Source: Salinibacter pepae (GTDB lineage: Bacteria > Bacteroidota > Rhodothermia > Rhodothermales > Salinibacteraceae). From it: a stretch of 64,000 nt of DNA. The stretch covers positions 2,632,501 through 2,696,500 of the forward strand of contig NZ_CAMTTE010000001.1 in NCBI RefSeq assembly GCF_947077775.1, in the 5' to 3' direction. Below, piece after piece: positions 1 through 64,000 of this stretch (its first letter is position 1; each line of letters begins with the position of its first letter). Under the pieces are notes generated by a model, which was not told the DNA's origin, did not search any database, and was given only the letters and a program-made list of their open reading frames with translations. Position numbers and translations under genes: made by a program.

Positions 1-82
1 CGCGGGCGACATCTGGCGCGCGAGTGAGGCCTTCGTGGAGCTGCTTGAAAACGGTGGTGAGACAGAAATTGAACGCGACTGA
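1..82 (+). CDS. murC: UDP-N-acetylmuramate--L-alanine ligase, C-terminal end
   Basis: The reading frame starting at base 2 runs to a TGA at 80-82 and encodes 26 residues beginning AGDIWRASEAF. This resembles the C-terminal end of MurC, where a GAGDI-type segment precedes the last helix. MurC adds L-alanine to UDP-MurNAc in the cytoplasm. The call rests on this short tail plus position, since murC directly before ftsQ-ftsA-ftsZ is a common order in division clusters. Only the 3' end is present, so the ATP-binding and ligase domains cannot be checked. Confidence 0.7.
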   Translation, partial: AGDIWRASEAFVELLENGGETEIERD

Positions 83-95
83 ATTTTGATTGACG

Positions 96-186
96 GTGTG
101 ATGCGTGAGGCGTGACGTGTGAACCACGATGCGTGAGAACAGGGCGTTCGCCCCCTTCACGCTTCATGGTTCACGAATCACGAATT
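96..186. repeat. Patterned inverted repeat between murC and ftsQ
   Basis: The gap is built from GCGTGA-type heptamer-like words on the left and their complements on the right. The arm at 119-136 (GTGAACCACGATGCGTGA) pairs with 157-174 with 16 of 18 positions complementary, around a loop holding GGGCGTTCGCCC. There is no T-run after it, so a simple intrinsic terminator is unlikely. Similar word patterns recur at 1050-1108, 18517-18590 and 45714-45849. The function is unknown. Folding into an RNA hairpin inside the murC-ftsQ transcript is inference. Confidence 0.65.
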
Positions 187-229
187 CCCCGGCCGTTTCA
201 ACAAGCACGACGACCATTTTTCGACACTC

Positions 230-1009
230 ATGACACGGGACCAAACTGCGACATTTGGACGCCATGCCCTCCGCCTCGCGGGGAGCGGGCTCCTCGTGGC
301 GGGCGTCGTGGCGCTGGGCCTCCTGGGCTGGCAGTGGCGGGCGGACGTGACGGTGGACCGGGTGGCCGTGACCGGGGCGCAGCACGCCCCGCCCGACACG
401 CTGCGCCGCCTGGCCCGGGTGGGCCGCGGCACGGCGATGAAGGCCGTCGCGCCGATGCTCGTCGCCGACCGGGTGGCCCGCCACCCGTGGGTGAAAGAAG
501 CGACCGCCGAGACGCAGTGGATGCAGGGCGCCCTGAGGATTGCGGTCACCGAGCGCACCCCCGCGGCCCTCGCGGTGGACGCGCAGGGCCGTCCGGCCTA
601 CTACCTCAACCGGAGCGGCCACGCGATGCCCCTGCCCGACCGTGCTGGGTACGACGTGCCGCTCGTGCGGGGCCTCGAGGCGGAGGCCCCCTGGACGCAG
701 CCCGACACCGCACAAACCCCGTCGTCGCTGCGTCGGGTGCTTCGGGCCCTTCCCGAGGCGGGGGTATCCAACCTCGTGGCCGAGATTGAGATGCAGCCCG
801 ACGATGCGATCGAACTTACGACGACCCCGATCGGCCCGCACGACGCCCTGCCGGTGCACCTCGGGAGCGGCAGCGTGTCCCGAAAACTGCGCACGCTCCG
901 CGCCTTTGCGCGCCAGGTGCTCGCGTCGTCGCCGGACGAGCCGATCGAACGCATCGACCTCCGCTTCGATGGACAAGTGGTCACCCGAACGCGCCCGCTC
1001 GACGGATGA
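230..1009 (+). CDS. ftsQ: Cell division protein FtsQ
   Basis: A 259-residue bitopic membrane protein. After a basic N-terminus there is one hydrophobic segment at about residues 18-38, then a POTRA-like region that starts with VDRVAVTGAQHAPPDTL and contains HPWVKEATAE, followed by the FtsQ beta domain. FtsQ links the cytoplasmic FtsA/FtsZ ring to the septal wall synthesis machinery via FtsB and FtsL. Sequence conservation in the family is low, so topology, length and the position between murC and ftsA carry the call. The ATG at 230 has no clear Shine-Dalgarno sequence. Patterned inverted repeats lie on both sides of the gene. Confidence 0.85.
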   Translation: MTRDQTATFGRHALRLAGSGLLVAGVVALGLLGWQWRADVTVDRVAVTGAQHAPPDTLRRLARVGRGTAMKAVAPMLVADRVARHPWVKEATAETQWMQGALRIAVTERTPAALAVDAQGRPAYYLNRSGHAMPLPDRAGYDVPLVRGLEAEAPWTQPDTAQTPSSLRRVLRALPEAGVSNLVAEIEMQPDDAIELTTTPIGPHDALPVHLGSGSVSRKLRTLRAFARQVLASSPDEPIERIDLRFDGQVVTRTRPLDG

Positions 1010-1049
1010 TGCATCCGATCCGGTCTTCATCGTGCGCTGTGATCTGCTC

Positions 1050-1108
1050 AGTGATGAGTGACGCGCGAGCCGCGGGACGGCACGCGCCATCGCGCATCAC
1101 GAATCACG
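1050..1108. repeat. Patterned inverted repeat between ftsQ and ftsA
   Basis: Bases 1050-1066 (AGTGATGAGTGACGCGC) are complementary to 1092-1108 at about 13 of 17 positions, around a GC-rich loop. The words GTGATG, GTGACG, CATCACGAATCACGA are the same type as those in the murC/ftsQ gap. The element sits 40 bases downstream of the ftsQ stop and about 30 bases upstream of the ftsA ATG. There is no poly-T tract. It could be a transcript-stability or processing hairpin, which is inference. Confidence 0.6.
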
Positions 1109-1139
1109 ACTCAGCCTGACATTGATCCCCCAAACTGCC

Positions 1140-2399
1140 ATGAATGAAAACATCGTCGTAGGAGTCGACATCGGCACGACCAAGGTCTGTGCCGTCGTCG
1201 CCGGCAAGGATGACCTCGACCGCGTGAACATTCTTGGGGTGGGCATGGCCCCCTCCGACGGCCTCAACCGCGGGGTGGTGGTCAACATCGACCGCACCGT
1301 GGCGGCCGTTCGGGAGGCGGTGGAGGAGGCCGAGCGGGCCGCCGGCGTGGAGGTGCAGAACGTGGTCGTGGGCATCGCGGGCGACCATGTGCAAAGCTTC
1401 CAGACGCGCGGGGTGGTGACGATCAACGCCAACGAGATTACGCAGAACGACGTGCAGCGCCTCCTCGAGGACACGACGCACGTGGCCCTGCCCGCCGACC
1501 GCGAGATCCTGCACGTCATCCCGCAGGAGTTCATCGTGGATGGGCAGGACGGCGTGGCCGACCCCGTGGGCATGAGTGGGGTGCGCCTGGAGGCGGACGT
1601 GCACATCATCACCGGGCTCGTCTCCGCCGCCAAGAACATCTACCGGTGCATCGAGAAGGCGGGCTTTCGGGTGTCCGACCTGGTGCTGGAGCCGCTCGCC
1701 TCCTCGTTTAGCGTGCTGCACGAGGACGAGAAGGAGGTGGGGGTGGCCCTCATCGACATCGGCGGCGGCACGACCGACATTGCCGTCTTTGAGGACCACA
1801 CGATCCGCCACACGGCCGTCATCGCGGTGGCCGGCGACAAGGTGACCGACGACATCCGAAAGGGCCTCGGCGTGATGCGAGACCAGGCCGAGCAGCTGAA
1901 GCGACAGTTCGGCGTGGCCCTCGCCGAGGAGGCGGACTCGGACGAGAAAATCGAGATTCCGGGCATCGGCGGGCGGGACGAGAAGACGATCGGGCGCGAC
2001 GCCCTCGCCCAGATCATTCAACCGCGCCTGGAAGAGATTCTGGAGATCGCGGCGATGGAAATCAAGCGCAGCGGCTACGGCCGGCACCTGGGCGTCGGGA
2101 CCGTGCTGACCGGGGGCGGGTCGCTCGTCCCCCACACCGACGAGCTGGCCGCCGAGGTGCTCGGCATGGAGGCCCGCGTGGGGCGCCCCATGGGCCTGAG
2201 CGGCGGGCTCGTGGAGGAGGTGAGCGACCCCAAGTTCTCGACCGGGGTGGGCCTCGTCCTCTACGGCATGCGCCCCGACATCATCGGCGGCACCACGCTC
2301 TCCGAAGAGGTGCGGGCCCACCAGAACGGGCAGGCCGGCGGCGACACGCTCATGGCCCGCATCGCCAACCGCATGAAGGCCTGGTTCGACGAATTGTAA
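1140..2399 (+). CDS. ftsA: Cell division protein FtsA
   Basis: An actin-like ATPase of 419 residues that anchors FtsZ filaments to the membrane. Seen in the sequence are the phosphate-1 motif VGVDIGTTKVCAVVAG near the N-terminus, the phosphate-2 motif IDIGGGTTDIAVFE near residue 205, an adenosine-type motif VLTGGGSLVPH at about residue 321, and a C-terminal amphipathic helix ending in NRMKAWFDEL, the expected membrane-targeting sequence. The ATG at 1140 is preferred over an upstream TTG at 1122 because it places the start immediately before the conserved first strand. It lies between ftsQ and ftsZ on the same strand. Confidence 0.96.
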   Translation: MNENIVVGVDIGTTKVCAVVAGKDDLDRVNILGVGMAPSDGLNRGVVVNIDRTVAAVREAVEEAERAAGVEVQNVVVGIAGDHVQSFQTRGVVTINANEITQNDVQRLLEDTTHVALPADREILHVIPQEFIVDGQDGVADPVGMSGVRLEADVHIITGLVSAAKNIYRCIEKAGFRVSDLVLEPLASSFSVLHEDEKEVGVALIDIGGGTTDIAVFEDHTIRHTAVIAVAGDKVTDDIRKGLGVMRDQAEQLKRQFGVALAEEADSDEKIEIPGIGGRDEKTIGRDALAQIIQPRLEEILEIAAMEIKRSGYGRHLGVGTVLTGGGSLVPHTDELAAEVLGMEARVGRPMGLSGGLVEEVSDPKFSTGVGLVLYGMRPDIIGGTTLSEEVRAHQNGQAGGDTLMARIANRMKAWFDEL

Positions 2400-2597
2400 A
2401 TCGGCGGTGACGGGCAGGGGGAACGCCCAACCGTTCCGCCAACCTGTTCCCACGCCGCCCGCCGTCTACGGTCAGACCCACACGCCATACCCACTTAGCA
2501 CAACACCACTTCGACAGGCCGGCACGCACGCGCTTGGAGCCGCTCACTTCAGGCCCGCCGGGCTGTGCTCTCATACTCTCAACACCACAGACCCACT

Positions 2598-2604
2598 GGA
2601 GGGA
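2598..2604 (+). promoter_or_regulatory. Strong ribosome-binding site deciding the ftsZ start
   Basis: GGAGGGA lies just before the ATG at 2607, with the GGAGG core ending 4 bases from it. It is one of the few strong Shine-Dalgarno sequences in the window and supports this ATG over a GTG at 2565 that would add 14 unconserved residues. Confidence 0.75.
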
Positions 2605-2606
2605 CC

Positions 2607-3926
2607 ATGGACCAAGACTTTAGCTCAAAATTTTCGTTCGACGATGCCGCAAACGAGGAGGCCAAGATCTGCGTCGTCGGGGTCGGCGGCGGGGGCGGCA
2701 ACGCCATCAACAACATGGTGCAGAAAGGCATCCACGGCAGCGTGGAGTTTATTGCCGTCAACACCGACTCGCAGGCGCTTAGCGAGAACCGCGCACCCCA
2801 AAAAATTCAGGCGGGCCAGGACCTGACCAGTGGCCTGGGGGCCGGGGCGCGGCCCAGCGTCGGGGCCGAGGCCATCGAGGAGAGCAGCGAAGAAATCCGG
2901 CAGGCCCTCGACGGCTACGACATGGCCTTCATCACGGCCGGCATGGGCGGCGGGACCGGCACCGGCGGCGCGCCCGTGGTGGCGGCCATCGCCCGCAGCC
3001 TCGACATCCTGACCGTCGCCATCGTCACCAAGCCCTTCGACTGCGAAGGGTCGCGGCGCATGAACACGGCGCAGGAAGGCATTGAACTGCTGCGCGAAAA
3101 TGTCGACACGCTCATCGTCATTCCCAACGAGCGGCTGCTCGACATTGCCGACCCGGACACGAGCCTCATCGAGGCGTTCGAAAAGGCCGACGAGGTGCTC
3201 TACAACGCCACCCGGGGGATCAGCGACCTGATCACGGTCCACGGCCTGATCAACCTCGACTTCGCCGACGTGCAGACAACGATGAAGGACGGCGGCACGG
3301 CCCTGATGGGCTCGGCCACGGCCACCGGCGAGAACCGCTCGGAGAAGGCCGCCGTGCAGGCCATCAGCAGCCCGCTGCTCGACGGCCTCTCCATCGCCGG
3401 CGCCACCAACGTGCTCGTCAACATCACCAGCGGCCCGTCCCTCGGCATCCGCGAGGCCACCCAGGCCACGAGCGTCATTCAGAAAGAGGCCGGCGAGGAC
3501 GTGGAGGTCATCTTCGGAACCGTCATCGAGGAGGACATCGAGGACAAGCTCCGCGTGACCGTCATCGCCACCGGCTTCGACCGCGACGAGGAGCCGGCGG
3601 ACGCGGGCGACGACGGGCGGCGCACGGTGCCGCTGGAAGACCAAAGCGAGGACGACGACCCAGCGGACTACAAGGGCGAAACCAACCTCCGGCAGCTCGA
3701 CACGCCGGCCTACGAGCGCCGCAACGCGCCCCTTCGTTCCGAACCGTCGGAGGACGAGCCGACCGACGAGACCGGCGAGGAGAGCGGGGACGACACTCCC
3801 AACATCCGTCGCCTAGAGGCCGACGACCTGAACGAACGGACGGACCGCGACGAGCGCTCCCGCTCCGACGAGGAGACCGACGACGACACCGACACCCCGG
3901 CGTTCCTCCGCAAGATGATGGACTGA
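2607..3926 (+). CDS. ftsZ: Cell division GTPase FtsZ
   Basis: A tubulin-like GTPase of 439 residues that polymerises into the division ring. The GTPase domain (about residues 15-320) begins with KICVVGVGGGGGNAINNM and carries the tubulin signature GMGGGTGTGGAPV near residue 112. The T7 loop NLDFADVQTTMKDGG is intact. Residues about 325-425 form a long, highly acidic linker rich in Asp, Glu and Arg, unusually charged compared with mesophilic FtsZ and fitting a high-salt cytoplasm. The protein ends with a conserved C-terminal peptide, TPAFLRKMMD, which binds FtsA and other partners. It is the last gene of the division cluster in this window. Confidence 0.98.
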   Translation: MDQDFSSKFSFDDAANEEAKICVVGVGGGGGNAINNMVQKGIHGSVEFIAVNTDSQALSENRAPQKIQAGQDLTSGLGAGARPSVGAEAIEESSEEIRQALDGYDMAFITAGMGGGTGTGGAPVVAAIARSLDILTVAIVTKPFDCEGSRRMNTAQEGIELLRENVDTLIVIPNERLLDIADPDTSLIEAFEKADEVLYNATRGISDLITVHGLINLDFADVQTTMKDGGTALMGSATATGENRSEKAAVQAISSPLLDGLSIAGATNVLVNITSGPSLGIREATQATSVIQKEAGEDVEVIFGTVIEEDIEDKLRVTVIATGFDRDEEPADAGDDGRRTVPLEDQSEDDDPADYKGETNLRQLDTPAYERRNAPLRSEPSEDEPTDETGEESGDDTPNIRRLEADDLNERTDRDERSRSDEETDDDTDTPAFLRKMMD

Positions 3927-4394
3927 GTAGCGCCGGAGCGCATGCCTCGAGCAGAAGGGGACCGCCGTGCGAACCCCGACTCGATCCGTTATGTCTTCGT
4001 CGAAAGCCGACCCCCAACCGCATCGAAAAGTGGGCCCTCCAGCCCCACCACAGGCCGTCCGGCGCCGCGGCGGGACACTGTCCTCGTTTGGGGCAGACCA
4101 GGTCCTGTCGGGTCTCGTCCCGTCGGCCGCCCGGATGCCTGATCGCAGCGTTTGAGCAGCGTTGCGGTGCTGTGGTTGTGCACGAGAAGTCCTGGGAGGT
4201 CCCCAGCGGCTTCTGTGTCGCACGCGAGAGCCACGCCCGGCCCTGCGCCGGCGCGTGGCTTTTCGTGTTTGGGAGGATGGGGAGGGGGCCGGCCGAGCGG
4301 AATCCCGGCCCCGTCCCGCGGAACGCGCTTTCGCGGAACGTCCTCTCGCAGAAGGGCTCTCGCCAGCGGCTCCCCCCCGGACGGCCGCCGCAAC
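3927..4394. other. Gene-free gap between ftsZ and the convergent subtilase gene
   Basis: No reading frame here resembles a protein. The region contains two hairpin-forming stretches. One is at about 4189-4217, where AGAAG and CCTGGG pair with CCCAG and CTTCT around AGGT, without a T-run. The second is the terminator-like hairpin annotated at 4229-4260. The remainder has no recognised structure. Confidence 0.5.
4229..4260 (+). terminator. Probable intrinsic terminator downstream of ftsZ
   Basis: AGCCACGC at 4229-4236 pairs perfectly with GCGTGGCT at 4253-4260. The loop itself contains a CCGG/CCGG pairing. The stem is followed by TTTCGTGTTT on the plus strand. It lies about 300 bases after the ftsZ stop, further than typical, so read-through past the other hairpin would be needed. 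The minus-strand side has no T-run, so it probably does not serve the convergent subtilase gene. Confidence 0.5.
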
Positions 4395-6089
4395 CTACTG
4401 TGCGGCGACCCGGTCGGCGGCCCGGCGGAGGGCCGCGTGGGCGTTCACGACGGCACCGGTGTCGGAGAGCGTGCCGAACGGAACGGTCTCGCCGTCCCCG
4501 GGACGAGCGACCGTCCGGTTTCGGTAGGGGGTCGCCGTCTCGAGGATGATGGTGCGGACGTCCGTGGCGGTCAGGGACGGGTAGTGGGCCATGATCAGGG
4601 CGGCGAGGCCGCTCACCATGGGGGCCGCCATGCTCGTCCCGTCGTTGCGCTCGTACGCGTCGTCGGGGACGGTCGAGTAGATGGAGTGGCCCGGGGCAAA
4701 GACGTCCACCCGCTCCGCGCCGTAGTTGCTAAACGAGGCGGCCAGCGTTTCGCCCCCTTCCCAGGAGGAGGCCCCGACTTCGATCCATCGCTGCGCCCGG
4801 CCGCCGTCTGCGTAGTAGGGCGACGGGAAGTTGTCGGTCGAGTCGACGTTCGCCCCGTCGTTGCCGGCGGCGTGGACCATGAGGACGCCCATCGAGTCGG
4901 CGTACTGCACGGCGGCGTCGACCACGCCTTTGTGCGGGGAGTACGACTTGCCGAAGCTCATGTTGATCACGTCGGCCCCGTTGTCGACCGCGTAGCGGAT
5001 CGCGTTGGCGACGTCCTTGTCGCGCTCGTCCCCGTTCGGCACCGCACGGACGGACATGAGGCGCACGCCCCGGGCGACGCCGTCGATGCCGATTGAATTG
5101 TCGCGGGTGGCGCCGATGATGCCCGCCACGTGCGTGCCGTGTCCGGGGTCGGGGCCCTCCGCGTCGTTGTTTCCGTACCGCCGTTCGGTCTTGTCCGCGT
5201 AGTCGTCGCCCACGATGGGGCGCGGATTGAAGTCGGGATTGTAGTTGTATTCGACCTGGCGCTCCAGCTGGTTTTTGTAGTCCTTGAGGTCGGAGGGGGA
5301 GAGGTCCTGATCGTAGAAGTATTGCAGGGTCTGCTGCGCCCGACGCACATCGCGGCGGGAGCTCGTTACCGATCGGACGGCCGACTGGGTAAGGCTGTCC
5401 GTGCCGAGGTGGGACTTGAGCACGTCCACGGACGCCTGCACGGCCTTCTGGGCCTTTCCGACCTTTGCAAGCCGCTTGCGGGCCTCGCGTCGTTTCTTCC
5501 GAAACGTGCGCTTGATGTCCTGATACCGGCGGTACCGGTCCCGAGCGTCGGGGCCGACGCGTGCCGAGTCGACCCCGGCGAAGCGCTCCTGAAGGTTCAC
5601 GTAGATCCGGGTGAGCTCGTACGTGTCCTGCTCTACGTTCTTGCCGTCGGGGCCGCCGATGAAGTTCCACCCGTGCACGTCGTCGACGTAGCCGTTGCCG
5701 TCGTCGTCGACGTCGTTGCCGGGGATTTCGTCGGCGTTGGTCCACAGCTTGGCCGCGAGGTCCTCGTGGTCGGTGTCAAGGCCGGAGTCGATAACGGCGA
5801 CCTGGACCGTGTCTTGGGGCGGCCGGCCCTGAAGCACGTCCCGGTAGGCCGCCCGTGTGTCGAGGCCGGGCCCGCTTCGTGGAACGCGGTCGAGGTGGTA
5901 CCAATCCTGCGGGGCGCGAGAGGGGGCCGGCGGCGGGGAGTCGGCTGCCTGGGTGGTCGTGTCCGGGGCCGCCGAGTTGGATGGCGCAGGGGAATCGGAG
6001 GTCGTCGGCGTGGTGGGGGGGCGGCTCCCGGCGCAGCCAATCAGCAAGAACGCGAGAGCAAGCGTCGAGAGGAGCGCGGTGGGCTTCAT
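4395..6089 (-). CDS. Secreted lipoprotein subtilase (peptidase S8) with long insert
   Basis: A 564-residue serine protease. The N-terminus MKPTALL... leads to a lipobox LIGC with Cys19, so the mature protein is probably a lipoprotein outside the cytoplasmic membrane. A Pro/Ser/Thr-rich linker follows to about residue 60. The triad is visible: Asp101 in VAVIDSGLDTDHED, His317 in DPGHGTHVAG and Ser485 in NDGTSMAAP. Between Asp and His lies an insert of roughly 160 residues (about 150-310), rich in Arg, Lys and Glu and probably helical. An acidic DVDDDGNGYVDD stretch at 127-137 resembles a calcium-binding loop. The ATG at 6087-6089 was chosen because it opens the signal peptide, although the frame stays open further upstream. 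Confidence 0.93.
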   Translation of the reverse strand: MKPTALLSTLALAFLLIGCAGSRPPTTPTTSDSPAPSNSAAPDTTTQAADSPPPAPSRAPQDWYHLDRVPRSGPGLDTRAAYRDVLQGRPPQDTVQVAVIDSGLDTDHEDLAAKLWTNADEIPGNDVDDDGNGYVDDVHGWNFIGGPDGKNVEQDTYELTRIYVNLQERFAGVDSARVGPDARDRYRRYQDIKRTFRKKRREARKRLAKVGKAQKAVQASVDVLKSHLGTDSLTQSAVRSVTSSRRDVRRAQQTLQYFYDQDLSPSDLKDYKNQLERQVEYNYNPDFNPRPIVGDDYADKTERRYGNNDAEGPDPGHGTHVAGIIGATRDNSIGIDGVARGVRLMSVRAVPNGDERDKDVANAIRYAVDNGADVINMSFGKSYSPHKGVVDAAVQYADSMGVLMVHAAGNDGANVDSTDNFPSPYYADGGRAQRWIEVGASSWEGGETLAASFSNYGAERVDVFAPGHSIYSTVPDDAYERNDGTSMAAPMVSGLAALIMAHYPSLTATDVRTIILETATPYRNRTVARPGDGETVPFGTLSDTGAVVNAHAALRRAADRVAAQ

Positions 6090-6127
6090 GGAGCGGAGGG
6101 TCCTGACGAGATGGAGGGGACGGGGGG

Positions 6128-6700
6128 CTACGCGACGATCGGGCCCTGCAGGTCGCGCTTCAACTCGGGCGGGAGGCCGAGGTGCTCGTCGCGGAAGCCG
6201 CCCAGGTCGTCGAGCGTTTCGCTGGAGAGACGCTGCGCGAGGGCGTCGATCGCGGGGCCGCCCATCAAGAGGGGGAGGTGGGTAAGCAGCAGCTCGTCCC
6301 CTTGGCAGTGCGCGATGACCTGATACTCCGTAAGCTCGTCCCGGGGCGTGCCGTGCACCACGCACTGGCGCGTCCAGTCGGCCGGGTCCCGCGAGTCGGC
6401 GTCGAGGAGCCGCCCGGTGCGGGCGGCCAGGTCCACGTGCTCGGACAGGTACGCCTGACACCGGCGCTTCGAGGGTTCGGAGAAGGACTGCCGCATGTCG
6501 GCGTGGCAGTCCATACAGATGGCGTACTCGAAGACGGTTTCCTGCACGTCGTAGGCCTCGTACTGGCGGTAGCCCTTTTCGACCAGGTACTCGGTGGGCC
6601 CGTCCAGCAGGGGCGCATCGCAGGCGAGGCACGTGGCGATCGGGTCCCCGGTCTCGATGGAGTGAAGGGACTCGGGGATGGGAATCCGTTCGGGAAGCAC
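6128..6700 (-). CDS. Unrecognised protein with Cys-pair (zinc-binding?) motifs
   Basis: I do not recognise the family. From a GTG at 6698-6700 the product has about 190 residues and starts VLPERIPIPESL. Two Cys pairs stand out, CLAC at about residue 24-27 and CMDC at about residue 61-64, followed by a further Cys near 81, a spacing that could bind zinc. The rest is acidic and soluble with no signal peptide or membrane segment. The gene is 38 bases upstream of the subtilase start on the same strand, so the two may be co-transcribed. The start is uncertain because the frame continues upstream to about 6934, across the presumed divergent promoter region. Confidence 0.6.
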   Translation of the reverse strand: MLPERIPIPESLHSIETGDPIATCLACDAPLLDGPTEYLVEKGYRQYEAYDVQETVFEYAICMDCHADMRQSFSEPSKRRCQAYLSEHVDLAARTGRLLDADSRDPADWTRQCVVHGTPRDELTEYQVIAHCQGDELLLTHLPLLMGGPAIDALAQRLSSETLDDLGGFRDEHLGLPPELKRDLQGPIVA

Positions 6701-6939
6701 AGTCGAGGCCCGGTGCGTGGGGGGAGCGTACGAGGGCACCGCCTCGCTTGAGGCAGTGCTCCCTTGTAAATGCGAGCGTTCGGGAAGGTTCAGCGGGGCT
6801 CCCGCCGCCCTGAATTGAGCCCCGTGGGCTTTTGTTGAGGAGACCGAGCGCCAGAGGGCGATCCGAACACCGAAGAGGGCAGCGTGTAATTTCATCGCTC
6901 GTCCACATGGAGGGATCTGTAACGGACCGCCCAATCCTC

Positions 6940-8109
6940 ATGCACGTCCTCGTGGTTCCGTCCTGGTACCCCACCACGGAGGCGCCCCTGAACGGGATTT
7001 ACTTTGCGGAGCAGGCCCGTTGCCTGCAGTCTCGTGGAATGAACGTGGGGGTGGTCTACCCGGAGCACCAAAGCCTGCGTCGATGTGCGGCGACCACGCT
7101 CCGGCGCAAGCACTGCCAGACGGAATGGACGACGGACCACGGGATTCCGACCCTCCGCCGGTACGGGTGGAACGTATGGTGGCGTTTCCCGCCCGGCCTG
7201 CGGTGCCGGATCCGCAGCGCCGTGCGGCTCGCGCGCAGGTACGTGGAGCGGCGCGGGGTTCCGGACGTGATTCACGCCCACAGCGCCCGGTGGGCCGGTG
7301 CGGCTGCAGCCCGGATGAGCGATGCGCTCGGGGTGCCGTACGTGCTGACCGAGCACTTTAGCGGCTTCCAGCGGGGAAGCATTCTGCCGTGGCGTCGGCC
7401 GCTCGTGGACCGGGGACTCCGCCACGCGAGGGGCCTCGCGGCCGTCAGTACAGGCCTCAAAGAGGCCCTCACGGCCCGAGACGGCATCGAGTCTCAGAAC
7501 GTGGCGATCCATCCGAATCCGGTCCGTGCCTCGTTCTTCACGCGGCCCCCCGAGGGGCGTCCGTCGAGCCCGCCGTTCCGATTCGTGACGGTCGCGGGGC
7601 TCAATCCGCGAAAAGACATAGGCGGACTGCTCGAGGCCTTCGCGCAGGCCTTCGGGGCCTCGAACGGAGCCTCCCTCACCATCGTGGGCGAGGGGCCGCG
7701 GCGGGCGGCGCTGGAGGCGCGGGCGCGCAGGCTCGGCGTTGCAGACCGCGTTGCTTTTCGGGGACGACAGGGCCGCTCGGGCGTGCGGAGGGCACTCTGG
7801 GACGCCCACGCCTTCGTGCTGCCAAGCCGGCACGAGACCTTCGGCGTGGCGCTCGTGGAGGCGATGGCGACGGGGCTGCCCGTTGTTGCGACCCGGTCTG
7901 GAGGGCCCGAAGACATCGTGACGACGGAAACGGGGCGCCTCGTTCCCCCTGACGCGCCGGCCGCCCTCGCCGGCGCCCTCCGCTCGATGCGGATGCGGTC
8001 GGGCGCACACGATGCCGGGCGCATCCGGGCACATGCGGTGAACCACTACGGGCCGGCGCCCTTCGTCCGGCGCACGCACGCATTCTACCGCCGCGCCTGT
8101 GCTGCCTAA
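6940..8109 (+). CDS. Glycosyltransferase, GT4 family
   Basis: A 389-residue GT-B-fold transferase. It opens with MHVLVVPSWYPTTEAPLNG, a start seen in many GT4 enzymes, and has the donor-binding C-terminal half with SLTIVGEGPRRAALEARA and the E-rich motif PSRHETFGVALVEAMATG. The donor and acceptor sugars cannot be read from the sequence. It is divergent from the Cys-motif gene at 6128 and followed 33 bases later by the PorU-like gene. An ATG at 6907 would add 11 residues. The one at 6940 fits the family start better, and neither has a clear ribosome-binding site. Confidence 0.88.
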   Translation: MHVLVVPSWYPTTEAPLNGIYFAEQARCLQSRGMNVGVVYPEHQSLRRCAATTLRRKHCQTEWTTDHGIPTLRRYGWNVWWRFPPGLRCRIRSAVRLARRYVERRGVPDVIHAHSARWAGAAAARMSDALGVPYVLTEHFSGFQRGSILPWRRPLVDRGLRHARGLAAVSTGLKEALTARDGIESQNVAIHPNPVRASFFTRPPEGRPSSPPFRFVTVAGLNPRKDIGGLLEAFAQAFGASNGASLTIVGEGPRRAALEARARRLGVADRVAFRGRQGRSGVRRALWDAHAFVLPSRHETFGVALVEAMATGLPVVATRSGGPEDIVTTETGRLVPPDAPAALAGALRSMRMRSGAHDAGRIRAHAVNHYGPAPFVRRTHAFYRRACAA

Positions 8110-8142
8110 TCGGGGCGGTTCCGCTCCTCTTCTGCTTCTGTC

Positions 8143-11100
8143 ATGGTCGACCTTCGTATTACTTTGTGGGGGGCGGTGGTCGGGGGACTCTTGCTTCTGG
8201 CCCCCGTGGGGGCGGTCGGGCAGGTGGGCGATGGCTTTGATCCGGGGTGGTACGACCCCGGAGCCCCCCATCTCCAGATTGGCGTTACCACCGACGGGGT
8301 GTACCGCGTCCCGGCGGAGGCGCTGGAGGGGGCCCTCCCGGACGGGACGAGGCTGGCCGACATTTCTCCGGGGACCATCCGGCTCCTCGAAAACGGGGAG
8401 GAGATTCCGATCCAGGTTGAAGGGGCGGCGGACGGGACCCTTGATCCCTCGGACACAATCACGTTCGTGGGCCATCGAAATCGGGGCACGGATGAGCTTT
8501 GGGCCTACGACGGAGACGCCGCGGCGCAGAGCAGCGCCTACCGCAGCCTCTACAGCGACACGACCCACTACTGGATGACGTGGGGCGGGAAGGAGGGGCG
8601 TCGGTACGCGGAGGCGTCGCCGGGCGCGTCCCCCACGACGACGGCCCTCCGCGACACGGCGCGCATCGAGCGGGACGAGACGTACTACTTTGGGCGCCCG
8701 GGCAGCACGGGCAATCCCCTCTACACCGAGTCGGAGGGGTACTACTGGCGCCAGTTTCGGCACAACGACACGTCGCCCCGTTCGGCCACCTATGCCCTGC
8801 CGGTGGGGCGGCGGGCGGGCACGGGCGCGTCGCTCGACCTGCGTCTTCGAGTGGACGGCGCGTCCAGCTCGTGCCATCGCGTCGAGGTGGAGGGGCGGCT
8901 CCGGCAGCCGGGCGGCTCGCGCGCCTTCGAGTCGATCGCGACCGTGGAATGGAAGAACCTCGCCCGGCGGACGATCGAGGCGTCCGTCGCGCAGGACCGC
9001 ATTCCCGACGGGGGGCTGGAGCTGCGGCTCACCTCCTACAACGACGGCTTCTCGGGCGATCTCGACTGCCCCGACCCGTCGAGCACGCCCAACGTCGTGC
9101 TGTTCGACTGGGCGGAGGCGGCCTACACGCGGACGCTCGCGGCCCGGGCCGACGATGCGCAGCGCTTCGTGCCCCCCACGGCCGATGCCCGGACCGTCGC
9201 CCTGACGGGCCATTCGGGGGACACGGTCCACGTGTACAGCCCCGCCGGTGCCCGCCGGTACGCGGCGCCCGTGGAGGGGAACACCGCGTTCGTACGGGCG
9301 AATCCGTCGACGGCCCGAGCGCCCCACTGGGCGGTGGGGGCGGACGGCTACAAGGCGCCCGCCGCCATCCAGTCGGACGCCCCCAGCAACTGGTCGGACC
9401 CCGACGCCCACGCGGCCGACTACCTGCTCCTCACGACCGAGGCGCTGCTCCCCGCCGCCCAGCAGTTGGCCGACTACCGCCGCTCGCACGACGGCTATGA
9501 GGTGGAGGTGGCCCTCGTGCAGGACATCTTCGACGAGTTCGACTACGGCCGGCCCACCCCCATCGCCATTCGGCGCTTCGTGCGGTCGACGCAGGCGTGG
9601 CCCACCGCGCCCGAGTTCCTTTCCATCTTCGCCGATGCCCAGTACCCGATCCGCGACGGCTCGGTCGGCACGCTCTACCCGGAGTGGAGCGTCCCCTCGT
9701 TTGGCTACGCGCCCTCGGACGGCTGGTTTGCGATGCAGAGCGACGGGCCCGACGACTGGTCGGAGCTCCTCGCCGTGGGGCGCATCCCGGTGCGCTCGGT
9801 GGCGCAGGGCGAGCTCTTCGTGGACAAGCTCCAGACCTACGAGGCGGCGCCCCTGCAGCGGTGGCAAAAGCGGATGCTCCTCCTCGCGGGGGGGACCACC
9901 GAACGCGAGCAGGATCGGCTGCAGAAATATTCTGACTGGTGGGGGGAAATCGCGTCGGACACCGTTGCCGACCCGGAAAACCGGAGCTACACGGGGCCCG
10001 TCCACACCGGGGCGGACACGCTCCGGTACTACAAGAACGTCAACGATCCCCTCGACGCCAGCTTTCAGGACTCCCTGGCCGTCGATTTGGAGCGGGGGGC
10101 CGGGTGGCTCAACTACTTCGGCCACTCGGGGGCCCAGACCTGGGAAATCGTGACGGACCCGCCCGCCGAGTTCGACAATGCCGGCCGGCTGCCCGTCGTC
10201 GTCTCCCTCGGCTGCCGCACCGGGTCGTTTGCGGGCGGGCGGTTTGAGGAAAAAAGCGCGCCGTCCCTGGGCGAGCAGCTCGTCGTGGGGGCCGTGCGGC
10301 CCGACGGCACCCCGCGCGACGGGGCCCTGAACGGCGGCATCGCCCACTTTGGCGAGTCGGCCCTGGGCAACCTCGTGCCCTCGGCCCGCCTCAACGACGC
10401 CCTCGTGCAGCGCGTCTTCGTCGACACGATGCGCGTGCTCGGGGAGGCCATTCGCGCGGCGAAGGCGGAGATTGACGCCGACTTCGGGAGCAGCGACTTC
10501 TACGTGAAGCACCTCCTGCAGTACGGACTGATCGGCGACCCGGCCACGACCCTCGCCCTGCCTGCCAAGCCCGACCTGCACGTCTCGCCCGACCTGATCG
10601 CGACGGAGCCCACGGCCCCGGTGCCCGCCGACGAGCTCACCACCACGGTCCGGGTGCAGAACCGCGGGCTCATTCCCGACGACAGCGTCAGCACCCGGCT
10701 GACCTGGGAACAGCCGGACGGACGCACGACCCGGCGCACGCGTCGCCTCGATCGGTTTGCGCTTGAGCGGACGCTGTCGTTCTCGGACTCTCTGGACGAG
10801 CGGGCCGTCGGAACCAATACGTTCCGCGTTACGGCCGACCCGACGAACGAGTACGAGGAGGCCAACGAAACGAACAACACGGCCGAACGGAGCCAGGTGG
10901 TGTTCGACGCGGGCGTCTCGCTCCTCGCCCCAAGCGATTACGGGACGGTGGATCCCGAGCAGCCGTCGCTGGAGGTTGTCGTCTCCGGCCCGGCGACCGA
11001 TCGGGAGACGGTTGTGCTCCAGCTCGATACGGTGCCCGACTTCTCGTCGCCGGCCCGGCGGGCGGCAAGGCGGGCGGTGGACGGGCTGCGCGGCACGTGG

Positions 11101-13203
11101 GCGCCCTCCGGCCTGGCTGCCGGCACGACCTACTACTGGCGCGCCCGGCTGGCCGGGGGCGACGCGGAGGCGTGGCGCACGGCCCGATTCACCGCGGCCC
11201 CCGACGGGGGCGACGGCGCCTGGCTTCAGCGCGGCCAGTTCTTCGCAACAAATGAAAACACCCGGCTCCAGCGCACAGATCAGTCGTGGCAGTTTGGGAC
11301 GTATGCCCGAAATGTGCTGGTCTTCTCCGAACGAGGACAGGGATCCAGGACAGACGGATTTGTCGTTGATGGGACCTCCGACTACGAGTATCTGAAGTTC
11401 GGATTCGGAGTGCTCGTCGTCGATGGCCTCACGGGCGAGGTGCGGGGAAGCGAGTCGTTTCCGACCTATGATCTCCCGACGCAGTGGGAGGACTATCTGA
11501 AAGAGAGGGGAGAATTTATCGGTGATCAGCAAGAGGCGATCGACGCCCTTGCCACCTTCCTCGATCAAGTGCCCGACCAAGGGGATTACATATTCGTCCG
11601 TACCCGACACCTCGCTCGACAAAGCAACGCATCGATTCCGCAAGAGGTGAAGTCCCTCTTCCAAAACTTGGGATCGTCGGCCATCGACACCCTCACGTAC
11701 AACCACGTTTGGGCGTTGAAGGCCCGAAAGGGAGAATCGGGCGAAACCGTCGAACGGGTCTCTCCACCCTCGGAGGCGGATGAGGTAAATGAGATTGCAA
11801 TCGAAGCAGAACCGGACTTCCCCCATGCCTCCGGAGCTACCCTCTCCCCCCGGATTGGGCCCGCCAGTGAATGGGGACTGGTTCAGTGGGACGGAGCAGT
11901 CTCGGACGCGGCGGACGCACTTGAGATCGACGTGCTCGCTGCGGACTCGACCGTCCTCCTCGACGATCTCACCGGGGGGGCGGGGGAGCAGTCCCTTGAG
12001 TCGGTTGACGCGACGGCGCACCCCTACCTGTACCTCCGCGCTACGCTGTCGGACACGACGGCCCGGACGGCCCCGCAGCTCGACCGGTGGGGGGTGTCGT
12101 ACACGGGCGTTCCCGAGCTCGTGCTGGACCCGTCCGGCCTGGCCGCGCTTCCCGACACGGTTCGGCAGGGGGAGCCCGCCACGGCCGCCCTGCCCGTCGT
12201 CAACGTCGGCCCGGTGGAAAGCCGCCCCGTTCGCGTCCGCGCACTCTTGGAGGACGCCTCGAATGTCGCCACCCCCGTGCTCACCGACACGCTTTCGGCC
12301 CTCCCCCCCAATGGCGGCCGGGATACAACCGCCCTCGACGTGTCGAGCACGGAGGTTCCGGGCGACAACGTGCTCCGGGCCGAGGCGACGACCGACGGGC
12401 CGCCGGAGCGCCTCCCGAGCAACAACACCGCCGTCCGAAACCTCTACGTGCGAGCGGACGAGGAGCCTCCGTCCCTCCGCGTGCTGGCCAACGGGCGAGA
12501 GCTCCCGCCGACCTCCGACGACGTGACCAACCTCCAGGCCCCCGAGCTGCCGTTTGTCTCGACGGAGCCGACGCTCGAGGTGCTCGTGCGCGACGACAAT
12601 CCCTACCTTGCCCTCGACGACACGAGCTACGTCGACGTGTACCTGAAGGGCGGGCTGCCCAGTCGCGGGCCGGGCCTGGGCAGCGACTTTCGGCGCATTT
12701 CCTTTGCCGACGACGCCCTGACGCTCGTGCCGCCGGACTCCGGCACCGCCGACCCGCTCCGGCTCCAGTTTGAGCCCAGTCTGGCCACGCGGGACTCCAC
12801 GTACACCCTGAAGGTGGAGGCCGAAGACACGCGCGGCAATGCGGTGGAGCCCTATCAGGGCAGCTTCCGCGTGCAGCAGGCACAGGTGATCCGGGACGTG
12901 TACCCCTATCCCAACCCGATGAACACCCACACAACATTTGCTTTCCGGGTGGAGGGCGGGCGGAACGAGGCGCTTCGCGACTTCGCCCTGCGCATTTATA
13001 CCCTGTCCGGCCGCCTCGTGCGCCAACTAGAGGCCCGTCACCTCGACAGCCCCCTGCGTGTCGGGTGGAATACGCTGCGCTGGGACGGCCGGGACGAGGA
13101 CGGAGACCGGGTGGCGACCGGCGTGTATCTCTACCGGGTACGCATCGAAGGCGACGATCAAACGTTCCGGGGCGATGTCGAAAAAATCAGCGTCATCCGG
13201 TAG
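8143..13203 (+). CDS. PorU-like C25 peptidase with CARDB, ILEI-like and FlgD-type domains
   Basis: A 1686-residue secreted protein. Domains in order: signal peptide (1-28); a PorU-type N-terminal region (HLQIGVTTDGVYRVPAEAL, about 45-400); a gingipain-type C25 domain (about 425-780) with His661 in LNYFGHSGAQTWE and Cys691 in VVSLGCRTGSFAGG; a CARDB-type repeat (about 810-925); an FN3-like segment (about 930-1020); an ILEI/FAM3-like domain (about 1050-1210, with FGVLVVDGLTGEVRGSESF); a second CARDB-like repeat; and a FlgD-type/type IX sorting-like C-terminus (PYPNPMNTHTTFAFRV to the end). PorU is the type IX secretion sortase. Whether this is that sortase, a second PorU-like enzyme or a secreted substrate is not settled by sequence. 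The last 11 bases overlap the convergent glycosyltransferase gene. Confidence 0.85.
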   Translation: MVDLRITLWGAVVGGLLLLAPVGAVGQVGDGFDPGWYDPGAPHLQIGVTTDGVYRVPAEALEGALPDGTRLADISPGTIRLLENGEEIPIQVEGAADGTLDPSDTITFVGHRNRGTDELWAYDGDAAAQSSAYRSLYSDTTHYWMTWGGKEGRRYAEASPGASPTTTALRDTARIERDETYYFGRPGSTGNPLYTESEGYYWRQFRHNDTSPRSATYALPVGRRAGTGASLDLRLRVDGASSSCHRVEVEGRLRQPGGSRAFESIATVEWKNLARRTIEASVAQDRIPDGGLELRLTSYNDGFSGDLDCPDPSSTPNVVLFDWAEAAYTRTLAARADDAQRFVPPTADARTVALTGHSGDTVHVYSPAGARRYAAPVEGNTAFVRANPSTARAPHWAVGADGYKAPAAIQSDAPSNWSDPDAHAADYLLLTTEALLPAAQQLADYRRSHDGYEVEVALVQDIFDEFDYGRPTPIAIRRFVRSTQAWPTAPEFLSIFADAQYPIRDGSVGTLYPEWSVPSFGYAPSDGWFAMQSDGPDDWSELLAVGRIPVRSVAQGELFVDKLQTYEAAPLQRWQKRMLLLAGGTTEREQDRLQKYSDWWGEIASDTVADPENRSYTGPVHTGADTLRYYKNVNDPLDASFQDSLAVDLERGAGWLNYFGHSGAQTWEIVTDPPAEFDNAGRLPVVVSLGCRTGSFAGGRFEEKSAPSLGEQLVVGAVRPDGTPRDGALNGGIAHFGESALGNLVPSARLNDALVQRVFVDTMRVLGEAIRAAKAEIDADFGSSDFYVKHLLQYGLIGDPATTLALPAKPDLHVSPDLIATEPTAPVPADELTTTVRVQNRGLIPDDSVSTRLTWEQPDGRTTRRTRRLDRFALERTLSFSDSLDERAVGTNTFRVTADPTNEYEEANETNNTAERSQVVFDAGVSLLAPSDYGTVDPEQPSLEVVVSGPATDRETVVLQLDTVPDFSSPARRAARRAVDGLRGTWAPSGLAAGTTYYWRARLAGGDAEAWRTARFTAAPDGGDGAWLQRGQFFATNENTRLQRTDQSWQFGTYARNVLVFSERGQGSRTDGFVVDGTSDYEYLKFGFGVLVVDGLTGEVRGSESFPTYDLPTQWEDYLKERGEFIGDQQEAIDALATFLDQVPDQGDYIFVRTRHLARQSNASIPQEVKSLFQNLGSSAIDTLTYNHVWALKARKGESGETVERVSPPSEADEVNEIAIEAEPDFPHASGATLSPRIGPASEWGLVQWDGAVSDAADALEIDVLAADSTVLLDDLTGGAGEQSLESVDATAHPYLYLRATLSDTTARTAPQLDRWGVSYTGVPELVLDPSGLAALPDTVRQGEPATAALPVVNVGPVESRPVRVRALLEDASNVATPVLTDTLSALPPNGGRDTTALDVSSTEVPGDNVLRAEATTDGPPERLPSNNTAVRNLYVRADEEPPSLRVLANGRELPPTSDDVTNLQAPELPFVSTEPTLEVLVRDDNPYLALDDTSYVDVYLKGGLPSRGPGLGSDFRRISFADDALTLVPPDSGTADPLRLQFEPSLATRDSTYTLKVEAEDTRGNAVEPYQGSFRVQQAQVIRDVYPYPNPMNTHTTFAFRVEGGRNEALRDFALRIYTLSGRLVRQLEARHLDSPLRVGWNTLRWDGRDEDGDRVATGVYLYRVRIEGDDQTFRGDVEKISVIR

Positions 13204-14341
13204 GGGGCGCCCTGTGCGCGCTGCCGCGAAGCACGTCACGATAGAGTTTCGTGAGGCGCTCGCCCATCTCGGCCCAGCGATACTGCGACGCGGCGGCGCG
13301 GGCGTTTTCGGCGCACCGTCGGTATCGCTCTGGATGGGCTTGCCATTCGTCGAGCACGTCGAGCACCGCCGCCGGATCCCCCGGTGGCACCACGGCGCCG
13401 CACCCGTGCCGCTCCACGAACCGCCGCCACAGCGGAATGTCTGAGCAAATCAGGGGCAGGCCGTAATGCAGGTATTCGTAGAACTTCGTGGGGATCGAGC
13501 CCGCGTGGTTGGGGTGCTGTTCGAAGAGGGCGAGGCCCATGTCGGCCCGGCGGCGATGAGGGGGCATGGCTGAGGGGGACACGTAGGTGTCCCAGCCGAC
13601 GCGCTCCATCACGGTGTGGAGCCCTTCGTTCCGAATCTGGGCCTCTGCTCGGGCGCGCTGGTGCTCATAGCGACAGATGCCGACGAGGTTGATCGTCTCC
13701 GGACGTCCCTGGCGTTTCACCATGGCGGCCAGATCGGTCATCGTGTGGAGGCCGCGTCGGGCCGAGAGGGTGCCGGTGTAGAGCAGGCGCGTGGGGGACG
13801 TGCGGATCGGTGCGGCCTCCTCCGAACGCTCGTCCCCCCTCGGGCGGAAATAGTTGGCGATGTAGGTGTGAGGCACCGCGTAGCCGTTCAGGATGGACCG
13901 GTAACTCGCCTCCGCAATCAACACATGATCAAGCCACCGGAAGGCCCAGCGCTCCAGGCCGCGAAGCGTCCGGCCCAGCACGGCGCCTTTCGAGCGGTAG
14001 TTCTCGTGCATGTCGTAAACGATCTGGGCCCCGGTCGTCGTTTTCAGAAGGAACGCGAGAGGCAAAAGCTCCGGGTCGTGAACCTGGTACAGATCCGCGT
14101 TTAGCGCCTGCGCCATCCGGAAGGCAGTGGGATGGAGTGCAATCCGCCGCCAGCGGGCCGGGGGCCGGGGGAGGGCGTGAATCGAGATGCCCTGCACCTG
14201 TTCGGTGCGGCCGTGGGGAGCAATGAGATGCGTGTCGAAACCGGCGTCGCGGAGTGAGGCAAGCTGCTTGTAGAAGATGCGCGGGTCGAACGGCTGGTGC
14301 ACCGTTGTGACGTGCACGATGCGGTCCGGCTGTGCAGTCAT
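13193..14341 (-). CDS. Glycosyltransferase, GT4 family
   Basis: A 382-residue GT-B enzyme. The N-terminal half contains RIVHVTTVHQPFDPRIFYKQ and DLYQVHDPELLPLAF, as in GT4 transferases of surface polysaccharide pathways. The C-terminal half has the donor region ending in LFEQHPNHAGSIPTKFYEYL and PLICSDIPLWRRFVERHGCG. A usual EX7E motif is replaced by this KFYEYLHYGLPL version, as in several GT4 subfamilies. Substrates are unknown. It is convergent with the PorU-like gene (11-base overlap) and has no close same-strand neighbour. Confidence 0.87.
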   Translation of the reverse strand: MTAQPDRIVHVTTVHQPFDPRIFYKQLASLRDAGFDTHLIAPHGRTEQVQGISIHALPRPPARWRRIALHPTAFRMAQALNADLYQVHDPELLPLAFLLKTTTGAQIVYDMHENYRSKGAVLGRTLRGLERWAFRWLDHVLIAEASYRSILNGYAVPHTYIANYFRPRGDERSEEAAPIRTSPTRLLYTGTLSARRGLHTMTDLAAMVKRQGRPETINLVGICRYEHQRARAEAQIRNEGLHTVMERVGWDTYVSPSAMPPHRRRADMGLALFEQHPNHAGSIPTKFYEYLHYGLPLICSDIPLWRRFVERHGCGAVVPPGDPAAVLDVLDEWQAHPERYRRCAENARAAASQYRWAEMGERLTKLYRDVLRGSAHRAPPTG

Positions 14342-14544
14342 GACCGTGACGCTCTCGCTGAGTGGGCGTCGAAATACGCTGTCCCGTGCCTAGGCCTGTG
14401 GACAAGACGCGGGAGTGTGAGCCTTTCGGTGGGCGTCACTATGTTACCTGCCCTATGTTATTCGCATTCCCCCAACGCCCCGTTCTCTGTTCGTGTTCGA
14501 GTCCCTGGGACAGGTCACGGTGACATTGTTTCTCCGTTTGCAGC

Positions 14545-15504
14545 ATGGTCATGACTCTTGAGCACACCGACGCCTTCGAGGCAGTCGTCATCTGCACGCG
14601 AAACCGCCCCGAAGAACTGGAGGAGACGCTCGATAGCATTGCGGCACATCCCCCGTCGACCAATCTCCTGCTTGCCGTAATGGACGCGAGCGACGCCGAG
14701 ACGAAAGCGCAGGTCCAGTCGGTCGTCGAAAACTTCGATGTGGTTCCGAGTGTGCATTGGTCGTACACGGACCCTCCGTCGCTGGCCCGGCAGCGCAACG
14801 CCGCGCTCGACCGCCTACCCACCGCCGTCGAGGTCGTGCACTTTATCGACGACGACGTGACGGTGCACCCTGGCTACTTTGAGGCGCTATCGGCAGTGCT
14901 CCGCACAAGGCCGGACGTAGGGGGGGCGGGCGGCCTCGTCCTGGAGCCCTCCAAGGACGCCCCCTCGGCCCGCAACGAACGACTCCAGTCTTTCTTTTTC
15001 CTGAGCCACACTGAGGACGGACGCGTACTGCCGTCCGGCTGCACCACAAGTGCACAGCAGCCCACCCGACACGATACGTCCGGTCTTTGTGACACGGAAT
15101 GGCTGAACGGGTGCTCCTCGTATCGCCGCTCCATTCTGGATCAGCACCGCTTCGATGAGGTGCTCACCGGATACTCGATGCTCGAAGACCTCGACTTGTC
15201 GTACCGAATTCATCGGCAGGCGCGACTCGTCGTCCAGCCCGAAGCCCGCTTGACGCATCGACGGTCCCCCAGCAATCGCTTCGGTGCCGAGCGGTACAAT
15301 CACGCCCTCACTGTGCACCGCCGCTGGTTTATCGAGAAGCACTTTGGCGACGTGACGTCTCGGCTGGCATACTGGTGGAGCCTCGTGGGTCGTCTCCTCG
15401 CCACCACGGTGTCATCAGACCCGCCTCGCCCCGCGGCTCGACGCGGCCTGCTACACGGTCTACAAACGGTTCTCACACGCAATCATCCCCTGCTCTCCGA
15501 CTGA
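14545..15504 (+). CDS. Glycosyltransferase, GT2 family
   Basis: A 319-residue GT-A-fold enzyme. AVVICTRNRPEELEETLDSI is the nucleotide-binding N-terminus. VHFIDDDVTVHPGYFEAL gives the DXD-type metal/donor site near residue 100. LNGCSSYRRSILDQHRFDE and EDLDLSYRIHRQARL form the acceptor region with the ED motif. There is no membrane segment except possibly near the C-terminus. It may transfer a sugar in exopolysaccharide or glycolipid synthesis, but the substrate is not readable. The GC content is somewhat lower than that of the division and metabolic genes around it. Confidence 0.87.
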   Translation: MVMTLEHTDAFEAVVICTRNRPEELEETLDSIAAHPPSTNLLLAVMDASDAETKAQVQSVVENFDVVPSVHWSYTDPPSLARQRNAALDRLPTAVEVVHFIDDDVTVHPGYFEALSAVLRTRPDVGGAGGLVLEPSKDAPSARNERLQSFFFLSHTEDGRVLPSGCTTSAQQPTRHDTSGLCDTEWLNGCSSYRRSILDQHRFDEVLTGYSMLEDLDLSYRIHRQARLVVQPEARLTHRRSPSNRFGAERYNHALTVHRRWFIEKHFGDVTSRLAYWWSLVGRLLATTVSSDPPRPAARRGLLHGLQTVLTRNHPLLSD

Positions 15505-15561
15505 GCCCCCGGGGCCTGCAAACGGTGATCCTGCTAAGCTGCTAAGCCCTGGATACACATT

Positions 15562-16383
15562 CTAGAGCATCGGTAGTCTTTGCAACAGTTTTTTTGCTGC
15601 TTTCGCGAGCAGTCCGCCCGTTCCGTGCTGGCGTGCCATTAAACGAATCCATGTTAAGATCCTTGTCAAGAACGGCGGCTTTGGATCGACAAACAGTGCA
15701 CCTCCCCACCTGTAGTGTAGTCGCACTTCGTGAGAACGGTTAAGCTTCGAAGTCGCCTCGTGGAGATCAATGCTCTTCGCCGCTCGGTCAACGAGCGGAC
15801 CGTGGAAGATTTTCACCGGTCCGTCGACAACGTTTTTCCAATGAAACTGGCAGTTGTACCGATTGGGGAGGGGGGTAAACCGGACCTCGCTATGATACAA
15901 TGCCGGGCGCAGGGAGCGTTGATCAAACTTGTCGGTGGGACGACAGCGTCGCTCCCAATCTTCGAGCATGTCCATAACGCCCCCTGTAGACTGGTAAGCA
16001 ATCACCCCCGAATTGAATTGAGGGAATGATCTGGGGAGCTGGCTACTTTCGGGGACGTGGCTCTGGCCTTGGTCGCGCCGAACACCGAGCTCGAATGCGT
16101 CGAGGATGTCAAAAAGCCCATCGACACTGTCGGCGAGATAGGTATCAGTGTCAAGGTAAATTGTCTGCCTGTAGGGGGTTTGCTGCAGTGCCCGAGGTTT
16201 ATCGCGCTTCTGGAATGACGATTTATCGATGATCACCGTATCGAAGCAGTCAGTGTCGGGCTCACGATCGGTAACGATGGCAATCGGATACTCAGGCATA
16301 ACTGTCGCCGTCTGCTGGGCCGACCGTTCCGCTTCGGTAACGAAGGGTTCCCCCTTTGCAAGATACAGAAGACCCCGATTCAT
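15562..16383 (-). CDS. GT8-like glycosyltransferase / nucleotide-diphospho-sugar transferase
   Basis: A 273-residue protein with a GT-A core. TIYLDTDTYLADSVDGLFDIL carries the DXD motif at about residue 77, and PQFNSGVIAYQSTGGVMDML resembles the FNSGV motif of GT8 family members. A basic, hydrophobic C-terminal tail (FLTRILTWIRLM...LLQRLPML) may associate with the membrane. Base composition is visibly less GC-rich than the flanking manC gene, suggesting acquisition with neighbouring glycosyltransferase genes. It is convergent with the GT2 gene. Confidence 0.75.
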   Translation of the reverse strand: MNRGLLYLAKGEPFVTEAERSAQQTATVMPEYPIAIVTDREPDTDCFDTVIIDKSSFQKRDKPRALQQTPYRQTIYLDTDTYLADSVDGLFDILDAFELGVRRDQGQSHVPESSQLPRSFPQFNSGVIAYQSTGGVMDMLEDWERRCRPTDKFDQRSLRPALYHSEVRFTPLPNRYNCQFHWKNVVDGPVKIFHGPLVDRAAKSIDLHEATSKLNRSHEVRLHYRWGGALFVDPKPPFLTRILTWIRLMARQHGTGGLLAKAAKKLLQRLPML

Positions 16384-16717
16384 GAGAGACCACCAAGATG
16401 CTTGTTTGTACGGCGAATTGAGAAAAGATCCGCGAGGAGTCTTTGTCCCCCGTCAGTCGTCTTCAGTGGAGAGCTTGGTTCGTCCTCCCGTGTCCCGAGA
16501 GCCGCTCCGGCGGATGTCCACTTTAACGCTCTCCGACCTGATCGATGGAAGTTCTGATGCAACTGGTACCGTTGGGGGGCTCTGAAGGGGAACTGAAAGA
16601 TAGTTTTCGGTCTCCAAAATCACCAGACGCGCACAGTGGATCGGGTTCTTCACTCTTCCCAGTCCAGTCGCTATGTTGGAGACGATCACTCGATTCCAGA
16701 TTCAACTCCTCGCTAAC
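16384..16717. other. 334-base gap upstream of manC, no gene seen
   Basis: No reading frame here resembles a protein and I see no clear repeat. It separates the divergent GT8-like gene from manC and probably contains both promoters. Composition is less GC-rich than manC. Confidence 0.4.
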
Positions 16718-17788
16718 ATGAAGTACGCCGTCATCATGGCCGGGGGCATCGGCACCCGCTTCTGGCCCGTCAGCCGCAAGGAGCACCCCAAGCAGTTCCT
16801 GGACATCTTCGGCGACGGGACGCTTATCCAAAACACCATTGCGCGGCTCCAGGGGCTCGTGCCGCCGGAGCGGTGCCTGGTGGTGACCCACGACCGGTAT
16901 GTGGAGAAGACGAAAAAGCAGCTTCCGGCCGTCCCGGAGGCGAACATCCTCGCGGAGCCGATCAGCCGCAACACGGCCCCCTGCATCGCCTACGCGGCCA
17001 CGACGCTCGCGAAGCGGGACCCGGACGCGACGATGGCGGTCCTCCCGGCCGACCACGTCATCGGGAACGTGGCCCGGTTCCACGACACGCTGGACGTGGC
17101 GTTCGGCGCCGCCCAGGAGCGCGACGCCCTCGTCACCATCGGCATCGACCCCACCTACCCGGCCACCGGGTACGGCTACATCCAGTACGACGGCTCCGGG
17201 GCGGACCCGCCGGCCCTGGAGACGTATCCGGTGCGCACCTTCGCCGAGAAGCCGGACCAGTCCACGGCCGAGCGGTTTATCGACGCCGGCGACTTTCTGT
17301 GGAACAGCGGCATGTTTATCTGGCGGGCGGACACGATCCTCGACCAGATTGAAACGCATCTGCCCGACGCCCACGAGGCATTCGCCCCGGTCCGTGCGGC
17401 CGACGGCGCCGCCGACTCCGAGACGCTTACCGAGGCCTTTCGGGAGAGCCCGCGCATTTCCATCGACTACGGGGTGATGGAGCAGGCCGACACGGTCCGC
17501 GTGGTGCCGGGCACGTTCGACTGGAACGACGTCGGCGACTGGCGGGCCGTCTACGACCTGAGCGAAAAGGACGAGCACGGCAACGTCATCGAGGGGGAGG
17601 TCATCATGCAGGACTCCAGCCGGTGCTACGTCCAGACCGAGGACCGGCTGGTGGTGCTCGTGGGCATCCACGACAAGGTGGTCGTCGATACCGGCGACGC
17701 GGTGCTGGTCTGCAACCGCGAGAGTGCCCAGCAGGTGAAGCAGGTGGTGGAGTACCTCCACGCCCACCAGTTTGAGGAGTACGTGTGA
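16718..17788 (+). CDS. manC: Mannose-1-phosphate guanylyltransferase
   Basis: A 356-residue enzyme making GDP-mannose from mannose-1-phosphate and GTP. The signature MKYAVIMAGGIGTRFWPVSR and EHPKQF open the protein. EPISRNTAPCIAYAA and VLPADHVIGN follow, and FAEKP plus FLWNSGMFIWRADTILDQI are typical of the family. The length fits the single-domain form without the fused phosphomannose isomerase. The ATG at 16718 begins the conserved strand. A TTG at 16673 would add 15 unconserved residues. GDP-mannose could feed the glycosyltransferases nearby. The stop is 18 bases from the convergent otsB stop. Confidence 0.95.
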   Translation: MKYAVIMAGGIGTRFWPVSRKEHPKQFLDIFGDGTLIQNTIARLQGLVPPERCLVVTHDRYVEKTKKQLPAVPEANILAEPISRNTAPCIAYAATTLAKRDPDATMAVLPADHVIGNVARFHDTLDVAFGAAQERDALVTIGIDPTYPATGYGYIQYDGSGADPPALETYPVRTFAEKPDQSTAERFIDAGDFLWNSGMFIWRADTILDQIETHLPDAHEAFAPVRAADGAADSETLTEAFRESPRISIDYGVMEQADTVRVVPGTFDWNDVGDWRAVYDLSEKDEHGNVIEGEVIMQDSSRCYVQTEDRLVVLVGIHDKVVVDTGDAVLVCNRESAQQVKQVVEYLHAHQFEEYV

Positions 17789-17806
17789 CCCGGGCGGCGG
17801 CCGGGC

Positions 17807-18505
17807 CTACACGTACCGGCGCAGGTACGCCATGACGGCGTCGGGGCCGTCGAGCCGGGCGTTGGCCCGCGTGTCGCCGGGGCCGACCTTAATGGTGACG
17901 GCGTCCCGGTCCATCCCCTGGAGCGCCGCGAAGGCGTCTTCGTCCGTTACGTCATCTCCGATGTAGACGGGCACACGATCGGGGTGCTGTGCCGCGATGC
18001 GGCGCACGGCGGTGCCCTTCGTCAACCCGTCCGGCCGGAGCTCCACCACTTTCTTGCCCCAAATGGCGTCCAACACGTCCGGCAGGTCGGCGAGCCAGCC
18101 CTTGAGCTGTTCCCGTGCGCCGGACTCGTCCGTGGCCTCGCGGTAGTGCACCGCGAAGGAGCGCGCCTTGTCCTCCACCCGGAGCCCGTCAACCGACGGC
18201 ACGGCTTCGCGGAGTTCCATGAGGGCCGCGGCGGCGGCGTCCGACATGCGGCTGTGGGCGTCGCGGCCCACGACGCCCTCCTGCGCCCCGTGCAGCCCGA
18301 TCGCCGAGTACGGGCGGTCGAGAAACGAGGAGAGGGCCTGCAGGTCGCGCCCCGTGACGATCCAGAGGGGGAACTGCGCGTCGAGGTCGCGGAGCAGGCC
18401 CGGGGCCTCGGGGTGGGGCACCGCCGCGGCCGGGTCGTCCACGATGGGGGCAAGGGTGCCGTCGTAGTCCAGAAAGAAGAGCGGGAAATCGACGACGGGC
18501 GGCAT
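17807..18505 (-). CDS. otsB: Trehalose-6-phosphate phosphatase
   Basis: A 232-residue HAD-superfamily phosphatase. FFLDYDGTLAPIVDDP holds the catalytic DXDGT motif at the N-terminus, WIVTGRD is motif II, and VPVYIGDDVTDEDAFAAL near the C-terminus is the Mg-binding motif IV. GLHGAQEG is typical of OtsB. It releases trehalose, a compatible solute, from trehalose-6-phosphate. The gene lies downstream of otsA on the same strand, separated by about 97 bases that hold a patterned inverted repeat. The ATG at 18503-18505 directly precedes the first strand. Confidence 0.95.
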   Translation of the reverse strand: MPPVVDFPLFFLDYDGTLAPIVDDPAAAVPHPEAPGLLRDLDAQFPLWIVTGRDLQALSSFLDRPYSAIGLHGAQEGVVGRDAHSRMSDAAAAALMELREAVPSVDGLRVEDKARSFAVHYREATDESGAREQLKGWLADLPDVLDAIWGKKVVELRPDGLTKGTAVRRIAAQHPDRVPVYIGDDVTDEDAFAALQGMDRDAVTIKVGPGDTRANARLDGPDAVMAYLRRYV

Positions 18506-18516
18506 GGGAGTCCGTT

Positions 18517-18590
18517 CGTATTTCGTATTGCGTATTTCGTGTTTTCCACAAACTGCCCTGTGCATTGCGCAATACGCGCTACGCAATACG
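18517..18590. repeat. TACGCAAT-type inverted repeat between otsA and otsB
   Basis: Left arm 18517-18537 (CGTATTTCGTATTGCGTATTT) and right arm 18570-18590 are complementary at about 17 of 21 positions, around a 32-base loop. Each arm is also a run of degenerate 7-8 base units (CGTATTT, CGTATTG; ACGCAAT). The same words in one orientation occur at 45714-45747 in the rmlB/rmlA gap. The TCACGCCTCAC string just beyond the right arm matches the GTGA-type words of the other elements. No T-run is present. Confidence 0.65.
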
Positions 18591-18602
18591 CGTATTCACG
18601 CC

Positions 18603-20060
18603 TCACTCCTGAATCGAGTCCAGGAAGTTGCCCGCCCAGTTGTGCACGTCGAGGGTCTCGATGGTGTCCTTGAGCCCGGCGAGTCGCTCTTCGCGCTCGC
18701 CCGTCGGCATCTCGAGGGCGGTGCGGATGGCGCCGGCCACGCCGCCGTGGTCGTAGGGGTTGACCTGCACGGCCTCCGGCAGCAGGTAGGCGGCCCCGGT
18801 CAGCTCCGAGAGGATGAGCACGCCGTCCTGCGAGGCGGTGACGAACTCTTGAGTGACCACGTTCATGCCGTCCCGGAGGGGCGTGATGAGCGCCGCGTCG
18901 GCCGCCCGGTAGAAGGCACACAGCTCGTACTGCGTGTACGTCCGGTAGCGGTAGTTGACGGGCACCCAGCTGTCCTGGGCAAAGCGGCCGTTGATGCGGC
19001 CCACCACCTCGTCCACCTCACGTCGGATCTGCTGGTACGACTCCAGCTCCGTGCGGCTCGGGGTGGCGATCTGAAAGAAGCTCACGTTGCCGTGGTACTC
19101 GGGGTTCTCCTCTAGGAACTTCTCGAAGGCCAGCATGCGCGACCGAATGCCTTTCGTGTAGTCGAGCCGGTCGATGCCGATGACGATGTGGTCGGAGCCG
19201 AGGCGCTCGCGGAATTTCTGGGCGTCCTGCTCGATGGAGTCGTCCCGGGACATCTCCTTGAAGCGGTCCACGTCGATGCCGATGGGGTGGGCCTCCACCC
19301 GGGTCTCGTGCCCGTTGTGCCGGACGCGGTGGCCGTCGACCTCGGCGCCGAGCAGCACCGCGGCGCTCTCGATGAAGTTGTCGACGTACTCCTGCACGTG
19401 AAAGCCGATCAGGTCGCAGCCGAGCATGCCGCGCAGCAGCTCGCGCGACCACGGCAGGATGCGGAAGATCTCCATGGCGGGCCACGGAATGTGCCAGAAG
19501 TGGCCGATCGTGGCGTCCGGGCGCTCCTGCCGGATGAGGGTGGGCGACAGCATCTGGTGATAATCCTGGATCCAGATGACGTCCTCGTCGCCCGTCTCGG
19601 TTTCCGCGAGGACGGCCTCGGCGAAGCGCTCATTTACCTGGCGGTACGTCTCGATGAACTGGTCGTCCAGGTTGAGGTGCTGGATCAGGTAGTGCGACAG
19701 CGGCCACAGGATCTGGTTGGCCATGCCGTAGTAGTACCCCTCAAGTTCCTGCGAGCTCAGGGGCACGCGCCGCACGAGAAAGTCGGGATCGTCGGCCGGG
19801 TACTCCTGGCGCTCGGGCAGGTCCGGGTCTTCGCCCATGCCTACCCACATCCCCCCTTCCTCTTCGAGCACGGGAAGGAGGGCAGTGGTGAGGCCGCCCA
19901 CCGACGTTTCCCAGCCGTCGTCGGTCTGTCGAATGGGGACACGGTTCGCGACTACAGTCAGGCTCAAGGCGATGGGGGCTGCGTGGTCAGAGAAGCAGTG
20001 ATCAGGCCCCGGACCCGCCCGCCCGAAGCGACGGTCGGGGCGCGCGTGGGCGTCACGCAC
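18603..20060 (-). CDS. otsA: Trehalose-6-phosphate synthase (GT20)
   Basis: A glycosyltransferase of up to 485 residues that joins UDP-glucose and glucose-6-phosphate. LTVVANRVPIRQTDDG and VGGLTTALLPVLEEEGG form the N-terminal G6P/UDP loop. VIWIQDYHQMLSP, GHFWHIPWPAMEIF, DLIGFHVQEYVDNF and DRLDYTKGIRSRM are family hallmarks. PLRDGMNVVTQEFV is the donor site. The start is uncertain. The furthest start is a GTG at 20058-20060, but the conserved protein begins only about 34 residues later. With otsB it forms the trehalose pathway, plausibly for osmoprotection. Confidence 0.94.
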   Translation of the reverse strand: MRDAHARPDRRFGRAGPGPDHCFSDHAAPIALSLTVVANRVPIRQTDDGWETSVGGLTTALLPVLEEEGGMWVGMGEDPDLPERQEYPADDPDFLVRRVPLSSQELEGYYYGMANQILWPLSHYLIQHLNLDDQFIETYRQVNERFAEAVLAETETGDEDVIWIQDYHQMLSPTLIRQERPDATIGHFWHIPWPAMEIFRILPWSRELLRGMLGCDLIGFHVQEYVDNFIESAAVLLGAEVDGHRVRHNGHETRVEAHPIGIDVDRFKEMSRDDSIEQDAQKFRERLGSDHIVIGIDRLDYTKGIRSRMLAFEKFLEENPEYHGNVSFFQIATPSRTELESYQQIRREVDEVVGRINGRFAQDSWVPVNYRYRTYTQYELCAFYRAADAALITPLRDGMNVVTQEFVTASQDGVLILSELTGAAYLLPEAVQVNPYDHGGVAGAIRTALEMPTGEREERLAGLKDTIETLDVHNWAGNFLDSIQE

Positions 20061-20173
20061 GGCGACAGGGCGCTACCAGCATACCGGTGCGGACGAACGA
20101 AGGCAAGGCCCGTGGCGGGTGCTTTTCCGCCGCGGTCGACGTCCCCTGGCGGATCCTCCGTCCCGTCGTCTCC

Positions 20174-20494
20174 TCATTGGAGCCCCTCCGCACGCCCGGC
20201 ATCGTCGGCCGCGGCCTCCTGCTCGTGCGCCCATTCGTAGAGCGCGCGGTGCTTGATGGCGTCGCCGAAGAGGCACAGGCCGGCGTTGAGCGCCACGAGG
20301 CTGGCCGTGCCGGCGGCCACCCATTTCCAGGTTGGCGCGCCGCGGCCCTTGAGGAGGGTTGACTGCCCAACGCCGCTGGCGCCGAGGCCGGTGGCCAGGA
20401 GGCCGAGCGGGGCAAGAACCGTCCAGGTCCGGTAGTGTCGCTCGGCGGACGTGTCCGTGTCTGGGGCGTCCGTGTCTGGGCCGTCGCGTGTCAT
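20174..20494 (-). CDS. Small two-helix membrane protein
   Basis: A 106-residue protein of unknown family. After an acidic, Asp/Thr-rich N-terminus (about 20 residues), there are two hydrophobic segments, about residues 26-46 (TVLAPLGLLATGLGASGVG) and 58-76 (WVAAGTASLVALNAGLCLFG), then an acidic tail with AHEQEAAADDAG. It lies upstream of otsA on the same strand with a gap of about 113 bases. Base composition matches its neighbours and the reading frame shows GC-rich third positions, so it looks real. No function is assigned. Confidence 0.6.
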   Translation of the reverse strand: MTRDGPDTDAPDTDTSAERHYRTWTVLAPLGLLATGLGASGVGQSTLLKGRGAPTWKWVAAGTASLVALNAGLCLFGDAIKHRALYEWAHEQEAAADDAGRAEGLQ

Positions 20495-20548
20495 GGAAGA
20501 AAGGGGGAATGAATTAGAAATGGGGAGCGCCGGAAGGCCGGAAGAGGG

Positions 20549-21505
20549 TCACTCGCCGGCGGACATGGCCTCGACGACGTCCATGCCGGTGTCCGGGTAG
20601 TCGGTAATGAGGCCGTCGACCCCGAGGCGAATCAGGCGGCGCATCGTATCGCGCTCGTTGACGGTCCAGGGGACCACCCGGAGCCCGCGGTCGTGGGCGG
20701 CCCGCAGCAGCCCCGCGTCGACCGCAGTGTGGGCGGGGCTGTACACGGCCGGCACGAAGCCGAGGGCGTCGAGTTGGTCCGGGAGGGCGTCCGCCGTGCC
20801 GTCCGTTGCCAGAAGGGCAAGCTCCACGGCCGGGTCCGCGTCCCCACGCAGGCGCCGGGCCGCTCGGAGGGCCCGTTCGTCGAACGACTGGATCGTCGTC
20901 CGGGCCGCGACGCCACGCCCACGCACCACCTCGAGGACACGCTGCGCGAAGGCCTCCGGCTCGGGATGAAACGTTCCGTCCCACGCGGGCCGCGACTTGA
21001 TCTCGATGTTGTAGAACGCGGGGGGGCGGTCGTGCTCCACCACGTAGGTCTCCGCCATTTGAATCACGTCGCGGAGGCGGGGCTTGACGGCCGGCTGGGG
21101 GGCCTGCCGGGGAAAGTCAGGGTGTCGTCGCCGCCCGCAGTCGTACCGTGTGATGTCGACGTACGGCATTTGGTAGAGGTTGTGCCCGCGTGCGTCGCCT
21201 TCAGGCACCGGGGCCCCGGACGGGAGCGTGCAGATGTCGGGGTGCATCCACGGCTCGTGCGACACGACGACCGCCCCGTCGGCACTGATCACAACGTCCA
21301 TCTCCAGCGTCGTCGCGCCGACTGCCAGGGCCCGACGGAACGCCGGAATCGTGTTTTCGGGGGCGAGGCCGCGGGCGCCCCGGTGGCCCTGCAGGTCGAA
21401 GGCCTCTGGCGGGGCCACCGAGTCGGGGGGAGGGGCGGCGCCTGCGGGGGCGGGCATCCCGATCCCGACTGTGGCGAGGAGGGAGAGCAGTAGGGCCGGC
21501 GTCAT
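20549..21505 (-). CDS. Glycerophosphodiester phosphodiesterase, exported
   Basis: A 318-residue TIM-barrel GDPD enzyme with a signal peptide (MTPALLLSLLATVGIGMPAPAGAA). The catalytic region is intact: LQGHRGARGLAPENTIPAF with the two active-site residues His and Arg, LEMDVVISADGAVVVSHEP with the metal-binding Glu and Asp, and IEIKSR further on. The C-terminal WTVNERDTMRRLIRLGVDGLITDYPD is characteristic. It probably hydrolyses deacylated phospholipid head groups to glycerol-3-phosphate outside the cytoplasm. It sits directly between the DPP IV-type peptidase and the small membrane protein, same strand. Confidence 0.92.
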   Translation of the reverse strand: MTPALLLSLLATVGIGMPAPAGAAPPPDSVAPPEAFDLQGHRGARGLAPENTIPAFRRALAVGATTLEMDVVISADGAVVVSHEPWMHPDICTLPSGAPVPEGDARGHNLYQMPYVDITRYDCGRRRHPDFPRQAPQPAVKPRLRDVIQMAETYVVEHDRPPAFYNIEIKSRPAWDGTFHPEPEAFAQRVLEVVRGRGVAARTTIQSFDERALRAARRLRGDADPAVELALLATDGTADALPDQLDALGFVPAVYSPAHTAVDAGLLRAAHDRGLRVVPWTVNERDTMRRLIRLGVDGLITDYPDTGMDVVEAMSAGE

Positions 21506-21517
21506 CGTGGGGGGAGG

Positions 21518-23857
21518 CTATTTCGCGTGTTGTTGGGCTTGTTGGGCGGTTTCGTCGGAGGACAGGTGTTCGGTGAGGTGATTGGTGATCATGGTGAACA
21601 GGTGCAGTCGCGTCCGTCCCCCCGCAATGCCGTGCTCGTGGGTCGGGTACATCATAAACCGGAACTGCTTGTTGGCCGACTGCAGCTGGTTCACCATCTG
21701 GACGCTGTTTTGGAAGTGCACGTTGTCGTCGTCGTCGCCGTGCACGATCAGTAGGTTCTGGTCCTCGCGCAGGCGGTCGGCGTAGGCCTGTGGGGCGCCG
21801 TTCTTGTAGCCGTCTGCGTTCTGGTCGGGCGTCGACATGTAGCGCTCGGTGTAGATGGTGTCGTAGAGCCGCCAGTCGGTGACGGGGGCCACCGAGACGC
21901 CCGTATCGAACGTGGAGGGGCCCTCCTCGGTCAGCATGGACATGAGGGTCATGTACCCGCCGTAGCTCCAGCCCCAGATGCCGATGTTGGCGTCGTCGAC
22001 CCACGCGGAGTCGGCCAGGGCCTGTGCCGCGCGGATCTGGTCGGCCGCCTCCGGCTGGCCGAGGCGCTGGTACGGCACGTCCTGGAACGCCTTTCCACGC
22101 CCGCCGGTGCCCCGGTTGTCGACGCTGACGACGACCATGTCGTGCGCTCGGGCCAGGTACTGGTGCCACAGCTGCCGGCTGCTGCCCCACTGGTTGGTGA
22201 CCGTCTGCACGCCGGGCCCGCCGTACACGTACATCAGCACCGGGTACGTCCGGGCGGGGTCGAAGTCGTTGGGCTTGATGATGGACGCGTTGAGGGCGGT
22301 GCCGTCGGCCCCCGGGAGGCGCGTGAACTGCTTCGGGGGAAGATTGAGGCTGTCAAGGCGCTCCGCGAGCGTGTCGTTGGCCTGGAGCGTCGTGAGGCGG
22401 TCGCCGGACGCCTCGTGGAGGGCCCAGGAGGGCGGGGTGCCCGCCGCCGAGTGCCGGTCAATGTAGTAGTCGCGGTCCGTCGACAGGTTGATGGCGTGCC
22501 ACCCCGGTCGCGACGTCACCTTGCGGGCGGGCGGGGCCGCCTCGTGCGGGTCGAACGACACGTCGGTCGCGTAGAGGTGCCGCTCCAGTGACGTGTCGCG
22601 GGTGCCGCTGACGTAGGCCGTCGAGGCCTCCGTGTCCACGCCATGGAACTGCGTCACCTCCCACGCGCCCCCGGTGATTGGGCCCAGCTCCGTGCCGTCG
22701 GTGCGGTACAGGTAGGCGTGGTTGTACCCGCTCCGTTCCGACAGGAAGACGAAGTGCTCGCCGCCGTCGAGGTAGGTGAGCTTGTCGTCCGTGACGTCGA
22801 TGTACGTATCCTGCGTGTCCTGGAGGACCGGTTCCGTGCGTCCGGTCTCGGGGTGGCCGTACAGGAGATCGAGGACGTTCTGGTTCCGGTTGAGGCGGTA
22901 TATCCAGACCCGGTGTGTGCCGTCGATCTCGGGGGTCCAGCCCATGCGGGCCAGGTACTCGTGCGTCCGCCCCCCGGCGTTCCACGTATTGGTGTCGAAA
23001 TACCGGATCGCCTGCGGCTGGCCCCGGGCGGTGGTGTCGACTGCCGCGAGGTCGACCACCCCGATCTTGATCTCGCTGTTCTGTTCGCCCGCCTTCGGAT
23101 AGCGAAACGTCGTGAGGTCCGGGTAGCGCGCGGTGCTGTTCATCAGCGGAAACGAGCGGGTCCCGGACTCGTCGAGCTTGAAGAACGCGATGCGCCGGCC
23201 GTCTGGGCCCCACTGCCAGCCGTCACGCACGCCAAACTCCTCCTCGTAGACCCAGTCGAACGTGCCGTTGATGATGGTGCCCTCGTCGCCGTCCGTCGTG
23301 AGGGCCGTCTCCGTCCCCGTCGTCAGGTTCACGACGTGCAGGTTTCGGTTCCGGACGAAGGCCACCTTCGTGGCCGACGGATTGAACTTCGCGAACATCT
23401 GGTAGCCCGCATCGCGGTCGGAGACCGGCGTGAGCGTCTGGGTTTCCAGGTCGTAGACGTAGTAGTAGCCCTTCGTGTTGGCGCGCCACACCTCCTTCGA
23501 GTCCGTGTAGATCAGCACCTTGTCGCCCGCCGGGCCAAAGGTATAGTCCTCAATCGGCACGACCCGGTCCACATCGCCCGCGTACAGGGTCGTCCCGTCA
23601 ATCACCCGCGTCTGCTCGTCCGTCCGCAGGTTGTAGCGCATGAGGTGCGTCGCGTCGGCGGAGTCGGCGGCCTCAATGTACGTGATGACCGGGCCCTGGT
23701 CCGCCCATTTCCCGCCCTGAAAGGTGCTGGCGCGGAGCGTAGCCGAGGCGTGGATGCTTTCGAGGGTAAACTCGGGGCCGTCCTGCCCCTGCACAGGACC
23801 TGTGGGGGCGGAGAGCACCAGAAGAGCGACGAGCGAAAGGGCGATGCGGCGCATCAT
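21518..23857 (-). CDS. Dipeptidyl-peptidase IV-type serine peptidase (S9B)
   Basis: A 779-residue exported peptidase that removes X-Pro dipeptides. A signal peptide (MMRRIALSLVALLVLSAPTG) precedes a beta-propeller domain with EEFGVRDGWQWGPDGRRIAFF and related repeats. The alpha/beta-hydrolase domain follows. The triad by alignment to DPP IV is Ser about 631 in GIWGWSYGGYMTL, Asp about 710 in HGDDDDNVHFQNS and His about 742 in EHGIAGG. The ATG at 23855-23857 opens the signal peptide. The frame stays open about 1 kb upstream, but that part lies antisense to alr and is not family-like. It ends 13 bases before the phosphodiesterase start. Confidence 0.95.
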   Translation of the reverse strand: MMRRIALSLVALLVLSAPTGPVQGQDGPEFTLESIHASATLRASTFQGGKWADQGPVITYIEAADSADATHLMRYNLRTDEQTRVIDGTTLYAGDVDRVVPIEDYTFGPAGDKVLIYTDSKEVWRANTKGYYYVYDLETQTLTPVSDRDAGYQMFAKFNPSATKVAFVRNRNLHVVNLTTGTETALTTDGDEGTIINGTFDWVYEEEFGVRDGWQWGPDGRRIAFFKLDESGTRSFPLMNSTARYPDLTTFRYPKAGEQNSEIKIGVVDLAAVDTTARGQPQAIRYFDTNTWNAGGRTHEYLARMGWTPEIDGTHRVWIYRLNRNQNVLDLLYGHPETGRTEPVLQDTQDTYIDVTDDKLTYLDGGEHFVFLSERSGYNHAYLYRTDGTELGPITGGAWEVTQFHGVDTEASTAYVSGTRDTSLERHLYATDVSFDPHEAAPPARKVTSRPGWHAINLSTDRDYYIDRHSAAGTPPSWALHEASGDRLTTLQANDTLAERLDSLNLPPKQFTRLPGADGTALNASIIKPNDFDPARTYPVLMYVYGGPGVQTVTNQWGSSRQLWHQYLARAHDMVVVSVDNRGTGGRGKAFQDVPYQRLGQPEAADQIRAAQALADSAWVDDANIGIWGWSYGGYMTLMSMLTEEGPSTFDTGVSVAPVTDWRLYDTIYTERYMSTPDQNADGYKNGAPQAYADRLREDQNLLIVHGDDDDNVHFQNSVQMVNQLQSANKQFRFMMYPTHEHGIAGGRTRLHLFTMITNHLTEHLSSDETAQQAQQHAK

Positions 23858-24055
23858 CAAGGAAGGGCAACGGGTGAGGGAGAAATGACCGGCACGACTG
23901 CCGAGAACATATTCGTCTCGTGGGGCATTTGCAACGCCGGTTGACTCAACTGGTCGGCGCCCTGTGGGTTGCGAGGCCGGCGGCCGCGGCGAACACGTCC
24001 GTCGGGCCATCGGGGCTGGGAGCGTTGGGAACCATCGTCCGGGTGGACCCCTATC

Positions 24056-25315
24056 ATGCGTCTGCTCGCTCATTTTCGCGCGCAGCCCCGCCCTTTTGCC
24101 ATCGATCGGTCGTCCCACACAGTCGGAGCCGCGCCGGTGACCGCCACCGTAGACCTGGCGGCCATTCGGCACAACGCGGGCGTGTTGCAGGAGCGAGCCG
24201 GTGGGGCCGACGTGATGGCCATCATTAAGGCCGACGCGTACGGACACGGCGTGCGCCCGGTGGCCCGGGCGGCCCACGAGGCGGGGATTCGTCACTACGG
24301 CGTGGCCCGGCTGCCGGAGGGCGTGCACCTGCGGGAGGCCGGGCACAGGGGACGCATTCTTGTTCTGGGGGCCCCGGCCCCCACGCAGCTGCCGCGGTAC
24401 GCCGAATACGACCTCGACCTGACCGTCCCTTCGGCCGATATTGCGGCCGCGGTCGTGCGGCACGCGTCGCCGGAGGCCCCGCTCCGGGTCCACGTGACGG
24501 TCGATACGGGCATGGGGCGCCTCGGGCTGGCCCCCGACGACGTGCCGGCGGTGATGAGGCGCCTGGCCGACGCCCCGGGCGTCCGCCTTGCCGGGCTGTG
24601 GACCCACTTCGCGACGGCCGACGCCCCCGGCAGTTCGTTTGCACAGACCCAACTCGATCGCTTTCGGGCGGTCGTCGACGCGGTCGACGTGGACGTCGAG
24701 CACGTGCATGCGGCCAACACCGGGGGGCTCCTCACCATCGGGGCGCCCACCCACGACTTCGACGCGTCCCTTGTCCGGAGCGGCATTGCGCTGTACGGCC
24801 TGGCGGCGACCCCGGAGCTGAGCGCCCGCCTCGACCTGCGTCCGGCGATGCGGCTTGCGGCCCGGGTCACCCACCTCAAGACGGTCCCGGCCGGCACGCC
24901 GATCTCCTACGGGGCGCAGTGGGAGGCCCCGCGCCGGACCCGCATCGCGACGCTAGGCATCGGGTACGGCGACGGCTACCCGCGCCGGTGCTCCGGCCGC
25001 GCCTCGGTGCGGATTGGGGGCGCCTCGTGTCCCATCGTGGGCACCATCTGCATGGACATGTGTATGGTGGATCTTGGGCCGCCAGACGAGGCCCCGGCCA
25101 CGCGGGTCGACCGGGGCGACGAGGCCGTCCTGTTCGGCCCCGCCGGGCCCACCGCGTACGACGTGGCCCAGTGGAGCGACACCATCCCGTACGAGATTCT
25201 GTGCGGGGTGTCCCCCCGTGTGCCCCGACGGCACGTAAATTGCATCGACGAAAATGGCACCGACGACATGCGGGCTCCGTCCCGTCTGACACGGCCCACC
25301 GCGTCGGGGGGCTGA
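24056..25315 (+). CDS. alr: Alanine racemase
   Basis: A PLP enzyme of 419 residues that makes D-alanine for peptidoglycan. VTATVDLAAIRHNAG opens the TIM barrel. Lys58 in MAIIKADAYGHGV is the cofactor lysine, HVTVDTGMGRLGL follows, and GTPISYGAQWEAP carries the catalytic tyrosine of the second domain. GTICMDMCMVDL is also typical. The region before VTATVDL is about 28 residues longer than in most Alr, so translation could start at a downstream GTG. Divergent from the DPP IV-type gene, with about 198 bases between starts. Confidence 0.95.
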   Translation: MRLLAHFRAQPRPFAIDRSSHTVGAAPVTATVDLAAIRHNAGVLQERAGGADVMAIIKADAYGHGVRPVARAAHEAGIRHYGVARLPEGVHLREAGHRGRILVLGAPAPTQLPRYAEYDLDLTVPSADIAAAVVRHASPEAPLRVHVTVDTGMGRLGLAPDDVPAVMRRLADAPGVRLAGLWTHFATADAPGSSFAQTQLDRFRAVVDAVDVDVEHVHAANTGGLLTIGAPTHDFDASLVRSGIALYGLAATPELSARLDLRPAMRLAARVTHLKTVPAGTPISYGAQWEAPRRTRIATLGIGYGDGYPRRCSGRASVRIGGASCPIVGTICMDMCMVDLGPPDEAPATRVDRGDEAVLFGPAGPTAYDVAQWSDTIPYEILCGVSPRVPRRHVNCIDENGTDDMRAPSRLTRPTASGG

Positions 25316-25437
25316 ACGATACACGCTATCGTTACATTTAAGTCGGCAGTCACAATGCAGATGCTGCATCCCATCCTGTGGCTGTCGCATAGGATGTAAG
25401 GCGAATGAATCGTTCGTTCCCGATCTGCGATCAGAAC

Positions 25438-25481
25438 GATCTATAAAAGTTTATTTCTACTCATTAATCCCCTTATAACCA
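25438..25481 (+). promoter_or_regulatory. AT-rich leader before the response regulator gene
   Basis: The 44 bases before the ATG at 25482 are strikingly AT-rich (CTATAAAAGTTTATTTCTAC, then CATTAATCCCCTTATAACC) in a GC-rich neighbourhood. This is the likely promoter/leader of the two-component operon. I cannot place the -10 and -35 boxes with certainty for this group of bacteria. Confidence 0.35.
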
Positions 25482-26195
25482 ATGCCCATTACTGCCGACC
25501 CCAGCGACATCGATGTTCTCGTCGTTGACGACGAAAAAGATGTCGTCGAAGTCGTAGGTCATTTTCTTGAGGAGGAAGGATATACTGTTCACACGGCGTT
25601 CGATGGGGAGGAGGCCCTCGAGACGGCCTCCGGAAAAATCGACCTGATCGTCCTGGACATCATGCTTCCCGGCGTGGACGGCTACGAGGTGTGTCGAGAG
25701 CTCCGAGACCGCGTCGAGACCGAAGAGATTCCCATTGTCTTTTTGAGTGCAAAGACCGAAGAGGAGGACCAGATTGAGGGCCTGATGCTTGGGGGCGACG
25801 ACTACCTCACCAAGCCCGTCTCGCCGCAGGTGCTCGTGGCGCACGTGAAGGCCGTGCTCCGGCGCTCCGGCGTGGAGGAGAGCAGCATCCTCGAAGTGGA
25901 CGGCCTCAAGATCTACGAGGACGAGTACCGCGCGGAACTGAACGGGGAGGACCTGGGCCTGACCCTGACGGAGTTTGAGCTGCTTCGCTACCTGGTGCGC
26001 CATCCGCGCAAGGCCTTTACCCGCCAGCAGCTGCTGGAAACCATCTGGAAGGACGCGATGATGGTGACCGAGCGGACCGTGGACGCGCACATCAAGAACC
26101 TGCGCGAGAAGCTGGGCGACTTCGCCAAGCACATCCAGACGGTTCGGGGCGTTGGGTACCGGTTCGTGCAGGAGGAGGAATCGGCCGAAGCGTAG
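25482..26195 (+). CDS. OmpR/PhoB-family response regulator
   Basis: A 237-residue DNA-binding regulator. The receiver domain (about 10-125) has the acidic pair VVDDEKD, the phospho-acceptor Asp59 in LIVLDIMLPGVDG and Lys111 in DYLTKPVS. The winged-helix output domain (about 140-232) contains LTLTEFELLRYLVRHPRKAF and ERTVDAHIKNLREKLGD and ends at TVRGVGYRFV. It is followed 52 bases later by the histidine kinase, its probable partner. The stimulus is unknown; the layout resembles PhoB/PhoR. Confidence 0.95.
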   Translation: MPITADPSDIDVLVVDDEKDVVEVVGHFLEEEGYTVHTAFDGEEALETASGKIDLIVLDIMLPGVDGYEVCRELRDRVETEEIPIVFLSAKTEEEDQIEGLMLGGDDYLTKPVSPQVLVAHVKAVLRRSGVEESSILEVDGLKIYEDEYRAELNGEDLGLTLTEFELLRYLVRHPRKAFTRQQLLETIWKDAMMVTERTVDAHIKNLREKLGDFAKHIQTVRGVGYRFVQEEESAEA

Positions 26196-26247
26196 TCCCA
26201 TCGGGGTTCGCCTGTGATTCGCGGGAGTTGGCTCTTGCCTGCGCCGT

Positions 26248-27708
26248 ATGTCTTTCGTTCGGTCGATTCGGGACGCGCTCCTGCCCCGCCGGGCCTCCAC
26301 GCAGACCTGGATGGTCTTGACGTTTGCCCTGTTCGTGGGCACGGCCGTCGTGGGCGTGGGGCTGTACGTGATGCTGGTCCTCCGGGGAGAGATGCGGACG
26401 GCCATGCAGGAGACGCTCCACGACCAGGCCGACCGGATTGCGGTGCAGGCGGAGCAGGAGCCGGACCCGGTGCGGCGTGGGCGCATCGTGGACAACCTGA
26501 CGGAGCTGCAAGACCTGCACGTCGCCCTCGTTACCCCCGACACGACCTACCGCCTCTCCCCGCAGACGGCCCCCCCGTTCCCGGCCGACACGCTGGTCGA
26601 GGTGTCGGCCCTCCGGAACATGACGGAGGAGACGGTCCGGTTTGCACGGCACAACCCCGACGACGGGCAGCAGTTCTTCCTTGCGGCCCTCTACCGCCCC
26701 TCCGCGAACCTGATCGTGCAGGTGGGCCAGCCGCCCCCGCCGCTGTACTCGCTGGCCCAGCGCTCTCAGGTCGTGCTCGTGCTGGGGATGATTTTGGCAC
26801 TCGTGCTGGCCCTCATCGGCAGCTTCATCGCGGCCTACCAGGTCACAACCCCCCTCACCCGCATTAGCGAAACGGCCCGCCGGGTGGCGGATGGAAAGTT
26901 GACCGGCAAAATTCAGGTCGAGTCCCGCGCGGCGGAGTTTCAGGACCTTGCCGAGAGCCTCAACCGGGCCTCCGACACGTTCCGGGAGAAGATCGAAGAG
27001 CTGGAGCGCATGACCCGGCTGCAGAGCGAGTTCATCGGCAACGTCTCCCACGAGGTCCGCAACCCGATCTTTTCCATCAGTGGGTACCTGGAGGCCCTCG
27101 GGACGCCCGGGCTCGACGACGAGCAGCGGAAGATGTACTCCGAGAAGGCGCTCACCAACCTAAACCGCCTCCAAAACCTCTTCAACGACCTCATCGACAT
27201 TGCCCGCCTTGAGTACAAGGAGGACCTCATCAACCGGTCGGTGTTTGACCTGAAGGACCTGGTCGACGAGGTGGCCGAGATGCTTCGGCCCAAGGCCGAG
27301 GAAAAGGGGCTCGACCTGGAGGCCGACGTGTCGCGCTTCTTCGTCCACGCCGATCGCTCCCGCGTCCGCCAGGTACTGACCAACCTCATCGAGAACGGGA
27401 TCGCCTACACGGGGGGCGGGTCGGTGCGGTGCCGGGTGCAGCGGCGCCTCGACAAGGTCCGCGTGGAGGTCGTGGACACGGGGCAGGGCATCGACGAAGA
27501 CCACCTCGACCGCATCTTCGAACGCTTCTACCGGGTGGACCCGGACCGCTCCCGCGAGAGTGGGGGAACCGGGCTCGGGCTCAGCATCGTCAAGCAGATC
27601 CTGCAGGCCCACGGCGAAGACATCCACGTCGAGAGCACCAAGGGACGAGGGACCCGATTCTGGTTTGAGCTTCCTTACGAGCCCGAGCCGGAAGCCGTTG
27701 AGGCGTAG
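26248..27708 (+). CDS. Membrane sensor histidine kinase
   Basis: A 486-residue kinase. Transmembrane segments lie at about 21-46 and 174-197, enclosing an extracytoplasmic sensor of about 125 residues without an obvious fold. A HAMP linker follows (about 198-250). The dimerisation domain carries His268 in FIGNVSHEVRNPIFS. The ATPase domain has LTNLIENGIAYT (N box), VEVVDTGQGIDEDHL (G1), FERFYRVDP (F box) and GGTGLGLSIVKQI (G2). It probably phosphorylates the regulator encoded just upstream. Confidence 0.95.
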   Translation: MSFVRSIRDALLPRRASTQTWMVLTFALFVGTAVVGVGLYVMLVLRGEMRTAMQETLHDQADRIAVQAEQEPDPVRRGRIVDNLTELQDLHVALVTPDTTYRLSPQTAPPFPADTLVEVSALRNMTEETVRFARHNPDDGQQFFLAALYRPSANLIVQVGQPPPPLYSLAQRSQVVLVLGMILALVLALIGSFIAAYQVTTPLTRISETARRVADGKLTGKIQVESRAAEFQDLAESLNRASDTFREKIEELERMTRLQSEFIGNVSHEVRNPIFSISGYLEALGTPGLDDEQRKMYSEKALTNLNRLQNLFNDLIDIARLEYKEDLINRSVFDLKDLVDEVAEMLRPKAEEKGLDLEADVSRFFVHADRSRVRQVLTNLIENGIAYTGGGSVRCRVQRRLDKVRVEVVDTGQGIDEDHLDRIFERFYRVDPDRSRESGGTGLGLSIVKQILQAHGEDIHVESTKGRGTRFWFELPYEPEPEAVEA

Positions 27709-27743
27709 CCCGACGTGTGGCCTGCGGCCGTCGTTGCGCGGTC

Positions 27744-27781
27744 GCCCTGCCTTCCCGACCGGCCGCCGCAGGGGGCTTTTT
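27744..27781 (+). terminator. Probable intrinsic terminator after the two-component operon
   Basis: GCCCTGC at 27744-27750 pairs with GCAGGGGGC at 27768-27776 (with bulged G residues), followed by a run of five T at 27777-27781. It lies 36 bases after the histidine kinase stop, a normal position. Confidence 0.55.
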
Positions 27782-27805
27782 GGAGTCCCGAGAATTTTGT
27801 ATACT
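27778..27805 (+). promoter_or_regulatory. Possible promoter for the E1 gene
   Basis: TTTTGG at 27778-27783 and TATACT at 27800-27805 are separated by 16 bases, close to sigma-70-like spacing, in a GC-rich region. About 200 bases separate it from the ATG at 28009. The assignment is tentative because promoter rules differ in Bacteroidota relatives. Confidence 0.3.
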
Positions 27806-28008
27806 CCAGGAGATGGGGGACTTGCCCTCTCTCCCCCGGAGAACGGACGCTCCGGAAGCGCTTTCAAGTGGGGGTGACGCAGTACGCGCCCCCATGGCGG
27901 TCATGGCGTCCTAGAGAACGCATGGGCGGGAGGCAGGCGGGGACGAACGGCGGAAGGGGATCCTTTGGCGCTCGACGCCGTGTCGACTCATCCAGCTGGC
28001 TTCGACCA

Positions 28009-30240
28009 ATGGCTACACCCGAGATGCAAGACACGAACGACTCGGACCGTGACACTCAGACGAATGCATCGTCCTCGCCGTCCGGCGCGGCGGGGGGCGT
28101 GGAGACGGCCGCGGAGGAGATTCCGGCCGAAAACCTCATGCACGGGGACGGCCACGCGGCCATCCCCCAGATTCCGTCCATCACGTCGGACGGATCGATC
28201 GAGGTCGACGAGCTGTCCCCCGCCGATTTTGAGCCCGACGACCTGCGGCAGCGGCTCCGCACGATGATGCTCTCGCGGCGGCTCGACGAAAAGATGATGA
28301 CGCTGCTCAAGCAGGGGGAGGGACACTTCCACATCGGGTGTGCCGGGCACGAAGCCGTGCAGTCGGCCCTCAGCCGCTACTCCCGGCCCGGCGAGGGCCC
28401 CGGCCACGACTGGTTCTGTTTCTACTACCGGGACCTGTGCATGGCGCTCTCCCTCGGGATGACGACAAAGGAGGCCCTGCTGGCCCACCTCGCCAAGGCC
28501 GACGACCCGAACTCGGGGGGGCGTCAGATGCCGGAGCACTTCGGCCTGAAGCACCTCAACGTCATGACGACGGCCTCGTCGGTCGGGGCGCAGTTCAACC
28601 CCGGGGTCGGGTTCGGGTTTGGGATTCAGCAGCGTGGGGAGGACAGCTACGTGTACATCTCGTGCGGCGACGGGGCCACCTCGCAGGGCGACTTCCACGA
28701 GGCCCTCAACTGGGCGGCCCGCGAGCAGGCGCCCGCCCTGTTTCTGGTGCAGGACAACAAGTACGCCATCAGCGTCCCCATCGAGGAGCAGACCGCGGGC
28801 GGCACCCCCTACAAGCTGGCCGCGGGCTACGAGGGGCTCAGCCGGATGCGCGTGGACGGGACCGACCTTTTCGCCAGTGCCGCCGCCGCGCAGGCCGCCA
28901 TCCAACACATCCGCGACGGCAAGGGGCCGGTCTGTCTCGTGGCCGACGTGGTGCGCCTGCTGCCGCACTCCTCCTCGGACGACCACACCAAGTACCGCAC
29001 GCCCGACGAGCTGGAGGCCGACCGCAAGATCGACCCCATTGACCGCCTGGAGGCGGCCCTCATCGGCGAAGGCATTCTGGCGGAGGCGGATGCCGAGGCC
29101 CTGCAGGAGGAGGTCCACGAAGAGGTCGACGAGGCGACCGAGTGGGCGAAACGGCAGGACGACCCCGCCCCGGAGACCGCCGGCGACCACGTCTTCTTCG
29201 AGGGCGACCTCGGCCTCGACTACAATTCCGAAGACGACCTCGACGAGGACGCCGAGCCGATGGTGATGGTCGATGCCATCAACCGCACGCTCAAGGAAGA
29301 GATGGCGCGTGACGAGTCGGTCATCGTGTACGGCGAGGACGTGGCGGGCGACAAGGGTGGCGTCTTTACCGCGACCAAGGACCTCACCGACGAGTTTGGC
29401 GGGGACCGCTGCTTCAACTCCCCCTTGGCGGAGGGGTCCATCATTGGCACCGCGGTGGGGTACGCCGCGAGCGGCTTCACGCCGGTCGTCGAGATCCAGT
29501 TTGCCGACTACATCTGGCCGGCGATGCAGCAGCTGCGCAATCAGGTGGCGCCCTTCCGCTACCGCTCGGACGGGGAGTGGAGCTGCCCGATGGTCGTCCG
29601 CGTGCCCTGCGGGGGCTACATCCACGGCGGCCTGTGCCACTCGCAGAACATCGAGTCCATCTTCGGCCATACGCCGGGCCTGAAGGTGGCCCTCCCCTCC
29701 ACGGCCGCCGACGCGAAGGGCCTCCTCGCCACCGCCATCCGCTCGGAGGACCCGGTGCTCTTCCTGGAGCACAAGGCGCTCTACCGCGCCGCGTCGGCCC
29801 GCACCCCCACGCCGCCGGAGGACTACACCCTGCCCTTCGGAAAGGCGCGCATCGCCCGCGAGGGCTCGGACATGACGATCATCACCTACGGCATGATGAC
29901 CCAGAAGTCGCTCAACGCGGCGGAGGAGCTGGCGCAGGAGGGCGTGGACGTGGAGGTCGTCGACCTGCGCACCATCGTGCCGCTCGACTCGGAGACGATT
30001 CTGGAGTCGGTCCGAAAAACGAACCGCGCGCTCGTCGTCTACGAGGACCACGAGTTCATCGGCTTCGGCGCCGAGCTTTCTGCTCAGATCGCCGACGACG
30101 CGTTTACGTACCTCGACGCCCCCATCCGCCGCGTCGCCGGCGAGTTTACGCCCATTCCGTTCGCTCACTCCCTGGAGCGGAGCGTGCTGCCGAGCGACGA
30201 GGGCATTCTGGAGGCGGCGCGTGACCTCGCCGCGTTTTAA
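28009..30240 (+). CDS. 2-oxoacid dehydrogenase E1, fused alpha and beta subunits
   Basis: A 743-residue thiamine-diphosphate enzyme, probably the branched-chain (2-oxoisovalerate) type, though the pyruvate type cannot be excluded. The alpha half (about 80-400) has GEGHFHIGCAGHEAVQ, HFGLKHLNVMTTASSVGAQ and the TPP motif GDGATSQGDFHEALNWA. The beta half (about 420-743) starts MVMVDAINRTLKEEM and contains YGEDVAGDKGGVF, FNSPLAEGSIIGTAVG and FADYIWPAMQQL. In most bacteria these are two proteins; here they are one reading frame. The N-terminal 60 residues are acidic and low-complexity. The ATG at 28009 is chosen for its MATPEMQ start. E2 and E3 genes are not in the window. Confidence 0.93.
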   Translation: MATPEMQDTNDSDRDTQTNASSSPSGAAGGVETAAEEIPAENLMHGDGHAAIPQIPSITSDGSIEVDELSPADFEPDDLRQRLRTMMLSRRLDEKMMTLLKQGEGHFHIGCAGHEAVQSALSRYSRPGEGPGHDWFCFYYRDLCMALSLGMTTKEALLAHLAKADDPNSGGRQMPEHFGLKHLNVMTTASSVGAQFNPGVGFGFGIQQRGEDSYVYISCGDGATSQGDFHEALNWAAREQAPALFLVQDNKYAISVPIEEQTAGGTPYKLAAGYEGLSRMRVDGTDLFASAAAAQAAIQHIRDGKGPVCLVADVVRLLPHSSSDDHTKYRTPDELEADRKIDPIDRLEAALIGEGILAEADAEALQEEVHEEVDEATEWAKRQDDPAPETAGDHVFFEGDLGLDYNSEDDLDEDAEPMVMVDAINRTLKEEMARDESVIVYGEDVAGDKGGVFTATKDLTDEFGGDRCFNSPLAEGSIIGTAVGYAASGFTPVVEIQFADYIWPAMQQLRNQVAPFRYRSDGEWSCPMVVRVPCGGYIHGGLCHSQNIESIFGHTPGLKVALPSTAADAKGLLATAIRSEDPVLFLEHKALYRAASARTPTPPEDYTLPFGKARIAREGSDMTIITYGMMTQKSLNAAEELAQEGVDVEVVDLRTIVPLDSETILESVRKTNRALVVYEDHEFIGFGAELSAQIADDAFTYLDAPIRRVAGEFTPIPFAHSLERSVLPSDEGILEAARDLAAF

Positions 30241-30256
30241 AATCCGTTCGGCGGGG

Positions 30257-30859
30257 CTACGGGGCCCCGGCGCCGGGGGCGGATGAGCCGCCTGCTGCCG
30301 GCGCGGGAACCCGCACCGTGTCCCGGTGCACCGTGTCCCGGCGCGTGGAATCCGGGGCGGGAGAAGACGGGGCCGGTATTTCCTGCGTGCGCGTGACGCC
30401 GACGCCCCGCTTGTACACCATAGCCCCGCCGTTCTCCCCGGTCTCGTGCATCGGAACCAGGGTCCCCAGCCCGAGGAGGAACAGGACGGCATGGGCGGCG
30501 CGCCGGGTCCGGACCCAGGGAATAAAGAGCCCGGCGGCCCGAAGGAGGGCGTACCCGCTCGTCGAGACCATCGTGTACCACGCCCAGAACGAGTGCGCCG
30601 ACAGGGTCTGGGCGGCGCCGGGCGTCACGATGGAAACCGTGTCGATCGCCCAGGTCCCGCTGTAGTAGCTTACGACTGCGCTCAGCCCCGTCGCCGCGTA
30701 GAGCCCCGTCGCCACCTCCTGGCCCGTCTCCCAGCGCTCCCCAAGCCACAGGGCGAGGGCGTCGGCGGCGATGGCCACGAAGATGAGGGCGATGGGGAAG
30801 TGCACGATGAGCGGATGTGCGTTGGGCACCCACTCGGGCAGTAGAAAGTCGGGGACCAC
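30257..30859 (-). CDS. DUF2231-type integral membrane protein
   Basis: A protein of about 200 residues from a GTG at 30857-30859. The segment PNAHPLIVHFPIALIFVA matches the HP-x-VHFP signature of DUF2231 membrane proteins. Four hydrophobic segments are visible (about 16-34, 48-68, 83-104, 114-134), followed by a cytoplasmic or periplasmic tail rich in Pro, Ser, Thr and Arg with repeated DTV/HRDTVRV. Function of the family is unknown; some members sit beside electron-transfer genes. It is convergent with the E1 gene, 16 bases apart. The frame remains open far upstream, but that part overlaps the 4,6-dehydratase gene out of frame. Confidence 0.7.
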   Translation of the reverse strand: MVPDFLLPEWVPNAHPLIVHFPIALIFVAIAADALALWLGERWETGQEVATGLYAATGLSAVVSYYSGTWAIDTVSIVTPGAAQTLSAHSFWAWYTMVSTSGYALLRAAGLFIPWVRTRRAAHAVLFLLGLGTLVPMHETGENGGAMVYKRGVGVTRTQEIPAPSSPAPDSTRRDTVHRDTVRVPAPAAGGSSAPGAGAP

Positions 30860-31119
30860 GGCGGGATGAGCGGATTTCAAAGGTGGCGCTAACGCTTCTG
30901 AAAACCCGCCGTCGCGAAAACATGGTTCCCGCAGATCGTAATCAACTCGACATTGTCCGGCCGGAGCGCAACGGGCCCGGACTCCGTGACTGCCCTGGGC
31001 TCCCCCGGTAAAAACGGCCCGCGTCGAGACTCGGGGAAAAGGGGTGCTCGCGACCGGGTTGACGTTCGGGCCCGGCGTCGGTGAAAGCCGGCGACGCGGC
31101 GGAGCAGTGCGCTCGGCCC

Positions 31120-32685
31120 CTACGACCCGAGGGGGGACGACGGCGCGCCGTTCGTTTGGCGCCGGCCGCCGGGGCAGGTGTCCAGAAGCAGGTGCCGCAG
31201 CCGGGCCCGTGACTCGTTGGCCGCCGCGGCCCGGAGCCGCTGGAGGTGGGCGTCGAGCACGGCACGAGTGTGCGGCGCCGGCCCGTCCAGGCCGAGGATG
31301 TTTGGGTGCTCGGTGGGACGCACCGTCTCGTCGTCCCGCACGAGCTGTTCGCTGAGCTTTTCGCCGGGGCGCCGCCCCACGTACTCGATCATCGTCTCGG
31401 GGTCGACGTGCGGGTGGTGGCGCTGGATCAGGCGCTCGGCCAGCCACTGAATGCGAATGGGATCCCCCATTCGAAAACTGTAGGTGGGGACGGCGTCGAG
31501 GAGGAGGGTGTGCAGGATAAGGCCGCAGGCCTCCTCCGGGCTCATGAAGTAGCGCTCCATGTCCGGGTGGGTCACGGGGAGCGGCTCGCCCGCGGCAAGC
31601 TTGTCTTCGAACCGGGGCACGACGCCCCCCTCCGTCCCGAAGACGTTTCCGAAGCGGACCGTCGTGCACCGCGTCGAGGCCGGCCCCGTGCGCATGTACC
31701 ACTCGGCCAGTTGCTTGGTCGCCCCGAGGATGCTCGACGGGTGGACGGCCTTGTCGGTCGACACAAAAACGAACCGGTCCACTGCGTGCTGCTCGCAGAG
31801 CTGAAGGAGCTGGACGGAGGCCTGCGTGTTGTTGCGGAACGCCTCGGCGGGATGGCGCTCCATGAGGGGGACGTGCTTGTAGGCCGCCGTGTGGATCACC
31901 ACGTCCGGCGGGTGGTGGGCCAGAAGAGCGTCCATCCGGGGGGCGTCGCGCACGTCGGCGATGCACAGGTCCAGGTCGCCGCCATAGCCGTCGGCCCGCA
32001 GGGTCTGCTCAAGCCGGTAGAGGTTGCGCTCGCTCACGTCCACGAGCACGATCCGGAACGGCGCCAGGGCCAGCAGCTGCCGGCTCAGCTCCGCCCCGAT
32101 GGACCCGCCCGCCCCCGTCACGAGCACGGTGCGGTCGGACAGCGCGGCGCGCAGGGCGGCCCGGTCTATGGCCACCGGGTCGCGGGGCACGAGGTCCTCC
32201 AGGCGCGCGGGGGAGGGGGACACGCCGAGCACCGAACGGTCGGGCGGGGCGGACCGCATGGCGAGAAGCCCCCGATACCCCACCCGAACGCCCGGAATGC
32301 CGATGAGGGCGACGGCGCCCAGCACCGCAAGGACGCTGCGGGGCGGCACGGCGGCCGGGTCGATCACGTAGGTCAGCGCGACTGTCCCGCCCCACGCGCC
32401 GAGGAGCGCCGCCCCCAGGCGCAACAGGTCCGACACGTCCGTCTGCCGGGGCGACAGGCGGTAGGCGCCGCTGCCCACCAATGCAGTCCCGTACACGCCC
32501 AGGACAGCCGCCGTGCCCCATTCGGTCCCGTGCGGGAGCGCCTCGCCCCCAGAGCAGGCGGCGTACCCGAGAACCAGCCCCCCACACAGGAGCAGTGCAT
32601 CCGGAAGGGCCAGCAGGAGCGGCCCCCACTGGTGGGACCACGCCCCGACGGCGGTGTCGTCTGTGTCCGGAGTGAAGAGAGGCAT
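31120..32685 (-). CDS. UDP-sugar 4,6-dehydratase, PglF/WbpM/CapD type, lacking the Rossmann linker domain
   Basis: A 521-residue membrane-anchored extended SDR, probably acting on UDP-GlcNAc. About four transmembrane segments (to about residue 150) are followed by a short linker containing ARLEDLVPRDPV and then the SDR domain with VLVTGAGGSIGAELSRQLL, HTAAYKHVPLMERHP and FVSTDKAVHPSSILGATK. The usual cytoplasmic Rossmann-like domain between the membrane part and the RDPV linker is missing, making the protein about 100 residues shorter than WbpM. It is the last gene of a five-gene minus-strand cassette and supplies the 4-keto sugar for the aminotransferase at 35223. ATG at 32683-32685 follows a TTG. 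Confidence 0.92.
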   Translation of the reverse strand: MPLFTPDTDDTAVGAWSHQWGPLLLALPDALLLCGGLVLGYAACSGGEALPHGTEWGTAAVLGVYGTALVGSGAYRLSPRQTDVSDLLRLGAALLGAWGGTVALTYVIDPAAVPPRSVLAVLGAVALIGIPGVRVGYRGLLAMRSAPPDRSVLGVSPSPARLEDLVPRDPVAIDRAALRAALSDRTVLVTGAGGSIGAELSRQLLALAPFRIVLVDVSERNLYRLEQTLRADGYGGDLDLCIADVRDAPRMDALLAHHPPDVVIHTAAYKHVPLMERHPAEAFRNNTQASVQLLQLCEQHAVDRFVFVSTDKAVHPSSILGATKQLAEWYMRTGPASTRCTTVRFGNVFGTEGGVVPRFEDKLAAGEPLPVTHPDMERYFMSPEEACGLILHTLLLDAVPTYSFRMGDPIRIQWLAERLIQRHHPHVDPETMIEYVGRRPGEKLSEQLVRDDETVRPTEHPNILGLDGPAPHTRAVLDAHLQRLRAAAANESRARLRHLLLDTCPGGRRQTNGAPSSPLGS

Positions 32686-32741
32686 CAAACGAGCAGGCGC
32701 TGACAGTTTTGAGGGTTGCCCTGGTTCTCGGCGGGGTGAGG

Positions 32742-33956
32742 CTACGGCCGCTTTGAGGAAACACCGGCGACACCTTCCAGCAGGGCCGTGTACCGGTCGA
32801 GCATGCGGGTCCGATTAAAGTGCCGCCGGGCCGCCTCGCGGGCATTCTGTGCGGCCCGGGCGCGGGCATCGGGGGCTGCCAGGACGGCCCGTGCGCGGTC
32901 GGCGAGGGCGCCGGGGGCGTCGGGCGGGACGAACCAGCCACAGCCGTGCCGCTCCACAAACCGCCGCGTCCACCCAGGGTTCGTCACCACGACGGGCGTT
33001 CCGGTGGCGAGGCTGTCGAAAAATTTGCTGGGCGCGTTGGCGGCCAGCACGGGGCGATCGAGGAAGGGGACGAGCGAAAGGTCGGCGCGCTTGAAGAGCG
33101 CGAGGGCGTCGGGGTAGGGAAGGGGCGGGAGCCGACGGATGGCGTCGTGCCGGCGGGCGGCCTGCTTTACCAGCGGGGCGTGGTGGCCCCGCCCGGCAAG
33201 GGCCACGAGCACGTCCGAGCGGGCGTCGACGAGGCGACGGGCCGCGTCGAGCAGCGTCGGGATGGCGTTGGCGCGGCCAAACGTGCCGGCGTAAAGCACG
33301 AGGAAGCGTCGCGTGGGGGACAGGTGCTCTGCCAGGGCCCGGCGGGCCTCCTCGTCGACCGTTTCCAGAACCGTGGGAGCGGCCCCGTACTCCAATGTCG
33401 TCACCGACGCGTCGGGCGCCCGGACGCGGACGTGCCGCTCCATGTCCGGGGAGGCCGTCACGACGTGCGCCGCGCTCCGGTACAGCGCCGCTTCGCCCCA
33501 CCGCAGCAGTCCGTGCAGACCGACGTCCGGCACCGCGCCCATCTGGAGGGGAAAGGCGGGCCAGAGGTCGCGCACCTCGAAGACCCACGGAACGCGGCGC
33601 ACCCGGGCCACGAGGCCCGCAGCGGCCGCCGCGGTCAGGGGCGTCGAGGACCCGAGAATCACGTCCGGTCGGGGCATCTGCAGGCCATGCCGGACGGCCC
33701 GGGCGGCGTAATGCAGAAACGACACCAGTCGTCTCGGGGCCGACATCGCGTTGTCGTAGGGCACGTCGAACCGCACGAGGTCGACGCCCGGCGGCGCCCA
33801 CGGAAACCGATGGGCCGTCCGCGTCCCCTCCCAGGCCCGGGTCGTGATCACGGTAACCTCGTGGTCCCGGCCCAGCCGCTCCACCAGCGCGTAGGGCCGC
33901 CCCGCGGTGGGGCAGTCCGGAGTGTGGTAGTGCTGGAGGAAAACAGCTATGCGCAT
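32742..33956 (-). CDS. Glycosyltransferase, GT4 family (WbuB/PglA-like position)
   Basis: A 404-residue GT-B enzyme. MRIAVFLQHYHTPDCPTAGR and VPWVFEVRDLWPAFPL are typical of GT4 enzymes that extend undecaprenyl-linked sugars. The donor half has RFLVLYAGTFGRANAIPTLL and LVPFLDRPVLAANAPSKFFD. It starts 9 bases after the acetyltransferase stop. By position it may add the second sugar onto the lipid-linked residue made by the phosphoglycosyltransferase of the same cassette, as PglA does. The sugar is not known. Confidence 0.88.
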   Translation of the reverse strand: MRIAVFLQHYHTPDCPTAGRPYALVERLGRDHEVTVITTRAWEGTRTAHRFPWAPPGVDLVRFDVPYDNAMSAPRRLVSFLHYAARAVRHGLQMPRPDVILGSSTPLTAAAAAGLVARVRRVPWVFEVRDLWPAFPLQMGAVPDVGLHGLLRWGEAALYRSAAHVVTASPDMERHVRVRAPDASVTTLEYGAAPTVLETVDEEARRALAEHLSPTRRFLVLYAGTFGRANAIPTLLDAARRLVDARSDVLVALAGRGHHAPLVKQAARRHDAIRRLPPLPYPDALALFKRADLSLVPFLDRPVLAANAPSKFFDSLATGTPVVVTNPGWTRRFVERHGCGWFVPPDAPGALADRARAVLAAPDARARAAQNAREAARRHFNRTRMLDRYTALLEGVAGVSSKRP

Positions 33957-33965
33957 GGGGCACCT

Positions 33966-34604
33966 CTATTGGGGACGAGCGGGGCGCCCGACGGCGGTGC
34001 AGTCGGGGGGCAGGTCCTCGGTGACGACCGCCCCGGCCCCCACCGTCGTGCCGGCGCCGATGGTCACGTCGGGCAGCACGACCGCCCCTGCTCCCACGGT
34101 CACTGCCTGCTCCAGGTGGGCCGATCCGGAAATGCGGGCCCCAGGGCGAAGCGAGACGAAGGCGTCAAGCACCGCATCGTGGCCCACAGTGCAGTGCTGG
34201 TCCAGAACGGCGTGGGGGCCGATCTGCACATCTACGGTCGGGGCGGCCCCCTGGCAGAGAATGGTGCCGGGCCCGAGGCGGACGGTACGGTGTACAGAAA
34301 CCGTGGGGTGGACGAGCGTTGCGGGCTGGAGGTCGGTGGCGGTGAGGCGGTCGGCCACGGCCCGGCGCGCCGACCCATCCCCAATGGTGAGGGAAACAGA
34401 GAGATCGGTCTGACGAGTGAGCCAGTCGACATCGCCCCGAACCGGGATCTCCATCACGGTGGCGTCGCGGAGGGCCGGGTCGTCGTCCACGAAGCCGCGC
34501 AGATTCCACGTTAGGGCCTGTTGGTTCAGGGTCTCGACAAGCGCGGCCACCTCGCGCCCAAATCCGCCCGCGCCGACGAGGAGGAGGGGAGTAGGGTCAT
34601 GCAT
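33966..34604 (-). CDS. NeuD/PglD-type sugar O/N-acetyltransferase
   Basis: A 212-residue enzyme with an N-terminal Rossmann-like domain (PLLLVGAGGFGREVAALVETL) and a left-handed beta-helix of hexapeptide repeats (about 85-205, e.g. ATLVHPTVSVHRTVRLGPGT and VTVGAGAVVLPDVTIGAGTT). PglD acetylates the 4-amino group of UDP-4-amino sugars; other family members act on sialic acid. Its place between aminotransferase/phosphoglycosyltransferase and GT4/dehydratase genes supports the PglD role. Its ATG overlaps the preceding stop by 8 bases (34597-34604), suggesting translational coupling. Confidence 0.9.
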   Translation of the reverse strand: MHDPTPLLLVGAGGFGREVAALVETLNQQALTWNLRGFVDDDPALRDATVMEIPVRGDVDWLTRQTDLSVSLTIGDGSARRAVADRLTATDLQPATLVHPTVSVHRTVRLGPGTILCQGAAPTVDVQIGPHAVLDQHCTVGHDAVLDAFVSLRPGARISGSAHLEQAVTVGAGAVVLPDVTIGAGTTVGAGAVVTEDLPPDCTAVGRPARPQ

Positions 34605-35217
34605 GCAGCTGGGAGCCCGGAGAGAACGAAGGGTTTTTCGCGTCGGCCCCGTACACGCCCACGCCCCGCACCAGAATGAGCGGCGTGCGGGCCAAAATCT
34701 GCAGGTCGAGCCGGAGGCTGCGGTTCCGCACGTACCACACGTCCCGGTCGATGCGCTCGGGCCACGAGAGGGCGTTGCGGCCGTGGATCTGGGCCCAGCC
34801 GGTGAGGCCGGGGCGCACCCGGAGCCGCCGCCGCTCGTGCGGGCCGTACCGCGCGACCTGATCGGGAACGGTGGGCCGGGGGCCGACGAGGCTCATCTCG
34901 CCGCGCAGGACGTTCCAGAGCTGCGGCAGCTCGTCGAGGGCCCAGCGCCGGAGGACGCCGCCGACACCGGTCGTGTGGGCCGCCGCCCGCGCAGGATCGT
35001 CCGGCTCGTGCGTGAGCGTGCGAAACTTAAACAGCCGAAACGGCACGCCGCCGCGCCCGACCCGGGTCTGGGCGAACAGAATCGGCCGACCGTCGTCCAG
35101 CCAGACGCTCAGGGCGACGAGGCCGAGCAGCGGGGACAGCCCGATGAGAAGAAGGCCCGCCCCGACGAGGTCGAGGGCCCGCTTGGCCGTCGAATGCACA
35201 GAAGGTGGTTCAGGCAT
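34597..35217 (-). CDS. Initiating phosphoglycosyltransferase (bacterial sugar transferase, PglC type)
   Basis: A 206-residue monotopic membrane enzyme that transfers a sugar-1-phosphate to undecaprenyl phosphate. A re-entrant hydrophobic helix (RALDLVGAGLLLIGLSPLLG) is followed by RVGRGGVPFRLFKFRTL, LRRWALDELPQLWNVL with the DE catalytic pair, MSLVGPRPTVPDQV and RVRPGLTGWAQIHGRN. The short length, with no extra membrane domain, matches PglC rather than WbaP. It begins 6 bases after the aminotransferase stop and overlaps the acetyltransferase start. Confidence 0.95.
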   Translation of the reverse strand: MPEPPSVHSTAKRALDLVGAGLLLIGLSPLLGLVALSVWLDDGRPILFAQTRVGRGGVPFRLFKFRTLTHEPDDPARAAAHTTGVGGVLRRWALDELPQLWNVLRGEMSLVGPRPTVPDQVARYGPHERRRLRVRPGLTGWAQIHGRNALSWPERIDRDVWYVRNRSLRLDLQILARTPLILVRGVGVYGADAKNPSFSPGSQLHA

Positions 35218-35222
35218 GGGCG

Positions 35223-36386
35223 TCAAGACTGGCGGGGGAGGGTTGGACAGATCTCGGCGAGGGCCTCGGCCACGCGGTGGACGTCCGCGCGGGTCATGTC
35301 GCCGAAGAAGGGCAGGGCCAGCGTCCGCGCCGAGACCGATTCGCACCCCGGAACGTCGCCCGGCGCGAAGCCGAACCGGTTCCGGTAGGGGGGCTGCAGG
35401 GGGATCGGGGGAAAGTACGGCGCGCAGCCGATCCCGCGGGCCTGCAGGCGATCCATCAGCTGGTCGCGAGCATCCGGGGCGAAGTGGTCGCGCAGGCGGA
35501 CCACGTACACGAACCAGCTTCGCTCCGCGCCGGCCGGGTCCACGGGGCGCGCCACGTCGTCGGACAGGGGCGCGAGGGCGTCCGCGTACATCGCGGCGAC
35601 GGCGGCGCGGCGGTCGAGGAGCGTGTCCAGGCGGTCGAGCTGGGCACAGCCGAGGGCGGCCGACATCTCGTCGAGCCGGTAGTTGTAGCCGAGCCGGTCG
35701 TGGCGCATGCGGCCCGACGACTGTTGGGACCGCCCCTGGTTGCGGAGGGCGCGGCAGTGGCGGGCCAGGTCGGCGTCGTCGGTCGTGATGCAGCCGCCCT
35801 CGCCGGTCGTGACCTGCTTGTTCGGGTAGAACCCGAAGGACGCGGCGTCCCCCCAGGCTCCGACGGGCTGTCCCCCCACCGACGCCCCGATCGCCTCGCA
35901 GGCATCGTCGATGAGCCGGAGGTCGTGCGCGTCGGCGAGCGTGGCGAGCGCGGGCCAGTCGGCGGGCACGCCAAACACGTCCACCGCGAGAATGGCCTCG
36001 GTCTGTGGGGTGAGGGCCTCCGCCACACGGCTCGGGTCCAGGTTGTAGGTGGACGGGTCGATGTCCACGAAACGGGGCCGCAGGTCCTCGTACAGCAGCA
36101 CGTTGCTCGACGCGACGAAGCTGAACGGCGTCGTCAAGACCTCGGCGCCCGGCGCCAGGTCGAGGGCCGATACGATACAATGCAGGGCGGCCGTCCCGCT
36201 GCTGACCGCGACGGCGTGGGCGGTGTCGCACCGGTCGGCCATTTTGGCCTCGAAGGCCTCAAGGGCGGGGCCGCGCGAGAGGCGGCCCGAGCGCAGCACC
36301 TCCAACACCCGCTCTCGCTCGTGACGCGTCACGTCCGGCCGGGCAAGCGGGAGTGTGTCTGTGGAACGGGCAGTGTCTCGGGGCAC
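35223..36386 (-). CDS. DegT/DnrJ/EryC1 sugar aminotransferase (PglE-like)
   Basis: A 387-residue PLP enzyme. LARPDVTRHERERVLEVLRSG opens as in 4-keto-sugar aminotransferases. AVSSGTAALHC binds the cofactor phosphate, LIDDACEAIGAS carries the conserved Asp, and Lys190 in SFGFYPNKQVTTGEGG is the Schiff-base lysine. It would convert the UDP-4-keto-6-deoxy sugar from the dehydratase at 31120 to a 4-amino sugar. The start is a GTG at 36384-36386. It is the first gene of the minus-strand cassette. The alternative product (a perosamine- or viosamine-type sugar) cannot be excluded without structure-guided comparison. Confidence 0.93.
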   Translation of the reverse strand: MPRDTARSTDTLPLARPDVTRHERERVLEVLRSGRLSRGPALEAFEAKMADRCDTAHAVAVSSGTAALHCIVSALDLAPGAEVLTTPFSFVASSNVLLYEDLRPRFVDIDPSTYNLDPSRVAEALTPQTEAILAVDVFGVPADWPALATLADAHDLRLIDDACEAIGASVGGQPVGAWGDAASFGFYPNKQVTTGEGGCITTDDADLARHCRALRNQGRSQQSSGRMRHDRLGYNYRLDEMSAALGCAQLDRLDTLLDRRAAVAAMYADALAPLSDDVARPVDPAGAERSWFVYVVRLRDHFAPDARDQLMDRLQARGIGCAPYFPPIPLQPPYRNRFGFAPGDVPGCESVSARTLALPFFGDMTRADVHRVAEALAEICPTLPRQS

Positions 36387-36828
36387 GGGCCAGTCGGTAC
36401 GACCAAGAAGATTGGGTTTTGAACATCTGAATGTAACATAAAAAGGCGCCTGGCAAAGTCGAAATTGATAGATGTGACTCCTGCCGCGTGAAAAAACGAC
36501 GGATCAAGCTCGGTTCGGCCCGCGTCGTGGGGATTGTGAGGCACCAATGATTCGGTTCGGGCATTGCTTTTCCGGTTCGTGTTTCCGACGTTCACGCGTG
36601 GTTTGTGTCATTTCCAACGATGTCACGTCCTGCGCGTCTCGTATTCCGCATCCCGCGCGTTCCGTTTTGTGTTTGCGCCGCGGGGCGGCCCTACGTACCG
36701 CATCGGCCTTGACGCTTTTGGGGCGGGCAGGGCGATAAACGCCTGAACGTTGCCCCGACGCCCCCGCCCGTGTCGGCCCACTGCGCTCCCTTGCGCCAGA
36801 CTTTTTCAGAATCCCTGCGCGACTCGTC
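36387..36828. other. 442-base divergent gap between the glycan cassette and cysD
   Basis: No gene was found. Bases about 36405-36480 are AT-rich (AACATCTGAATGTAACATAA and nearby) and probably hold the promoter of the minus-strand cassette. Bases about 36565-36680 are patterned, pyrimidine-leaning sequence (TTCGTGTTTCCGACGTTCAC, CGTCTCGTATTCCGCATCCC) reminiscent of the low-complexity elements elsewhere, but without a clear inverted repeat. I found no known riboswitch pattern upstream of cysD. Confidence 0.4.
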
Positions 36829-37740
36829 ATGTCCATTTCCAACGGCACCTCCGAGCACCTCGACTGGCTGGAGTCGGAGGCGATTCACGTCATGCGGGAG
36901 ACCGTGGCCCAGTTCGACAACCCTGTTCTCATGTTCAGTGGGGGGAAGGACTCCCTCACCATGATTCACCTGGCGCGGAAGGCGTTCTATCCGGCGAAGG
37001 TGCCGTTCCCGATCCTCCACGTGGACACGGGCCACAACTTCCCGGAGACGATCGAATTCCGGGACAACCTAATGGAGAAGTTCGACCTGGACCTAATTGT
37101 GGGCAGCGTGGAGGAGACGATCGAGTCGGGCCGGGCAAAGGAGGAGCAGGGCCCGGACGCGAGCCGCAACAAGCTCCAGATCGTGACCCTCCTCGACACG
37201 ATTGAGGAATACGGCTTCGACGCGGCCCTGGGCGGGGCGCGCCGGGATGAGGAGAAGGCGCGGGCGAAGGAGCGCTTCTTCTCGCACCGCGACCGATTCG
37301 GGAATTGGGACCCGAAGAACCAGCGCCCGGAGCTCTGGAACCTGTACAACGGCCGGAGCCGGCAGGGCGAGCACTTCCGGGCCTTTCCCCTCAGCAACTG
37401 GACGGAGCTGGACGTGTGGCAGTACATCCGGCAGGAGGGCGTCGAGATTCCGAGCCTGTACCTCGCCCACGAGCGCACGATGTTCGAGCGGGACGGTGTG
37501 CTGCTGCCCAAGTCCCCATACAACGATCTGCGGGAGGACGAGCACTACGTGGAGAAGATGGTCCGCTTCCGGACGATCGGGGACATGACCTGCACCGGCG
37601 CGGTGGAGTCGACGGCGACGACGCTCGACGAGGTGATCGCGGAGGTGGCCACGACGCAGCAGGCCGAACGCGGGGCCCGGGCCGACGACCAGCGCGCGGA
37701 GGCGGCCATGGAGGAGCGCAAGCGGGAGGGGTACTTCTAG
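36829..37740 (+). CDS. cysD: Sulfate adenylyltransferase subunit 2
   Basis: A 303-residue PAPS-reductase-fold ATP pyrophosphatase that forms APS from sulfate and ATP with the CysN GTPase. The P-loop-like motif PVLMFSGGKDSLTMIHLARKA near residue 38 is intact, followed by HVDTGHNFPETIEFRD and the RRDEEKARAKERFFS segment. FPLSNWTELDVWQYI and the C-terminal RFRTIGDMTCTGAVES are typical of CysD. Length matches the family. The partner, fused to APS kinase, is encoded about 209 bases downstream. Confidence 0.97.
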   Translation: MSISNGTSEHLDWLESEAIHVMRETVAQFDNPVLMFSGGKDSLTMIHLARKAFYPAKVPFPILHVDTGHNFPETIEFRDNLMEKFDLDLIVGSVEETIESGRAKEEQGPDASRNKLQIVTLLDTIEEYGFDAALGGARRDEEKARAKERFFSHRDRFGNWDPKNQRPELWNLYNGRSRQGEHFRAFPLSNWTELDVWQYIRQEGVEIPSLYLAHERTMFERDGVLLPKSPYNDLREDEHYVEKMVRFRTIGDMTCTGAVESTATTLDEVIAEVATTQQAERGARADDQRAEAAMEERKREGYF

Positions 37741-37943
37741 TCATTTGGTCATTGGGGCATTGTGGCCATTTTGGCATTGGGGCCATTTTGGCATTTTGGG
37801 CATTGGGGGCCATGAACTGATTTTGGCAGTGGCTGAGTGGGGCAATGGGGGGCGTTGGGCGACTGACCCGGTTCAGCGGTCCGTGTGCGCGGCCTGTAGG
37901 CACGAATGCACAATTCGACACTCGCATCTCGAAACTCGACACT
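37741..37943. repeat. Low-complexity patterned DNA between cysD and cysNC
   Basis: Immediately after the cysD stop, 37741-37830 is a run of degenerate 8-10 base units of the type TTTTGGCATTGGGGCCA. It is G/T-rich on the plus strand and almost lacks C outside the GGC words. A second patterned stretch at 37911-37943 repeats TCGACACT/TCGAAACT-type units and ends just before the cysNC ATG at 37950. The two have different unit sequences. No open frame crosses them convincingly. Similar patterned elements occupy other gene gaps in this window. Confidence 0.6.
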
Positions 37944-37949
37944 GATCTG

Positions 37950-39869
37950 ATGGAGACGCAAGGCGTTGGCACCCAAGATATGGACGTATTGCGGTTTACG
38001 ACCGCGGGGAGCGTCGACGACGGCAAGAGCACGCTCATTGGGCGGCTCATGTACGACACGCAGGAGATCTTCGAGGAGAAGATGGAGGAGATCGAGCGCA
38101 ACACCCAGCGGGAGGACGAGGAGCTGGAGCTGGCGCTCCTGACCGACGGCCTCCGCGCGGAGCGGGAGCAGGGCATCACGATCGACGTGGCCTACCGGTA
38201 CTTCTCCACGCCGGAGCGGAAGTTCATTATTGCCGACACGCCGGGCCACGAGCAGTACACCCGCAACATGGTCACCGGCGCCTCGACGGCGGAGCTGGCC
38301 GTGGAGCTGATCGACGCCCGGAACGGGGTGCTGGAGCAGACGCGGCGGCACGGGTTCATCACCTCGCTGCTGCAGATCCCCCACGTCATCGTGGCGGTCA
38401 ACAAGATGGACCTGGTCGGCTACAGCGAGGCGCGCTTCCGCGAGATCGTGGCCGAGTACGAGGACTTCGCCGACAACCTGGACGTGCAGGACATCACGTT
38501 CGTCCCGATCTCGGCCCTGAAGGGCGACAACGTGGTGCACCACTCCGACAACATGCCGTGGTACGAGGGCTCGACCCTCCTGCACCGCCTGGAGAGCGTG
38601 CGGACGGAATCGACGCGCAACCAGGTGGACTTCCGGTTCCCGGTCCAGACCACGATCCGGCCGCACCAGGACTTTCGGGGCTTCGCCGGGCAGGTGGCGT
38701 CGGGAAAGGTGCGACCGGGGGAAGAGATTACGGTGCTCCCGTCCGGCTACACCTCGGAGGTGGACACGATTACGACCCTGGACGGGGATCTCGACGAGGC
38801 GGGGCCCGGCGAGTCGGTGGTGCTCTCGCTGGAGGATGAGATCGACGTCAGCCGCGGGTCGATGATCGTGCGAAGCCGCAACAAGCCGGACGTGACGCGG
38901 CAGCTGGACGCCGACCTCTGCTGGATGAACGAGGAGGCCATGCGCCAGGACCGCCCCTACGTCCTGCAGCACACCACGCGCCGGACGCAGGCCTACGTGT
39001 CGAAGATTGTCTACCGCACCAACGTGGAAACCTTTCACCGGGAGGAGGCCGACACCTTCGAGCTCAACGACATCGGGCGGGTGGAGATCGAGACCGCCGA
39101 CCCCCTGTTCGTCGACCCGTACAAGCTCAACCGGGCGACGGGCAGCTTCATCCTGATCGACCCGGACACCAACGACACGGTGGCCGCCGGCATGATTCGG
39201 GGCGTGGCCGAGGACGTGACGCCGTTCGGCCAGCAGGCAGAGCCGCAGGCGGAGGACGAGGCGGAGAGCTCCCCGAACGTCACGTGGGAGGGGCTTCAGA
39301 TCCCGCGTGAGGAGCGCGAGAAGCAAAACGGGCACAAGGCAGGCGTCGTGTGGCTGACGGGCCTGTCCGGCGCCGGGAAGTCCACCATCGCGAAGGCGGT
39401 GGAGGAGCGCCTGTTCGACGCGGACGTGCAGACGATGATGCTCGACGGGGACAACGTGCGGCACGGCCTGAGCGGCGACCTCGGCTTCACGCCCGCCGAC
39501 CGCACAGAAAACATCCGTCGCGTCAGCGAGGTGGCGCGCCTCTTCTTCGAGCAGGGCAACGTGACGCTCTGCTCGTTCGTCTCGCCCTACCAGGAGGACC
39601 GCGACCGCGCCCGCGAGCTGCTGCCGGACGACGTCCGCGACCGCTTTTTGGAGGTGCACGTCGATTGCCCGCTGGAGGTGTGCAAGGAGCGAGACACGAA
39701 GGGCCTGTACGCGAAGGCCGAAGCCGGTGAGATCGCCAACTTTACCGGCGTTTCCGCGCCGTACGAAGCGCCGGCGGACCCGGACGTGGTGGTCGACACC
39801 GACGAGGACGACGTGGAGGCGTGCGTCGATCAGATCGTCGAGGCCCTCGAAGCGCGAGGCATTGTGTAG
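37950..39869 (+). CDS. cysNC: Bifunctional sulfate adenylyltransferase subunit 1 / APS kinase
   Basis: A 639-residue fusion. The N-terminal GTPase (CysN) has the P-loop AGSVDDGKSTLIGRLMYD, DTPGHEQYTRNM and NKMD, with effector motif EQGITIDVAYRYF, followed by EF-Tu-like beta domains. From about residue 465 the CysC kinase begins with VVWLTGLSGAGKSTIAKA and contains DGDNVRHGLSGDLGF and FVSPYQEDRDRARE. The protein takes sulfate through APS to PAPS. The ATG at 37950 is chosen because it follows the patterned intergenic stretch. An internal ATG at 37980 is also possible. Works with CysD upstream. Confidence 0.96.
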   Translation: METQGVGTQDMDVLRFTTAGSVDDGKSTLIGRLMYDTQEIFEEKMEEIERNTQREDEELELALLTDGLRAEREQGITIDVAYRYFSTPERKFIIADTPGHEQYTRNMVTGASTAELAVELIDARNGVLEQTRRHGFITSLLQIPHVIVAVNKMDLVGYSEARFREIVAEYEDFADNLDVQDITFVPISALKGDNVVHHSDNMPWYEGSTLLHRLESVRTESTRNQVDFRFPVQTTIRPHQDFRGFAGQVASGKVRPGEEITVLPSGYTSEVDTITTLDGDLDEAGPGESVVLSLEDEIDVSRGSMIVRSRNKPDVTRQLDADLCWMNEEAMRQDRPYVLQHTTRRTQAYVSKIVYRTNVETFHREEADTFELNDIGRVEIETADPLFVDPYKLNRATGSFILIDPDTNDTVAAGMIRGVAEDVTPFGQQAEPQAEDEAESSPNVTWEGLQIPREEREKQNGHKAGVVWLTGLSGAGKSTIAKAVEERLFDADVQTMMLDGDNVRHGLSGDLGFTPADRTENIRRVSEVARLFFEQGNVTLCSFVSPYQEDRDRARELLPDDVRDRFLEVHVDCPLEVCKERDTKGLYAKAEAGEIANFTGVSAPYEAPADPDVVVDTDEDDVEACVDQIVEALEARGIV

Positions 39870-39961
39870 CCGACTGGGGGAGATGAACGGGGCAGTGATC
39901 TTCTTCTGGGGCGCTTCGTTCAGGCCGACAGACTCCTCTTTGTCTCAGACGCCCCGCCGTC

Positions 39962-40381
39962 ATGCTTTCCGAGGCCACTGAGCATCGGCTCCGAAACGTC
40001 TTTGCGGATCACCCTGCCGTGCGGGCGGCGTACCTCTTCGGGTCCGTCGCGGCCGATCGCGAACGGGACCGCAGCGACCTTGACCTCGGCATCGTCGTCG
40101 ATTCCGATCGGTGGGAGCCCACCGACGACAAGGTCCCGCTCATCACCGACTGCATGAAGGCGGCAGGGCGAGACTGGATCGACCTCGTCGTGCTCAACGG
40201 CGCCCCCCTCGTACTGCAGTTCGAGGCCGTGCGGCCGAATGTTCTTCTCTATGCCCGGGACGACTTCCATCACGGTCGCTTCTTTTCGAAGGTCGCTCGC
40301 ATGTACTGGGATTTTGAGCCCCACTTCCGGCGGCAGCGCAAGGCCCTCAAAGAACGACTGCAAGAGAAGGCCCATGGTTGA
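39962..40381 (+). CDS. mntA: MNT-domain nucleotidyltransferase antitoxin (MntA type)
   Basis: A 139-residue minimal nucleotidyltransferase. The motif YLFGSVAADRERDRSDLDLG fits GSX10DXD, and DWIDLVVLNGAP supplies the third acidic residue. In characterised HepT/MntA systems, MntA adds AMP groups to the HepT tyrosine and silences its RNase activity. Its last codons overlap the hepT ATG by 8 bases (40374-40381), indicating translational coupling. It inserts between cysNC and the sulfate permease and is probably mobile. Confidence 0.9.
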   Translation: MLSEATEHRLRNVFADHPAVRAAYLFGSVAADRERDRSDLDLGIVVDSDRWEPTDDKVPLITDCMKAAGRDWIDLVVLNGAPLVLQFEAVRPNVLLYARDDFHHGRFFSKVARMYWDFEPHFRRQRKALKERLQEKAHG

Positions 40382-40787
40382 CCCAAACGTGATCCGGCGC
40401 CGGCTGCAGAAGCTCAGCGAGTACCTCGATATTCTGAGAACGACGCAACAGCACTCGCGCTCGGAATTCGTCGAAGACCCCTACCTCTACGGAAGTGCTG
40501 AGCGATTTCTACAATTGTCGATTGAATCTATCAACGATATGGCCAGCCACGTGGTCGTCGATGAGAACCTCGGGGCCGTGGAGCGGGCTCAGGATTTACC
40601 CGACATCTTCGAGTCCGAAGGACTGATCGGGGAGGAGATGCGCGAGCAATGGACCGATATGGTTGGATTTCGGAACGCGCTCGTGCACGACTACCTCGAC
40701 ATTGACCGTGACATTGTATACGAGGCAATTCAACACCGACTCGATGAGATTGAACAGCTCCGCTCCATCTTCTCCCAGTTTCTTTGA
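40374..40787 (+). CDS. hepT: HEPN-domain RNase toxin (HepT type)
   Basis: A 137-residue, mostly helical HEPN protein. The catalytic motif RX4HXY is seen as RNALVHDY at about residue 101, preceded by VGF. The N-terminal ERFLQLSIESINDMASHVV helix is typical of HepT (formerly DUF86). It forms a type VII toxin-antitoxin pair with the upstream MNT gene. The ATG at 40374 is chosen since it gives the normal HepT length and the usual overlap with mntA. Confidence 0.9.
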   Translation: MVDPNVIRRRLQKLSEYLDILRTTQQHSRSEFVEDPYLYGSAERFLQLSIESINDMASHVVVDENLGAVERAQDLPDIFESEGLIGEEMREQWTDMVGFRNALVHDYLDIDRDIVYEAIQHRLDEIEQLRSIFSQFL

Positions 40788-40833
40788 GAACCACACCACT
40801 TCGACCGAAAGGGTTTCTGATAGCGGGTCGATG

Positions 40834-41573
40834 TTAAGTGACGGCTTCGTTGTACCACTCCACGAACAGCTTTGTCGTCAAATGTAGCATTCGCTCTGAC
40901 TCGGAAGCCGCTCGTGTCCGTCGAACGTACCGCGCCAGCTTCTGCCGCAGCCGCCCGAAGAAGCGCTTGTGCACAGGCCAGCTCGCCACTGGACTTTCCG
41001 ACCTGCCGGTGACTGGAGTCGCCCGCAGAAACTGGGCGATAGGATTTCCAGAAGTCGCTGAAGCTTCGGCCTCGTCGGTAGTCCTTGAGCTGTCGCTCTG
41101 TTGAATCCGGCTCCAGAGCCGTGCGCAGGTCTTGGCCGAACGGTCTCCGTGCGCGTTCGCTACGACTTGCCGAGTTCGACGGGCAGAGCCCAAGCCCTGA
41201 GCCATCGTTTGTTTGAACGCTTCCGGACATATGTCCAGCATTCGTCAAGCTCAAGGACATCGTTTTCCTCAGCCGGCCTGAGCCCATCGGCTAATGAGCC
41301 CATTTCTCGTCTCTTTTTTCGAGCCAATGAGTCAATGCAACAGCGACTGATGCCGAAGATCCGACTGATTGCTCGTTTTGACCCGCGTTCGCGATAAGCC
41401 CTGAGGATTTTTTCTTTTTCCTCCTCGGAGTAGCCTCGCGGCTCCAGACCCAAGCACTTTGTGGGCCCCACAATCTTTGCAGTCCTGCTGCTGAGAACCA
41501 CTGGCGCTGTGGCCGTTCTTCGGCGGCGTCCCGAAGAGCCGCATTCTCTACATTCGTGGGGCTCTTTGATCAT
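40834..41573 (-). pseudogene. Decayed IS1-family transposase
   Basis: Three minus-strand frames must be joined to read one IS1-type transposase. From 41573 the InsA-like part shows ECRECGSSGRRRRTATA, an HTH region (ILRAYRERGSKRAISRIFGI) and LELDECWTYVRKRSNKRW. A frame change near 41185 gives RRTRQVVANAHGDRSAKTCA. A second near 41085 gives RRGRSFSDFWKSYRPV and HRQVGKSSGELA. A third returns to RFFGRLRQKLARYVRRTRA and ends VEWYNEAVT. The expected catalytic Glu before RF is Lys here (HKRFF). IS1 uses one programmed frameshift, but three shifts plus this change indicate a dead copy. I could not find terminal inverted repeats. Confidence 0.85.
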
Positions 41574-41707
41574 CGGACTGGATGGACTGGTGAGCCGGAC
41601 GTGACGGAATGCAAACAGAGAGCACCACTACTTATTGATCCGCTACCGGTTTTCTTACTTCTTTGAGAAACTGACCGCGTTTCACTTCTCATTCGATAGT
41701 CCTTCTC

Positions 41708-43543
41708 GTGGGTTTGCTTGGCAGTCTCGGCCTCAACGCCTGGATCACCGTTGCCGTCGTCATGGGAGTGGTGGGGGCGCTGATGGCGGACGTTGGGCGC
41801 CCGGACCTGGTGCTGCTGAGCGGCCTGTCGGTTCTCCTCGTCTCGGGCGTCGTATCGCCCGACCAGGCGTTCGCCGGGTTCTCCAACGCCGCCGTCCTCA
41901 CCGTGGGCGCCCTCTACGTGGTGGCCGGGGGTGTGCAGCACACCGATGCCCTGTCGGAGCTCGACCGGGTGCTCTTTGCCGACACCACGCGGCTCGGGCC
42001 CGTTCTGGCCCGCTTCATGGTGCCGACCTCCGTCCTGTCCGGGCTGCTCAACAACACGCCCATCGTGGCGATGCTCACGCCGCGCCTGCAGGAGTGGGCC
42101 GACGCGCAGAACATCCCGGCGTCGAAGCTGATGATCCCGCTCTCCTACGCGGCCATCACCGGGGGCATGATGACGCTCATCGGGACCTCCACGAACCTCA
42201 TCGTCGCGGGGCTGATGGAGGCGGAAGGGTACGAGCCGCTTTCGCTCTTCGACGTCACCTGGGTCGGCGTCCCCGCGGCCCTGGTCGTCATTGCCTACTT
42301 CGTTCTGGGCGGGCATCGGTTGCTGCCGGACCGCGGCACCTCCGCCCCGGCGGCCGAGCGGCGGCTGGGCCAGAACATGTTCGAGGTCACGGTGACCGCA
42401 CCGTCCCCCATCGTGGGCCAGACGGTGGCCGAGGCGGGCCTGCGCGACCTCGGCGACGCCTACCTGACGCACGTCCGCCGCGGGACGGAGGTGTTGCAGG
42501 GCCGCCCGGGCCGCCCCCTCGAACAGGGCGACGTCCTGGCCTTCAATGGGAGCCTGGCCGCCCGGGAGCGGCTTCTGGAACGCCCCGGCCTCTCGCGCAC
42601 CCTCCCGGCCCCGGACGGGACCCACGACGACCCCGCCCGCTACGAAACCCTGCCGCTCTACGAGGCGGTCATCGCCGAATCGTCGAACCTGGTGGGCACC
42701 ACGCTGGGGGAGGCCAACTTCCGCGAGCAGTACCAGGGCGTCGTCCTTGGCATCCAGCGCCAGGACGAGCCGGTGACGAGCCCGGTGGGCACGACGGAGC
42801 TGCAGGCGGGTGACCTGCTGATCGTGGAGGCGCCCGGCGACTTCAAGAAACGGTGGAGCAGCGGGAGCCGGGAGGAATTTTACCTCGTGGCGCCCCGTGA
42901 CGGACGGGCCCGCCAGGGCGGGTCGCCTGAACACGACGACGAAGAGACGGATCGGTCGGGGCGGGCGCCGATTGCCCTCGGCCTGACGGGCGCGATGGTG
43001 CTGGCCGCGGCGACGGGCCTGGCCCCCATCGTCACGGCCGCCGTGCTCGCGGCCCTCCTCATGATCCTGGCCGGGTGCATCCGGCCGGCGGAGGCCCAGC
43101 GGGCGCTCAACGTGCAGGTGCTGGTCGTCATTGCGGCAGCCCTGGGGATCGGGAAAGCCATCGAGACCACCGGCCTCGCGACGGCGGCGGCCCAGGGGGT
43201 GCTTTCCGTCGCCGAGCCGTTCGGGCCCGTGGTCGTCCTCGTGGCCCTCTACCTCTTGACCAACCTGCTCACCGAAATCATCACGAACAACGCCGCGGCG
43301 GTGCTGATGCTGCCCGTCGCGATGGCCGCGGCGTCGAGCCTCGGGGTCCCGCCCGTGGCCTTCGGGGTCCTCGTGGCCGTGGCGGCCTCCGCGAGCTTCC
43401 TCACGCCCATCGGGTACCAGACGAACCTAATGGTGATGGCGCCCGGCGGGTACCGGTTCAGCGACTACGCCCGCGTGGGCTGGCCGGTGACGCTGCTGGT
43501 GATGGGAACGTCGGTGGGCATCATTTCGCTGGTGTGGCTGTAG
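41708..43543 (+). CDS. SLC13/DASS-type anion permease with two RCK_C domains, probable sulfate transporter
   Basis: A 611-residue inner-membrane permease. Two blocks of transmembrane helices flank a soluble central region (about 215-405) with two RCK_C/TrkA-C-like repeats (e.g. MFEVTVTAPSPIVGQTVAEA and AVIAESSNLVGTTLGEANF). The first block carries SGLLNNTPIVAML and MTLIGTSTNLIVAGL, and the second ITNNAAAVLMLP and FLTPIGYQTNLMVMAPGGY, the paired substrate-site motifs. Similar proteins transport sulfate or other divalent anions with Na+. The location after cysD-cysNC supports sulfate. The start is a GTG at 41708. Confidence 0.88.
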   Translation: MGLLGSLGLNAWITVAVVMGVVGALMADVGRPDLVLLSGLSVLLVSGVVSPDQAFAGFSNAAVLTVGALYVVAGGVQHTDALSELDRVLFADTTRLGPVLARFMVPTSVLSGLLNNTPIVAMLTPRLQEWADAQNIPASKLMIPLSYAAITGGMMTLIGTSTNLIVAGLMEAEGYEPLSLFDVTWVGVPAALVVIAYFVLGGHRLLPDRGTSAPAAERRLGQNMFEVTVTAPSPIVGQTVAEAGLRDLGDAYLTHVRRGTEVLQGRPGRPLEQGDVLAFNGSLAARERLLERPGLSRTLPAPDGTHDDPARYETLPLYEAVIAESSNLVGTTLGEANFREQYQGVVLGIQRQDEPVTSPVGTTELQAGDLLIVEAPGDFKKRWSSGSREEFYLVAPRDGRARQGGSPEHDDEETDRSGRAPIALGLTGAMVLAAATGLAPIVTAAVLAALLMILAGCIRPAEAQRALNVQVLVVIAAALGIGKAIETTGLATAAAQGVLSVAEPFGPVVVLVALYLLTNLLTEIITNNAAAVLMLPVAMAAASSLGVPPVAFGVLVAVAASASFLTPIGYQTNLMVMAPGGYRFSDYARVGWPVTLLVMGTSVGIISLVWL

Positions 43544-43651
43544 CCCAATAGGACCGGAAACCCTGAACGGTCCGTTGCGCATTAACACGTACTGGAAAAT
43601 AGTTGCTTTCTTCCACTGATGCTCCGCGGAAATCGGAGCCGTTTCGCTCGA

Positions 43652-44014
43652 ATGGCCGACCCGCTTGCCTCCTACCGGGACACGATGCGTCGACGGGGCG
43701 CCCAGGCCCGCCGCGAGCAAGAGCGGCGCCGCCGTCGAGCACGGAAGACCGCCCGACGGGTTGCCGAGTATCTCCGGCACGCCTACGGCGCAGCCCGCGT
43801 CGTGCTGTTTGGGTCCATGGCCGGCGACGAGGTGCCCCTCGGGCCCCAGTCGGACATTGATCTGGCCGTTCGGGGGCTCGACAAGGAAGACTATTTTGAA
43901 GCCGTCGCCCGTGTCCAAGACGAGGCGGCTCCATTTCAGGTCGATCTGGTTCGTCTCGAACAGTGTCCCGCGTCGCTCCGGGACGTGGTTCGGCGGGAGG
44001 GCCGAGACGTATGA
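43652..44014 (+). CDS. MNT-domain nucleotidyltransferase, second HEPN/MNT pair
   Basis: A protein of 120 residues. An N-terminal Arg-rich helix (YRDTMRRRGAQARREQERRR) precedes the nucleotidyltransferase core VVLFGSMAGDEVPLGPQSD followed by IDL, a GSX12DXD version of the motif with a slightly longer loop than the first pair. FQVDLVRLEQ supplies the last acidic residue. An ATG at 43619 would add 11 residues. Its stop overlaps the next ATG as ATGA. It probably acts as antitoxin to the HEPN protein that follows. Confidence 0.83.
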   Translation: MADPLASYRDTMRRRGAQARREQERRRRRARKTARRVAEYLRHAYGAARVVLFGSMAGDEVPLGPQSDIDLAVRGLDKEDYFEAVARVQDEAAPFQVDLVRLEQCPASLRDVVRREGRDV

Positions 44015-44499
44015 CGGAGTCCTATCTCGCTGTCGCGGGCCGCATTCGCCGAGAGGTGGAGCAGATCGAAGACGTCGTCGACCGGGCACAAGCCATCTGG
44101 GCCGACGTGGACCTCAATCGCCCGGCGGACCACCGCATCGACGCCGTCGCGCTCAACCTGCATGGGTTCTATGCTGGGCTGGAGCGAGTCTTTAAGATCG
44201 TGGCCGAACGGATCGACCAGACGGTTCCGGAGGGCGGAAGCTGGCATCAAGAGTTACTGGAGCAGATGAATACGGAGCTCAACGGGGTCCGTCCCTCGGT
44301 CCTCTCAGACGATGCTCGAAAAAAACTGGACCGGTATCGGGGGTTTCGTCACGTAGTTCGCAACGTGTATGCGTTCGAGTTCGACCCTGAGCAACTCGAC
44401 CTCCTCATGAGAAAATTGCCGGAGACTGCGGAACGTGTCTTTGCGGATCTTCAAGCCTTTGCGGATACTCTTGACCGATTAGCTTCCCAGAACGAGTGA
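44011..44499 (+). CDS. HEPN-like toxin partner of the second MNT gene
   Basis: A 162-residue helical protein from an ATG that overlaps the MNT stop (ATGA). The segment DRYRGFRHVVRNVYAFEF contains an RX4-6H-type motif followed by a Tyr, as in HEPN RNases, but arranged as RH..RN.Y rather than the RX4HXY of the HepT at 40374. LNLHGFYAGLERVFKIVAERI is the helix usually facing the partner. It is unrelated at sequence level to the first HepT, so the two modules are independent arrivals rather than a duplication. Confidence 0.78.
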   Translation: MTESYLAVAGRIRREVEQIEDVVDRAQAIWADVDLNRPADHRIDAVALNLHGFYAGLERVFKIVAERIDQTVPEGGSWHQELLEQMNTELNGVRPSVLSDDARKKLDRYRGFRHVVRNVYAFEFDPEQLDLLMRKLPETAERVFADLQAFADTLDRLASQNE

Positions 44500-44638
44500 T
44501 TGAGGCTTGCTAGGGGAGGGAGCCCAAAGCGTAGGAGGGCGAAGAGACGCAGACGCCTCCCGATTCTGTGGGGATTGGAGGCTTCAGCATGGGCGAAGCG
44601 CAATCGGATCTCTGAACGATCTGGCACACGACAATTCC

Positions 44639-45667
44639 ATGAACGACACCCTCCTCGTCACTGGCGGGGCCGGCTTCATCGGCTCGGCGGTGGTGCGCCA
44701 CCTCATTCAGGAGACCGAGGCCACCGTCGTCACGGTCGACGCCCTCACCTACGCCGGGCACCAGGAGAACCTGGCGCCTGTGGCAAATCATCCCCGCCAC
44801 CACTTCGAGCAGGAGGACATCACCGACGCCCCGGCCATGCACCGTCTCTTCCGCGAGTACGAACCGGACGGCGTGCTCCACCTCGCGGCGGAGTCGCACG
44901 TGGACCGCTCCATCGACGGCCCGGCGGCCTTCGTGCAGACGAACGTGGTGGGCACACAGGTGCTGCTGGAGGCGGCGCGGACCTACTGGGAAGACCAGGG
45001 CCGGCCCGACGGCTTCCGCTTCCTCCACGTCTCGACCGACGAGGTGTACGGGGAGCTCGGCGAGACCGGCGCGTTCACGGAGGAGACGTCCTACGACCCG
45101 AGCTCTCCGTATTCGGCCAGCAAGGCCGGGGCCGACCACCTCGCCCGGGCGTGGCAGCGCACCTACGGCCTGCCGGTCGTCATCACCAACTGCTCGAACA
45201 ACTACGGCCCGCGTCAGCACCCGGAGAAGCTCATTCCGGTCGTCATCCGCAGCGCGCTGGACGGGGAGCCGATTCCGGTCTACGGCGACGGGACAAACGT
45301 GCGCGACTGGCTCTACGTGAAGGACCACGTGCGGGCCCTGCTGCGCGTGCTGACTGAGGGGGAGGTGGGCGACACCTACAATGTCGGCGGGAACTGCGAG
45401 CGGGAGAACATTACGGTCGTCCGTCAGATATGTGACATTCTCGACGAGACGCGGCCCGCGGGCAGCACCCTTGAGACCAAGAGCCACCACGACCTGATCA
45501 CGTTCGTGGAGGACCGGCCGGGGCACGACTGGCGCTACGCCATCGATCCGAGCAAGATCGAGAACGAGCTCGGGTGGACGCCGCAGGTCGGCTTCGAGGC
45601 GGGACTGCGCCGGACGGTCGACTGGTACGTGGAGCACCGGGAGTGGGTGCGGGCGGTTCAGGGGTAA
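44639..45667 (+). CDS. rmlB: dTDP-glucose 4,6-dehydratase
   Basis: A 342-residue extended [21 protein letters not shown] binds [37 protein letters not shown] with the DE catalytic pair, [15 protein letters not shown] with the YXXXK residues, and [17 protein letters not shown] are diagnostic of RmlB. It makes dTDP-4-keto-6-deoxyglucose, the intermediate of dTDP-L-rhamnose. It is the first of four rml genes on the plus strand. The ATG at 44639 directly precedes the first strand. Confidence 0.97.
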
Positions 45668-45713
45668 GGGGGGCGTTGAGGGTTGGGGGGCTAATTTGAC
45701 GGTCGGCACGCAG

Positions 45714-45849
45714 CACGAAATACGCAATACGAAATACGCAATATACGGGTGAGACAAAGTGATGCGTGAACCGTGAAGGGCGAAGAGGGCAGTACGGAGC
45801 AACTTGTACGTCACGCATCCCTCCTCACGAGTCACGCCTCACGCACCAC
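45714..45849. repeat. Composite patterned element between rmlB and rmlA
   Basis: Two parts. 45714-45747 is a direct array of ACGAAAT/ACGCAAT units (CACGAAATACGCAATACGAA, continuing to TATACG), the same words as the otsA/otsB element. 45759-45776 (GTGATGCGTGAACCGTGA) and 45832-45849 (TCACGCCTCACGCACCAC) are complementary at 15 of 18 positions, with further TCACG words in the right half. No gene or T-run is present. It separates rmlB from the other three genes of its own pathway. Confidence 0.65.
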
Positions 45850-45894
45850 GTACGTTGACGAAGCGTCTACGCATCGAAGCGCAGCTTTGACAGG

Positions 45895-46827
45895 ATGAGC
45901 ACCGACGAAACGGCCCCTTCAACACGCACCCGCAAGGGCATCCTGCTGGCCGGCGGCGCCGGCACACGGCTGTATCCGGCCACCCGGGCGGTGAGCAAGC
46001 AGCTCGTGCCCGTCTACGACAAGCCGATGGTGTACTACCCGCTGTCGACGCTGATGCGGGCGGGCATCCGGGACATCCTGCTCATCTCGACGCCGAAGGA
46101 CCTGCCCCGGTTCGAGGACCTGCTGGGGGACGGCCGCCGGTGGGGCCTCAACCTCCGCTACGCCGAGCAGCCGGAGCCGAAGGGCATCGCACAGGCGTTC
46201 ACGATCGGGGCCGACTTCATCGACGGGGACGACGTGTGTCTCATTCTCGGCGACAACATTTTCCACGGGGAGGGATTGGGCGAGAAGCTGCGCCGGGCGT
46301 CCGGGCAGTCGTCGGGGGGCACCGTGTTTGCCTACTACGTGAACGACCCGGAGCGCTACGGGGTCGTGGACTTCGACACGGCGGGGCGGGCCCTCGCCAT
46401 CGAGGAGAAGCCCGACGTACCGCCCTCCAACTACGCCGTCACCGGGCTCTACTTCTACGATGCGGGCGTCGTCGACGTCGCCGAGGGGCTGGAGCCGTCC
46501 GACCGCGGGGAGCTGGAGATTACGGACGTGAACCGGCATTATCTTCAGCGGGACGAGCTGCAGGTCGAAACCCTCGGGCGGGGCATGGCGTGGCTCGATA
46601 CCGGCACGCACGACTCGCTGCTGCAGGCGGCGAACTTCGTGCAGACGATCGAGGCGCGCCAGGGCCTCAAGATCAGTTGCCCCGAGGAGATTGCCTGGAG
46701 CCAGGGCTGGATCGACGCCGACGACGTGGTGCGGATCGGCCGGTCGATGGACAACAACGCCTACGGCCAGTACCTGCTCGACCTCGTGGCGCGCGTCCGG
46801 AGCGACACCACGCCCGCCTCCGCCTAG
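45895..46827 (+). CDS. rmlA: Glucose-1-phosphate thymidylyltransferase
   Basis: A 310-residue nucleotidyltransferase making dTDP-glucose. The signature [50 protein letters not shown] and [12 protein letters not shown] are all present, with [18 protein letters not shown] near the C-terminus. About 12 extra polar residues precede the conserved start. An AGGA-like sequence lies just before the ATG at 45895. It is followed 29 bases later by rmlC. Confidence 0.97.
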
Positions 46828-46856
46828 CCTTTTCTGTGTCCCGGCCCACCCCTCCG

Positions 46857-47417
46857 ATGACCGTTTCCGAGACCTCCCTTCCCGGCGTGCGCCTGATCGA
46901 GCCGGACGTCCACACGGACGATCGCGGCTCGTTCGCCGAGCTGTGGAACGTACGGGACTACGGCCACCACGGCCTCGACGTCACGTTCGTGCAGGACAAC
47001 CTGTCCCGGTCCCGCGAAGGGGTGCTGCGGGGGCTGCACTTCCAAAACCCCCGGCCGCAAGGGAAGCTGATCTCGGTGCTGAAGGGGGCCGTCTACGACG
47101 TGGTCGTCGACGTGCGGGCCGAGGCGGATACGTTTGGGGCGTGGGAGGGGCAGGTCCTCTCGGCCGAGAACGCGCGGCAGCTGTACGTGCCGGAGGGCTA
47201 CGCCCACGGCTTCGTGGCGACGAGCGGGGAGGTGCTCTTCCACTACAAGTGCACCGACTTCTACCACCCGGAGGCCGACCGGACGGTCCGGTGGGACGAC
47301 CCGGCCCTTGCTATCGACTGGCCGACAGAAGACCCGATTCTTTCGGCAAAGGACGCAGGGGCGCCTGCGCTGGACGAAATCCCCCGCGAGGCCCTTCGGT
47401 TTGACAACGTGCGATGA
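46857..47417 (+). CDS. rmlC: dTDP-4-dehydrorhamnose 3,5-epimerase
   Basis: A cupin enzyme of 186 residues. GVRLIEPDVHTDDRGSFAELW opens as in RmlC. REGVLRGLHFQNPRPQGKL carries the active-site histidine, and QLYVPEGYAHGFVATSGEVL and CTDFYHPEADRTVRWDDP continue the family pattern. It converts dTDP-4-keto-6-deoxyglucose to the L-lyxo form. It lies between rmlA and rmlD with 12-29 base gaps, consistent with one transcript. Confidence 0.96.
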   Translation: MTVSETSLPGVRLIEPDVHTDDRGSFAELWNVRDYGHHGLDVTFVQDNLSRSREGVLRGLHFQNPRPQGKLISVLKGAVYDVVVDVRAEADTFGAWEGQVLSAENARQLYVPEGYAHGFVATSGEVLFHYKCTDFYHPEADRTVRWDDPALAIDWPTEDPILSAKDAGAPALDEIPREALRFDNVR

Positions 47418-47429
47418 CATCGACCCGCA

Positions 47430-48338
47430 ATGCCCGACGCGACCGCCTCCATTCTGCTGCTCGGGGCCACCGGACAGGTGGGCCACGCGCTGAGGCGCAC
47501 CCTCGCGCCGCTCGGCGCCGTGCACGCGCCGGGCCGCGCCGCAGTGGACCTGACAGACCTGACGTCCGTGCGGGCGGCGGTGCGGGAGTTGGGGCCGGAC
47601 CTTGTCGTAAACGCGGCGGCCTATACCGACGTGGACGGGGCGGAGGAGGAGCCGGCGCGGGCGGCCCGGATCAACGCCGAGGCGCCCCGCGTGCTGGCCG
47701 AGGCGGCCCGGGAAGTGGGGGCCTGGCTTGTGCACTACTCCACGGACTACGTGTTTGACGGGACGAAGCGCGCCCCGTACACCGAGGCCGACGCCCCGAA
47801 TCCTATCAACGTGTACAGCCGAACGAAGCGGGACGGGGAGGCGGCCATCCAGGCCGTCGGCGGGCGCCACGTCATCTTGCGCACGAGCTGGATGTACAGC
47901 CGCCGCCGCTCGAATTTCGTGCGGACCATGCTGCGCCTGGCGGACGAGAACGACCGGCTGACCGTGGTGGACGACCAGATCGGCGTGCCGACCTGGGCGG
48001 GCTGGTGCGCGGAGGCGACGGCGTCGGTCTGCGAGCGTCTCCTCGCGGACGACGACATGCCCGAGGCCGGGTGCTACCACCTCGCCGGCACCGGCCAGAC
48101 GAGCTGGTACGGCCTCGCCCGGGCGGTCTTCGCGCAGTTCGGGCGCACGGACGTGACTGTCGAGCCGGTGTCGTCGGACGAGTACGAGACGGCCGCGCCC
48201 CGCCCGGCCTACACCGTGCTCGACTCCAGCCGCGCCCGGGCCGCCTTCGACCTGCCGGACGTAACCTGGACGGCGCAGCTGGCCCGGTTCCGCAAGCGCG
48301 TGCGGACTGCCGACGGGGAGCGCGTGGCGCGCGGCTAA
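47430..48338 (+). CDS. rmlD: dTDP-4-dehydrorhamnose reductase
   Basis: A 302-residue SDR that performs the last step to dTDP-L-rhamnose. ILLLGATGQVGHALRRTL binds NADPH. VVNAAAYTDVDGAEEEP, VHYSTDYVFDGTKRAPYTE with the T/YVF motif, and YSRTKRDGEAAI with the catalytic YXXXK are all diagnostic. It ends the rmlBACD set. The next gene, a polysaccharide export protein, begins about 196 bases later. Confidence 0.96.
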   Translation: MPDATASILLLGATGQVGHALRRTLAPLGAVHAPGRAAVDLTDLTSVRAAVRELGPDLVVNAAAYTDVDGAEEEPARAARINAEAPRVLAEAAREVGAWLVHYSTDYVFDGTKRAPYTEADAPNPINVYSRTKRDGEAAIQAVGGRHVILRTSWMYSRRRSNFVRTMLRLADENDRLTVVDDQIGVPTWAGWCAEATASVCERLLADDDMPEAGCYHLAGTGQTSWYGLARAVFAQFGRTDVTVEPVSSDEYETAAPRPAYTVLDSSRARAAFDLPDVTWTAQLARFRKRVRTADGERVARG

Positions 48339-48534
48339 TGGGCGGGCGGGATTTCGGCGGCGTGCCGGCGAATATTCGAAAAAGTTGTCGGGGACGGGGC
48401 GAATTGATTCGCCTTTCTACCCGACGCCACTTACCAAGTACTTCGGATTATCTTTGAGGCTGCCGTAGCGATTTGCGGCGCGGCGGCCATGGCTCGACGC
48501 CTCCCGGTCTTTCTGTCATCCGATCGCAGTTGCG

Positions 48535-51500
48535 ATGCGCTGGATCCTCTCGGTGCTTTGTGTGCTTCTCGTGGCCCTGTCCGTCGCGCCCGCCCAGGCC
48601 CAGCAGCGCGAGGAGCTTCCGGAGGAGGCGCGGCAGGAGCTGGAGGAGCGGGGCATGACGATCGAGGAGGCGCGCCAGCGCCTGCGGCAGCTCGGCATCG
48701 ACCCCTCCAACCCGGAGCAGGCCGCCCGCCGGGCCCGTCAGCTGGGCGTGCCGGAGGCGCGCATCCAGTCGCTGCTCCAGGCGGCCCGCCAGCGGCAGGG
48801 CCAAGACACCACGGGGGTCGGAATGGGGGAGCGTCAGAGGCCCCGCAACCCGGCCTATCCGGTCCTGTCGGGCACCCCCGTGATTGACCCCGACAGTATT
48901 GCAGTCGACCAGCTTCCTCGTGACATTCAGGTCCGCGTGCCGCTGCGGAGCGAGAACCAGATCCAACGGGTGCGGCCCGGCTTCCTCACGGCGGACGGGG
49001 ACTCGGTGCAGGTGCAAGACGTCCAGCGCGTGCGCGGCTCGGTGATCAACGGCACGTGGCGGGGCACCCTCACGGTCCCTGGAGACACCGACAATGGCAC
49101 CTGGAGCCTCTTCGTGCAGGCCTCGACTCAAGACACGACCGTCACCCTGGCCACGGGCCGCCGCCTGACGATCCTCCCGGAAGGGGAGCGGCCGGAAGAG
49201 AGGCGGCAGCGGGCGGCCCGGGACACGCTCAGGTACTTCGGCTACGACACGTTCGAGACCATCCCGGAGGCCTTTACGCCCCAGCCCACCGGACTGGCCG
49301 ACGGCAGCTACGTGGTGGGGCCGGACGATGAGCTGCGCCTCACCGTGTGGGGCGGGGCGGAGTTTACGTACGAGCTGCCGGTGGACCAGGGCGGGCGCGT
49401 GACGGTCCCCAACGTGGGTCAGTTCACCGTGTCTGGCAAGTCGCTCGGCGAGCTGCGCACGGAGATGAAGCAGTGGCTCTCCCAAAGCTACTCGGGGCTG
49501 ACGACCGACCCGCCGACGGTCTTCATGGACCTCACGCTCACCCGCGTGCGACCCACGCAGGTCTTCGTGCTCGGGGAAGTGCCCCAGCCCGGGGGCTACA
49601 TGGTGAGCGGCTACTCGACCGTCTTTAACGCCCTCTACAGCGTGGGCGGCCCGCTGCGCCGCGGGAGCCTGCGCAACATCAGCGTCATCCGCGACGGGGA
49701 GGTGGTCGAGACCGTCGACCTGTACGACTACCTCCTGCAGGGCTACAGCCCCGACCCGGTGCAGCTGCAGAGCAACGACTACATCTTCGTCCCGCCGCGC
49801 GGGGAGACGGTCGCCATCACGGGACCGGTCAAGCGCCCGGCGTACTACGAGATGAAAGAGGGCGAGACGGTTGCGGACCTGATCGACTACGCGGGCGGCC
49901 TCAAGCCGAACGCCTACACCAAGCGCTTCCAGATCGAGCGCATTGTGCCATTCGCCGAGCGGGAGGACCCGTCCGTCGCCCGCGAGGTGCTCGACGCCAG
50001 CCTGCAGGCGGCCCGCGCCGACACCGCGCAGGTGCCGCTAGCCGACGGCGACCGCGTCAAAGTCCTGCCCCTCGCGGAGGCCCAGGACCCGGCCGTGAAG
50101 GCGCGCGTCGACGCCGCGGAGGTTACGGGGGCGGTGCTCCAGCCGGGGCAGTACGAGATCGGGGACCAGGTGCGCACGGTGAAGGACCTGATCGAACAGG
50201 CCGACGGCCTGACGGGCGACGCCTACCGCGAGCAGGCCGACCTCGTGCGGATCGACGATACCCTGAGCGAGACGAGCCAGTCCCTCGACCTCCAGGCCGT
50301 GATGGAGGATCGCCCCCAGGCCAACGTCGTCCTGCAGCCGGGCGACAGCCTGCACGTGGCCTCCATCCAGGAGATGCGGGCGGACCGGCAGGTGCGCATC
50401 ACGGGCCAGGTGCGCGACCCGGGGCAATATCGGTACCGCGAGGGCATGACGGTCCGGAGCCTTCTCCGAAAAGCCGGCGGCCTGACCGACGACGAGTACC
50501 TCAAGGACGTCTTCCTGGGCCGGGCCGACCTGTTCCGGGTGTCGCGTGACGGCGACGAGGAGCGGGTGATTCCGTTTCACCTGGGCGACGCGCTGGCGGG
50601 GACGGGCATGGCCGACCGCGAGTTGCGCCCCGAGGACGAGATTCGCATCTACCCGGCGACCGTCGAGCGCCTCGAAGAAAGGTTCGTGCGGATCAGTGGC
50701 GCCGTGGAAGAGACGGGCCGCTACGCGTTCCGCGACAACATGACGCTCAAGGACGCCATCCTGCAGGCGAACGGATTTGCCGAGGGCGCGTCCCTCCAGC
50801 AGGTCACTGTGACCCGGATGGTGGAACGGCGGGGGCAAGAAGGGCGGCGGGCCAGCACCGTGGATGTCCCGCTGATCGAACGGGACGTGGACCCGAAGGA
50901 CGTCAACTTTTCGGTCCAGGACACGGCCCGGGCCCTGGAGGCCGCCGACAACTTTGACCTGCAGCACCGCGACCGCATCTTTATCCGGGAAAGTCCGTCG
51001 TTCCAGCCGCAGGAAACCGTCTCGGTCCAGGGGGAGGTGCAGTACCCGGGCGATTACACGCTGCTGCGCGACAACGAACGCCTCTCCAGCGTCATTCAGC
51101 GGGCCGGGGGCGTTCTGCCGACCGGTTACCTGAAGGGCGGGCGCCTCACTCGGCCGGAGGCCCAGGCCGACCAGGACTTTCGGGTGCAGCGGAACGGGGA
51201 GCAGCTCATCGTCGAGATGGAGCGGGCCGTGCGGGGGAATCCGGCGGAGGACGTCATCCTGCGCCCGGGGGACGAGATCATGATTCCGACCCAACCGAAC
51301 ACCGTGGCCGTGCGGGGCAACGTGGCGAACGAGGGGCTCATCAAGCACGAGGACGGGCGGCGCGTGGACTACTACCTCGACCGCGCCGGCGGCACGCGCC
51401 AGAATACCCAGGATGTATTTCTGACCCAGGCGTCCGGCGCCACCTTCGAAGTCCAGACGGGCTGGTTCCGCCGCACGCCGGTCGTGGACGACGGGGCCGT

Positions 51501-51627
51501 CATCCGGGTCGAAGAAGAACCCGATCAGGACCAGGAAATTAACTACTCCGAGATCGCGTCCAACGTCACGCAGGTCCTGTCGAGCACGCTGACCCTGATT
51601 GTGCTCGCCACGCGGGCCTTCAACTGA
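48535..51627 (+). CDS. Multi-SLBB polysaccharide export protein (Wza-like)
   Basis: A protein of 1030 residues, much longer than E. coli Wza (about 380). A signal peptide ending in AQA is followed by QQREELPEEARQELEERG and a long Gln/Arg/Glu-rich helical N-terminus. The export domain appears around 260-345 (SYVVGPDDELRLTVWGGAEF), then about six SLBB-like repeats, e.g. VFVLGEVPQPGGYMVSGYST, VAITGPVKRPAYYEMKEGET, VRITGQVRDPGQYRYREGMT and VSVQGEVQYPGDYTLLRDNE. The C-terminus ends in a hydrophobic segment (LSSTLTLIVLATRAFN). No lipobox Cys is seen. It probably forms the outer-membrane channel for the polysaccharide made by the surrounding genes. Confidence 0.92.
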   Translation: MRWILSVLCVLLVALSVAPAQAQQREELPEEARQELEERGMTIEEARQRLRQLGIDPSNPEQAARRARQLGVPEARIQSLLQAARQRQGQDTTGVGMGERQRPRNPAYPVLSGTPVIDPDSIAVDQLPRDIQVRVPLRSENQIQRVRPGFLTADGDSVQVQDVQRVRGSVINGTWRGTLTVPGDTDNGTWSLFVQASTQDTTVTLATGRRLTILPEGERPEERRQRAARDTLRYFGYDTFETIPEAFTPQPTGLADGSYVVGPDDELRLTVWGGAEFTYELPVDQGGRVTVPNVGQFTVSGKSLGELRTEMKQWLSQSYSGLTTDPPTVFMDLTLTRVRPTQVFVLGEVPQPGGYMVSGYSTVFNALYSVGGPLRRGSLRNISVIRDGEVVETVDLYDYLLQGYSPDPVQLQSNDYIFVPPRGETVAITGPVKRPAYYEMKEGETVADLIDYAGGLKPNAYTKRFQIERIVPFAEREDPSVAREVLDASLQAARADTAQVPLADGDRVKVLPLAEAQDPAVKARVDAAEVTGAVLQPGQYEIGDQVRTVKDLIEQADGLTGDAYREQADLVRIDDTLSETSQSLDLQAVMEDRPQANVVLQPGDSLHVASIQEMRADRQVRITGQVRDPGQYRYREGMTVRSLLRKAGGLTDDEYLKDVFLGRADLFRVSRDGDEERVIPFHLGDALAGTGMADRELRPEDEIRIYPATVERLEERFVRISGAVEETGRYAFRDNMTLKDAILQANGFAEGASLQQVTVTRMVERRGQEGRRASTVDVPLIERDVDPKDVNFSVQDTARALEAADNFDLQHRDRIFIRESPSFQPQETVSVQGEVQYPGDYTLLRDNERLSSVIQRAGGVLPTGYLKGGRLTRPEAQADQDFRVQRNGEQLIVEMERAVRGNPAEDVILRPGDEIMIPTQPNTVAVRGNVANEGLIKHEDGRRVDYYLDRAGGTRQNTQDVFLTQASGATFEVQTGWFRRTPVVDDGAVIRVEEEPDQDQEINYSEIASNVTQVLSSTLTLIVLATRAFN

Positions 51628-51820
51628 AGCGTGGAATAAATCTTGCCTGAAATTACCCTGCATGGACAGTTTGGTCTAGTTATTCCCTTTCCTGTGTGTT
51701 TTCATAGACATGGAACTCACAGGGCAGAAGCACAGCCGACGCGCTTCTTTTGCGGTAAATTCCGGGGACGTCTCTGCACGTCGTCTTCCTAGTTCTACGC
51801 CTACCTCCAAAATCTTTCGC

Positions 51821-52825
51821 ATGACGTACCTCATCACCGGCGGGGCCGGGTTTATCGGCAGCCACTTGGCCGACCGTCTCATCGACGACGGGCACCGGGT
51901 CCGGGTGCTCGACGACCTGTCGACGGGACGCCGATCAAATATTGCCCCCCTCGAAGGCCGCGACGCCTTCACGTTTACGACCGGAAGCGTTCTCGACGAG
52001 GAGGTGCTGGACCGAGAGATCGGGGCCTGTGATCAGGTGGTGCACCTCGCGGCGGCCGTGGGCGTGAAGCGCATCCTGGACCGGCCGGTGGAAACGATCC
52101 ACACCAACGTCGACGGGACGAAAAATGTGCTCCGGCGGGCCGCCGACGAGCAGAAAAAGGTTCTGTTGGCCTCCACCTCGGAGGTTTACGGGAAGGCCAT
52201 GCAGGAGAACGAGGACCTGAAGGCCCTGTCGGAGACGGACAACTGGACCCTCGGCACGACCAGCAAGCGGCGCTGGGCCTACGCGTGCACGAAGGCGATG
52301 GACGAGTTCCTGGCCCAGGCCTACCACGACGAGCACGGCCTTCCGGTGGTGTGCGCCCGCTTCTTCAACACGGCGGGGCCGCGGCAGTCCGGGCAGTACG
52401 GCATGGTGATCCCGACGTTCGTGGAGCGGGCCCTGAGCGGGCAGCCCCTGGAGATTCACGGGGACGGCACCCAGACGCGCTGCTTCACGCACATCGACGA
52501 CGCGGTGGCGTCGGTCGTCCAGCTCCTGCGGTCGCCGGCGGCGGAGGGCGAGGTGGTGAACATCGGGCAGCCGACGGAAATCTCGATTAACGAGCTCGCC
52601 GAGCGCATTTTGGAGATGACGGGATCGGGCGCGGCCGTCCGGCACGTGCCGTACGAGGAGGTGTACGGGGACGGATTCGAGGACATGAAGCGCCGGACGC
52701 CGGACTGCTCGAAGCTCACCGAGCTTACCGGATACGAGCCCCAACGGACCGTCGACGACATTTTGCGGGACGTCATCGCCGGGGTGCGTGCGGAAAAAGA
52801 CGAAGAGGCCGAGGCCGCCGCGTAA
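51821..52825 (+). CDS. NAD-dependent UDP-sugar epimerase/decarboxylase family protein
   Basis: A 334-residue extended [23 protein letters not shown] binds NAD. VVHLAAAVGVKRILDRPVET, LLASTSEVYGKAMQE, WAYACTKAMDEFLAQAY (YXXXK near residue 153) and VVCARFFNTAGPRQSGQYG are typical of UDP-glucuronate decarboxylase/GalE relatives. The exact sugar cannot be decided from the motifs. A shared set of genes (export protein, WecA-like transferase, UDP-sugar dehydrogenase) suggests UDP-uronic acid conversion. The stop codon is part of a 23-base tandem repeat. Confidence 0.88.
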   Translation: MTYLITGGAGFIGSHLADRLIDDGHRVRVLDDLSTGRRSNIAPLEGRDAFTFTTGSVLDEEVLDREIGACDQVVHLAAAVGVKRILDRPVETIHTNVDGTKNVLRRAADEQKKVLLASTSEVYGKAMQENEDLKALSETDNWTLGTTSKRRWAYACTKAMDEFLAQAYHDEHGLPVVCARFFNTAGPRQSGQYGMVIPTFVERALSGQPLEIHGDGTQTRCFTHIDDAVASVVQLLRSPAAEGEVVNIGQPTEISINELAERILEMTGSGAAVRHVPYEEVYGDGFEDMKRRTPDCSKLTELTGYEPQRTVDDILRDVIAGVRAEKDEEAEAAA

Positions 52826-52868
52826 GATCTGCGCAAATCAGAGGGTAAGATCTGCGCAAATCAGAGGG
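52823..52868. repeat. Perfect 23-bp tandem duplication after the epimerase stop
   Basis: The unit TAAGATCTGCGCAAATCAGA plus GGG occurs twice without mismatch at 52823-52845 and 52846-52868. The first TAA is the stop codon of the epimerase. The words GATCTGCGCAAATCAGAGG resemble the patterned intergenic elements in the rest of the window in being low-complexity, non-coding and between co-directional genes. Confidence 0.9.
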
Positions 52869-52958
52869 GAAGCCCCCACTTCCAGAACGCCCCCGCGTTC
52901 GCGCCCATCCTTTCTGACTGAGAACGAAAGACAGGCTGTGCTCTCGACTGCATCCCAC

Positions 52959-54857
52959 ATGCCGGTGATTGCCTGGGCGGCGGCCGCCGCGTGCCTGTCG
53001 GGGGCGGCGACGCTGCTGCTCACGCCCGCGATGATCAAGGCGGCGCATGCGTTCGACTGGCTCGACTATCCGCAGGCGGACCGCTGGCACGCCACCCCGA
53101 CCGCGCTCATGGGCGGTGTGGCCATGTATGGGGCCGGGGCGCTCGCCCTGCTTCTCCTTGGCCCCCTGGCCGGAGTGGGGATTGACGTCGGACTGATTGG
53201 GGGCGGGGCGACGCTGCTCTTTGTCGTCGGCATGGTCGACGACCTGTGGGGCGTGGGGCCCACTACGAAGCTTGCGGCGCAGGTCGGGGCCGCCGTCCTC
53301 CTGATGGCCGCCGGGCATGTCTTCGGCCCCGAGTGGCCGCTTTGGGCGTCGGCACCGGTCACCCTGGTCTGGGTCATCGGCATCACCAATGCCGTGAACC
53401 TGCTCGACAACATGGACGGCCTCGCGGCCGGCATCGGGGGCATCGCGGCGGTGGCGCTGACGGCCTTCGCGGCGGCGGGCGGGGCGCTGCCGGCGGCCCT
53501 GCTCGGCGGAACGGTCGGGGGCGCGGCGCTCGGCTTCCTATGGTTCAACGCGAAGCCGGCCCGCATCTTCATGGGGGACTGCGGAAGCCTGGTCCTTGGG
53601 TACGGGGGGGCCGCCCTGGCGGTCATGGGACAGGGGGCGGTGACGGTGGGGCCCGGCGTGGCGGTCCTGGCGCCGATCTGCGCGCTGGCGGTGCCCATCC
53701 TGGACACGACGCTCGTGACCGTGGCCCGGACGCAGGCCGGCCGCCCCGTGACAAACGGGGGGCAGGACCACACGTCGCACCGGCTGGTGACGCTCGGGCT
53801 GTCGGAGAGCGCGGCCGTGGGAACCCTGCATGGCATGGGCGCGGTCGCCGGCGGGGTGGGGCTGACGGCGCTCGTCGTGGAGCCGACGCTCTTCTATGCC
53901 GCTTGTGCCTTCGGAACGGTCGCGCTGGGGGTGATTGGGGGATCCCTGGGGCGCCTCGACGTGTACCGGGCCGCCCGCGTTGGGGGCGACGGGGCGCCGA
54001 GTGAGTCGACGAGCCCGTCGTCGAATGCACAATCAGGACAGGGGCGCTGGCAAACCGTGGCGGCCTACCTGGTCGGCGACGGCCTCCTGATTGGCGGGGC
54101 GCTTGCGGCCGCGCACGCCCTCGTCGGATCGGGGAGGCTCGGATCGGGCGGACTGGCAGGGGCTGAGGGCGTGCCGATCGTTGAGAGGGTGTTGCTGGTG
54201 GGGGGGGTCCAGCTCGCCGTGCTCTACGCGATGGGGCTCTACCGGCGGCTCTGGCGCCACGCCGGCACGCCGGCCATCGCGCGGATCGTCGGCACGATCC
54301 TCCTGGCCCAGGCAGCGACCGCGGGGGGGCTGGCCCTCGTGTACGGACTGGGCGCCGTGTCCGCGCCCCTATTGATGGTCGACGGGTTGATCCTTACCCT
54401 GGGAATACTGGGAAGCCGACTGGGACTTCGTGGGCTCCAGCGGGGCGCGTCGCTCTACAGATCTCGCGTCGCGCCTGCCGAGTCGACCTCCAACGTGCTT
54501 CTCTACGGAACGGGTGAGCGGGGCATGCTTGCCCTGCGGGCGCTCCGAGACGCCGAAGAGACGGACCGCGTGCCGGTCGGGTTCGTCGATCCCGACCCAT
54601 TGAAACAAGATCAGATTGTTCAGGGACTGCCGGTGTTCGGGGGCACGGGCGCGTGTGCCGACCTGTGCCGGGAGCACGACATCGACGAGGTGATTGTCGC
54701 GGTGGGCGACGCGGCCGCCGACCGCGAGCAGGAGGTGGCCCGGCAGTGCGCGGAGGCCGGGGTGGCGTGCCGCTCGTTTGATGTCCACATGAAACCGCTT
54801 GGGGCGGGGCGTGAAGACTCTACCCATGGCGAACCCACGCACGGGCCGCCTGCGTGA
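52959..54857 (+). CDS. WecA/MraY-type GlcNAc-1-P transferase fused to a PglF-like membrane and Rossmann module
   Basis: About 632 residues. The N-terminal half (1-345) is a polytopic transferase linking a sugar-1-phosphate to undecaprenyl phosphate: MVDDLWGVGPTTKLAAQ, NAVNLLDNMDGLAAGIGG, RIFMGDCGSLVLGYGG and NGGQDHTSHRLVTLG. The C-terminal half (about 365-632) adds about four membrane segments (including AVLYAMGLYRRLWRHAGT) and a Rossmann-type domain (NVLLYGTGERGMLALRAL, VPVGFVDPDP, EVIVAVGDAA), the N-terminal architecture of WbpM/PglF dehydratases, but with no catalytic SDR domain. The start is uncertain: a GTG at 52938 is possible and the frame stays open to 52788 across a tandem repeat. 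Confidence 0.85.
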   Translation: MPVIAWAAAAACLSGAATLLLTPAMIKAAHAFDWLDYPQADRWHATPTALMGGVAMYGAGALALLLLGPLAGVGIDVGLIGGGATLLFVVGMVDDLWGVGPTTKLAAQVGAAVLLMAAGHVFGPEWPLWASAPVTLVWVIGITNAVNLLDNMDGLAAGIGGIAAVALTAFAAAGGALPAALLGGTVGGAALGFLWFNAKPARIFMGDCGSLVLGYGGAALAVMGQGAVTVGPGVAVLAPICALAVPILDTTLVTVARTQAGRPVTNGGQDHTSHRLVTLGLSESAAVGTLHGMGAVAGGVGLTALVVEPTLFYAACAFGTVALGVIGGSLGRLDVYRAARVGGDGAPSESTSPSSNAQSGQGRWQTVAAYLVGDGLLIGGALAAAHALVGSGRLGSGGLAGAEGVPIVERVLLVGGVQLAVLYAMGLYRRLWRHAGTPAIARIVGTILLAQAATAGGLALVYGLGAVSAPLLMVDGLILTLGILGSRLGLRGLQRGASLYRSRVAPAESTSNVLLYGTGERGMLALRALRDAEETDRVPVGFVDPDPLKQDQIVQGLPVFGGTGACADLCREHDIDEVIVAVGDAAADREQEVARQCAEAGVACRSFDVHMKPLGAGREDSTHGEPTHGPPA

Positions 54858-54908
54858 TTGGAAAACGGTACCAGATCTTTTCGATTCCGCATCATCATTC
54901 GTCCGACC

Positions 54909-56354
54909 ATGGAGACGCCCAACCTCGACCCGCCGCCCCGCGAGGCCCTCTCGCCAAACGGGATGGCAGAAACGGATCACGTTGAGCAGCCGGCCGCCGC
55001 ACGGCAGCTCGTGGGCCGGCTCGACGCGACCGAGGCGACCATCGGGGTCGTTGGGCTCGGGTACGTGGGGCTGCCGCTCGCGGCCGAGTACGCGACGCAG
55101 GGGTTCGAGACGCGAGGCATCGACCTGGACGAGGACCGCGTCGACTGCCTCAACGCCGGCGACAACTATATCGAGGACCTCGACGACGACGCGATCGAAG
55201 GACTGGTGGAGACGGGGCGGCTGCGGGCCACCGCCCACTACGACGGGGGCGACGAGGTGGACGTGTGGTTCCTGTGCGTACCGACGCCCGTGACGGCGAC
55301 GAACGAGCCGGACCCGTCGTACATCGAGGCGGCCACCCGCACGATCGCCCCGCACCTGCGCCCCGGCCAGCTCGTCGTGCTGAAGAGCACCACCTACCCA
55401 GGCACGACGGAGGACGTGGTCGCGCCGATCCTAGAGGAGGAGGGCCCCGACGACCTGACGCTCGGGGAGGACGTCTTTCTGGCCTTCAGCCCCGAGCGCA
55501 TCGACCCCGGCAACGACGAGTACACGACCGCGAACACGCCGGTGGTGGCGGGGGGCATGACGGAGACCGGCACGGAGATGGCCCGCCGGGCCCTCGGGCA
55601 GATCATCGCCGACGTGCATACGGTCTCCGGCCCGAAGGCGGCCGAGATGGAGAAGCTGCTGGAGAACATCTTCCGGTCGGTGAACATCGCCCTGGCCAAC
55701 GAACTGGCCCAGTTTTGCGAGCGGGTGGACGGCCTGTCGATGTGGGAGGTGGTCGACGCGGCGGCGACGAAGCCGTTCGGCTTCATGCCGTTCTATCCGG
55801 GCCCCGGCGTGGGCGGGCACTGCATCCCGATCGACCCGCACTACCTGTCGAAGGTCGCCAAGACGCACGACTTCGAGACGAGCTTCATCACCCTCTCCGC
55901 CCAGGTGAACGAGGAGATGCCGCGGCACGTGGTGGACGCGGTGATCGAGACGATCGCCCGCGAGCCGGTGCGGCTGCAGGACGCGGCGGTGCTGGTGCTG
56001 GGGGTGGCGTTCAAGGGCAACGTGTCCGACACACGCCGCTCCCCGGCCGACGAGATCATCCGGCTGCTCCGAGAGAAAGGTGTGGGGCAGATTCGGTACC
56101 ACGACCCGCATGTGGACACCTACGCGGCACCGGGTGCGGACGGCGAGGATGGCCCAACCAAGGTTCCGTCGGTGGAGCTGACGCCCGAGGTGCTGCGGCG
56201 GCACGAGGCGACGGTGATCGTAACGGACCACGACGCCGTGGACCCGGGCCTCGTGGCCGAGCATGCGCCCGCCATCGTCGACACCCGCAATGCCCTGGAC
56301 GGCATCGACGACCCGGCGCTGCGGGAGAAGATCACGCTGCTGGGGGCGGGGTAA
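54909..56354 (+). CDS. UDP-sugar 6-dehydrogenase (UDP-GlcNAc/UDP-ManNAc type)
   Basis: A 481-residue nucleotide sugar dehydrogenase that oxidises C6 to a uronic acid with NAD. TIGVVGLGYVGLPLAAEYA opens the Rossmann domain. VWFLCVPTPVTATNEPD, VVLKSTTYPGTTEDVV and AFSPERIDPGNDEY follow. The catalytic Cys lies in GPGVGGHCIPIDPHYLS near residue 305. VLVLGVAFKGNVSDTRRSP belongs to the C-terminal domain. The motif set is closest to WbpA/WecC relatives. ATG 54909 is used; the frame also allows a start at 54858. The N-terminal 40 residues are polar and not conserved. Confidence 0.93.
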   Translation: METPNLDPPPREALSPNGMAETDHVEQPAAARQLVGRLDATEATIGVVGLGYVGLPLAAEYATQGFETRGIDLDEDRVDCLNAGDNYIEDLDDDAIEGLVETGRLRATAHYDGGDEVDVWFLCVPTPVTATNEPDPSYIEAATRTIAPHLRPGQLVVLKSTTYPGTTEDVVAPILEEEGPDDLTLGEDVFLAFSPERIDPGNDEYTTANTPVVAGGMTETGTEMARRALGQIIADVHTVSGPKAAEMEKLLENIFRSVNIALANELAQFCERVDGLSMWEVVDAAATKPFGFMPFYPGPGVGGHCIPIDPHYLSKVAKTHDFETSFITLSAQVNEEMPRHVVDAVIETIAREPVRLQDAAVLVLGVAFKGNVSDTRRSPADEIIRLLREKGVGQIRYHDPHVDTYAAPGADGEDGPTKVPSVELTPEVLRRHEATVIVTDHDAVDPGLVAEHAPAIVDTRNALDGIDDPALREKITLLGAG

Positions 56355-56390
56355 GTGGTGGGGCGTGGGGGTTCAGGGGAAAGAGGATAG

Positions 56391-56607
56391 AGGGAAGGGG
56401 GTGAGACGAACCTGGGCGAGAGTCGACGAGCTGAGCGTTATGTCCCAGACATCGTTGCCTTAGCCAAAAGCGTTGACCTCCGTAACCTGCGCGGCGCGTC
56501 GGGGACGCTATCGCATGATTCGATGACGGCGGAGGAGATTGATCGGACCCTGTACGAAAGCAGAAAACCCGATGAATGAGGCTGATCCGGCATTAATGGA
56601 CAAGTAG
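56391..56607 (+). pseudogene. Remnant of a VapBC-like toxin-antitoxin module
   Basis: Within the gap after the dehydrogenase, a frame with no usable start encodes RYVPDIVALAKSVDLRNLRG and, further on, MTAEEIDRTLYESRKPDE before a TGA at 56577-56579. This looks like the C-terminal half of a small antitoxin. An overlapping ATG at 56572 begins MNEADPALMDK and stops at 56605-56607, resembling the first residues of a PIN-type toxin cut off before its acidic core. The antitoxin lacks its N-terminus and the toxin nearly everything, so both appear dead. The family assignment is inference from short segments. Confidence 0.5.
56425..56498. repeat. Degenerate copy of the 3' end and flank of the second DUF2283 gene
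   Basis: 56425-56498 aligns with 58028-58100: both share GAGCTGAGCGTTA, then CAGACATCGT, and end in AACCTGCGCGGCGCG. In the 3' copy this covers the end of the DUF2283 gene at 57857 plus the first bases of its downstream flank. In the 5' copy it falls inside the antitoxin-like remnant and is read in a different frame. This marks the block 56425-58100 as flanked by related sequence, as left by duplication or recombination. Confidence 0.6.
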
Positions 56608-56673
56608 GGTTTGACCGGCGTTTGGACATCGGGAGGTGCCTCGTTTTTGGTGTGACATTATTCGAGTGAGAGG

Positions 56674-56991
56674 ATGGCACCGTCGGAGCCGGGTGAGTTT
56701 GCCCTTACGGATGACCATTTCCATTCGCACGTGCGCCGCCGAATGGAACAACGGGGCGTGTCGAAAGAAGAGGTACGGGGGACGATCAACGCAGGATGGG
56801 AGGCGACAGACGCGAAACCGGGCACGGAAGGACGTACCTTGGTGTTTTCGTACGACGCGGTGTGGGAGGGAACGCACTACGACGAGAAAGAGGTCACCGT
56901 GTATTTCAAGATTGAGGAGGATGACCTGATTCTTTTGACTGTGCTCGCCCGATACGGAACCGATTTTCCCCGCGAAGGAGGTACACAATGA
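56674..56991 (+). CDS. DUF4258 domain protein, first copy
   Basis: A 105-residue soluble protein. DHFHSHVRRRMEQRGVSKEEV near the N-terminus and TVLARYGTDF near the C-terminus fit the DUF4258 pattern (a basic HxxxRMxxRGI helix, then a beta-rich core). DUF4258 proteins are small and often found in toxin-antitoxin-like gene pairs; activity is not established to my knowledge. GAGAGG precedes the ATG at 56674. Its stop overlaps the DUF2283 start by 4 bases (ATGA), so the two are translationally coupled. Confidence 0.8.
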   Translation: MAPSEPGEFALTDDHFHSHVRRRMEQRGVSKEEVRGTINAGWEATDAKPGTEGRTLVFSYDAVWEGTHYDEKEVTVYFKIEEDDLILLTVLARYGTDFPREGGTQ

Positions 56992-57215
56992 AGGTAGAAT
57001 ACGACCCGGCGCGTGATCTGCTTTATTTATGGCTGGCCGCACCTGGTACGGCGGCGGCCCGCACAGAGACCGTTTCGCCCGGCGTGCATGCGGATTTTGA
57101 CCGAGATGGGCGCCTCATTGGACTGGAGGTGCTCGACGCCTCTGACGTGCTTCAGGACAACGTCCAGTTTGAGGTCGATCTCGACATCCCAACGCATGCC
57201 ACACCAGCCTCCTAA
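56988..57215 (+). CDS. DUF2283 domain protein, first copy
   Basis: A protein of 75 residues. MKVEYDPARDLLYLWL and the later HADFDRDGRLIGLEVLDASD match the DUF2283 pattern: an MKxxYDxxxDxLYxxL strand pair followed by a D-x-G-x-xxGxEVLDAS segment. Function is unknown. It overlaps the DUF4258 gene by 4 bases. It is a distant paralogue of the product at 57857, which shares the MKVxYD start and little else. The C-terminus ends in a short polar tail (IPTHATPAS). Confidence 0.8.
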   Translation: MKVEYDPARDLLYLWLAAPGTAAARTETVSPGVHADFDRDGRLIGLEVLDASDVLQDNVQFEVDLDIPTHATPAS

Positions 57216-57329
57216 ACGGATGCTGAATCTCCCGACAATCGTCACAAGACGCTCATCTGGCGAAGGAGGATCGTCTGAGCGGGGCGGGGATGGTGGCGTG
57301 CGTGTCTATAAATCCGATGCAGAAACACC

Positions 57330-57395
57330 ATGACGAAAGAGGCCCTGCGAGAAGAATTGGTTCGCGAACTGGATCATCTGTCGGTCGGGCAGTAG
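57330..57395 (+). pseudogene. Truncated antitoxin-like reading frame
   Basis: From an ATG at 57330 the frame reads MTKEALREELVRELDHLSVG, then Q and a TAG at 57393-57395. This resembles the N-terminal helix of small antitoxins that continue with a Q-x-x-VLDF-type segment; here the stop falls where that segment would begin, and the frame after it (KAVHQPIDTF) no longer resembles the family. It lies between the two DUF4258/DUF2283 pairs. Short length makes the family call weak. Confidence 0.4.
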
Positions 57396-57597
57396 AAGGC
57401 GGTGCATCAGCCGATCGACACGTTCAAGGGGGCAACTGTGCAGATGATGCTCAATCAGAGGGCTGTTCGAGACATTCGAGAGTTGCTGTCATCGGTGTCC
57501 AAACTGCTTTCGGAGACGACTGAGAAGAGTCAAAAATGGATCGGCTGTAATCGATGGGCGTCTCCGGTGGGGCATCCACGCTCAAACACGTGCTGAT
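57396..57597. other. Gene-free stretch before the second DUF4258 gene
   Basis: A frame continuing from the stopped antitoxin-like sequence reads ATVQMMLNQRAVRDIRELLS and runs to a stop at 57594-57596. It has no start of its own and no recognisable family. I take it as remnant or non-coding sequence. The preceding 57216-57329 holds nothing recognisable. Confidence 0.35.
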
Positions 57598-57852
57598 ATG
57601 GACATTGTGTGGACCAAGCACGCTGAAGAACGGCAGGAACAGTGGAACGAGAAGCGGGGAATCACCCGAAACGAGATTGAAGATGTTATCGGCGATCCAG
57701 GGCAGGTGGTTTCGGGGCACGGAGACGCCGAGGTTGATCAGAAACGACGGGGACCGGGGCTGATTCGGGTTCCGTTCGTTCGGGAGGGGTCGGAACGGAT
57801 TCTTCTCACGGTGTATTGGACCAGCGACGTTGACAAATACTGGAACGACTGA
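57598..57852 (+). CDS. DUF4258 domain protein, second copy
   Basis: An 84-residue protein. MDIVWTKHAEERQEQWNEKR gives the basic helix, ITRNEIEDVIGDPGQVV follows, and the C-terminal ILLTVYWTSDVDKYWND replaces the TVLARYGTDF of the first copy. Similarity between copies is limited to this pattern, so they are old paralogues or independent members. It ends 4 bases before the ATG of the second DUF2283 gene. Confidence 0.78.
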   Translation: MDIVWTKHAEERQEQWNEKRGITRNEIEDVIGDPGQVVSGHGDAEVDQKRRGPGLIRVPFVREGSERILLTVYWTSDVDKYWND

Positions 57853-57856
57853 GCCC

Positions 57857-58087
57857 ATGAAGGTAACCTATGATTCGGAGGCCGACGTGCTTTGTCTCGT
57901 GTTGCGGGACGAGCCGCCCCTCAATGCCGTAGAGGAGCCGAACGGGGTGGTCGTGAGCTACGGAGAAGATGGGGAGCCTGTAAGCGTCGAGTTCTTGAAC
58001 GCCGCGGCGCGAAACTTGACGACGGCCGATGAGCTGAGCGTTACGGTGCAGACATCGTCCCCTCGGCCAGAAACGACGACCTCATAA
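57857..58087 (+). CDS. DUF2283 domain protein, second copy
   Basis: A 76-residue protein. MKVTYDSEADVLCLVLRDEP and GVVVSYGEDGEPVSVEFLNA fit DUF2283, although the usual LYxxL is LCLVL. A C-terminal extension (TTADELSVTVQTSSPRPE) has a decayed match at 56425-56498. It is the second member of the repeated DUF4258-DUF2283 order, here with a 4-base gap instead of an overlap. Start ATG 57857 is preferred to an in-frame upstream start at 57830 because it opens the conserved strand. Confidence 0.78.
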   Translation: MKVTYDSEADVLCLVLRDEPPLNAVEEPNGVVVSYGEDGEPVSVEFLNAAARNLTTADELSVTVQTSSPRPETTTS

Positions 58088-58143
58088 CCTGCGCGGCGCG
58101 ATGTACCGTGCTGCTACAGATGTTGAGTTGATTCATAATCGCG

Positions 58144-59388
58144 ATGAGCACCGCCGACGACCAAGGCCAGACAGACGGTCCTCCGGGGACACCACCTGGT
58201 GATGGGGCACCTGCAGAACAGCCGGGCTACGGTCCTCGGCAAGAAGACGAGGTGTCGCTGCTAGACATTCTGCTCGTCCTGGCCCGCCACAGGACGCTCA
58301 TCGTGCGGACGGTGCTCGTGTTCACGCTGCTGGGTGTGACGTATGCGCTGCTGGCGGAAGAAGAGTTCACCTCCGAGGCACGGGTGGTGCGGGAGGCGCA
58401 GCAGGAGGGTGGTGGGCTGCCGAGTGGCATTCCGGGTGGAGCACTCTCTGGACTGGGGATTAGTTTGGGAGGGGCGTCGAGCGGCCTCACGCCGGCGGCG
58501 TATCCGGACGTGCTGCAGAGCCGCGAGGTGCGGCTGGCGGTGGTGCGGGACACGTTTCGGTTTCCGGATGCAGAGCGGCCGATGACGTTCGTTGATTACG
58601 TGAATCGTCCGCCGGGGACGTTGAGTCAGGTAATGAAATACACGCTCTGGTTGCCGTGGACCCTGAAGGGAATGCTTGGCCGTGCCATTTCGGAAACACC
58701 CGCCCCGGCGGGAACAACGGAGGCCGGCGAGCCGCTGATCCCGAGTGAAGGAGAGGACGCGGCGCTGAAGGCTGTCGGGAGTATGATTTCAGCCTCGGTG
58801 GATGAAGAGACTGGCCTCATGACGATTTCAGTGACGGCTGGAGGTCCGCAGATTGCGGCGGAGATCACCGAAAGCTTTCTTGATCACTTCTCGACCCGGG
58901 TTCGCGAGATTCGAACGGAGAAAGTTCGGGAGCGACTTGAGTTTGTGGAGGAACGGTTTGAAGAGGCAGAACAAGAGCTCGAAACCACAGAGGACCGTCT
59001 GGCGCAGTTCTTGGAGCGCAACCAGAACCCAACGACGGCCACGCTCCAGTTCCGACGCGATCGGCTGCAGCGACAGGTGAGTTTCAAGGAGCAGCTCTAC
59101 AGTGAGCTCCAGAGCCAGCTCACGCAGACGCGGCTTGACCTGCAGCGGCGGCAGCCGGTGGTGACGGTGGTGGAGAAACCAGTGCCACCGAAGAGTCGAA
59201 GTGCCCCCAATCGGACGCTGATGGTAATATTAACATTCATCTTGGGGGGGATATTGGGTATTGGGGTAGCCTTCGTGAATGCGTTTTTTCGAAATGTCCA
59301 GGAGGATAATGAGGAAAAAGAGAAGATTGACGAAATCCGTGAACATGTGATCCCATCCCGCTGGCAGAAAGAACAACCAACCACATAG
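58144..59388 (+). CDS. Wzz-type polysaccharide chain-length determinant
   Basis: A 414-residue inner-membrane co-polymerase. After an acidic, Pro/Gly-rich cytoplasmic tail (about 1-38) come a first membrane segment at about 51-70, the Wzz domain with FTSEARVVREAQQEGG, a coiled-coil periplasmic region (about 255-345, FVEERFEEAEQELETTEDRL), PVPPKSRSAPNRTLMVIL with the conserved Pro-rich motif, and a second membrane segment at about 360-378. There is no C-terminal tyrosine-kinase domain. It controls chain length and works with the export protein at 48535. Confidence 0.92.
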   Translation: MSTADDQGQTDGPPGTPPGDGAPAEQPGYGPRQEDEVSLLDILLVLARHRTLIVRTVLVFTLLGVTYALLAEEEFTSEARVVREAQQEGGGLPSGIPGGALSGLGISLGGASSGLTPAAYPDVLQSREVRLAVVRDTFRFPDAERPMTFVDYVNRPPGTLSQVMKYTLWLPWTLKGMLGRAISETPAPAGTTEAGEPLIPSEGEDAALKAVGSMISASVDEETGLMTISVTAGGPQIAAEITESFLDHFSTRVREIRTEKVRERLEFVEERFEEAEQELETTEDRLAQFLERNQNPTTATLQFRRDRLQRQVSFKEQLYSELQSQLTQTRLDLQRRQPVVTVVEKPVPPKSRSAPNRTLMVILTFILGGILGIGVAFVNAFFRNVQEDNEEKEKIDEIREHVIPSRWQKEQPTT

Positions 59389-59455
59389 ACACCGATTTTC
59401 ACTTGTTATCCCTGAGCAACGGATAACCTATTTCTTTGCAGGCTGGTCTTTGACC

Positions 59456-61255
59456 ATGGACGTTATAAAAACACTTCTGAATTTACTCACGCGGCGCGAG
59501 AGACGAAATCTGTACCTGCTCTTCTGCGCCGTTGTCGTAATGGCGGGACTGGAGGTAGTGAGCGTGGCTTCTATCATGCCCTTTCTCTCTGTTGCCGCCG
59601 ACCCGGCAAGCATACAGGAGAATGCCTACCTTGCCTGGACCTACGATACGTTCGACTTTACGGATCGGAATTCTTTTCTCGTCGCGTTAGGTTTGGCAGC
59701 ACTTGCCGCACTTTTGTTAAGCAACGCGTTTATCGTCCTTACGACCTGGGCCCTTTTTCGGTATGCGTGGGGACGCAACCACACACTTTCGCGTCGCCTA
59801 CTACGCAGCTACCTCCATCGACCTTATGAATACTTTCTTACGCGAAATAGCGCGGAATTAGGCAAAAACATTCTTCAAGAGGTGACAGAAATTGTAAATG
59901 GGATGTTGGTCCCTCTATTGAAAGGGTTATCAAGAGGAATTGTGGCAATTTTTATAATTGGATTTCTTATATTTATAGACCCCTTTGTTGCTATCGGGGC
60001 AGCAATAGTATTGGGGACGGCATACACAATAATATATTATATTGTGCGAAAACGTATCTCCAAGTACGGAAAAAAACGCGTAAAATCAAACACTCAAAGG
60101 TATAGGACAGTTGATGAGGCATTTGGAGGTATAAAAGAAGTTAAGCTTAGAGGAAAAGAAGATACATTATTAAAAAGATATAATAAACCATCGAAAGTAT
60201 ATGCCCGTTACCAGGCACGGTGGCGGATTGTTAAAAAGGCTCCTCGATACCTTCTGGAAGGGGTTGCTTTCGGCGGTATTATTTTGATCGCTGTGTATCA
60301 GATCGCCATCCAAAACAGCATGCAGCAGGTTATTCCCGTACTGGGACTTTACGCATTCGCTGGATATCGGCTCATGCCAGCTCTGCAACGGGCATACAAA
60401 GGAGCCGCCAGTGCCCACTTCAATGTTGCGGCTTTGCGAGCACTCAAGCACGGAATGCAGGATGAGGTCGAACCAGTTCACTCGCACAGCCACGCCAGCA
60501 GGAAGGGAAAGGGTGTGCTGACCCTTGAGAATCAGCTCTTTCTCGATGACATATCATTTACCTATCCTGGTGCGGAAGAACCTGCCATTGAAAATCTAAC
60601 ATTTGAGGTGCCAGCACGCTCCACAGTTGGGTTTGTCGGCAAAACCGGATCCGGAAAAACAACCACGGTGGATCTCATTTTGGGTCTGCTCAGACCTCAA
60701 CGGGGAATCATTTCGGTAGACGGTACACCGATTCGTGATGAGAAGGTGCGCCAGTGGCAACGAAATATTGGCTACGTTCCCCAGCAGATTTACCTTTCTG
60801 ATGACTCAATTGCCCGCAATATTGCCTTCGGGGAGCCCGAAGACGAGATCGATATGGAGGTCGTGAAGGATGTTGCGCGCCGCGCGCACATCTACGAGTT
60901 CGTAGACGAAGAACTCCCCAATCAATGGCAGACGGTCGTGGGGGAACGGGGAGTGAAACTTTCGGGAGGGCAGCGACAGCGCATCGGTATTGCCCGGGCG
61001 CTTTACCACAACCCGTCTGTGCTGGTCTTTGATGAGGCGACGAGCGCACTGGACCAGGCGACAGAGGCCAGCGTGATGGAAGCCATTTATGAGTTGGAAG
61101 GAGATCACACGATGCTTATGATTGCGCATCGGCTAAGCACGGTCCGGCGGGCGGATAACATCGTCATGCTTGAAGACGGGAAGAAGGTCGGGGAGGGAAG
61201 TTACGAAGAGCTTGAAAAAAGCCATTCCAAGTTCCGGTCGATGGCCCTTTCGTAA
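59456..61255 (+). CDS. ABC transporter / lipid-linked oligosaccharide flippase (PglK-like)
   Basis: A 599-residue half transporter. About six membrane helices (to about residue 325) precede an ATPase domain with Walker A VGFVGKTGSGKTTTVDLILG near residue 395, signature KLSGGQRQRIGIARAL near 502, Walker B VLVFDEATSALD near 522 and the H-loop LMIAHRLSTVRRAD. The length and fused layout match PglK/MsbA. Bases about 59880-60260 are AT-rich (many AAA, ATA and TTA codons), unlike the neighbours, suggesting recent transfer. It probably flips a lipid-linked glycan to the periplasm. An upstream TTG at 59450 is possible. Confidence 0.88.
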   Translation: MDVIKTLLNLLTRRERRNLYLLFCAVVVMAGLEVVSVASIMPFLSVAADPASIQENAYLAWTYDTFDFTDRNSFLVALGLAALAALLLSNAFIVLTTWALFRYAWGRNHTLSRRLLRSYLHRPYEYFLTRNSAELGKNILQEVTEIVNGMLVPLLKGLSRGIVAIFIIGFLIFIDPFVAIGAAIVLGTAYTIIYYIVRKRISKYGKKRVKSNTQRYRTVDEAFGGIKEVKLRGKEDTLLKRYNKPSKVYARYQARWRIVKKAPRYLLEGVAFGGIILIAVYQIAIQNSMQQVIPVLGLYAFAGYRLMPALQRAYKGAASAHFNVAALRALKHGMQDEVEPVHSHSHASRKGKGVLTLENQLFLDDISFTYPGAEEPAIENLTFEVPARSTVGFVGKTGSGKTTTVDLILGLLRPQRGIISVDGTPIRDEKVRQWQRNIGYVPQQIYLSDDSIARNIAFGEPEDEIDMEVVKDVARRAHIYEFVDEELPNQWQTVVGERGVKLSGGQRQRIGIARALYHNPSVLVFDEATSALDQATEASVMEAIYELEGDHTMLMIAHRLSTVRRADNIVMLEDGKKVGEGSYEELEKSHSKFRSMALS

Positions 61256-61285
61256 CCTTTTGTATTAGCAAGTGGGTATGTCCTG

Positions 61286-62818
61286 GTGGTGAAGAGTTCT
61301 CAAGTCAAAGATTTTATAGCCTCGCATCCTGAGAAGGAGATTGTTGTGGTGCAAGGCCTTGGATATGTAGGGTCCGTCATGGCTCTCGTCGTGGCTACGG
61401 CTCCGCATGAGGACTATGCCGTCATTGGGGTTGACCTTCCGACGGAGGCGGGGCGTCGGAAGGTGGATGCGTTGAATAAGGGAACGTTTCCGATTGAGTC
61501 GACCGATTCAACAGTAGAAGAGCTACATGAACAGGCGTTGGGTCAGGGCAATTTTCTAGCGACGTGCAATGAGTGCGCCTACAATGTCGCCGACATTGTC
61601 ATCGTTGACGTAAATTTGGATGTCGAAAAGGAAAATGATTCGCAGCGGACCCTGCAGGGATACGACGTGGACTTGGACCCTTTTGAAAATGCCTGCCAGA
61701 CGATTGCTGAGCGATGCCCCCCGGAGACACTCGTGATTGTTGAAACGACGGTGCCGCCGGGCACGTGCCGAAACGTCGTTAAGCCGATCTTTGACGAGAC
61801 GTTTGAGAAACGTGGACTTCCGAAAAACTACCGGCTCGGCCACTCCTTCGAAAGAGTGATGCCGGGACCGGACTACGTCGACTCCATTCGCAATTTCTAT
61901 CGCGTGTACGCCGGGATCGACGAGGAGAGTGCTGACGCTACCCACGACTTTCTGGAGTCGATTATCTACACGGACGAGTATCCGCTCACCCGTCTGGGTA
62001 GCACCACGGCATCGGAAACGACAAAGGTGCTGGAAAACTCGTATCGGGCCATGAACATTGCGTTTGTACAAGAGTGGACAGAGTTTGCTGAAGAGGTGGG
62101 CGTGAATCTTTACGAAGTCATTGAGGCCATTCGGAAGCGCCCAACACACCAAAACCTCATGTTTCCGGGGCTCGGTGTGGGCGGCTATTGCTTAACCAAA
62201 GATCCACTTCTGGCATCTTGGGCACGCGATGCTCATGGAAATAGCGACGGGGAGGCACGTCTCCCTCAGAGTGAGACGGCCGTCGAGATCAATGACCGGA
62301 TGCCTCGTCATACCTTTAATCAGCTTCGGGCGGCACTTGGTGATACGGTTGACGGACAGACGGTGCTTATGCTCGGTGTATCGTACCGGAAAGACGTGGG
62401 GGATACGCGATACACGCCTGCTGAATACCTTTACGACCTCCTGCAGGAGCACGGGGCTGAAGTGCGACTCCACGATCCGTTCGTCGAGTACTGGGAAGAG
62501 CGCAACCGCGATGTAAATCAGGACTTGGATGCTGCCCTTACCGACGAGATTGAGGCCGTCGTCTTTTCGACGCCGCATTCCGAGTACGAAGATAATGCTG
62601 AACTGCACCGCCGACTGCATGGTCTTTCCCGTGCAATTGTTGTGCACGATGCCTGGGGGGTGTTGAGCGACGGTGAGATTGGCGCGCTGCAGAGCGCGCA
62701 CCGCGTGCAGGTGACGGGGCGAGGCGATCTCAATTCCGAAGAGGTCGATTCTGACAACCGATCTTCTCAGTCGGCCTCCTCGCTCGAATCCTCTTCCAAT
62801 GTCTCCCTTGCATCATGA
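61286..62818 (+). CDS. UDP-sugar dehydrogenase family protein, divergent second copy
   Basis: A 510-residue nucleotide sugar dehydrogenase distinct from the one at 54909. EIVVVQGLGYVGSVMALVVA binds NAD. IVDVNLDVEKENDSQRTLQG is an unusual segment in place of the common VPTP motif. VETTVPPGTCRNVV and ETTKVLENSYRAMNIAFVQE follow. The catalytic Cys is kept in GLGVGGYCLTKDP near residue 303. The C-terminal 40 residues are Ser/Glu/Asp-rich. The GTG start at 61286 is followed by a second GTG. Its substrate is not evident. The stop overlaps the next start by 4 bases. Confidence 0.85.
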   Translation: MVKSSQVKDFIASHPEKEIVVVQGLGYVGSVMALVVATAPHEDYAVIGVDLPTEAGRRKVDALNKGTFPIESTDSTVEELHEQALGQGNFLATCNECAYNVADIVIVDVNLDVEKENDSQRTLQGYDVDLDPFENACQTIAERCPPETLVIVETTVPPGTCRNVVKPIFDETFEKRGLPKNYRLGHSFERVMPGPDYVDSIRNFYRVYAGIDEESADATHDFLESIIYTDEYPLTRLGSTTASETTKVLENSYRAMNIAFVQEWTEFAEEVGVNLYEVIEAIRKRPTHQNLMFPGLGVGGYCLTKDPLLASWARDAHGNSDGEARLPQSETAVEINDRMPRHTFNQLRAALGDTVDGQTVLMLGVSYRKDVGDTRYTPAEYLYDLLQEHGAEVRLHDPFVEYWEERNRDVNQDLDAALTDEIEAVVFSTPHSEYEDNAELHRRLHGLSRAIVVHDAWGVLSDGEIGALQSAHRVQVTGRGDLNSEEVDSDNRSSQSASSLESSSNVSLAS

Positions 62819-63810
62819 ACCGCATTCTTCTGCTCGGCGGTGCCGGATTTATCGGGTGCCACCTGGCTCGTTACTTCGTGGAGCGGGGCGACTGCCAGAT
62901 CACGCTCGTTGATAACTTTTTTCGGAGCAAACAGGACGAGGAACTGGACACGCTACTCCAGACGCCGGCTGTTGACATCGTAGAAGGAGACCTCACCGAA
63001 CGGTCGACGTTCGACCGATTGGACGATGAGTACGACCACGTCTATGTCCTCGCCGCGGTGGTCGGGGTGGGGTACACTGAAGATATGCCGGAGGAGGTGT
63101 GGCGCATCAACACAGCGATCACGCTCAACACGTTCGAGTGGCTTCGCGAGAGCAGTGTCTCCCGTGTGCTCTTTGCCTCGACGAGTGAGACTTACGCGGG
63201 CACGGTGGAGGAATTCGGAGCCGAGATTCCAACGCAAGAGGACGTACCGCTCTCCATTACCGACATCACGCAGCCCCGCTTCACGTACGCGGTGACGAAG
63301 ATGCTCGGTGAGGCGGGCATCGCACATTACGCAGAGGCATATGACTTTGAGCAGATCACCGTCCGCTTTCACAACGTATATGGGCCGCGGATGGGGTTTA
63401 AGCACGTCATTCCGCAGGTCGTGGAGCGGTTCTATGAGGAGGAGGATCCGTTTACAGTCTACGGCTACGACCAGACGCGGGCCTTCTGTCACATTGACGA
63501 TGCGGTTCGCGGCGTGGCAGAGGCCATGGAGACGCCCGGGGCGGCCGGGCGAACCTACCACATCGGGGACGATCGGGACGAAATCACCATAGAGACCTTG
63601 ATTCGCTACATCGGCGATCTAATGGAGTTTGACGGCGAGTACGAACAAGGACCGTCGCATGCCGGCAGTGTGTCCCGTCGGTGTCCGGATGTGGACCGGG
63701 CCCGAGAAGTTTTCGGCTATGAGCCGCAGGTGCACTGGAAAGAGGGGGTGGAGGAAACAGTTGAGTGGTATACTGACTACTTTGAGTCGGAGCGTGAGGT
63801 GTTTGAGTAA
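62815..63810 (+). CDS. NAD-dependent epimerase/dehydratase family protein
   Basis: A 331-residue SDR. ILLLGGAGFIGCHLARYF binds NAD. VYVLAAVVGVGYTEDMPEEV, VLFASTSETYAGTVEEFGAE, RFTYAVTKMLGEAGIAHYA with YXXXK near residue 158, and VRFHNVYGPRMGFKHVIPQV are SDR hallmarks. FCHIDDAVRGVAEAM shows sugar-nucleotide SDR character. It overlaps the dehydrogenase stop by 4 bases, so both are likely made together and may act in sequence on the same UDP-sugar. The exact reaction is unknown. Confidence 0.88.
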   Translation: MNRILLLGGAGFIGCHLARYFVERGDCQITLVDNFFRSKQDEELDTLLQTPAVDIVEGDLTERSTFDRLDDEYDHVYVLAAVVGVGYTEDMPEEVWRINTAITLNTFEWLRESSVSRVLFASTSETYAGTVEEFGAEIPTQEDVPLSITDITQPRFTYAVTKMLGEAGIAHYAEAYDFEQITVRFHNVYGPRMGFKHVIPQVVERFYEEEDPFTVYGYDQTRAFCHIDDAVRGVAEAMETPGAAGRTYHIGDDRDEITIETLIRYIGDLMEFDGEYEQGPSHAGSVSRRCPDVDRAREVFGYEPQVHWKEGVEETVEWYTDYFESEREVFE

Positions 63811-63844
63811 GGGGACTATTTTGTCGAACAGTGGGAGTGTGCGT

Positions 63845-64000
63845 ATGATGATCGCGAGTGAAATTGAGACGGCTATTCGGGCGGCTATTGGACCCCAGGA
63901 GGATTTTGTGGCGCTTCACGAGCCGACATTTCAAGGAAATGAGTGGGAATACGTAAAGGAGTGCATCGACACGGGCTGGGTGTCGCCTGTCGGGTCGTAT
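63845..64000 (+). CDS. LegC-like DegT-family aminotransferase, N-terminal part
   Basis: The frame from ATG 63845 is open to the window end and gives 52 residues. HEPTFQGNEWEYVKECIDTG followed by WVSPVGSY matches the opening of aminotransferases of the LegC type (legionaminic/bacillosamine-like 4-amino sugars). The PLP lysine lies outside the window. An in-frame GTG at 63839 is also possible. It follows the epimerase by 34 bases on the same strand and would complete a nucleotide-sugar conversion set with the dehydrogenase and epimerase. Confidence 0.8.
   Translation, partial: MMIASEIETAIRAAIGPQEDFVALHEPTFQGNEWEYVKECIDTGWVSPVGSY

What the first reader, a model, noticed from the sequence alone, without database searches (positions are those of the whole stretch)
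56674..58087. Two consecutive DUF4258/DUF2283 gene pairs
Both pairs keep the order DUF4258 then DUF2283 with a 4-base overlap or a 4-base gap. The copies are divergent, so this is not a recent duplication, yet a third partial match of the DUF2283 end lies at 56425-56498. Repeated, coupled small pairs surrounded by antitoxin-like wreckage are what one expects of a toxin-antitoxin or defence module whose biochemistry is, to my knowledge, not described.
Basis: partly seen in the sequence, partly recalled or inferred. Interest (0 to 1): 0.6.

Follow-up and report, generated by a model that had tools for sequence, protein, structure and literature searches.

The report
Paired small toxin–antitoxin-like genes
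Two side-by-side pairs of tiny genes look like toxin-antitoxin modules in which a poorly known RNA-cutting-type toxin (DUF4258) is held in check by an unstudied partner protein (DUF2283), a pairing also seen in many other bacteria, on plasmids and in viral contigs, whose action I found no test of.

Summary
Pair 1 overlaps by 4 bases, pair 2 has a 4-base gap. Pfam calls DUF4258 for A1, DUF2283 for B1 and B2, and DUF4258 only weakly (below cut-off) for A2. The third remnant, 56407-56498, is real. Adjacency is conserved: in 296 phylum genomes, 30 DUF4258-to-DUF2283 neighbours, none reversed or on opposite strands, about 0.01 expected. Of 88 loci fetched by DUF2283, 51 have an intact DUF4258-type frame upstream, 45 with exactly a 4-base overlap; 18 have only a broken or partial one beside an open DUF2283 frame. 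The A1 model resembles BrnT/RelE-type toxins best, moderately. DUF2283 also follows ParE on two plasmids and is fused to an HTH domain behind a Gp49-like frame. Best reading: a type II-like toxin-antitoxin module with an undescribed antitoxin family. DUF4258 is already in print as a BECR toxin family of unknown activity; no held paper contains 'DUF2283'. Toxicity and neutralisation are not shown, and the window's own copies may be decaying. A dedicated defence role has little support.

The parts
56407..56498 (+). Remnant of a third DUF2283 3' end plus the bases after its stop; direct repeat of 58010-58100
   Evidence: 77% identity over 92 columns, score 48 against a maximum of 20 in 500 shuffles; also found as D1/D3
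56674..56991 (+). A1, DUF4258 protein (105 aa), proposed toxin of pair 1
   Evidence: Pfam 32 bits, over cut-off; AlphaFold model pLDDT 70.6, best structural match BrnT toxin, Z 6.9
56988..57215 (+). B1, DUF2283 protein (75 aa), proposed antitoxin of pair 1, 4-base ATGA overlap with A1
   Evidence: Pfam 56.8 bits; AlphaFold pLDDT 84.4, five strands, a short helix and a less confident C-terminal tail
57330..57599 (+). Small frame interrupted by an in-frame TAG, between the two pairs; looks like a dead short gene
   Evidence: translation; no Pfam match for either piece
57598..57852 (+). A2, DUF4258-like protein (84 aa), proposed toxin of pair 2
   Evidence: Pfam 19.5 bits, E 0.0013, below cut-off; a relative with stops lies at the same chromosomal place in sister genome G007
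57857..58087 (+). B2, DUF2283 protein (76 aa), proposed antitoxin of pair 2, 4 bases after A2
   Evidence: Pfam 44.1 bits

Best explanation
Each pair is a two-gene, type II-like toxin-antitoxin module written toxin first. The DUF4258 protein is a small BECR-fold (BrnT/RelE-like) toxin, most likely an RNase that stops translation. The DUF2283 protein, probably translated in a coupled way from the overlapping or adjoining start, is a small beta-sheet antitoxin that binds and blocks it. The modules sit in a variable exopolysaccharide gene cluster, where they are gained, stacked and lost by decay. Shown here by computation: gene anatomy, conserved adjacency, order and overlap, broken upstream genes beside open DUF2283 frames, fold resemblance, other toxin families in the same slot. 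Inferred: toxicity, RNase activity, neutralisation by direct binding, addiction. The confidence given is for the family being a toxin-antitoxin pair; whether the window's own copies are still active is treated as a rival that can be true at the same time.
For: (1) In 296 phylum genomes, 30 DUF4258-DUF2283 neighbours in 23 genomes, 0 reversed, 0 on opposite strands, about 0.01 expected. (2) Of 88 loci fetched by DUF2283, 51 have an intact DUF4258-type frame upstream (one of them, L178, 405 bases away), 45 of the 51 with exactly a 4-base overlap. (3) One-sided decay: 18 of the 88 have a stop-bearing, frameshifted or truncated upstream gene beside an open DUF2283 frame of 66 residues or more; the DUF2283 frame itself is short in 1 of 88 (L191). 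Conversely 35 of 36 matches of this DUF4258 subtype in 296 genomes have DUF2283 directly downstream (the script scored 34, the 35th was missed because the two matches overlap by 4 bases). (4) Fold: 31 of the first 33 VIA-align rows for A1 have titles that name a toxin, a toxin-antitoxin complex or a CDI system, BrnT first. (5) DUF2283 also follows Pfam ParE_toxin proteins on two Acidiphilium plasmids (64.4 and 34.6 bits) and is continuous with an HTH_3 domain behind a Gp49-like frame. (6) 35 of 57 DUF4258 loci have, by a CxxC pattern of mine, a YgiT/MqsA-like protein in the same downstream slot. (7) Small Thermus plasmids carry the pair; their DUF4258 proteins are A1's only plasmid matches at E <= 1 and their DUF2283 is B1's best. 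(8) One locus stacks three DUF2283 genes around an NTP_transf_2/HEPN pair. (9) Passages in print: DUF4258 among BECR toxin families (PMC11980606), a CdiA-CT class marked 'tRNase (?)' (PMC11630599), failed cloning that the authors thought might be due to DUF4258 toxicity (PMC9232590).
Against: No toxicity or binding data were found. A1 lacks six of ten nearly invariant columns of the alignment with the DUF2283-linked subtype (A20, W33, P44, D50, L74, R75; it keeps H19, R27, V76, R100), so activity here is uncertain. A2 is below Pfam's cut-off. The structural match is moderate (Z 6.9, below 8) and Foldseek alone gave no match with E <= 0.001. B1 shows no DNA-binding domain in Pfam. In the phylum, 80 of 128 DUF2283 hits had no DUF4258 neighbour at the thresholds used; 20 of 59 loci had none in a relaxed look; L017 and L018 show no toxin-like neighbour. 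PMC11980606 gives antitoxin-first order for DUF4258 and PMC4963859 lists a DUF4258 with a HicB partner upstream. PMC8790059 assigns DUF4258/CdiA to DNA breakage, not RNA. Broken frames in draft metagenome assemblies may include sequencing errors, and intact DUF2283 was a condition of the search.
Confidence: 0.77

Rival explanations
1. The pairs are dead or dying remnants of such modules in this genome: open frames that no longer make an active toxin. (Compatible with the best explanation for the family.)
For: Fragments around them; sister genome G004 keeps only a DUF2283 3'-end scar at this place and G007 an A2-like frame with stops; A1 lacks six of ten nearly invariant columns.
Against: All four frames are open; B1 and B2 keep strong profile scores; codon-position G+C looks coding, GC2 0.39-0.44 and GC3 0.63-0.73.
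Confidence: 0.3
2. DUF4258-DUF2283 is a coupled pair with another joint role, for example a two-subunit enzyme or regulator, and not a toxin-antitoxin pair.
For: No growth experiment was found for any DUF4258-DUF2283 pair; the fold match is moderate; DUF2283 has no clear structural relative.
Against: Broken upstream genes beside open DUF2283 frames in 18 of 88 loci; ParE, Gp49-like and DUF5615 neighbours in the same slot; patchy presence, 68 of 296 genomes for DUF2283; small plasmids.
Confidence: 0.12
3. It is a dedicated anti-phage defence system.
For: Some toxin-antitoxin pairs act by abortive infection (general knowledge); a Microvirga plasmid pair lies by TIR-domain and reverse-transcriptase genes; L267 has a TIR-type gene with PADLOC matches (best E 6.6e-12) between two DUF2283 genes; 7 of 8 IMG/VR loci carry an intact upstream frame.
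Against: No PADLOC family matched the four window proteins or five relatives, two of them ParE; the window's neighbours are exopolysaccharide genes, and the only PADLOC matches among four of them are of the ABC transporter to mad3/mad8 models.
Confidence: 0.1

Closest known systems
DUF4258 (PF14076) BECR-fold toxins as listed in PMC11980606, with MqsA/YgiT-type partner
   Same: A1 is a member by Pfam; in 35 of 57 DUF4258 loci a YgiT/MqsA-like protein lies in the same downstream slot
   Different: The partner here is DUF2283, with no CxxC zinc-finger pattern; the passages seen name only MqsA fusions for DUF4258 and give gene order A/T
BrnT-BrnA
   Same: Best structural match of A1 is BrnT 3u97 (Z 6.9); toxin gene first (T/A for BrnT in PMC11980606)
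   Different: BrnA has a ribbon-helix-helix domain (recalled); B1 and B2 match only DUF2283
RelE/ParE-type toxin followed by DUF2283 on Acidiphilium plasmids
   Same: DUF2283 directly downstream of a RelE/ParE-superfamily toxin gene
   Different: The toxin there is Pfam ParE_toxin, not DUF4258
CdiA-CT class 8 with DUF4258 (PMC11630599, passage)
   Same: Same toxin domain, marked 'tRNase (?)'
   Different: A delivered inter-bacterial toxin domain, not a free intracellular pair; its immunity protein was not compared here

Membership tests
PF14076 DUF4258 | A1: whole-protein score over Pfam cut-off of 25 bits | tested here: met
   A1 32 bits
PF14076 DUF4258 | A2: whole-protein score over Pfam cut-off of 25 bits | tested here: not met
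   A2 19.5 bits, E 0.0013; its place before DUF2283 and a broken relative in G007 are the added support
PF10049 DUF2283 | Whole-protein score over Pfam cut-off of 23 bits | tested here: met
   B1 56.8, B2 44.1 bits
BECR-fold toxin superfamily (RelE/ParE/BrnT) | BECR fold | tested here: inconclusive
   A1 model pLDDT 70.6; top VIA-align rows are toxins of this group but Z 6.9 or less; Foldseek none with E <= 0.001
Type II toxin-antitoxin system | Small adjacent, co-oriented gene pair conserved across genomes | tested here: met
Type II toxin-antitoxin system | First product inhibits growth; second neutralises it by direct binding | not testable with these tools
   needs expression and binding assays
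BrnTA | Antitoxin with ribbon-helix-helix domain (recalled) | tested here: not met
   B1 and B2 match only DUF2283 in Pfam
DUF4258-MqsA/YgiT pair | CxxC...CxxC zinc-finger antitoxin downstream | tested here: not met
   B1 and B2 sequences lack the pattern; 35 of 57 DUF4258 loci elsewhere have it
Known anti-phage defence system | PADLOC model match | tested here: not met
   0 of 4 pair proteins matched

The most novel reading that the evidence does not exclude
DUF2283 is an undescribed, general-purpose antitoxin family: a small beta-sheet neutraliser without its own DNA-binding domain that has been attached to several different toxin families (DUF4258, ParE, perhaps PBECR2-like and DUF5615 PIN-like), sometimes joined to an HTH domain, and spread across many bacterial phyla, plasmids and viral contigs.
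Probability: 0.5. Interest if true: 0.65.

Novelty: new variant of a known kind. Interest (0 to 1): 0.52.

Why it matters
Toxin-antitoxin modules are typed largely by their antitoxins. If DUF2283 is an antitoxin family, many proteins now called unknown gain a testable role, and the DUF4258 toxins, called undescribed in print, gain a defined partner and a simple assay (express the first gene with and without the second). The decay pattern, with the upstream gene broken and the downstream gene kept, is a genome-level sign of toxicity that can be checked in any genome collection.

Tried and rejected
Foldseek alone on the A1 model was uninformative: designed proteins and NTF2-like folds lead the list at E 0.09 and up, with a few ParE2 chains at E 0.68-0.77; only the realignment of Foldseek's own matches brought out the RelE/BrnT group. 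B1 found no clear structural relative: best VIA-align rows are 9a77_B (Z 5.6, itself an integrative model) and the CdiI-complex chain 7vmc_C (Z 4.6). PDB sequence searches with A1, B1 and both family profiles gave nothing credible. Promoter and terminator scans found none; the sigma-70 model may not fit this organism. A natural DUF4258-DUF2283 fusion that could stand in for a complex model was sought; the one in-frame case (L179) is a frameshifted locus. Distances among A and among B proteins correlate strongly (Spearman 0.88 over 54 pairs, permutation maximum 0.31; 0.81 over 23 less similar pairs, maximum 0.53), but two genes of one operon correlate by linkage alone, so this is not used as proof of binding. 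The lower G+C of the pairs is no sign of transfer by itself: the genes downstream are at 0.60 and 0.50.

Whether the block of about 1.6 kb was inserted between two repeats or lost from G004 by recombination could not be decided: G004 holds one copy of the repeat next to both flanks.

Biases: the six DUF2283 rows of the genome contigs and viral query (A2) all had a DUF4258-type match upstream, so 51 of 88 is not an unbiased frequency; that scan kept the best 80 of 467 confirmed candidates, and two of the eight viral loci (L206, L207) look like near copies. The count uses Pfam models and is free of this. A5 was built from DUF2283-linked genes. A1 and A2 were rows of the pairA model and A1's domain of the d4258 model, so the window's own scores with these are circular; the 39 of 59 include the window's two pairs and some doubtful hits (L016, L076).

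The structure counts: VIA-align looked only at Foldseek's 1000 best chains and showed 50 entries; 29 of 57 against 35 of 57 style comparisons were not made. Of the 57 loci, seven have DUF2283 downstream instead, and the CxxC pattern is mine, not a Pfam test.

Papers: PMC11980606, PMC10790755, PMC4963859, PMC4861877, PMC8790059, PMC6521040, PMC2701414, PMC11630599, PMC9232590 and PMC6733907 were seen as passages only; all others only as search listings; supplements were not searched. COG5428 and IPR019270 as names of DUF2283 are recalled. PMC6733907 calls PF10049 a calcineurin-like family in one Bdellovibrio operon, which fits no result here.

Full report
What is there. The window's 3.63 Mb genome (G000) has one DUF4258 and two DUF2283 Pfam matches at E <= 0.001, all at this place. 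The four frames are A1 56674-56991, B1 56988-57215, A2 57598-57852 and B2 57857-58087, all on the + strand. A1 and B1 share the four bases ATGA; A2 and B2 are separated by four bases. Pfam scores: A1 DUF4258 32 bits, B1 DUF2283 56.8, B2 DUF2283 44.1, A2 DUF4258 19.5 (below the cut-off of 25). PADLOC gives nothing, NCBIfam nothing credible. The two pairs are divergent paralogues. The pairs lie in an exopolysaccharide-type cluster: upstream a glycosyl transferase family 4 protein and a UDP-glucose/GDP-mannose dehydrogenase, downstream a Wzz chain-length protein and an ABC transporter (Pfam).

Local history. In sister genome G004 the matches to the two flanks are 65 bases apart, against about 1.67 kb in the window, and one copy of the 3'-end repeat remains. 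In G007 an A2-like frame containing stop codons and a B1-like C-terminal fragment (64.5% identical over 31 residues) occupy the same place. So at least three genomes of the genus, the window's included, hold DUF2283-type genes or their remains here, and the site is in flux. G042, in the same order, has a 125,133-base contig of the same length and hit coordinates as plasmid pRMAR01 of Rhodothermus marinus DSM 4252, so the window comes from a member of the Rhodothermales; Salinibacter is my guess and was not tested.

Is the pairing conserved? In 296 phylum genomes Pfam finds 125 DUF4258 matches in 86 genomes and 128 DUF2283 matches in 68 genomes; 40 genomes have both. Thirty are DUF4258-then-DUF2283 on one strand within 400 bases, in 23 genomes; none is reversed and none is on opposite strands within 1000 bases; about 0.01 would be expected by chance. 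With a profile of the DUF2283-linked DUF4258 subtype (A5), 36 matches appear in 27 of 296 genomes. The script scored 34 with DUF2283 directly downstream; a 35th (G354 C52) was missed only because the two matches overlap by four bases; the one exception is G328 C33. The union of both methods gives 48 of 128 DUF2283 matches, in 34 genomes, with a DUF4258-type gene upstream. In a relaxed look at 59 DUF2283 loci (30, 29), 39 have some DUF4258-type match upstream, the window's two included, and 20 have none.

Beyond the phylum. A scan of genome contigs (one genome per species) with six DUF2283 sequences gave 467 relatives, of which the best 80 were kept, by their titles from Chloroflexi, Nitrospira, Thermus, Planctomycetota, Verrucomicrobia, Spirochaetia, Proteobacteria and others; IMG/VR gave 8. 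Of these 88 loci, 51 have an intact DUF4258-type frame upstream (44 of 80 and 7 of 8; one of them 405 bases away), 18 a broken or partial one, 14 none, and 5 are at contig edges or lack a start. Spacing is exactly a 4-base overlap in 45 of the 51, as in the window's first pair. In the 18, the upstream gene has stops, frameshifts or truncations while the DUF2283 frame is open over 66 residues or more; in all 88 the DUF2283 frame is short in one, L191. Because loci were fetched by DUF2283, an intact DUF2283 is partly a selection effect, and draft assemblies may hold errors; the reverse search (35 of 36, above) shows that this DUF4258 subtype is rarely seen without DUF2283. Together they give the asymmetry expected if the first gene is harmful without the second.

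Partners. Eight of 18 plasmid hits were opened. Three show annotated DUF4258 then DUF2283 (two Thermus plasmids, one Microvirga plasmid, the last with a 4-base overlap). Two Acidiphilium plasmids show a RelE/ParE-annotated gene directly before DUF2283, which Pfam confirms as ParE_toxin at 34.6 and 64.4 bits. The other three show an unannotated 76-aa neighbour (L124), no partner upstream in the stretch shown (L123), or a RelE/HTH pair with a gap of about 240 bases (L125). A1's only plasmid matches at E <= 1 are the Thermus DUF4258 proteins (37.5-39%), whose neighbour is also B1's best match (49%): the two genes travel together. In L271 one 196-aa frame holds HTH_3 (51.1 bits) followed by DUF2283 (64.3 bits), after a Gp49-like frame (22.4 bits, just under its cut-off of 23.9). 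In L266 three DUF2283 genes each follow a small gene: one weakly PBECR2 (E 0.051), one weakly DUF4258 (19.5 bits), one a short form without a credible Pfam match; an NTP_transf_2 and HEPN gene pair lies among them. One DUF2283 follows a DUF5615 gene (62.7 bits). Two loci have DUF2442 upstream of DUF2283 (L065, L068; Pfam run on L065 only). Conversely, 35 of 57 DUF4258 loci have a YgiT/MqsA-like CxxC protein in the downstream slot, by pattern. DUF2283 and the MqsA-like proteins thus occupy the same place next to related genes.

Defence. PADLOC matched none of the four proteins. Of four flanking genes only the ABC transporter matched, to mad3 and mad8 models, most likely as an ABC ATPase. Two relatives do lie by defence-like genes: TIR and reverse-transcriptase genes on the Microvirga plasmid, and a TIR-type gene in L267. 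This is too little to call it a defence system.

Structure. The A1 model (50-row alignment, window and the search for related loci proteins only) has mean pLDDT 70.6 and an H-H-E-E-E order. Foldseek alone gave no match with E <= 0.001. Realignment of its matches ranks BrnT first (3u97, Z 6.9, 2.6 A over 76 residues), and 31 of the first 33 titles name a toxin, a toxin-antitoxin complex or a CDI system. These Z values are below the level at which a match stands alone; the consistency of the list and the published placement of DUF4258 in this fold class make it credible. B1 is modelled well (pLDDT 84.4) as five strands, a short helix and a less confident tail, without a clear structural relative.

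How it likely works. Step 1 (inferred): the DUF4258 protein is a BECR-type RNase. The His and Arg of the first helix region (H19 and R27 in A1) are nearly invariant in the DUF2283-linked subtype and present in most rows of the other subtype. Step 2 (anatomy shown): the DUF2283 start overlaps the toxin stop, so the two are probably translated in a coupled way. Step 3 (inferred): DUF2283 covers the toxin. Step 4 (inferred): loss of the pair, or a drop of the antitoxin, frees the toxin, which favours retention on plasmids and in variable gene clusters. That the window's own copies are already inactive is a serious possibility, because A1 lacks six of ten nearly invariant columns and the place is full of fragments.

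Known and new. Passages of PMC11980606 list DUF4258 among 13 BECR toxin families, activity unknown, gene order A/T, 'undescribed in the literature', and count 17 DUF4258-MqsA fusions. PMC11630599 marks a CdiA-CT class with DUF4258 as 'tRNase (?)', and PMC9232590 reports failed cloning that might be due to DUF4258 toxicity. PMC10790755 found DUF4258 partners strictly downstream in E. coli; PMC4963859 lists one with a HicB partner in A-T order; PMC8790059 assigns DUF4258/CdiA to DNA breakage. For DUF2283, searches for DUF2283, COG5428, PF10049 and IPR019270 found no paper on a toxin-antitoxin role (the two PF10049 hits are a bamboo taxonomy paper and a Bdellovibrio paper). The toxin half is therefore known in outline and the antitoxin half appears new: a new variant of a known kind.

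Noticed in passing
L271:1418-2240: A Gp49/HigB-like frame followed by one 196-aa frame in which an HTH_3 domain is continuous with a DUF2283 domain: an antitoxin that may combine DNA binding and DUF2283.
   Followed up: partly
L266:816-4054: A dense locus with three DUF2283 genes, each behind a different small gene, around an NTP_transf_2/HEPN pair and a weakly CopG-like gene.
   Followed up: partly
L267:1410-2354 and L120:1-1916: TIR-type gene between two DUF2283 genes (L267, PADLOC matches); TIR and reverse-transcriptase genes beside the Microvirga plasmid pair.
   Followed up: partly
L072, L088, L029 upstream of DUF2283: A short protein (about 47-61 aa) resembling the C-terminal half of the DUF2283-linked DUF4258 ('..GETVHNAFFDRS' type in L072 and L088), without a credible Pfam match where tested (L088).
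   Followed up: no
L017, L018, L028: A DUF2283 subfamily starting 'V(W/Y)YD.E.DYLEVLFE' with no clear toxin-like neighbour in L017 and L018; it may do something else.
   Followed up: no
L024 (100-aa frame just before DUF2283) and L266:816-1133: Two proteins that look alike and, for L266 only, weakly match PBECR2 (E 0.051), directly before DUF2283.
   Followed up: partly
window 57330-57599: A small frame broken by TAG between the two pairs; its two pieces have no Pfam match.
   Followed up: partly
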